Origin: a virus
IMG/VR virus record: IMGVR_UViG_3300036759_000185
Location: 1 to 26,336 of that record
Length of the DNA stretch: 26,336 bases
Direction: 5' to 3' (one strand)
The notes under the pieces: generated by a model
Databases searched by the model: none
Told to the model about the DNA's origin: nothing
The model's input: the letters and a program-made list of their open reading frames with translations, nothing else
Made by a program: the position numbers and the translations under genes
In this document: positions 1-26,336 of the stretch, in pieces
Position numbering within the stretch: position 1 is the stretch's first letter
Layout of the letters: every line of letters begins with the position of its first letter

Positions 1-5
1 CTGTG

Positions 6-54
6 TTGCGCCTTCGGCGCAAGCTTCCCATCGGTGCGCTCGCTTACGCGAGCG
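6..54. repeat. Two consecutive perfect hairpins
   Basis: Positions 6-12 and 16-22 form a perfect 7-bp stem with a TTC loop (a cTTCGg-type tetraloop if the closing pair is ignored). Positions 37-43 and 48-54 form a second perfect 7-bp stem with a 4-nt loop. Neither is followed by a T tract, so intrinsic terminator function is not supported. They could be a repetitive extragenic palindrome or the flank of a phage attachment region. No gene was recognised in 1-165. Confidence 0.45.
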
Positions 55-121
55 GTCAGTTCGACGGATTGGAAAAATCTTATCTGTTGAATTGAAACCC
101 GATGCCCCTGCTATTCTGCAA

Positions 122-163
122 GATGTCTCAAGCCGTCTAAGCCGTCTCTTGAGACGAGATAGC
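122..163. promoter_or_regulatory. Operator-like inverted repeat upstream of the dual-HTH gene
   Basis: gtctcaag (125-132) and cttgagac (148-155) are exact reverse complements separated by 15 nt, ending 11 nt before the ATG at 166. The 20-nt stretch 144-163 recurs exactly at 607-626, at the 3' end of the same gene. A DNA-binding protein encoded between two copies of a palindromic motif suggests autoregulation or a partition/excision site. This role is inferred from layout only. Confidence 0.6.
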
Positions 164-165
164 TT

Positions 166-615
166 ATGCCGATCCGAGAATGGTTGACCGAAACAGAAGC
201 ACAGCAGCTCCTCCAGAAATCCCGCGCCACCTTACGCCGATTCGTCAGCAGCGGGGCCATCCAGACAAAACTAGAACGGTTATCCGGCAGCCGGCAGAAA
301 CAAACGCTATTCCGTGCCGGCGATGTCGAGCGCCTGGCGCAGGAACCAGAACCGGCACTCATGAAACAGCCGCGTACCCTTCTTCCAACGGCTGCGCGCC
401 TGCTGCCGGCCGTGCCGATTAATAAGCTGTTTCTGACACTGGCCGAGGCCCATGCCTATAGCGGCCTGCACAAGTCGCTATTGATTCGATTAGTCAACAG
501 CGGACATCTCCGACGTGTTCCAGGCACGCGTCACTGGCTGATTGCCCGCAGCGCGCTGGACGCTTTCGCTGAGAGTTTCAGGAACATGTCTCAGCCGTCT
601 CAAGATGTCTCTTGA
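166..615 (+). CDS. Protein with two excisionase-like (HTH_17) domains
   Basis: A 149-residue predicted DNA-binding protein. Residues about 5-58 (start WLTETEAQQLL, then an RRFVSSGAI recognition-helix region and an LFRAGDVERLAQ strand-helix) form one MerR/excisionase-type winged helix. Residues about 88-140 (FLTLAEAHAYSG, LIRLVNSGHLRRV, HWLIARSALDAF) form a second. The two are joined by a basic, Pro-rich linker. Single-domain proteins of this family are phage excisionases or small regulators; tandem copies in one chain are less usual. The gene is bracketed by the same palindromic repeat and its stop codon lies inside the downstream copy. There is only a weak Shine-Dalgarno (GAG) before the ATG. 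It could be an excisionase/directionality factor, a repressor or a partition-type protein; the sequence alone does not decide. Confidence 0.75.
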   Translation: MPIREWLTETEAQQLLQKSRATLRRFVSSGAIQTKLERLSGSRQKQTLFRAGDVERLAQEPEPALMKQPRTLLPTAARLLPAVPINKLFLTLAEAHAYSGLHKSLLIRLVNSGHLRRVPGTRHWLIARSALDAFAESFRNMSQPSQDVS

Positions 616-626
616 GACGAGATAGC
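586..626. promoter_or_regulatory. Second copy of the gtctca/tgagac repeat
   Basis: gtctcaag (597-604) and cttgagac (611-618) form an 8-bp inverted repeat with a 6-nt spacer; a further gtctca lies at 588-593. Positions 607-626 are identical to 144-163. The repeat overlaps the TGA stop (613-615) of the dual-HTH gene and precedes the 3' end of the convergent gene at 649. Confidence 0.6.
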
Positions 627-648
627 CTCATCCGAATCCTTGCTTATC

Positions 649-1128
649 TCAGGGGTTTCGGCAGGTCTTCGCAAATTGTTCAGTAAAGCCAGAGACATCA
701 AATTTTGCCATCACAGGCCCTTGATGAAAAGGCGTCCATTCAATGTAGAAATAGTGAGTAGAGGCAAACTGCTTAGCAAGTCGCGCCGGATTGGGACTAA
801 ATAGCAATTTGTTGTCGCCCGATTCGGTCCAACTCTCCGCTTTAGGTTTTCCGTCGTCCAGACGAATTCGCACGTAACCGTTTTGCAACACCCGATAGGT
901 GAGCACCGCGATATCGAATCTTTTCGAACTCGTACACTTGACACCAATGCCCGGACGAATTTTTTGTTCCCCGATATCAACATCCTCCACCGCTGAGCGC
1001 GTGAAGACTATTGTCCTCGTACCGTCAATCGAGACGCTCGGTTCAGCCTCTTTCCAATCCTCTGCCTCAGACTGACCGCTAAAAAGTTTCGCAGTAAGAG
1101 CGCTTAACAGCGCAAGTTCAAGGCGCAT
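649..1128 (-). CDS. TagO/VasI-like hypothetical protein
   Basis: A 159-residue protein, probably exported. The N-terminus (MRLELALLSALTAKLF) is a short hydrophobic stretch that could act as a signal peptide, though it is weak. The core is characteristic: a GIGVKC strand, then VRIRLDDGKPKAESWTES, then a KLLFSP-Ala-Leu region, then IEWTPF followed by AKFDVSGF. This order matches the domain in type VI secretion-associated TagO/VasI proteins and in many free-standing phage or bacterial homologues whose function is unknown. The start is supported by a strong Shine-Dalgarno (aagggagg, 8 nt upstream). No other type VI gene is present, so a secretion role is not implied. Its position beside phage regulators suggests a moron or cargo gene. 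Confidence 0.6.
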   Translation of the reverse strand: MRLELALLSALTAKLFSGQSEAEDWKEAEPSVSIDGTRTIVFTRSAVEDVDIGEQKIRPGIGVKCTSSKRFDIAVLTYRVLQNGYVRIRLDDGKPKAESWTESGDNKLLFSPNPARLAKQFASTHYFYIEWTPFHQGPVMAKFDVSGFTEQFAKTCRNP

Positions 1129-1206
1129 CTGTAAACCCTCCCTTAATGCCGTCTTGTGATTACCCAGGGACTCGATTCGATTTAAAAAACTTCTACTGAA
1201 TATCGC

Positions 1207-1249
1207 GTCTCATGAGATATCTCATGAGACAGTGAGACATCTTGAGTCA
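1207..1249. promoter_or_regulatory. 24-bp perfect palindrome, third gtctca/tgagac site
   Basis: Positions 1207-1230 are a perfect 24-bp palindrome (gtctcatgagat and its reverse complement). Another tgagac follows at 1233-1238, then cttgag at 1241-1246. It lies in the divergent region between the minus-strand gene starting at 1128 and the plus-strand gene starting at 1286. The half-site shares gtctca/tgagac with the repeats at 122-163 and 586-626, so all three may bind the same regulator. Confidence 0.6.
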
Positions 1250-1285
1250 AATACCGCTCGAAGAGCATCTCTAAGACAGAGCCAA

Positions 1286-1522
1286 ATGCCCACGGTTTTA
1301 CGAATCGACGGATTCCGGTTTCACTTCTTCAGCAACGAAGGAGCCGAGCCGCCTCACATCCACGTGGAAAGCGCCGGCAGCCGCGCCAAGTTTTGGCTGA
1401 TTCCCGTCGCGCTCGCCTGGAACCGGGGTTACAATGAGAGCGTTTTAAACCGCCTCAATCAAATCGTTTCGGAAAACCGAACGATGCTCCTGGAAGCCTG
1501 GAATGAATACTTTCAAAACTAA
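1286..1522 (+). CDS. DUF4160 family protein
   Basis: A 78-residue protein opening MPTVLRIDGFRFHFFSNEG, followed by EPPHIHVESAG and AKFWLIPV, the standard DUF4160 pattern. It is found in bacteria next to DUF2442 proteins and is often discussed as one half of a toxin-antitoxin-like pair, without an established biochemical activity. An in-frame GTG at 1232 would add 18 unconserved residues and start at the edge of the palindrome, so ATG 1286, where family similarity begins, is preferred. The gene overlaps the DUF2442 gene by 20 nt, which suggests coupled translation. Confidence 0.85.
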   Translation: MPTVLRIDGFRFHFFSNEGAEPPHIHVESAGSRAKFWLIPVALAWNRGYNESVLNRLNQIVSENRTMLLEAWNEYFQN

Positions 1523-1730
1523 TCCCGCAGCAATTGAAGTGAAGGTCGATGACGACACGATCTGGGCACGCTTAGCTGACGGCCGCGAAATCCGCGTACC
1601 GATTGCGTGGTTTCCCCGCCTGGCTAACGCCAGCCCGGAAGATCGACGGATATTTGAGTTTGATGACATCGGCATTCATTGGCCAAAAGTGGATGAAGAT
1701 CTTTCGATAGCCGGATTTCTGCGACTTTAA
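1503..1730 (+). CDS. DUF2442 family protein
   Basis: A 75-residue protein. Strand-rich core VEVKVDDDTIWARLADGREIRVPIAWFPRL-like (written here as VKVDDDTIWARLADG, then REIRVPIAWFPRLANA), then a short helix (SPEDRRIFEF) and a terminal DIGIHWPKVDEDLSIAGFL segment. This is the complete DUF2442 pattern (roughly 75-90 residues in the family). It is encoded immediately after and overlapping DUF4160, the usual partner arrangement. The pair may form a small toxin-antitoxin or regulatory module, but no residue seen here fixes a reaction. It reads into the zinc-ribbon genes downstream with an 8-nt gap. Confidence 0.88.
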   Translation: MNTFKTNPAAIEVKVDDDTIWARLADGREIRVPIAWFPRLANASPEDRRIFEFDDIGIHWPKVDEDLSIAGFLRL

Positions 1731-1738
1731 CGCAGAAA

Positions 1739-1933
1739 ATGCCTGCCGAAAATTCCCCGCCATCACTTCCCTTCGTCTGTCCGTTCTGCGGCACCAAAAG
1801 CTACAACCCACACGATGCCGAGCACGAATACTGCGGCCGCTGCCATGTCTTCGTGGCGGATCGCCGGGCGTACCTGCGCGCCATAGAAGAATGGCGCGAG
1901 CGCTACAGCAAAAAAGCAGAGAATGGAACGTGA
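1739..1933 (+). CDS. Small zinc-ribbon protein (first of three)
   Basis: A 64-residue protein with a CPFCG knuckle at about residues 14-18 and a CGRC knuckle at about 32-35, separated by a His/Glu-rich turn, giving a four-cysteine zinc ribbon. A helical, charged tail follows (RRAYLRAIEEWRERYSKK). No enzyme signature is visible; a DNA-, RNA- or protein-binding role is a reasonable inference. Its TGA overlaps the GTG of the next gene (GTGA), so the two are probably translationally coupled. Confidence 0.65.
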   Translation: MPAENSPPSLPFVCPFCGTKSYNPHDAEHEYCGRCHVFVADRRAYLRAIEEWRERYSKKAENGT

Positions 1934-2223
1934 CCATCGAACGCCGGCTGCTGACCAGCCTGGAAGATATCGAACTCATCACGCTGGAATGTCTTTCCTG
2001 CTCGTCGCGGCTGTCCATCCCGCCCGATTTGCCGCGCGAAATTCCCACGCAATGCCCGAGCTGCCTGAAGCCCTGGCTGCCGCTGCATCCTGCGGCCAGT
2101 AGCGCGAGCGCATCGCCCTTACTGAATTTCACAATGTCGCTTCGGCGGTTGCGCATGCTGAGCAAGGAAGGCGTGGAACTGGGGTTTCGCGTGTTGCTGG
2201 AATTCCGCGCGCCGGATGCGTAG
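1930..2223 (+). CDS. Small zinc-ribbon protein (second of three)
   Basis: A 97-residue protein from GTG 1930, which overlaps the upstream stop (GTGA). An in-frame ATG at 1891 lies within the previous gene and is less likely. Residues from about 19 hold CLSC, and CPSC follows about 23 residues later, giving the two knuckles of a zinc ribbon with an intervening Pro-rich segment (RLSIPPDLPREIP). The C-terminal half has a Ser/Ala linker and a basic helix (SLRRLRMLSKEG) ending in a strand (LGFRVLLEF). The function is unknown. Confidence 0.55.
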   Translation: MTIERRLLTSLEDIELITLECLSCSSRLSIPPDLPREIPTQCPSCLKPWLPLHPAASSASASPLLNFTMSLRRLRMLSKEGVELGFRVLLEFRAPDA

Positions 2224-2238
2224 AGGAGAAATTGAGAA

Positions 2239-2514
2239 ATGCCCCCGCCGCGAACCACGCACCTGAAGCCGGATCGCTGCCCGGCTTGCTTGTACCGCTT
2301 AGATGCCGCAATTGCTGCATTCAAAGATGTGACACCGAGTCCCGGAGATTTCACCGTTTGCATTCAATGCGGAGCCGTGCTCGAATTCGACAACAATCTG
2401 CACGTGCAGAAAGTCAGCGAGCAAGGGAAACAGAAGATTGCCGGAACACCACAATTAGCCATTCAACTAGCACGAGTCGTTGAAGGCGTTCAACGTATTA
2501 AACGGAGAAACTGA
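2239..2514 (+). CDS. Small zinc-ribbon protein (third of three)
   Basis: A 91-residue protein. HLKPDRCPACLYRLDAA (about residues 8-24) is followed by PSPGDFTVCIQCGAVLEFD (about 34-52), a four-cysteine ribbon of a widely distributed hypothetical family often found in phages and mobile elements. The C-terminus is a basic helix. The start is supported by a GAGGAGAA Shine-Dalgarno. The 17-nt leader 2225-2241 differs by one base from the leader of the next gene (2504-2520). Confidence 0.7.
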   Translation: MPPPRTTHLKPDRCPACLYRLDAAIAAFKDVTPSPGDFTVCIQCGAVLEFDNNLHVQKVSEQGKQKIAGTPQLAIQLARVVEGVQRIKRRN

Positions 2515-3116
2515 GAAATGCCCTCAGAGAACGAAATGCCGCCCGAAGAGAAGATCACACTGCAATTCACCGATGCCGAACTGGACTTGCTTACCTTCTC
2601 ACTCGGTGCCACACGCCATACCTTAATGAACGATGAACGCATACCGGTAGAATTCACACAAGCCGTAGATAAATTACGCGAGCGCATCCAAACCGCACAA
2701 CAACCGTCGCTTACGCAAAGAAGCCGGAATGTCCGATAACGTGTAGTATGTTCCCTTGCCTCTACGGCAAACAAAGCACTTAACCGCATTGCGCAGTTGA
2801 CCATATCCGGAACCACAACAGGTTGTGCTTTGCGCCGCCAAGTTTGCTCTTTCTTCCCCTCGATACCGCATAAGAGAGGCACCAGATCGGCACCCAAAAG
2901 CATAACGGCAATCGGCTGCAACTGGTGATTCACTGCCACGCGCGCTAAACGCGCAATTACGGGATGCAACTCCGGACCTAAGCCAGCCTCATAGCGCGCG
3001 ATAGTGCGAACGGTTACGCCGGCTTCGCGTGCAAGTGCTTCCTGCGTAAGTCCCAGTTTTTCACGCAGCTCCGTTAGAGCCTGAGTCAGTATCAGCGAAT
3101 AAGATTTCTCTTTCAT
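2490..3116 (-). CDS. XRE-family repressor (C-terminal end uncertain)
   Basis: ATG 3116 begins a clear helix-turn-helix: LTELREKLGLTQEALAREAG, then VTVRTIARYEAG and a third helix (HPVIARLARVAV), the CI/Cro-type DNA-binding fold, at residues about 10-70. It is divergent from the AlpA-like gene at 3203, as expected for a lysogeny repressor. The open frame continues to 2490 (208 codons), but beyond residue about 85 the translation loses family character and runs antisense to the gene at 2518-2739. In the adjacent frame the same DNA encodes a plausible zinc-binding tail ending at 2674. The real protein may end there through a one-base frame change (see finding). The HTH part is certain; the 3' boundary is not. 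Confidence 0.7.
   Translation of the reverse strand: MKEKSYSLILTQALTELREKLGLTQEALAREAGVTVRTIARYEAGLGPELHPVIARLARVAVNHQLQPIAVMLLGADLVPLLCGIEGKKEQTWRRKAQPVVVPDMVNCAMRLSALFAVEAREHTTRYRTFRLLCVSDGCCAVWMRSRNLSTACVNSTGMRSSFIKVWRVAPSEKVSKSSSASVNCSVIFSSGGISFSEGISQFLRLIR
2518..2739 (+). CDS. Small hypothetical protein, last gene of the plus-strand operon
   Basis: A 73-residue protein of unknown function. After a charged N-terminus it has LQFTDAELDLLTFSLG, then an amphipathic helix (FTQAVDKLRERIQTA) and a polar tail. The Shine-Dalgarno GGAGAAA lies just upstream. The LQFTDAEL...LG segment resembles LEFSPAEL...LG in the small protein at 8539-8736 (8 identities in 17 ungapped positions), so the two may be distant relatives. 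The gene lies wholly antisense to the long form of the repressor reading frame at 2490-3116, and this conflict lowers confidence in that frame's 3' part. Confidence 0.6.
   Translation: MPSENEMPPEEKITLQFTDAELDLLTFSLGATRHTLMNDERIPVEFTQAVDKLRERIQTAQQPSLTQRSRNVR
2674..2871 (-). CDS. Alternative-frame zinc-binding segment, possibly the 3' part of the repressor gene
   Basis: In the -1 frame relative to the XRE gene an ATG at 2871 opens a 65-residue frame containing TTCCGSGYGQ, then AVKCFVCRRGKG and YYTLSDIPASLRKRRL. The Cys-Cys...Cys-x2-Cys spacing looks like a zinc knuckle and reads more like real protein than the overlapping repressor frame. It overlaps the convergent plus-strand gene by only 66 nt. 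It may be a separate small gene or the true C-terminus of the repressor after a frameshift. It could still be chance. Confidence 0.4.
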   Translation of the reverse strand: MRYRGEERANLAAQSTTCCGSGYGQLRNAVKCFVCRRGKGTYYTLSDIPASLRKRRLLCGLDALA

Positions 3117-3202
3117 GAGCCTCACGCACCTCTGACCACGTACTTGTTTTTCAAAAATCGCGTACTTGCCATCGCCCCGTTTCGCCTCAATGCTCAAGCC
3201 GT
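3117..3202. promoter_or_regulatory. Divergent control region of the lysogeny switch
   Basis: This 86-bp region separates the XRE repressor (leftward) from the AlpA-like gene (rightward). An exact 8-nt direct repeat, cgtacttg, lies at 3139-3146 and 3161-3168, 22 nt apart, about two helical turns, flanking an AT-rich segment (tttttcaaaaa). This is the arrangement expected of operator sites on one face of the helix. No convincing -35/-10 pair was identified in either direction. Confidence 0.5.
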
Positions 3203-3415
3203 ATGACAATGCAATGGAACAGCGCAAAAAACTATGGCTTAACAAAACGCGATACCGCCCGCGTTCTCAATATCAGCCTGGCTACCTTAAATCGCTGGAT
3301 GGCAAAAGGCTGCGCACCTCCGTATCGCAAGATTGGCCCCCGACTCATCCGCTTCAACGAGCGGGAATTACTGGAGTGGGCACATCGCCAACCCGGCCCC
3401 GCACGATTGAATTGA
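3203..3415 (+). CDS. AlpA/excisionase-like HTH protein
   Basis: A 70-residue protein. YGLTKRDTARVLNISLATLNRW (given in two parts: YGLTKRDTARVL, NISLATLNRWMAKG) is the HTH, followed by the wing PPYRKIGPRLIRFNERELLEW, the usual order for AlpA/HTH_17 regulators and excisionases. ATGs at 3203, 3209 and 3212-adjacent positions make the exact start uncertain. Divergent from the XRE repressor across a short operator-like region, it may act as a Cro-like factor, excisionase or activator. It converges on the late operon end at 3428. Confidence 0.78.
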   Translation: MTMQWNSAKNYGLTKRDTARVLNISLATLNRWMAKGCAPPYRKIGPRLIRFNERELLEWAHRQPGPARLN

Positions 3416-3427
3416 ATCAAAGCCTTC

Positions 3428-3613
3428 TCACCAGTCGGCCGGCCACTTCTCCGCTTTCCGCATGGCTTCGAGAATTACCTCCCGGATGCGCGCCAAGTCT
3501 TTCGCTAAGTTTGGCCTCAATTGAGCCGAATTAAAGAGCAGGGAATCCACCGCCGCCGCCAGCACGCCCCAATCATGCGCGGGAAGTTTAACGCCAATGC
3601 TCTTTTCGCTCAT
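3428..3613 (-). CDS. Small hypothetical protein, last gene of the late operon
   Basis: A 61-residue protein from ATG 3613, whose ATG overlaps the TGA of the holin-like gene (ATGA). It is soluble and helical: DWGVLAAAVDSLLFNSAQL, then LAKDLARIREVILEAMRKAEKW. Longer in-frame translation upstream is antisense/out-of-frame to the better holin-like frame, so the short start is chosen. Position after a holin-like gene suggests a lysis-related or regulatory role, but no family was recognised. Confidence 0.5.
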   Translation of the reverse strand: MSEKSIGVKLPAHDWGVLAAAVDSLLFNSAQLRPNLAKDLARIREVILEAMRKAEKWPADW

Positions 3614-3789
3614 CCACCGGCACCCCGCACAAGAAACACCAGGTAACCGAGAATGGAAGCCAACACCAGCGCTGCCAGCACCGCCACCAGGCCCGCGCCT
3701 GGCACGAGCAGGGCGCCCAGCAGCAGCGCCGCATCCACAAATGCCACCAGCCCGAGCACCACGACCGTAACGAGTGAGACGCGTGTCAT
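3610..3789 (-). CDS. Holin-like protein with two membrane helices
   Basis: A 59-residue protein, too short for many ORF cut-offs. It starts MTRVSLVTVVVLGLV and is hydrophobic almost throughout. Two predicted transmembrane segments at about residues 4-28 and 32-55 are separated by a short turn (VPGAG), with a tiny charged tail (VRGAGG). ATG 3789 lies three bases after the stop of the fibre gene, and the TGA overlaps the next ATG. Class II holins have this size and topology, and the place at the end of the structural genes suits lysis. No endolysin was found next to it, so a generic small membrane protein remains possible. Confidence 0.6.
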   Translation of the reverse strand: MTRVSLVTVVVLGLVAFVDAALLLGALLVPGAGLVAVLAALVLASILGYLVFLVRGAGG

Positions 3790-3792
3790 TGC

Positions 3793-5523
3793 TCAACAGA
3801 AATACGTCGCAAACAGATAAATTTCGTAGGTGATAGTCGTTTGAATTGTGCCACCGGTATATTCCGGCACCACGGTAAAGCCGCCGCCGGTCGGATCGAG
3901 CCAACACACTCCCGGATTCCAGGCCGGTTTGTTCACGTTGATCGTGCAAGGTATCCGGATACTCGCCCAGTTCTGCGGCGCCACGGGTGGATTCGTAACG
4001 TTGAAAAAAATGCTGCCGCTACCAGCCAGTTTGATTGTGAAGCGCGTCGTACACCAGCAAATGGGACCAAACAGCAAATACTTACCGTAGACTACTGCCG
4101 CGCTCGCAATCGTCATACTGCCGCCTGGCGCGAATTGCGGAGTCCAGTCGAGCAATGCGCCCAGATTGACTTGATCCGGCGCTGCGAAGGTAGCCGCCGC
4201 ATCCAGCCGCAGGCCACCGGTCACGCGCACGCTAGAGGCTAGTTCCAGCCAATTCCCATTGGCCGCATCCGCCACCGTGACACGTGGCCCATCGGGAAAA
4301 TCCGGCGCCTGAAAATCGAGCGTCATCGTTTTCCCAAGCGCGCTCGTTAACGTGAGTGCCGACAAATCCGTCAGCGATGCTGGATCGCCTTTATCGCCCT
4401 TATCGCCTTTTGGTCCTTGTGGCCCCTCCGGTCCTTCCGGTCCCGGATCACCCTGCGGTCCTTGCGCACCGGTATCGCCGGGATCGCCTTTCGGCCCTTG
4501 CGGTCCCATATCACCGGGCGGCCCTTGCGCGCCGGCCGCTCCGGTATCACCCTTCGGCCCCTGCGCACCCGCGGCGCCGGGATCGCCTTTCGGCCCTTGC
4601 GCACCGGCCGCTCCGGTATCACCCTTCGGCCCCTGTGCACCGGCCGCACCGGTATCGCCCTTCGGCCCTTGCGCACCAGTCGCTCCCGAATCACCGGGCG
4701 GCCCTTGCGCACCCGCCGGGCCCGTGGCACCCGTCGGCCCCTGCGGCCCTTGCGGTCCCGGATCGCCGGCCGGACCCTGCACCGGTCCGGCATCCGCCCA
4801 TTCACTCCCACTCCACACCCAGAGATGGCCGTTATCTTCGGTGATGTACGCATCACCTGTTGCCGCGCCCGCGGCCGGCAAATCCGCTGCCGTCGCTACC
4901 ACGCCCTGTAACTCGAGGCCCGTTCCTTCCGGTCCTTGCGGCCCTTGCGGTCCCGGATCACCCTGCGGCCCCTGCGGTCCGGGATCGCCCGCCGGTCCCG
5001 TATCGCCGGCCGGTCCTGGAGGTCCCTCCGGTCCCGGAATCCCGCCTTCTTCGATGAAGGTATCAATCTGCTCCTGCATCGCTTCGACTTCGGCATCGAT
5101 CGTGCGCATCCAGGTTTCATACGGTTCCGGCGGTTCCACCGGCGCATCATCGAGCGGCGCCACCACGCGATAGACGAAACCAGGGAAGGTCAATTTTTCG
5201 CTCGACGTTTCCACATCCACGCTGGCCGAACAGGTGCCGGGAACCGAGATTTCACTGCCCACGATGTCATAGGCAATCGAACCGCTCACAGCATCCACGA
5301 CGCGCGCCGGACTGCGATCGATGACTCCATCCGGCCGCTCGAAATTGAGGTAAACGACGGCTTGCTCGCCGATGACATACGGCCGGTTGCGCGCCGTCAG
5401 AGACAGCCGCAACGGATAGGTATCCTGATCGCCGCGATAGTAAACCAGCTCCGTCGGTTTTGGACATTCCACCGCGTACAGCTCGAGTCGTACATCGTAG
5501 GGTTTCTCTTGTATCATCGTCAT
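3793..5523 (-). CDS. Tail fibre with BppU-like N-terminus and collagen repeats
   Basis: A 576-residue fibre. Residues 1-120 ([42 protein letters not shown]) resemble the immunoglobulin-like N-terminus of baseplate upper protein BppU, which anchors fibres to the tail tip. A short coiled coil (about 136-159) is followed by about 13 Gly-X-Y triplets (161-200), a small spacer domain (201-249, with [11 protein letters not shown], common in phage fibres), about 44 further triplets (250-381) and a globular C-terminus of about 190 residues likely to contact the host. Collagen stretches make trimeric stalks. The start overlaps the upstream stop (ATGA); ATG 5517 has equally good spacing from an aagg Shine-Dalgarno. 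Confidence 0.8.
4534..4677 (-). repeat. Four tandem 12-residue collagen units
   Basis: Within the fibre gene, residues 283-330 are four copies of [12 protein letters not shown] (the third has GDP in place of GDT), encoded by near-identical 36-nt units. Such tandem units readily expand or contract by recombination, so stalk length may vary between relatives. Confidence 0.85.
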
Positions 5524-5732
5524 CCTTCCCCTTCCGCAGCCTGCGCCAGGTGATACACAAACTTCATCAGGTGCGCGCCCAGCTCCGGCGATTCCCGCAA
5601 CAGCACAAGTAACAGCGCGACGGCTTCTCGCTCCGCTTGCGTGCGTGGAAACCAGCTCGCTGTTTCGAAGGCCTTGACATTCAGTGGCGGCCGGATCGGC
5701 CCTTCGGTCGGCCGCTTGCGCGCCTGCTTCAT
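5520..5732 (-). CDS. Small hypothetical protein
   Basis: A 70-residue protein from ATG 5732, which overlaps the previous stop (ATGA) and ends in an ATGA overlap with the fibre gene. The first 20 residues are basic and Pro-rich ([15 protein letters not shown]). The rest is helical ([20 protein letters not shown]). Longer in-frame translation upstream is a shadow of the neighbouring gene. The function is unknown. Confidence 0.55.
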
Positions 5733-5956
5733 GAAGGCCGTCCCTTCTCCTGCAGAACGGCCGGCTCCAGTTCGCGCAACTTGGCGCCGACCAATTCGAT
5801 CAGTTCCTGCTCGGCCGGCGTTAGCTTCCACGGTTCCCCCTGCAACGTGAGGCGCAGCACACCGCCGCGCGCGCAGACATGCCGGCACAGCACATGAATA
5901 CGCCAGCCCCAGAAACCAACTGGCAGTGTTGTCAGAAAGCACCGGCGCAGCATCAT
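5729..5956 (-). CDS. Small hypothetical protein downstream of the primase
   Basis: A 75-residue protein whose ATG overlaps the primase stop (ATGA). The N-terminal third is hydrophobic and Cys-containing ([27 protein letters not shown]). The C-terminal half is a polar helix pair ([20 protein letters not shown]). No family was recognised. Stop/start overlaps on both sides support it as a real operon member. Confidence 0.5.
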
Positions 5957-8115
5957 TGCACAAACCCCCGTTCGCGCATGGCCTCGAGCGCCTGCGGATT
6001 GATCCAGACCGGCCGGCCGTCATCATCACACGCCGCATGGAAACCTTCCTGCTCGAGCAGGTGTACGATGCGCCGCTGCATGTCGCGCGTCTGCAGATGC
6101 ACGGGAATCGCGCAAGCCTCGAGAAATTGATAGACCGACAGCTCCGGATGCTGCCTGGCGTAGTAACGAATTTTTTCCGACCAGGGATCGGTCACGAGAC
6201 GCGCCTGCTGCTCGCGTTCAAACAACGCGCGTGTCTCGGCTTTCGGCCACCAGCACACCTGCGCACGATAGAGCGATAGCGCTTCCGCCCAGATCTGCCA
6301 GCGATCGCGCTCGAGTGCCCGCAGGTCTACCGCGCCGGTCGCGACCGGCCAGGCCAGGCGCGCGCCTTCCTGGTAGAGGTAATGCCGTTCCTCCACCGTC
6401 CCGAGAAACACGCACTGCCGCGGATACGCCATCTTGCCCCAGCGCCCATGCGCCGGCCGGTACTGATCAAGCGGCCGCGTGAGAAACTGGCGTGCCTGTT
6501 CATACTGCAACTGGCGGCCGGCATCGGCCAGCGCCACCAGCCACACACCGCGCAATTGCTCGGCCGCTGCCTGCCACTCGAAGCGCGAGGGAAGCTGTGC
6601 CAGCAGATAGGACGCATCACCCGCCAGCACTTCCGCGGCGCGCTCGAGCTGCGCCGGCTGTGACCCTTCGAGCAACAGAATACTTTCCACCGCCGCGCCT
6701 GGCCGGAACAGACGCGCGATCGCGCCCACAAACCAGGCCACCGCGCACTCGTCCCAGTACAAAGCCTGATCTTCGGCGTAACGATGTTGCGCGCGCGATT
6801 CTGCACCAAAATAGTGCAGAAAAAAATTCTCCTGCAGGCGTTTCACGCCGTCCCAGCGTTCCGCTTCGATGCGTTCCCGCAGCGGATGCATCGCTTGCGA
6901 GCGCGCGACCAGCTCCACCGCGGCGCGCGCCACACCTTCCGGCAGCGTGGGCGTCAAGGTGCGTTGCAGCCACGTCAGGATGGAAAAGAAACGCTGCTCC
7001 TCGAGTTCGCCAGCGTGAATGCCGGCCGGCAGGCCTTTCTCGAGCACAATCTTTTCCCGAAACGCGTCATAGCGCAGTTTGCCGGTCCAGTCCGGATGTT
7101 CGCGTAAAGCGCAGGCTGCATTCGCGACATTCGGATGCGGCCGGCGCACCCGGTTGAGTGTCAGGCCCTCGCGCCAGACCTCCTGTTCGTTCGCCTGGTC
7201 GGCCGCCGCTGCCGCCAGGCCCAGCACCGCCGGCGATTCAATGCGGCCCCAATGCGCGCACCGCGAGCAGTACTCTTCGCCGAAATCGCTGCGCACGCGT
7301 TGACAGGTCACCGGTCCGGCATCTGCTAACGCATGCCGGATTTTTTTCTCCGTGTCGCGGCGCCGGTAACCGGCATGCGGCCGGCTAAAGGTATGCGCCG
7401 CTTCCTCCCCATCGCGCGTGCGCGCAACGACCGATAGCATGGCGTACCATTCCGGTTCGGCGAGCGTGGCCGCATCGTCGCGTGTATGCCGCAGCCAGGC
7501 GCAACCCTCGAGAATCGGACCGAGCAACGGCGCCGGCCCCTTCGCTTTTTGCTCGGCACGTTCTGGCGCCGTTTCCTTTGCGGCCGCCTGGCGCCAGGCT
7601 TCCGGCAACTCGGCCAGCGCCACAAACCAGCCCTGCAATCCATCCCAGGTATATTCGAGGCCCGTATCCGGATGGATCGACGGAGGCGCTACGACATACG
7701 TGCCCGCTGCGCGCAGATCGACATGCGGCGCCAGGCGCCCGCGCGCTTCGAAATCCACCGGCACACGAAAATAGAAATGCGTGCCACCGGTACCCGTCGA
7801 AACGGTACGCGTCTCCGGCAGCTTGCCATACTTCTGCTCGAGTCCGAAGAATTCCTCGCGGCCCGGTTTCGCGTGACTCACATCGACATCGATCACGAGC
7901 AGGCCGACTCCGGCCGCCAGACCGATATTCGCCTGCGGTTCCCGCTGCCACCACTGCCGGATTTGAAATTCATCCGTCGTCGCATCGAGCACGCCGCGGC
8001 CGCCTTCGCGCTCGGGAATCAGCGGTACTTTCGCACGCACGCCAAGCGGCAGGACACGCAGGCCGGCCCGCGCATAGGCCAGCGCGGCACGTAGCAAACG
8101 GTTCATTTCCGCCAT
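5953..8115 (-). CDS. Bifunctional primase-polymerase fused to a VirE-like domain with a degenerate P-loop
   Basis: A 720-residue replication protein. Residues about 10-170 are a Prim-Pol domain with its catalytic set: LLVIDVD (D76, D78), STGTGGTHFYF with His113, D133 and VVAPPS (143-146). Cysteines at 205, 271, 283 and 286 suit the zinc-linked region that follows in this family. Residues about 400-615 match the VirE/DUF-type ATPase by order (EAERWDG, YWDECAVAWFVGAIAR, LRGVWLVALAD, YPRQCVFLGT, RDRWQIWAEAL). The Walker A site, however, reads LLLEGSQPAQLER (481-492 region), lacking the GKS/T, and the Walker B acidic residues are altered. Priming and polymerisation may be retained while ATP-driven unwinding is probably lost. 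The position inside the late operon is unusual. ATG 8115 follows a GGGGT Shine-Dalgarno. Confidence 0.85.
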   Translation of the reverse strand: MAEMNRLLRAALAYARAGLRVLPLGVRAKVPLIPEREGGRGVLDATTDEFQIRQWWQREPQANIGLAAGVGLLVIDVDVSHAKPGREEFFGLEQKYGKLPETRTVSTGTGGTHFYFRVPVDFEARGRLAPHVDLRAAGTYVVAPPSIHPDTGLEYTWDGLQGWFVALAELPEAWRQAAAKETAPERAEQKAKGPAPLLGPILEGCAWLRHTRDDAATLAEPEWYAMLSVVARTRDGEEAAHTFSRPHAGYRRRDTEKKIRHALADAGPVTCQRVRSDFGEEYCSRCAHWGRIESPAVLGLAAAAADQANEQEVWREGLTLNRVRRPHPNVANAACALREHPDWTGKLRYDAFREKIVLEKGLPAGIHAGELEEQRFFSILTWLQRTLTPTLPEGVARAAVELVARSQAMHPLRERIEAERWDGVKRLQENFFLHYFGAESRAQHRYAEDQALYWDECAVAWFVGAIARLFRPGAAVESILLLEGSQPAQLERAAEVLAGDASYLLAQLPSRFEWQAAAEQLRGVWLVALADAGRQLQYEQARQFLTRPLDQYRPAHGRWGKMAYPRQCVFLGTVEERHYLYQEGARLAWPVATGAVDLRALERDRWQIWAEALSLYRAQVCWWPKAETRALFEREQQARLVTDPWSEKIRYYARQHPELSVYQFLEACAIPVHLQTRDMQRRIVHLLEQEGFHAACDDDGRPVWINPQALEAMRERGFVQ

Positions 8116-8124
8116 ACCAAACCC

Positions 8125-8535
8125 CTACCCCGCCCGTTCCGTTGCAACCTGGCGCGTCCTGGCGTCAAGACCTGCAGGGGATGGACCCGATTCCGGATGC
8201 CGGCGCACCCATTCCTGCAACTGGCGCCGAATCTCGCCGTCGATTTCTTCCTGCCGCTGGCCTTGATAATCGAAGGCCCGCCAGTCGGTGATCTGTTCTT
8301 CGAACAATTTCGTCACTGCCACCGCCAGCGAAATGAGCGCGTCTTTTCGCGTCAACTCTTCGGCCGCACCGTCCCAGTAAGCAGCCCAGCGCTTCGCGCC
8401 GATGGCCACCCGTTCCAGCCGCACCGGCACCGGTTGCGCGAAACGCAGAGCGAGCAGATTGCCGGCCCCGGAGCGCGGCTGCCGGAAGAACGCGCCTACG
8501 AAATGGATGTTCGCCGGTACCCCTAAGCGCGGCAT
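8125..8535 (-). CDS. Hypothetical protein between tail-tip and primase genes
   Basis: A 136-residue protein. The N-terminal half contains strands (NIHFVGAFF, PVPVRLERVAIG); the C-terminal half is charged and helical (KDALISLAVAVTKLFEEQI, then RQEEIDGEIRRQLQEWVRRH). It ends 9 nt before the primase start. No family was recognised. A replication-accessory or tail-tip accessory role would both fit the position. Confidence 0.5.
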   Translation of the reverse strand: MPRLGVPANIHFVGAFFRQPRSGAGNLLALRFAQPVPVRLERVAIGAKRWAAYWDGAAEELTRKDALISLAVAVTKLFEEQITDWRAFDYQGQRQEEIDGEIRRQLQEWVRRHPESGPSPAGLDARTRQVATERAG

Positions 8536-8538
8536 CGC

Positions 8539-8736
8539 TTAAAACCCCTCCGCTTCGCGCCGCTCACGCCGCCAGGCCTCGAGAATCGACTGCAAGCGCA
8601 TTTCGAGTGCATACCAGTCGAATTGGCGTGCCGCTTCCGGATGAAGGATGGCCGCTTCTCCGAGCGCCGTCAGCAATCCCACCAGTTCTGCCGGGGAGAA
8701 TTCGAGCGCAATCAGTTTTTCATCCGCACTGCTCAT
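8539..8736 (-). CDS. Small hypothetical protein related to the 2518-2739 product
   Basis: A 65-residue protein whose ATG overlaps the stop of the hub gene (ATGA). LEFSPAELVGLLTALG (about residues 11-26) aligns without gaps to LQFTDAELDLLTFSLG of the early protein at 2518-2739. A helical, Arg/Glu-rich tail follows (WYALEMRLQSILEAWRRERR). Function is unknown. The shared motif suggests a small adaptor family used twice by this phage. Confidence 0.55.
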   Translation of the reverse strand: MSSADEKLIALEFSPAELVGLLTALGEAAILHPEAARQFDWYALEMRLQSILEAWRRERREAEGF

Positions 8737-10025
8737 AAGCCCGAGGTACTCGCTGCCGTCGTCGCACTCACTTCCGCCGCAATCTGCGCCATGGCATCCG
8801 CCAGCGTCGGATTGTAATCACCCACTGTCAAACGCACCTCCGTCGTCGCCGCCCGGTCCGGCATCTGACTGAGCACGACGCGCTGCACTTCCATTTCTTT
8901 CGCTTGCCAGCCGTAGCGCGCCGCCGTCAACCGCACCAGGCCGCCTGGCTGTGCACCGACCGTCCAGCAGACCAGCTCGCCGCGTTCATTCGGCGTCGAG
9001 GCGCGCGCCAGGTCCGTCTGCGCAAACGTGAGCGCGGTATCGGCATGCGTCACGCGCAGATCGTAATCGACCCACTGCAGCAGGCCGTAACGATCGATCG
9101 AATCCTGATCGTAGATATGCGCCGTCACACCATCGCCCACAAACGTGACATCATTCGCCGGCGCAAAAAAATCCTCGCTATAGGATTCGACCCGGAAAGA
9201 CGGCTGGCCGGCTGTATCCGTCAACTCGAGAACCGCTATAGTCGGATTCTCGCCATAGGTAAATAAACCCTGCACATCGATGAACCAGACCCGGCCGGTC
9301 GCTTTCGCAACGGCATCCAGAATCTGCGTCACAGATTGATATTCGAAATTCAGCTCGAGCACCGTCGTGTGCGCAATCGACCCCAGGCGCAGAATGGAAG
9401 GCGTTAAGCCGGTACCCGTCAGGACATCGCGGATGATTTGATCGTCGTACCAGCCAAGCGTGGTATAGTCTTTCGTCCAGGTGCGCCCATCGGTGAACAG
9501 CCGGTAATCGCGGCAGGCATAGGAAACTTCGACCGTGCCATCGAGCGCGCCCAGATCCGACATGGCGCGCGAAGCCACAAAGCCGGCAAACAGCGTCTGC
9601 GGAGCTCCGGCCGCCAGTTGCATCCGCGGCAGCGACCAGGGCGCAAACAGCGGAGCGCCGAGATAGACGGCATCCACGGCAATGTTGAAGACGGTATCCT
9701 CCACCGAGAATCCGCACTCAAACCAGATTTCCGTCACACGCTCGGAATCGAAGGCGGCCGAAGGCGCCGGCAGCCGGTCCGGACCCAGTTTGTAGAAGAT
9801 GAGATAGGGATTCGGCAAAGCATCCTGATTACCGGAAATCTGTGAGCCGTACCAGCTCGCGCCCGCGGCATCCACCAGGCGCGCCCGAAAGAACCAGGCG
9901 CCGCCTGGCCCGCCTTTCGGCCATTCGACCAGCAGCGATAGATAACAGTCCTGAAAATCGGTCGGCACGAAATGCGCCAGCCGCACCTGACCACTACCAT
10001 TCTTTCGATTGACCTGAATCAGCAA
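8733..10025 (-). CDS. Tail tip hub / Tal-like protein
   Basis: A 430-residue protein. Residues 1-115 look like a beta-sandwich of carbohydrate-binding type (SLLVEWPKGG, AWFFRARLVDAAG, then EIWFECGFSVEDT, AVDAVYLG). The middle has the hub-like stretch WYDDQIIRDVLTGTGLTP, LELNFEYQSVTQILDAVA and TGRVWFIDVQGLFTYG, which recalls baseplate hub/tail-associated proteins that close the tube and contact the host surface. No peptidase motif was seen. The only start consistent with full length is TTG 10025, two bases after the upstream stop, with a weak GTGAG Shine-Dalgarno. The N-terminal domain seems to lack its first strands. Confidence 0.6.
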   Translation of the reverse strand: MLIQVNRKNGSGQVRLAHFVPTDFQDCYLSLLVEWPKGGPGGAWFFRARLVDAAGASWYGSQISGNQDALPNPYLIFYKLGPDRLPAPSAAFDSERVTEIWFECGFSVEDTVFNIAVDAVYLGAPLFAPWSLPRMQLAAGAPQTLFAGFVASRAMSDLGALDGTVEVSYACRDYRLFTDGRTWTKDYTTLGWYDDQIIRDVLTGTGLTPSILRLGSIAHTTVLELNFEYQSVTQILDAVAKATGRVWFIDVQGLFTYGENPTIAVLELTDTAGQPSFRVESYSEDFFAPANDVTFVGDGVTAHIYDQDSIDRYGLLQWVDYDLRVTHADTALTFAQTDLARASTPNERGELVCWTVGAQPGGLVRLTAARYGWQAKEMEVQRVVLSQMPDRAATTEVRLTVGDYNPTLADAMAQIAAEVSATTAASTSGL

Positions 10026-10027
10026 GA

Positions 10028-10579
10028 TCAGCTCACCCGGTAACTCACGTTAAACATGCATTCGTTCACACCCGCCTCAAACGGAATACCGGCTCCGCCC
10101 GGCATACCCATCACCAAACGTTTGTTGGGTGCATCGACCCAGGCCGGCGTCAGTAACCACTGCCCGCTTGGCACGAGCAGCGCCGCCGGCGCCAGGATTC
10201 CGCCCACAAAACCAGCCGGCGCCAGCGCCAGGCTGACGTAGACAAAAGCATCCAGCGTGCCGCCGAGGGTAATCATGAAATGCAATTGCGTCAGGCATTC
10301 CGCGCCACGCCGCAGGTATTGCGCCGAAACCACGTGCAGCGCGCTCGCCGTCATGGCGCCCGCGGCCGTAATCGTAGGCGTGTAGGATTGCCAGTCGGCG
10401 CCGAACTTGACCGTGTCCGGCAGCGTGACGGTTCCCGTTGCCGTGAAATCACCGACATTCGTTAAGGCATAGCCGCCCGCATCCACATCGCCGCCCCAGA
10501 GCTGCAGGTTCTCGAGCAGCGCGTTGTACTGATTCGCGGTCGAAGCTTCGCCTGCCTGCACCGGCGCCGGCCAGCTCAT
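10028..10579 (-). CDS. Short tail fibre/tip protein
   Basis: A 183-residue protein. The N-terminus MSWPAPVQAGEASTANQYNA, then WGGDVDAGGYALTNV, is shared with the next fibre protein (10576-11952) and is probably the attachment module. The rest is strand-rich and Gly/Ala-rich (DWQSYTPTITAAGAMTA, QYLRRGAECLTQLHFMIT) like a receptor-binding head. The start overlaps the preceding stop (ATGA). Confidence 0.6.
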   Translation of the reverse strand: MSWPAPVQAGEASTANQYNALLENLQLWGGDVDAGGYALTNVGDFTATGTVTLPDTVKFGADWQSYTPTITAAGAMTASALHVVSAQYLRRGAECLTQLHFMITLGGTLDAFVYVSLALAPAGFVGGILAPAALLVPSGQWLLTPAWVDAPNKRLVMGMPGGAGIPFEAGVNECMFNVSYRVS

Positions 10580-11952
10580 TTTTCACCCTCCGGTGCCCAG
10601 GGAATCAGGCCTTCCCAGATTTCTGAATCCGATTTCTTGCCGAAGACGTGCAGACCATCGGCATCCGCCACAAAATTCACCGCACCGATCGGTATCGTCT
10701 GCTCCGGCGGATCGGTTGCCGGCTCCGCGGCTTGTGTTTTCGCGGCGCGCATGTGCGCGCGAATCTCAGCGAGCGAAGCGCCCGAGCCATGCGCTACCCA
10801 GGTGAGGCCGCTCACATTGCCGGAGGCATAGATATTGCCTTGCGTGCGCATGTTGCCGGTTGCCGGGTAAAACGTAGGATCGGGCGCAAACTGCCCGTTA
10901 TTCAGAATCTGAAAGTAATTCGTGGCCGTCCCGGACTTCGTCTGGTAGAAATCCGATGCCGTCGTAATCCGCCCGCCCGCCCAAAGACCACCATTAATAG
11001 CTAAGGACGCGGTAGCCCCGCCGCCGAAGTCCATCGTCGGCTGTGCGCCGTTGAATGAGAACTTCATGAGTTTGCCCGAAGCACTCAACTGGAAGGGACT
11101 GGAAAACGTGCAGACACCGTTCGCTGTGTTTGCCGCGAAACCATCGCATTTGATCGGGCTCGTAAAGTGCACGGAACCATCCCCGCCACTGGCCGCAATC
11201 GGCGCATCGTTTTGCATGGTCAGATTCACGCTGGCCACCACGCCGCCGCCGGTAAATTGCACCGCCGCGTTGTCGAAATGGATGCCGCCGTTTGCGCGCA
11301 CGAGTAGCGGCTGCCCGATCGCCGCATCCGCCGCACTAGGAGAGATTTGGATAAAGGAGCCCGCCGAACTTTGCGCCGTCACCGCCAGGCCCGCCAGCGC
11401 ACCCGCCACCGTCGCACTATCCGTCGTCGTGAGCTTGCGCACCCGCAAATCGCGTTCCGCGCCTTCCGCGCTGCAGAGCTTCACCGTGTTGGCATCCGCG
11501 CGCAGAAACCCGACTTCCATCGATTCCGCCACCAGGTCATAACCTTCCGTCCAGCCGAACCAGCCGCCCACCGGCATCACGAGTAACGTCTGCTGCTGCC
11601 GGCCATAGGCATACATCCCCGCCACAATTTGCCCGACCGAATAATCCGCAAAGAACCCCCAGCCCGGATCGCGCGTATCACCGTTCGATCCGAAAGCATA
11701 TTTATGCGCGCCCGCCTGGCGGTTCTCGCAGACAATGTAAGTCACGCTGGCATTGGAAGTAACCGTCATCGGCGTACCGTTGCTGTCGCCGCCATCCGCG
11801 ACGACTTGTTTGCTGGACACCTGCGCCACATTCGAAACTTTGTAATTGCCGGCATCCACATCGCCGCCCCACGTCTTGAGCGCCGCCACCAGTGCGTTAT
11901 ATTGCGCGGCCGTCGCCGTCTGTCCCGGTACGACTGTGCTAGGCCAGGCCAT
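10576..11952 (-). CDS. Tail fibre/tip protein with repetitive beta region
   Basis: A 458-residue protein from ATG 11952. The N-terminus (MAWPSTVVPGQTATAAQYNA, then WGGDVDAGNYKVSNV) matches that of the following gene. A long beta-rich middle of Gly/Ser/Thr strands (VVASVNLTMQND, SVHFTSPIKCDGFAANT, ASLAINGGLWAGG) resembles fibre shafts. A C-terminal segment has a short coiled coil (LAEIRAHMRAAKTQAAE) and a capping strand pair (VNFVADADGLHVFG). Upstream in-frame codons are out of frame with the real gene at 11939-12172 and are excluded. Confidence 0.62.
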   Translation of the reverse strand: MAWPSTVVPGQTATAAQYNALVAALKTWGGDVDAGNYKVSNVAQVSSKQVVADGGDSNGTPMTVTSNASVTYIVCENRQAGAHKYAFGSNGDTRDPGWGFFADYSVGQIVAGMYAYGRQQQTLLVMPVGGWFGWTEGYDLVAESMEVGFLRADANTVKLCSAEGAERDLRVRKLTTTDSATVAGALAGLAVTAQSSAGSFIQISPSAADAAIGQPLLVRANGGIHFDNAAVQFTGGGVVASVNLTMQNDAPIAASGGDGSVHFTSPIKCDGFAANTANGVCTFSSPFQLSASGKLMKFSFNGAQPTMDFGGGATASLAINGGLWAGGRITTASDFYQTKSGTATNYFQILNNGQFAPDPTFYPATGNMRTQGNIYASGNVSGLTWVAHGSGASLAEIRAHMRAAKTQAAEPATDPPEQTIPIGAVNFVADADGLHVFGKKSDSEIWEGLIPWAPEGEK

Positions 11953-12172
11953 TCTGTGCGACTCCGAATAGCTCACTCTGCGGCTCGGCCACCACTTCCA
12001 GCAGCACCAGCAGACGATCTTCCTCGAGATGGCAGCGGCCGCGAAAACCCTGCTGCTCCGCGAGCAGTTGCAGCGCGCCTTGTATCGCACCCTGCGCCAT
12101 CGCAATGACTTCCCGCTGCCGGCGAAAGAACGCCTGTTCGGCCGCACTCAATTCGTATGTTTTCAGGCCCAT
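11939..12172 (-). CDS. Small helical protein in the tail-tip cluster
   Basis: A 77-residue protein, mostly helix: YELSAAEQAFFRRQREVIAM, AIQGALQLLAEQQG, then a strand LVLLEVV. A Shine-Dalgarno-like AGGA lies 6 nt before ATG 12172. It overlaps the upstream gene by 10 nt and the downstream fibre start by 14 nt. No family was recognised; it may be a small assembly adaptor. Confidence 0.5.
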   Translation of the reverse strand: MGLKTYELSAAEQAFFRRQREVIAMAQGAIQGALQLLAEQQGFRGRCHLEEDRLLVLLEVVAEPQSELFGVAQNGLA

Positions 12173-13059
12173 TGTGAATCCTGACTCGAAGGATGCGCTT
12201 CATCCGCCCAGAGGAAACCATCCCAGGCCGTTCCCTGCGGACACCAGGCCCATTGCGCATTCGCAATGTTCGCGCCATCCTCCCAGGTGGATTGATCCCA
12301 CTTCTTGCAGGTCAGCGGTTGAAACGGCGCCAGACTGCCGGCGTAGGAATCGGCCGCAAAGGGAGGCAACTGGATACCCGCCGGATACGTGCGGCCGCAC
12401 AGCCAGATGGAATCGAGACGCAGCGTGGCGAACCATGCGCCGAGCGGCACATCCTCGGCTGCCGTCACGCGAAACCCGAATTCAGTCAGCCCGGCCGGCG
12501 TCAGCGGTTGCGCTTGTGTCGGCGCCAGGCGCAGGCCGGCCGCCGCCCAGCTATGCGTTTCCGGAATGAGAACGCGCGCCGGCGCGGTCCATTCGTTACC
12601 CGCACCATCCTTGGCATACGCCAGCACATACAGCGCCGGCTTCGTCGTCGTGACATAGGCCACCGAGAACCAGCCCCAGAACACGAAACCGTTGCCATTC
12701 TCCGGCCAGGCGAAGGAATGCACGAATTCGACGGGCGCCGTCTGCGTGGCCGGCGTCCAATCCGTCGCGGCACTACCGATCCCATAGGCTGACTCGGTTG
12801 CATCGAGGCGCAACGGCGAACACTCACCGCGTGCCTGCCAGGCGGCCAGGTCCGAGGCTTCCTCAAAGCCCCAGCTCGCCACTTCCGCCCGGCACTCGCG
12901 GCCGTCAATGCGCACTTTCGAAAGATTCGTGATCCAGGGACCCGGCCCGGCGGAATGAATCGCGAAATTCGCTGAGGTGGAAAACTGCGCATCGAGCGCA
13001 ATCATCGCGTCATACCAGGAATCGAGCCGCGCACCGTTGATGAAGATGTCGAATTTCAT
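12163..13059 (-). CDS. Distal-tail-like protein with carbohydrate-binding-like domain
   Basis: A 298-residue protein encoded directly after the tape measure, the usual place for the distal tail (Dit) protein. Residues 1-60 form a strand-rich start (KFDIFINGARLDSWYDAMIA, LSKVRIDGREC). Residues about 62-218 read like a galactose-binding/CBM beta-sandwich: WGFEEASDLAAWQ, VEFVHSFAWP, GFVFWGWFSVAY, ALYVLAYAKDG, FGFRVTAAED, ATLRLDSIWL. A shorter C-terminal Trp-rich part follows. Dit proteins with inserted sugar-binding modules ('evolved Dit') are known in siphoviruses. Assignment rests on position and pattern, not on a decisive motif. The ATG overlaps the tape-measure stop. Confidence 0.55.
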   Translation of the reverse strand: MKFDIFINGARLDSWYDAMIALDAQFSTSANFAIHSAGPGPWITNLSKVRIDGRECRAEVASWGFEEASDLAAWQARGECSPLRLDATESAYGIGSAATDWTPATQTAPVEFVHSFAWPENGNGFVFWGWFSVAYVTTTKPALYVLAYAKDGAGNEWTAPARVLIPETHSWAAAGLRLAPTQAQPLTPAGLTEFGFRVTAAEDVPLGAWFATLRLDSIWLCGRTYPAGIQLPPFAADSYAGSLAPFQPLTCKKWDQSTWEDGANIANAQWAWCPQGTAWDGFLWADEAHPSSQDSQWA

Positions 13060-15935
13060 CGCACGACCCCCGCCATCTGTAAGGCGTGCACGATATCCTG
13101 CGAAACCTGCTCCGTCGTGGGCCCCACCTGCACATGCATCGTGACATTCGGCCGCAGCGCGCCAGAGGTAAGGGCGGCGCGTATATCGTTCAACACCGTC
13201 ACGACCGGCGAAAAATCAACCGAGAAACTCGAAACATCCACCGGCACGCCCGTCGAAGGCGCCAGTTGTATACGGCTGATTGCATCGGTTAACGACTGCA
13301 CATTGAAGGCGCCGGCCAGCGCCGCAAGCTGCCCGGAAATGTCGGCAAAGCCCGTGCGCATATTATTGAAGCCGCGCGAAAGCTGGTCCCAGAGCTGGCT
13401 GCCCCAGTGCGTGATGTCGCCGCGTAGACCGACCACCTGGTTCTGCGTATAAGCCTGAAACTCGACATACAAATCGTGCACGGCCATGTAGGTCATGAAA
13501 ACGCCCTGCTGGATGTTTTCCTCGATCTTCTGCGTGCCGCGCGTCTGAAAAATACCGATAATGCCGGTCACCGCCGAAACCGCGCCGGTAATGGCCGAGA
13601 ACGCACCACCGAGGCCTCCGAGAGCACCACCACCGCCGCCCGCGGCGCCGCCTGCCGCGCCGCCCGCTTTCGCCGCCGTCTGCGCGCCGCCGCCCAGTCC
13701 GCCGAACAGATCGCCGATGCCTTTGAAGGCTTTCGTCACTTCACCCAGCGCCGCCGTCAGTCCATTGCCGCCGAGCAGCGACCCGATGAATTTCTGAACC
13801 GCCTGCACGCCCTGCTGCACGAAAATCTGCGTAAACATCTTGCCGATGCTCTCGAGCATGCCCCGCGTGACTTCGCCGAAACTCTTATCGCCCGACCAGA
13901 GCGCATCGGTGATATCAGAGGCCGTCTGTCGCACCAGGCGTGTGATATTTCTCTGCGCATCCTTCCACATCGAATCTCGCTGCTCGAGCGCCGTGGCCGT
14001 TTCCTTCGTGCCTTTTGTCAGAATCTGGCCGTGTTCATCGGCCGATTTCCGAATCTGCGCGCCCAGCGCCGCCAGCGCCTGCTGCTGATCCTTCGACAGA
14101 TTGAACCAGTCTTTCGAAATCGTCTGCGTAATGGAATCCCAGGCCGCCTGATTGATGTGCTTGATTTCTTCGGTAGATGTGCCGGCCATCGACACCTGCT
14201 GTTTCCAGCCCTCGCGCACGTTGTAAATCATGTCGTCAATTTGCTTGTCCGTCGCAAATTTGATGGACTCGGTTGCCTCAATGACCTTTTCGGCGCCCGC
14301 CATCTGATCCTTCGTGAGCGCGATCGTCACCGCATCCGCTTCTTTGTAGGTAGGTATGAGCGCCGCCACCGAATCATTGATCTTCTGCGCCTGCGCCGCC
14401 ATTTCGGCCGCATGCTGCTTCTGTGCGTCATACACACCCTGCATGTTGAACTTTTTTGCAGTGTTCTCCGCGGCTGCGCCCAGCGCGTTCAGATTGTTGG
14501 TTTGATCTCTCGTGTTGTCGCCCAGCAGCTTAAAAGCTTTAATCTGCGCGATGACTTGCTGAATGAAAACTTCGTTGCGCTTCGTCGTTTCCGCAATCGC
14601 GTCGCCCATCCCCTTAAAGGGACTGTTGACGTTATCGTTCAGAGCCGTGCCGATTTCTTTCGCTTCCGCCGTGATGTGATTGCGAAAGTATTCCGCCGAC
14701 AGCTGCAGCAGGGCGAAGCCCTGCTTCATGGAATCCGGCAGCTTACTCGCAATCTTGTCCCAAACATCCTTTATCGTGTTCAGTTCGCGCCGCGTGTTTT
14801 CAACAATCATCTGGCCGTACTGCGTCGAAAGTTCCGCCAGCTTTTTAAAGAGCACCTCCGCCACCGCTGCAAACAACGAAATGGAGTGAATCATATTCGA
14901 CAGCGCTGCATTCCAGTTTTTCTGCCAGAGGTCTCCAGCCTTCGCATTGTTATCCAGCGATGTATCGACCAGGCCCAACCCTTTCGCAATCCCTTCGAGC
15001 GCGCCGCCGATAAACGCCTTCACGTGCTGAAATCCTTCGTTCAGCACGCCGAATAGTTTCTGCGCGGCCGATTGCAGAATGCCCGATTGCAGGAACCATT
15101 GCCCAAATGCCGTAACCCACTTGAGTGCCTCCGTCACCCAGCCGGAAAGTTTTTGAATCGCAGGGCCCAGCAATACATTGAAGGCCTGCGCCAGCGCTTC
15201 TACGCCTTTACCGGCCGCCTCGGAGAATGCACTTTTCACGCCGCTGAGCGTCGCATTCAAGCCCTTCATGGCTTCCGAAGTCGAGAGCGCTTTTACTCCG
15301 GTATCGAGCAGCCAGCCGCCCACTTTTTCGACAATTTGCAGGCCGGCGAAACCCGTTGCCGCACCCGCCGCCAGCGTGGCGATACTACCAAGCGAAGGCA
15401 CCAGGCGTGTCGCTACGCTACCGAGCGAGGAAAGAAAGCCGCCGGCACTGCTGGACTGCTTTGCGGTGTTCTCGAGCGCCGCGCCTGCCGTCTGTGCCGC
15501 CTGACCCACCGCCGCCGTTTTCGCCGCTGCTTCCGTCGCGGCCCAGGTCGAGGCCTTGAACGCTTCCGTTGCCTGCGAGGTAGCGCCGGCTGCCTTCGTT
15601 TCCGCTGAGGCCGTCGCAGCCGCCGATTCCGCTACTTTCTTAGTCGATTCCGCGGCCGCCGCCGCATTCGCCGAAGTCGCCGCCAATTGCGTATTGGAAG
15701 CATTCAGCGCTGCATTCAGCGCCGACATGGATTGCGTCGTTTCGACATTCGCCAGATTCGAGGTTTTGACTGAAACGGAAAGCGCTTCGAAGGACTTCGT
15801 TGCATTCGCGGCCGATGTCTGAATAGAATTCACCGCCGTATCGGTGACCTTCTGCGCTTCCGCGATCGAACGGTTATAGGCGTCCGTCACCGCGTTCAGG
15901 ACGATATTGACGGTACGGTTCAACCCTTCAGCCAC
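13056..15935 (-). CDS. Tape measure protein
   Basis: A 959-residue protein, the longest in the window. The N-terminal 160 residues are Ala/Ser/Thr-rich coiled coil (NLANVETTQSMSALNAALNA). A hydrophobic region (about 165-210) is followed by long helices, and a Gly/Ala-rich hydrophobic stretch lies near residues 735-790 (AGGAAGGGGGALGGLGG). These are standard tape-measure traits. It fixes tail length and is threaded inside the tube; at the usual ~0.15 nm per residue it implies a tail of roughly 140 nm. It starts at GTG 15935, overlapping the end of the GT chaperone by 8 nt, a normal gene order. No lytic transglycosylase or peptidase motif was seen. Confidence 0.9.
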   Translation of the reverse strand: MAEGLNRTVNIVLNAVTDAYNRSIAEAQKVTDTAVNSIQTSAANATKSFEALSVSVKTSNLANVETTQSMSALNAALNASNTQLAATSANAAAAAESTKKVAESAAATASAETKAAGATSQATEAFKASTWAATEAAAKTAAVGQAAQTAGAALENTAKQSSSAGGFLSSLGSVATRLVPSLGSIATLAAGAATGFAGLQIVEKVGGWLLDTGVKALSTSEAMKGLNATLSGVKSAFSEAAGKGVEALAQAFNVLLGPAIQKLSGWVTEALKWVTAFGQWFLQSGILQSAAQKLFGVLNEGFQHVKAFIGGALEGIAKGLGLVDTSLDNNAKAGDLWQKNWNAALSNMIHSISLFAAVAEVLFKKLAELSTQYGQMIVENTRRELNTIKDVWDKIASKLPDSMKQGFALLQLSAEYFRNHITAEAKEIGTALNDNVNSPFKGMGDAIAETTKRNEVFIQQVIAQIKAFKLLGDNTRDQTNNLNALGAAAENTAKKFNMQGVYDAQKQHAAEMAAQAQKINDSVAALIPTYKEADAVTIALTKDQMAGAEKVIEATESIKFATDKQIDDMIYNVREGWKQQVSMAGTSTEEIKHINQAAWDSITQTISKDWFNLSKDQQQALAALGAQIRKSADEHGQILTKGTKETATALEQRDSMWKDAQRNITRLVRQTASDITDALWSGDKSFGEVTRGMLESIGKMFTQIFVQQGVQAVQKFIGSLLGGNGLTAALGEVTKAFKGIGDLFGGLGGGAQTAAKAGGAAGGAAGGGGGALGGLGGAFSAITGAVSAVTGIIGIFQTRGTQKIEENIQQGVFMTYMAVHDLYVEFQAYTQNQVVGLRGDITHWGSQLWDQLSRGFNNMRTGFADISGQLAALAGAFNVQSLTDAISRIQLAPSTGVPVDVSSFSVDFSPVVTVLNDIRAALTSGALRPNVTMHVQVGPTTEQVSQDIVHALQMAGVVR

Positions 15936-16598
15936 GGCGCGCCCCCGGCAAACTCAGAAAATAGGCCTCGAGCTGCCGGCCCGTCGGCATCTGCGGCGCA
16001 CGCCGCCGCGGCTGCAGCTCCATCGGCACATCGTCCGGCTTCGTCACCAGGAAGGATTCAACCGTCACCTCCGGCGCATCCTTCGTGCGATTCGCCTGAT
16101 AGGTCAGATAGAGTAACTGTGCCATCATCAGCTCCGAATAGCGATTCTGTTCCTTCCACTGCTCGATGAGCGCCTCGAGTTCCGGCCGCGTCAGCTCCCA
16201 GAATTCCCACTCGTGAAGTCCGAGCCGGTAACGAGCGAAGGCCCGGAGCCGCTCCCACTCGTGAACGACGGCGCCGCCAGGCCGTTCACTGGTTCGGCCG
16301 GCCGCTCCGCTGCCGCCGGCTCCGCGGAAGGGTTTGCCGTACCCATCGCTTCCGCCACACAGGCGTTGTAATACGACAGGTTCTGCATTTCGATGAGTGA
16401 ACGCAGCGCCGCGAGTGTCAAATCGGCATGCTCATGCCGCAGCCCCAGGAACAGCGCCTTCGCCACCGAATCGAGTTCCCGCTGCGGTAACTGCTGCAGC
16501 TCGAGCACATCCGCCAGCGTGTAATACAAATAGCGCGGCCGTTCATCGGCTAGAACGATTTCGACCCGCTGCAGGATCTTTCGTTTTCGTTCCGGCAT
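15928..16598 (-). CDS. Tail assembly chaperone GT (-1 frameshift fusion)
   Basis: The frame opening at about 16431 and ending at 15928 is in the -1 frame relative to gene G and has no start of its own near its homologous part. Read upstream of its only late ATG (16128) it gives HEWERLRAFARYRLGLHEW, then EFWELTRPELEALIEQWKEQ, then YSELMMAQLLYLTY, a typical T domain. Shifting at the A AAC CCT heptamer (16329-16335) joins 90 residues of G to 133 residues of T, giving a 223-residue protein. In lambda the GT fusion recruits the tube subunit to the tape measure. Overlap with the tape-measure start is 8 nt. Confidence 0.85.
16191..16598 (-). CDS. Tail assembly chaperone G (zero-frame product)
   Basis: A 135-residue protein. 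The first 85 residues are helical (VEIVLADERPRYLYYTLADV, LDSVAKALFLGLRHEHADLT, LRSLIEMQNLSYYNACVAEA), like lambda gpG-type chaperones that coat the tape measure during tail assembly. After residue 90 the chain becomes a Ser/Gly/Pro-rich tail without structure, which is where ribosomes that do not shift terminate. It lies 5 nt after the tail tube stop, as in lambda-like tails. Confidence 0.82.
   Translation of the reverse strand: MPERKRKILQRVEIVLADERPRYLYYTLADVLELQQLPQRELDSVAKALFLGLRHEHADLTLAALRSLIEMQNLSYYNACVAEAMGTANPSAEPAAAERPAEPVNGLAAPSFTSGSGSGPSLVTGSDFTSGNSGS
16297..16335 (-). promoter_or_regulatory. Programmed -1 ribosomal frameshift site
   Basis: The minus strand reads A AAC CCT in the zero frame at 16335-16329 (codons Ala-Asn-Pro), an X XXY YYZ slippery heptamer. 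Eight nucleotides later a perfect 6-bp GCCGGC stem (16320-16315 with 16302-16297) encloses a 12-nt loop. Heptamer, spacer and stem together are the standard stimulator layout, and the -1 frame leads into the T domain. Confidence 0.8.
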
Positions 16599-16603
16599 AT
16601 GTG

Positions 16604-17365
16604 TTACGCCGCCCGCTCCAGATTCGTACCGCGCGAGGCCTCGAGCGTATTCGGCGCACCCGTCCGCGAAACTGTCACATCACCGTACTGGCGCAGCGTG
16701 CAATTCAATTTCATGGCGCCGGCGCCGGAAAAAGCTAAGGGCAATGCCGTGACAAACGCCGCGAAGGTCACCACCAGCGTTTCGCCTTCGGCATAATCCG
16801 TCTCGATCTTGAATGGCCGTATCTCGCGCGTCTTACTCAAATGAATGAGGCCGGTGACTTCGTTATGCGTCGGATCATCCGGCCAGTAATTCACCACCAG
16901 CGCGATATCGGCCGGCGTCGAGAGTCCCGGAATCTGCAACGTGACGCGCGAGGCATTCGCCAGGTTATTCACATCGAGCATGGAGACCGAAGGCGAAGGA
17001 ATCGTCAAACTCTCCACATTCGAAATCTCCTGCCAGGTCGGCTCCGAACTGGCATCGGTACAGGTACCCAGAAAGACATGCGAAGGCACCGGCACAAAGC
17101 CGCCCGGCGTCACGCTCGGATCAACCGCAATCTGCGAGCAGATACTGGCCGCGGTCAGCGTAATCGTGGCGCCAGTCGTATGCGCCGCGGCCGCCGTGCC
17201 CTGCTGCGCGCGCACCACCGTATAGGCAACGCCGGAGCCTCCGGTTACTTTCATTTTTTCGGTTTCCACCAGGAGCGTGTCACCGGTTTTGACAGGATCA
17301 TGCCCGGCATTCAACTGGATGTTGGTATCGGTATCCGAAATATCGGCCGCGAGTGTGATAGCCAT
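16604..17365 (-). CDS. Major tail tube protein
   Basis: A 253-residue protein placed between the tail terminator and chaperones G/GT. Residues about 1-75 form a small extra beta domain (ADISDTDTNIQLNAG, GDTLLVETEKMKVTGG, TVVRAQQGTAAAAH), a module seen at the surface of several phage proteins. Residues about 85-250 are the tube fold: EISNVESLTIPSPSVSMLDV, RVTLQIPGLSTPADIALVVN, IRPFKIETDYAEG, VTFAAFVTALPLAF. Hexamers stack to form the tail tube. GTG 17368 immediately upstream of the ATG has slightly better spacing from a gggag Shine-Dalgarno, so the start may be one codon earlier. Confidence 0.85.
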   Translation of the reverse strand: MAITLAADISDTDTNIQLNAGHDPVKTGDTLLVETEKMKVTGGSGVAYTVVRAQQGTAAAAHTTGATITLTAASICSQIAVDPSVTPGGFVPVPSHVFLGTCTDASSEPTWQEISNVESLTIPSPSVSMLDVNNLANASRVTLQIPGLSTPADIALVVNYWPDDPTHNEVTGLIHLSKTREIRPFKIETDYAEGETLVVTFAAFVTALPLAFSGAGAMKLNCTLRQYGDVTVSRTGAPNTLEASRGTNLERAA

Positions 17366-17383
17366 CACTTTGTTTTTCTCCCT

Positions 17384-17788
17384 TCACAGAAATAAAATTT
17401 GCACGTTAACCGTGGCCGCGCGAACCGTGCCTTCCGCGCGCGTGAACTGCACCAGATTCACAAACGTCTGCATGCGCCGTTTGCCGATAAAGAGGCATTG
17501 ATCCTCAAACAGCAAATTCAGCAGCGTGGCAATCTCGCGCACCTGCTGGAATCCTTTTTCCGGATCAGCATCGTTCGAATATGCGCGCAGCACCTGCTCG
17601 GCCCAGAGCTGCCGCGAGGTATCAACGGCGCGATCCGAGCGCGCCGAAAACGTATCGAACAGAACATAGGGATAGAACGTCGCATCCGGCACGTAATCCC
17701 ACACACCGGAAACGATGGCCGCCAGCTCTTCGGAATTTTTGAGCCGGTCATACATCACCTGCTGCAAGGCTAGAAAATCGATAATCAT
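17384..17788 (-). CDS. Tail terminator / tail completion protein (DUF3168-like)
   Basis: A 134-residue protein opening with a helix (FLALQQVMYDRLKNSEELAA) followed by VWDYVPDATFYPYVLFDTF and a long helix (GFQQVREIATLLNLLF), the pattern of DUF3168 tail completion proteins that cap the finished tail and dock it to the head. It lies between the gp10-like gene and the tail tube, the usual position. It overlaps the gp10-like gene by 4 nt. Confidence 0.82.
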   Translation of the reverse strand: MIIDFLALQQVMYDRLKNSEELAAIVSGVWDYVPDATFYPYVLFDTFSARSDRAVDTSRQLWAEQVLRAYSNDADPEKGFQQVREIATLLNLLFEDQCLFIGKRRMQTFVNLVQFTRAEGTVRAATVNVQILFL

Positions 17789-18108
17789 GGCCGGTCCACT
17801 CCCAACTGCTCAGCCAGCCGCAGATCGAACTGCTCGAGTTCCCGCGCGACCGCCACCTGCAGAAACGGATGCGCCCGCACATAGCGCGTACCAAAAATCA
17901 CGTAACTGGCATATGGCACCGCGGCCGTAATGAGAAACTGGCCGGCAGCCGGCCGCTCCGCGTAAACATTCGCTCGCAAGCGGCCGGTACGCAGCGGCGC
18001 CATCGCCGCCGCCATGCGCGCCGCATCCTGCGCCACCTGCGCCAGGTCGGCATGCACCAGCTCCGGCAATCCGTCCAGGGTACGAAACAGACTATCCACT
18101 TCGTTCAC
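17785..18108 (-). CDS. HK97 gp10-like head-tail protein
   Basis: A 107-residue protein. APLRTGRLRANVYAERP, then PYASYVIFGTRYVRAHPFL, are the signatures of the HK97 gp10-like family (TGxLRxxV, YaxyvexGTr, xaxPFL). These proteins act at the head-tail junction during tail completion. It overlaps both neighbours by 4 nt. Confidence 0.9.
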   Translation of the reverse strand: MNEVDSLFRTLDGLPELVHADLAQVAQDAARMAAAMAPLRTGRLRANVYAERPAAGQFLITAAVPYASYVIFGTRYVRAHPFLQVAVARELEQFDLRLAEQLGVDRP

Positions 18109-18434
18109 GCAATCCCTTTGCCTTCCCAGACCGTCAGCACCTGTTCCCGATTCCGTTCATCGCGGTTATAGAGCGCCGTGATATTGAGAATGCGGCCGCG
18201 GTAGATGAGGCGCATGGTCGCATCCAGGTCCGTCCGATGGCGTAAGCGGATCTGCCACCAGACACGCGACTCCATTTGTTCCGCCTGCGCAATCTCGAGA
18301 TTCGATTTCTGCTCGAACTTCGCCCAGGCATAGGTCACATGCTGCCAGTCGAGCGCCACCGCATCCCCGGTTGCACCCGCTACCGCCACCGGCCGCTGCA
18401 CTTCGACATAGCATCGTAGTTCGCCTGCACGCAT
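18105..18434 (-). CDS. Head closure / head-tail adaptor protein
   Basis: A 109-residue protein typical of the phage head-tail joining family: MRAGELRCYVEVQRPV, then VTYAWAKFEQKSNLEIAQAE, then WQIRLRHRTDLDATMRLIYR and the ending ILNITALYNRDERNREQVL. In related phages it forms a ring below the connector that closes the portal channel. It lies 2 nt after the connector gene. Confidence 0.9.
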   Translation of the reverse strand: MRAGELRCYVEVQRPVAVAGATGDAVALDWQHVTYAWAKFEQKSNLEIAQAEQMESRVWWQIRLRHRTDLDATMRLIYRGRILNITALYNRDERNREQVLTVWEGKGIA

Positions 18435-18436
18435 AA

Positions 18437-19084
18437 TCAGGAAAACTCAAACCAGCGATCCGACAGCAGACCATCGAGAAAGGGAACCGTCTCGAGCTTC
18501 GCTTCGCTCACTTCCTCGCGATTCTCATAGAGCGCACCGATGCGCAACAGCAGCCAGTTCTGCACATCGGCCGGCACATCCTCGGCAAGCGTGCCGTAAC
18601 CCGCCCGGTAACGCACCCGTAGCAGGTCTTCCGTCACTGCTTCGAAATCCAGATCGCCGCACCCGCAGTTGCAGCCGCCGCAGCACGAGCCGAAAATGCC
18701 GGCATTAAAAATCAGCCGGCCCGGCGTGGTGTAAATTCCATCGCTCGTCTGCTCAATCCGGTAATCCGTGCCGGCCTGAAGCGTTTGATTGCCATAGGTC
18801 ACCCGTTCCACTCCGAGCAGATTCGTCCAGGGCAATTCAAGCAGGCAGCAACCGCAGCGCGTGCCCAGTTCCTGCGGATAGCAGGCGCATTCGTATGTCG
18901 TCTCGATCAGCGCCAGGCGCAGGAGTTTCGTCGCCGTGCGAACCGCCGACTGCGCCAGCGTCTGCATGACATACAGTTCTTCCGACGATTCGACTACGCC
19001 CAGTTCTTCCAGCCGCAGGTGCCGCTGCACCTGTTGCCAGGTGACCGGCAGCGTCAGCGCAGGTTCAATCAGCGTCGTTTTCAT
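18437..19084 (-). CDS. Head-tail connector (gp6-like), unusually cysteine-rich
   Basis: A 215-residue protein. WQQVQRHLRLE, then a helix LYVMQTLAQSAVRTATKLL and a C-terminal helical part (VPADVQNWLLLRIGALYENR) match the gp6-like connector family that extends the portal ring. ATG 19084 is chosen because upstream codons (from TTG 19117) lack family character, although the aaagg Shine-Dalgarno is close. Ten cysteines (66, 68, 77, 79, 80, 134, 135, 138, 140, 142) form two clusters in the inserted beta region. This is odd for the family and may bind metal or form disulfides. Confidence 0.85.
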   Translation of the reverse strand: MKTTLIEPALTLPVTWQQVQRHLRLEELGVVESSEELYVMQTLAQSAVRTATKLLRLALIETTYECACYPQELGTRCGCCLLELPWTNLLGVERVTYGNQTLQAGTDYRIEQTSDGIYTTPGRLIFNAGIFGSCCGGCNCGCGDLDFEAVTEDLLRVRYRAGYGTLAEDVPADVQNWLLLRIGALYENREEVSEAKLETVPFLDGLLSDRWFEFS

Positions 19085-19201
19085 AGCCTTTTCATGAAAT
19101 TCGGGAGAAGCAGGCAAGACCAGGCGCTGCCCGCCGGTCCTGCCCGTTCCCCGCCCGATGCCGGTCTCTGTTTAAAAGAAGCATCGGGAAACCCTTCCTT
19201 T

Positions 19202-19324
19202 TTAGCGCCGCTCTTGTTCTTCGTCGGCGTCCGGTTTCCGTTCCGGTCCCGGATACGGTTCCGGCCGCCGTTGCGGATCAGGCTCCGGCCGCGGCTGCGG
19301 TTTTGGTGGTTGCTGTGTACCCAT
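19202..19324 (-). CDS. Tiny proline-rich acidic/basic protein
   Basis: A 40-residue ORF not recovered by usual length cut-offs. The sequence is highly biased: MGTQQPPKPQPRPEPD, then PYPGPERKPDADEEQERR; about a third is Pro, with alternating Arg and Glu/Asp. A strong Shine-Dalgarno (gggaggt, 8 nt upstream) overlaps the capsid stop codon, which supports translation. No function is known. It may be a small head accessory peptide, or low-complexity DNA that happens to be open. Confidence 0.5.
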   Translation of the reverse strand: MGTQQPPKPQPRPEPDPQRRPEPYPGPERKPDADEEQERR

Positions 19325-19330
19325 CGGTTT

Positions 19331-20932
19331 TTACCTCCCTTCCCGGCGCCGCTGCGCCGCTGCTTCTTCCGCCCGTTCATTCGAGCGCCGCGCACTCGTG
19401 ACCGTCGGATGTTCCCCGGCCGGCGCTGCGCCCTCGCTCGGCGGTTGCGGCCGCTGTGTCCCGGCTTCCGCCTGCGCCTGCTGCCGCTGCTGCGCATTCT
19501 CGTAATGCGCTTTCGTCACCCCGTTGCCGGGAGGCGTGACCACATCGGCGCCCAGCAGCACATAGGGCGAACGCTGTCCGCCCGATTTCGTCGTAATGGG
19601 AGCCTTAAACCAGGGCGTTCCGCCCACGCGAATCACGAAGCGGAAACAGGTGATGTCGTAATCGAACCAGAGATGAATCGAAATATCCTGCTTGATGCCG
19701 CCCGTTTTCGTGGCCGTCAGATAGGATTTCAGATCGACCAGCGCGATATCGCCGGCTGTCCCCAGCGCCGGCGCCACATCCGTCACCAGGATCGGCCGCC
19801 CCATCAGCGTGCCGTAGGGCGCCGCCGATAAACCGCCCGGCGGCAGATAGGCCGGAAAACCTGTAATGGTGTTTCCGACACCGCCCGTCGGAATCGGAAA
19901 ATAGAGCGACAAGAGCGCTGCCTGGCCCTCCTGGCTGGTGATCCAGACACCCGACCGCGAGGCGGAGTAGAACGCCGTCCACATCTGAAAAATATTGGCC
20001 ACCGTGATCGTCCCCGCAGCCTGCGCCGCATCCCGCGGGATTGTCACCGCGGCCGGGGAGGTATAGATACCCTGTGGTTCCCCGGTACCGGTTCCGTTCA
20101 GGATGGCATCGTTGATTTTGTACTCCATCTTTTCCGGAGCCTTGCGCCGCAGCAGTGCCGCCAGCGCCGGCGCATCCTCCAGCAATTCATCCGAGACTGG
20201 CACCAGCACATACAGCTTGTTCAGCGATACCGTCACCTGATCGAGCGCCAGTTTGGAATTTTTCTTGAGCGCGCATTCCTTATCCCAATACGCCTGAATG
20301 CCCGCGACCGTATCCCAGGGAGTCGAGCTGTCAATCGGCACGATGACGCGATTACTCGACGTCGTAATGTTATCGGTCAAGGGCAAAAGCGAATCCTCCG
20401 CCATCAGCAGACTTTGAATATCCGTTCGAAAATCGGGAGGCACCGCATAGCCGCCATCCGCATTCACGCCTTCCGTCATGACGTTATCGGGAGGCCCCGC
20501 CGAATTGAGCAGCCGCGGATCAGTGGGCCGGCCATGAATACCGGCATTGCGTACCGCCTGCGCGAATTCGCCGAAATCGCGAAAGCCGAACGTCCCCGCC
20601 GCCCGGTTTTCCACCTGCACGCGATGCCCGCGCACCGGCTGCGGAGCCGGCCGCGGCGCCGCCGGCTGCACCTGCGTGCCATTGCCGTTCGCATGCCCGT
20701 TTGCGGCGCCATTCGGCGCCGGCGAAACCAGATGCTGGTTCACCACCTCGAGCTGCTCGCGCCGCCGGATGTCGGCGAGTACCGCTTCCTGCTCGCGCAT
20801 CGCGCCGTCGAATTCCTGCGCCTCGCTATCGGTCAGGTCGCGCTGCTCCTGATCCGCCATCGCCAAAATTGCGGTAGCTCTCGCCTGTATATCTGCTGAT
20901 CGCTGCCGTTGTTCCTGAAGTGTCACTGACAT
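19331..20932 (-). CDS. Major capsid protein, HK97 fold
   Basis: A 533-residue protein. Residues 1-65 are a coiled coil like the HK97 delta (scaffold) domain, followed by an Asn/Gly/Pro-rich linker (68-105). The HK97-fold part runs from about residue 150 to 455: DGGYAVPPDFRTDIQSLLMA, RVIVPIDSSTPW, LVPVSDELLEDAP, NDAILNGTGTGEPQGI, GRPILVTDVAPALG, FRFVIRVGGTPWF. About 75 low-complexity residues (QQRQQAQAEAG, NERAEEAAAQRRREGR) extend beyond the fold, which is unusual. The upstream ClpP-like protease probably removes the delta domain. It overlaps the protease gene by 10 nt. Confidence 0.93.
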   Translation of the reverse strand: MSVTLQEQRQRSADIQARATAILAMADQEQRDLTDSEAQEFDGAMREQEAVLADIRRREQLEVVNQHLVSPAPNGAANGHANGNGTQVQPAAPRPAPQPVRGHRVQVENRAAGTFGFRDFGEFAQAVRNAGIHGRPTDPRLLNSAGPPDNVMTEGVNADGGYAVPPDFRTDIQSLLMAEDSLLPLTDNITTSSNRVIVPIDSSTPWDTVAGIQAYWDKECALKKNSKLALDQVTVSLNKLYVLVPVSDELLEDAPALAALLRRKAPEKMEYKINDAILNGTGTGEPQGIYTSPAAVTIPRDAAQAAGTITVANIFQMWTAFYSASRSGVWITSQEGQAALLSLYFPIPTGGVGNTITGFPAYLPPGGLSAAPYGTLMGRPILVTDVAPALGTAGDIALVDLKSYLTATKTGGIKQDISIHLWFDYDITCFRFVIRVGGTPWFKAPITTKSGGQRSPYVLLGADVVTPPGNGVTKAHYENAQQRQQAQAEAGTQRPQPPSEGAAPAGEHPTVTSARRSNERAEEAAAQRRREGR

Positions 20933-21678
20933 AGAGAGTCACCGCCCTTTACGTTTGATTTTTGGTACTGCTCGAACACCTTCCGCCGCATCGCCGAGGC
21001 CTGCGCCCGGCGTGCATCCGCCCGCGGCCGTTTCGCCGCCGATACCCGCAACCAGGCCGGCATGTTGCGGAATTTCATGCCCGCCGGAAAACCCGCTGCA
21101 ATCGGCAGCGCTTCTTCGACCTGTTCACCGAAACCCGCCTCCACCGCTTCCGTTGCCGTGAACCAGGTTTCCGCATCCATCCATTCCGCCAGCCGCTTGC
21201 GGCCGGCCGCACTATGCCGCTGATAGGCATCGATCAGCGATTCTTTCGTTTCATCCAGCACATCCGCCAGCTTGCGCAGCTCCTCCGCTTCGCCGAAGAT
21301 CACCGCCGCCGGATTATGGATCATGAGCGAGGCGTTCGCCGCCAGCACGATGCGGCTAGCCGCCATCGCGATCACCGAAGCGATCGACCAGGCCATACCA
21401 TCGATATAGGCCGTCACCGGCACCGGCGCGCGCAGCAGCGCGTTATAAATCCCGAGGCCTTGAAAGACATCGCCGCCTGGCGAATTGATGCGCACCGCCA
21501 CGGCATCCGCCGCGCGCATGCCGTCCAGGCGTTGCGCGACCGTCTTTGCCGTTTCGCCGGCATCGTCCCACAGCAGACCGGAGCCGCCGATGGCGTCGTA
21601 AAGATAGATCGTTTCGATGCGTGCCGCACTAGCGCGCACCCGCGGCGCCTGGCCGCGGGATAGAATGGTTTCCGTCAC
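20923..21678 (-). CDS. ClpP-like prohead protease
   Basis: A 251-residue serine protease. INSPGGDVFQGLGIYNAL (about 64-81), IDGMAWSIASVIAMAA (about 92-107, catalytic Ser98 in G-x-A-x-S) and SLMIHNPAAV (His121) are the ClpP/phage head-maturation motifs. The C-terminal tail is basic. It lies between portal and capsid, the standard place for a protease that cleaves the capsid delta domain. GTG 21678 is chosen because of the AGAGGAGA Shine-Dalgarno just upstream; an in-frame GTG at 21714 is possible. It overlaps the portal end by 50 nt. Confidence 0.92.
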   Translation of the reverse strand: MTETILSRGQAPRVRASAARIETIYLYDAIGGSGLLWDDAGETAKTVAQRLDGMRAADAVAVRINSPGGDVFQGLGIYNALLRAPVPVTAYIDGMAWSIASVIAMAASRIVLAANASLMIHNPAAVIFGEAEELRKLADVLDETKESLIDAYQRHSAAGRKRLAEWMDAETWFTATEAVEAGFGEQVEEALPIAAGFPAGMKFRNMPAWLRVSAAKRPRADARRAQASAMRRKVFEQYQKSNVKGGDSLCQ

Positions 21679-23209
21679 GTCCTTCTCCTCTGTCAGGGAA
21701 TGGGGATTCGACACGAAGCGGAGATGGCTGCAACCGTCTCCGCTCCATCTGCACGAGCTGCAAACGCCGCAACGCTTGCGTACCCGCTTTCACATCATCC
21801 GTTGCCGGAGCCGCTGCCTGCTCCGGCGTAAACAAATCCGTGCCGCCGCCGCCCGTTCCTTCGCGCGTCGCATCCGGCGTCTGTTCGCCGCGCGCTACCA
21901 GCGCCTCCGTCTGCGCTTCGCGATAGGCCAGGTCCGCTTCCGCCTGTTCCAGCTTGACGTGTGCCAGCGCTTCGAATTCATCGAGCGGCACCGTGTTCAA
22001 CTGCACCGTTCGCAACTCGCCGTTCGATACATTGTCGAGGTCTTCCATCTGCCGCACATCGTTAATCGACAGGAACCCATAGCGCAGCCCGATCGAATAG
22101 GCTTCATAGCGTGTCTTGAGATCGCCCTTCAGGATCGGCGCGAGCGAATGCCGTGTGAAGAACTTCGAACTGCGAACGCTGCCTTCGAACAGCTTGTAAT
22201 CGACTTCCTGCTGCAGCCGGATCGTGGCCGGCAAAAAAGTTTCATTGAAGCAATCGATTTCCAGGCTTTCGATATTCGCGTAACTCGCTTCCTCGAGAAT
22301 ACCGATCTTATGCTGCGGCACCCGAAACCAGCGGCAGACTTCCTGCGCCTGAAACTGCCGGCTCTCGAGAAACTGCGCATCGCGCAGCGGTAATTGCAAC
22401 TGGTGATAACTCAAGCCGTTTTCGAGCAGCGGCACTTCCCCGGCATTGCGCCAGCCCATGTAGAGATTCCGCCAGCTTCGTTTTAGCGCATCGGCATGTT
22501 CCTTATCCGGCATCTTGCCCGGAAACTCCATCCAGCCGGAAAGAAACGGCGCATTCTGAAAACCGATGGCGCCGAACTGCTCGAGTTCCTTCCCGAACGA
22601 AATCGTCTGCGCCGCCTGCGAAACCGTGCTCAGACCGAACACGCCATTCGTGCCGATGTTACGCCAGTGCAGCATGTTTTCCGCTCGAATCGTTCGATCC
22701 TCTTCGCCCAGATTGCCGTGCACGAAATAGACGAGATTGCCGCGGCTGTCGCGCTCGACATCCACCTGGCTGGAAGGAATCGGCCAGAGCTGATACGGAT
22801 AGCCGTCATTGCCCCAGACAATCTCGGCATAGGCATTGCCCCAGCCCAGCATCTGCATGACAATCGCCTCGCGAAAATTCATGGCCGGCATATCATCGTT
22901 TGGCCGCCGGTTCAGCAGATACCAGGTCCGCACGTCGGAGCGCTGCCGCGAGGCGCCGGAAGGCAGCCGCTCGAAAACTTCCCATTCGAGCATGGCCAGC
23001 GTTTCCGCAATCACCCGCATACAGGCAAACACCGCCGAGTAGGTTAACGCCGTTTCCGGCGTCACCGGATAGGAACCCGGCACGCGCCGCGTTGCGATCC
23101 ATCCGCCGGCCGCCTGACGCGGATCGAGCCGGAACTGATTCAGGAAACGCACCGCACGCGAAAGCAAGGCCAGTACGGGATTGTGTGGCAATGGCAACGT
23201 ATTCGTCAT
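21629..23209 (-). CDS. Portal protein
   Basis: A 526-residue HK97-family portal from ATG 23209: TPETALTYSAVFACMRVIAE, NFREAIVMQMLGWGNAYAEI, YPYQLWPIPSSQVDV, MLHWRNIGTNGVFGLSTVS, VCRWFRVPQHKIG, FLSINDVRQMEDL. The 12-mer ring forms the DNA entry channel and binds the terminase. The C-terminal 80 residues are low complexity. Longer in-frame translation to 23434 is antisense to the plus-strand gene at 23225 and is not used. Confidence 0.93.
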   Translation of the reverse strand: MTNTLPLPHNPVLALLSRAVRFLNQFRLDPRQAAGGWIATRRVPGSYPVTPETALTYSAVFACMRVIAETLAMLEWEVFERLPSGASRQRSDVRTWYLLNRRPNDDMPAMNFREAIVMQMLGWGNAYAEIVWGNDGYPYQLWPIPSSQVDVERDSRGNLVYFVHGNLGEEDRTIRAENMLHWRNIGTNGVFGLSTVSQAAQTISFGKELEQFGAIGFQNAPFLSGWMEFPGKMPDKEHADALKRSWRNLYMGWRNAGEVPLLENGLSYHQLQLPLRDAQFLESRQFQAQEVCRWFRVPQHKIGILEEASYANIESLEIDCFNETFLPATIRLQQEVDYKLFEGSVRSSKFFTRHSLAPILKGDLKTRYEAYSIGLRYGFLSINDVRQMEDLDNVSNGELRTVQLNTVPLDEFEALAHVKLEQAEADLAYREAQTEALVARGEQTPDATREGTGGGGTDLFTPEQAAAPATDDVKAGTQALRRLQLVQMERRRLQPSPLRVESPFPDRGEGRDGNHSIPRPGAAGAR

Positions 23210-23224
23210 GAGACAAACTCCGCT

Positions 23225-23440
23225 ATGCTGGAAAGCATGCAAGCGATGCCCTGGCAAACTGCCCTGGCTGTTTTTGTCGGAACGCTTCCGATTCTTTCCG
23301 TGATTGTGTGGAATCTTCTCAAGGTAGACCGCATAGAAAAAAAGCTCGATGCGGTAATCAGCGAACTGGCGAACATCCGCGAACGTCTCGCCACACTGGA
23401 AGAGCGTGACCGCTGGACGCATCCGGTAACACATCCGTAA
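23225..23440 (+). CDS. Small membrane protein with coiled coil, opposite strand (moron-like)
   Basis: A 71-residue protein on the plus strand inside the minus-strand head operon. After a short N-terminus one transmembrane helix is clear (QTALAVFVGTLPILSVIVW, residues about 10-28). It is followed by a heptad-type coiled coil (VDRIEKKLDAVISELANIRE, then RLATLEERD). This build, similar in size to XhlA-like hemolysin-associated or spanin/superinfection-exclusion proteins, cannot be narrowed further. Start could be ATG 23225, 23240 or 23249. It is divergent from portal by 15 bp and ends 4 bp before the stop of the convergent gene at 23445. Confidence 0.6.
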   Translation: MLESMQAMPWQTALAVFVGTLPILSVIVWNLLKVDRIEKKLDAVISELANIRERLATLEERDRWTHPVTHP

Positions 23441-23444
23441 TCAC

Positions 23445-23687
23445 TCATTTTCCGAACGCTCCGTATTCATCCCGCCGCCACTCCTGCTCGGATTCGCGGA
23501 CCGTCAACCCGCCTAATGCCATCAGATCGAGCCGCACGATAGCCGGCCCTTCCGCACTCATACGCAGTTCGAGCGCATGCACCCCGAGTAACTCGAAGCC
23601 ATCCAGAAAAACCCGCGTACCGACCACTGGCCCGCCGCGCGCCGCGAAACCCTTCGGAACGACCACGTCGATATGCGGTCTGCTCAT
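23445..23687 (-). CDS. Small protein between terminase and portal
   Basis: An 80-residue strand-rich protein (SRPHIDVVVPKGFAARGG, GTRVFLDGFELLGVHALELR, GPAIVRLDLMALGG) with an acidic tail (VRESEQEWRRDEYGAFGK). The ATG overlaps the terminase stop (ATGA). Small beta proteins of this type occur next to terminase genes in phages, but no family name can be given. Confidence 0.62.
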   Translation of the reverse strand: MSRPHIDVVVPKGFAARGGPVVGTRVFLDGFELLGVHALELRMSAEGPAIVRLDLMALGGLTVRESEQEWRRDEYGAFGK

Positions 23688-25459
23688 AGGCCGGCCAATT
23701 CATCCGGAACCCCACCGCCGCGCGCTTCCGCCGAACCGCGAAACGGAACCGTGCGAAGCTCGGAACGCGTCATGTACGCATGCGGCACATCCTGATAGGC
23801 GCGAATCACGCGATCCGCCGCCAGAAACATCGCCACCGGCGCATCGATCTTGTTCGCCCGCGTTTGCTTGCGCGGAAAATAATTATCATTCGCATCGCGC
23901 CGGCACACGACATTCGACACCATCCAGGCCACTGCCGGATTCCCTTCATGCGCGATCTGCCCGGAGAGCAGCCAGGCCTCGGTTTCTTTCATGGCCGGCG
24001 AAAATACCGCCGTCGTTTGCTTCGTATCCGCTACCGGAATTTCAAACGAGCGCCGGTTGAGAATCGATAATAACGGCGGCAATTGCCAGGGATCGGCCGC
24101 CAACTCGCGCACCTCATACTGCTTGCCATCCGCTTCGAGCACATCCGCCAGCGCTTCAAAATCCTGAATGTTACCCGGCACGACGGCGATGTAACCTTGC
24201 CGGGCCCAGGTTTCAAGCAGTGCATTCTCTTCCTGCTCGAGCGCGCGCTCCGGAATCCACAAGCGGAACACGAGCCGATGCTTCTCCACACCTGCTTGCG
24301 GAGGAAACCAGAGACACTCGGCAATCAAATCGCTTTTCGTCGCCAGGTCGAGCCCCACATAGCAGAATTCTCCCGGCTCGGGCAACACAAAGCCGGCCGC
24401 CGCCTGGCGCCAGTAGCGCAGATCGAGCCAGGCCTGAAACGCCGTCACCCATTGATTCGCACGCGTCGTCTGAAACGCCGCCAGCGATGCCGGCGAATGC
24501 TTCGCCTTGCGCGCCAGCGACTCGATATCCTCCAGGTACACCGATACCCCGAGATTCGGATTCGCTTTCGGCCAGTTCGCCGCCTCGAGTGCGTCATCGC
24601 CTTCATCGAGCGTGTAGATGGAACCGCCGACTGTCTCATCGGCAACCGTGCCTTCCAGAATCTTCGTCAGGTAGGAACGCACTTCATAACAGACACCGTA
24701 CTGATTCGCGCCCGCCGTCGTAATCGCAAACAGCAGCGGCTGCCGGCGCGATCCGGTTGCCGTCTCGAGCACATCCCACAATTCACGATTGCGATGCGCA
24801 TGAAATTCATCCACAATCGCGCCGTGAATATTTAAACCGTCGAGATGTTTTCCTTCTGCCGAGAGCGGCTTGAAGGTCGAAGCCGTGCGCAATTGCGTAA
24901 TCGCATTCGCCATCGGCCGCACGCCGAAGCGTTTTCGAAAACGCGCATCCCGTTCGACCAGCTGATGCGCATCGTTGAAGGAAAGACGCGCCTGCTCGCG
25001 TGTCGTCGCGGCACTGACAATCGTCGCGCCGGCTTCGCTATCAGCGCACAGCAGATAGAGCGCAACGACCGCTGCCAGCGTCGTTTTCCCGTTCTTGCGC
25101 GCCAGCTCGAGATACCATAAACGAAACCGCCGCGCGCGGGTATCACGTCGCCGCCAGCCGAACAACGTCGTCATCTGAAACGCCTGCCAGGGTTCCAGAT
25201 GCATCGCCACACCGCGACTGGCCCAGACACCATGCACATGTCCGAAGCCCTCGAGAAACAGACAGACGCGGTGCGCCTGCGTCACATCAAACCAGTACGG
25301 CCCGCTCTCGCGCCAGCGCTCCAGATCCTCGAGCTGCCGCTGGCAGGCCAGGCGCAACCAGCGGCAGGCTGGAATCTCGCCTCGCGTCACCTGCTGTGCA
25401 TACTCGAAAGCCGCAGCAACATACGGCGAAGTAACAGCAGGCATCGGGGAGGATAACAC
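23684..25459 (-). CDS. Terminase large subunit
   Basis: A 591-residue packaging motor, HK97-like TerL. The ATPase has Walker A ARKNGKTT (about 120-127) and Walker B IVDEFHAH (VDE about 216-218). The nuclease has YVGLDLATKSDLIA (Asp about 371) and a late KIDAPVAMFLAADRVIRA helix typical of the family. It translocates DNA into the prohead through the portal and cuts it. GTG 25459 is chosen because it follows a GGAAAGGG Shine-Dalgarno with 7-nt spacing; ATG 25444 has no Shine-Dalgarno and instead an anti-SD-like tcctcc. Longer translation to 25546 overlaps TerS. Confidence 0.94.
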   Translation of the reverse strand: MLSSPMPAVTSPYVAAAFEYAQQVTRGEIPACRWLRLACQRQLEDLERWRESGPYWFDVTQAHRVCLFLEGFGHVHGVWASRGVAMHLEPWQAFQMTTLFGWRRRDTRARRFRLWYLELARKNGKTTLAAVVALYLLCADSEAGATIVSAATTREQARLSFNDAHQLVERDARFRKRFGVRPMANAITQLRTASTFKPLSAEGKHLDGLNIHGAIVDEFHAHRNRELWDVLETATGSRRQPLLFAITTAGANQYGVCYEVRSYLTKILEGTVADETVGGSIYTLDEGDDALEAANWPKANPNLGVSVYLEDIESLARKAKHSPASLAAFQTTRANQWVTAFQAWLDLRYWRQAAAGFVLPEPGEFCYVGLDLATKSDLIAECLWFPPQAGVEKHRLVFRLWIPERALEQEENALLETWARQGYIAVVPGNIQDFEALADVLEADGKQYEVRELAADPWQLPPLLSILNRRSFEIPVADTKQTTAVFSPAMKETEAWLLSGQIAHEGNPAVAWMVSNVVCRRDANDNYFPRKQTRANKIDAPVAMFLAADRVIRAYQDVPHAYMTRSELRTVPFRGSAEARGGGVPDELAGL

Positions 25460-25515
25460 CTGAAAAACCCTTTCCAACCAATCGGACACAGACACCGCGT
25501 TACGAGGAGCAACCG

Positions 25516-25983
25516 TCAGGTGTAGGTCATCGATATCTGTGCCCAATGGTCGGAGCCGTCGTCAGGGGAGGAATCCGCCAGCATGTTGATGCGAGTACGC
25601 GCCGCCGGCGAGAATCCGAGCTCCTGAATGCATTGCCGCAGAATCACCGATTGCGAATTCATGACATGCACGGCCGGATGCACCGTGCGAATGCCTTTAT
25701 AGCCGCGCGAGGTATAGCCGGTTTCATTCACTTCCTGCGCCGCCCGCACGTAGAGATCGAGTGCAATGACGTATTGCGTCAGCACCGCGCTGTCCACCTG
25801 GCGCACCAAATCAGGTGGACACGCGGCCAACGTATCGCGCCAGCTCAGACGCTGAAACTCATTCATCCAGTCCGGCGCCTCAAGCGAAGGCCTGCCCTCC
25901 GGTTCCGGTTCATGCGCCGTTTGCCGGCACGGTTGTAACGTGCCGTTCAATTGCTTGATGAGCGTCGGAACCGGATGGGACAT
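25516..25983 (-). CDS. Terminase small subunit, P27-like
   Basis: A 155-residue protein. PDWMNEFQRLSWRDTLAACP, then DSAVLTQYVIALDLYVRAAQ, then VHPAVHVMNSQSVILRQCIQ and LGFSPAARTRIN follow the P27-family small terminase pattern. It recognises the packaging site and presents the DNA to TerL. ATG 25983 follows a GGGGGAAGG Shine-Dalgarno. It is the first gene of the long minus-strand operon. Confidence 0.88.
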   Translation of the reverse strand: MSHPVPTLIKQLNGTLQPCRQTAHEPEPEGRPSLEAPDWMNEFQRLSWRDTLAACPPDLVRQVDSAVLTQYVIALDLYVRAAQEVNETGYTSRGYKGIRTVHPAVHVMNSQSVILRQCIQELGFSPAARTRINMLADSSPDDGSDHWAQISMTYT

Positions 25984-26336
25984 GGCACCTTCCCCCTAAA
26001 GGCGCCGGCGAAAACATGGCAACTTCAAATTTTCCCTGCGCCCTTAGAACGTTTTGTTCAGCACTATAGCGCCGGATTTTTCCGAGTGCAAGCGGATTTT
26101 AACAAAAAATTGCGCCAGACTACGGCACCTTCGGCGAAACGCGCCGGCTTTACGCGGCCGAAGCCAGCCGAAGCGCGGAAGTCCCGTTCACCCCCGCCAC
26201 CCCAACCATTCCAATGGACGCGTATGTTCCAGGTAGCGTAGTACTTTCCCCCTCGATGGAAGGTAGCATCAGATCCAGGCTATGCCCCAAAGTGCCCGCT
26301 TCACACTGCATGCGACTCTAGCGCGGCGGGAACCGC
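25984..26336. other. Non-coding region upstream of terS
   Basis: These 353 bases hold the promoter at 26063-26091 and an AT-rich stretch at about 26035-26110. The outer 225 bases show no credible gene, tRNA or terminator. The hexamer ggtagc recurs near 26231 and 26263. The packaging (cos or pac) site would be expected close to terS, possibly here, but no site can be pointed to. Confidence 0.5.
26063..26091 (-). promoter_or_regulatory. Sigma70-type promoter for the late operon
   Basis: On the minus strand TTGCAC (26091-26086) and TATAGT (26068-26063) are separated by exactly 17 nt, close to the consensus -35 and -10 boxes. They lie about 80 nt upstream of the terS start, with no gene between. 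It is the best promoter match seen in the window. Confidence 0.6.

Follow-up and report, generated by a model that had tools for sequence, protein, structure and literature searches.

The window, a stretch of 26,336 nucleotides from IMG/VR virus record IMGVR_UViG_3300036759_000185, encodes a protein in which a primase-polymerase (Prim-Pol) domain is fused to a C-terminal domain that descends from the VapE family and has its fold yet, judged by its motifs, is no working helicase. About an even chance is given to the reading that this VapE helicase has turned into a pseudo-enzyme and would act as a passive DNA collar, with unwinding left to RepA and host DnaB. Prim-Pol/VirE fusions are already known (PMC5862659, PMC8065100), as are helicase-less plasmid primases; what appears to be new is a fusion with a dead but retained helicase half. 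No description of an ATPase-dead but retained VapE/VirE half in a Prim-Pol fusion was found in the literature consulted, chiefly non-subscription papers.

Four other IMG/VR records encode the 720-aa protein (97, 76, 77, and 76% identity), with the frame open in all five clade members. In a tree, the five proteins grouped together with full support, and the stem of the group was long (2.35 changes per column); a single loss followed by fast change is a reading that fits this stem. When the clade alignment, the AAA+ segment, RepA, the tape measure, and the tail-region gene were used as queries, the same records came back; beyond the clade, these scans yielded one 39% match to Prim-Pol only (L021) and a fragment (L190) ending before the Prim-Pol gene. 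The clade is a small lineage of uncultured phages. Between the window gene and its counterpart in L002, nucleotide differences numbered 0 to 7 per 120 bases before codon 440 and 7 to 20 per 120 over most of the rest, a step that suggests a recombination junction inside the gene.

The Prim-Pol domain scored 137.6 bits against PF09250 (curated cut-off, 22.8 bits). Catalytic motifs I (DxD/E), II (sxH), and III (hD) were all present, as D76/D78, H113, and D133, and from these residues the site is predicted to be intact, as had been claimed in the initial annotation. The AlphaFold (AF2) model of the protein had a mean pLDDT of 80.8 and was well defined in Prim-Pol and from residue 311 onward but poor at approximately residues 183 to 310. 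A Pfam scan of the window's own linker module (residues 193 to 309) gave no match; the module is weakly PriCT-2-like in a relative and is elsewhere fused to D5_N/DUF5906 and DUF927 helicases (Pfam annotations of L006 and L008).

Table 1. Features of the Prim-Pol/VapE gene, its neighbors, and the RepA genes of two relatives (positions are those of the window unless a locus is named)
Feature	Position	Strand	Evidence or remark
Prim-Pol/pseudo-VapE fusion, 720 aa	5953..8115	-	ORF from ATG to TGA; kept in four relatives, 76-97%
Prim-Pol domain, residues 11-172	7600..8085	-	PF09250 E=6e-40; model matches ORF904 primase-polymerase 1rni, Z 13.2
Prim-Pol motif I, D76-V-D78	7882..7890	-	Both Asp invariant in clade; aligns with DxD of 8 other fusions
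Prim-Pol motif II, H113 (GGTH113)	7777..7779	-	Invariant in clade; matches 8 other fusions
Prim-Pol motif III, D133	7717..7719	-	Invariant in clade; matches 8 other fusions
PriCT-like, Cys-containing linker module, residues 193-309	7189..7539	-	42% identity to L006, 31-32% to L007/L008
VapE-like (SF3/AAA+) domain, residues 311-660	6136..7185	-	PF05272 E=2e-35; AF2 model matches 7pds
Clade-specific insertion, residues 441-451	6763..6795	-	Mostly invariant; candidate new interface
Lost Walker A, GSQPAQLER (484-492)	6640..6666	-	Relatives read GxQGxxKS/T
Lost Walker B, LVALADA (526-532)	6520..6540	-	First Glu to Ala, second to Asp; relatives read E(L/I/M)(A/G)E
Retained pre-sensor-1 hairpin DQYRPAHGR (550-558), putative DNA-binding	6442..6468	-	Alignment and analogy with NrS-1 KN hairpin
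Lost sensor 1, GTVEE (572-576)	6388..6402	-	Asn575 to Glu; GTTN becomes GTVE
Arginine-finger motif GARLAWP (584-590)	6346..6366	-	R586 kept, R587 to Leu; relatives read RR(F/Y)WP
Putative tail-tip/hub protein	8733..10025	-	Position only; kept in 5/5 records
Small ORF, 65 aa	8539..8736	-	Conserved; overlaps end of preceding tail-region gene
Small ORF directly upstream, 9-bp gap	8125..8535	-	Kept in 5/5 records
Small conserved ORF directly downstream	5729..5956	-	4-bp stop/start overlap with Prim-Pol gene
Collagen-like tail-fiber protein	3793..5523	-	PHROG tail protein/fiber matches
RepA_C initiators	L019:2930-3976; L016:1138-2124	+; -	Two near-complete relatives

ATP site of the VapE domain

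The VapE half scored 123 bits against PF05272 (cut-off, 25 bits), and its model, a monomer, matched 7pds with a Z score of 30.5 across 380 residues. Across the five clade members, the Walker A lysine was replaced by L, V, or M and the neighboring serine/threonine by E or L, and P-loop Gly487 was also lost; within the clade, the old P-loop reads GSQPAQLER, GAQPAQLER, GGRPSEVLA, or GGRPAEMLE. The first Walker B glutamate had become A, L, or V and the second aspartate, the sensor-1 asparagine had become E or A, and D582 and T583 were likewise lost. R587, which aligns with R556 of the NrS-1 polymerase, was leucine in all five; R586 aligns with NrS-1 R555. The readings GSQPAQLER for the P-loop, VALAD (527 to 531) for Walker B, and RLAWP (586 to 590) for the arginine motif in the initial annotation all proved correct, and the loss is wider than described there, with the sensor-1 asparagine missed. 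A second, intact P-loop was looked for in the 720-aa protein, and none was found, with no GK[S/T] anywhere. Judged from these motifs, the VapE domain is very unlikely to bind or hydrolyze ATP in the usual way.

The 160 loci of the comparison set were retrieved through two motifs other than the P-loop (PRQC-V/M-F and QIWAEA), which left the P-loop unselected in the sample. VapE relatives outside the clade numbered 164 (39 after removal of those more than 75% alike). The Walker A K-[S/T], the sensor-1 asparagine, and the RR pair were each present in all 164, and the first Walker B glutamate was kept in 163; full loss was found in all five clade members. In a further sample, drawn from two bacterial phyla, the Walker A lysine was present in every VapE domain with a readable segment, and S or T always stood beside it, except in a distant sequence (L222) reading GKD. 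Since the survey sample was rich in Pseudomonas and close relatives, rarer dead VapE domains may occur elsewhere.

A sequencing or assembly error at the P-loop, for which nothing spoke, was rejected, its probability being negligible: four separate records carry all of the losses with differing residues, and none has GKS at the site.

It is very improbable that the domain is still a motor, binding nucleotide another way or serving in a mixed ring as its inactive member. Inactive AAA+ subunits do occur in mixed rings, as in cellular clamp loaders and ORC, but here all ATP-site elements were lost together, and the near-complete relatives yielded neither a second VapE nor any other helicase. A search of the five records with the P-loop pattern [AG]x4GK[ST] matched only spurious-looking frames overlapping known genes, and the terminase was the only other ATPase identified.

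Conservation and selection outside the ATP site

Sixty-eight columns were near invariant (at least 85% conserved in the nonredundant relatives), of which the clade kept 45 unchanged and lost 16, with the nonconservative losses mostly in the ATP-site motifs. For the AAA+ core without the P-loop, dN/dS was 0.07 to 0.16 in all pairs, and for the Prim-Pol domain it was 0.03 to 0.13. The 14-residue P-loop segment was 36% identical between the two subclades, was among the least conserved stretches of that length in residues 311 to 660, and gave a rough dN/dS of 0.44 to 0.96 (two inter-subclade pairs computed over 14 residues). By these sequence comparisons, the VapE scaffold outside the P-loop is under purifying selection and the old P-loop drifts, which bears out the earlier description of the domain as otherwise preserved in the form of a non-ATPase scaffold. 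Because the ATP site is wholly lost and the rest is under selection, the former motor is probably now a passive DNA-holding or partner-binding collar.

The same data bear on the alternative that the helicase became useless once a plasmid RepA was taken up and has since been decaying, Prim-Pol (or nothing) remaining functional. The episode of fast change on the clade stem and the drifting P-loop segment agree with such decay; selection on the rest of the VapE domain at close to the Prim-Pol level largely refutes it, and the frames open in all five members and the many near-invariant columns left unchanged also argue against it, so that we regard it as quite improbable.

Retained features include the pre-sensor-1 hairpin, kept in the clade as D-x-Y-R-P-x-H-x-R, with a DNA-binding role that is putative and based on alignment. 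The clade-specific insertion adjoins HRYAEDQALYWDECAVAW, identical in all five clade members.

Genomic setting and plasmid-type initiator

Genes for TerS, TerL, portal, capsid, and major tail protein were recognized upstream of the Prim-Pol gene in the window. The Prim-Pol gene itself belongs to the late strand, and its position, following the tail genes, is constant across the five records (shared gene order). The putative tail-tip protein and the tape measure had no family or phage match and were assigned by position, the structure model of the former (pLDDT, 37) was unusable, and the small ORF immediately upstream of the Prim-Pol gene had no Pfam or PHROG match. The gene had been placed in the late operon between tail-tip and fiber genes in the initial annotation; the late-operon position held, the tail-tip gene is one by position only, and a fiber gene follows only in the window and G001. 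The collagen-like Gly-X-Y repeat fiber was absent at the matching place in the other three relatives. Two window genes (10028 to 10579 and 10576 to 12147) share an N-terminal module, QYNAL..L..WGGDVDAG.Y, which is probably a common attachment domain of tail proteins. A promoter scan of positions 5000 to 10700 was uninformative (three sites versus 1.3 expected, all on the opposite strand). Its placement among the late genes, with late transcription read from gene order alone, suggests that the enzyme amplifies DNA in the lytic phase or fills gaps late.

A role outside replication, in defense, in packaging priming, or as a virion-carried enzyme, was also weighed, the first and the priming of packaging having been proposed in the initial annotation. 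The fixed place downstream of the tail genes, with neighbors that overlap or nearly abut, would suit such a role, which is nonetheless unlikely: there was no PADLOC defense match and no signal of virion association, and the conserved Prim-Pol motifs and the plasmid-type RepA of the near-complete relatives point to replication. A replication role is simplest because no other primase or polymerase was recognized in these relatives.

Those relatives are G002 and G004; the ends of G002 lie approximately 1.2 kb apart on the shared map, which gives a genome of approximately 27.5 kb. Both carry a RepA_C initiator on the opposite strand (PF04796 for the G004 copy; the G002 copy is 65% identical to it). 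The best plasmid matches of RepA include Granulicella (Acidobacteriota) plasmids at 42 to 44%, and among 50,697 phage records there was one match, a weak one. A plasmid initiator together with a virion gene set was thus found in G002 and G004; the corresponding region lies outside the window, G001, and G003. The window starts just inside that region, so that its phage is presumed, from the relatives, to have RepA as well. The clade is possibly a phage-plasmid group, perhaps of Acidobacteriota. The other genes scanned against Pfam gave HNH, RepA_C, HTH, RHH, and Tyr recombinase matches only; no partition gene was among them, and a Tyr recombinase was present. The two ends of G004 (L019:1-2881 and L020:12637-15554) are divergent copies, 77 to 89% identical, of a segment with an HNH nuclease and a Tyr recombinase, which reflects either tandem related elements or a chimeric contig.

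Possible roles of the VapE domain

Under the collar reading, the pseudo-VapE part would still sit on single-stranded DNA as a complete or partial ring and would serve as a passive tether keeping Prim-Pol on its template. RepA would open the origin, as in plasmids with such initiators, and host DnaB, loaded by RepA, would do the unwinding, while Prim-Pol would make or extend primers. Loading of DnaB is a known activity of the RepA family. A fuller version is more tentative and rather doubtful as a whole: a self-contained primase-helicase would have been exchanged for plasmid RepA plus host DnaB, and the old SF3 ring would have become an ATP-independent processivity collar for Prim-Pol in the lytic phase of a phage-plasmid lineage.

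By analogy, the nearest precedent for a pseudo-VapE collar would be the NrS-1 polymerase (PDB 6k9e/6k9c, 6a9w), which likewise combines a Prim-Pol, a helix-bundle region, and an SF3-type C-terminal domain and matches both halves by fold. NrS-1 differs in that its Walker A reads GKQGTGKG and in having (d)NTPase and DNA-unwinding activity (PMC7102993). Nucleotide hydrolysis is abolished in its K453A mutant and reduced 15-fold in R556A and 7-fold in R555A; none of the three unwinds DNA any longer (PMC7102993). Helicase-dead mutants still polymerize, and K453A fills gaps with lower processivity (PMC7102993). The NrS-1 C-terminal region formed a hexameric ring in crystals without bound nucleotide (PMC7102993), and the DNA affinity of the C-terminal domain has been proposed to raise processivity (PMC8718748). 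A passive collar brings no obvious gain, since the helicase-dead NrS-1 mutants polymerize less well than the wild type.

The main rival to the collar is that the pseudo-VapE domain is chiefly a protein-binding platform, an adaptor coupling Prim-Pol to host DnaB or phage RepA. Some indirect weight goes to the platform for a host helicase, first suggested in the initial annotation: the near-complete relatives encode RepA, and no further helicase was found in them. The insertion beside the identical segment offers a candidate interface. Against an adaptor, the conserved residues belong to the scaffold common to VapE proteins, putative DNA-binding hairpin included, and we consider it less probable than the collar.

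The role of the helicase domain fused to Prim-Pol has been described as unclear (PMC8718748). In a natural clade with a dead ATPase but a kept domain, motor and scaffold come apart without engineered mutants, and the question can be tested directly. The clade is also an example of a phage lineage that combines a plasmid initiator with a replicative SF3-type pseudo-helicase.

Other known systems share parts of this arrangement. PriRep1 (PDB 7pds, "Similar to D. nodosus vapE"), a VapE protein solved with double-stranded DNA as six chains, has the same family and fold, with a sequence match over window residues 329 to 594; it differs in its intact GGQGVGKS Walker A, acidic Walker B, GTTN sensor 1, and NRRFFP, and its solved chain of 477 residues matches the VapE part only. 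The best VapE matches among annotated phages, in Marinobacter phage PS3 and Pseudomonas phage LPPA36 (approximately 30% identity), differ in an apparently Toprim-type rather than Prim-Pol primase half and have all ATP-site motifs intact. Cyanophage S-2L PrimPol is a phage Prim-Pol with PriCT-2 and a VirE-family domain, set beside the clade here by description rather than by Walker motifs; the parts of the source consulted do not describe it as ATPase dead (PMC8065100). Extrachromosomal prophages of the RepA type (mycobacteriophage Miko and others) have a plasmid-like RepA in a tailed phage, transcribed against the direction of the virion genes, and are likened to the clade by that description rather than by PF04796 membership; a pairing of RepA with a Prim-Pol/pseudo-helicase is not stated in the portions of the source consulted (PMC7157519). 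Helicase-less plasmid primases (RepE/RepS, PrimHYQ, and ColE2 Rep) are likewise replication primases of mobile elements without an active NTPase helicase of their own (PMC5862659), but they lack the helicase domain altogether, whereas the clade keeps a dead one. Short Prim-Pol-like frames of 279 to 297 codons (L199, L200, L203-L205, L207, L209, L212, and L213), 43 to 46% identical to the window's Prim-Pol domain, were observed in genomes of the phylum of G005.
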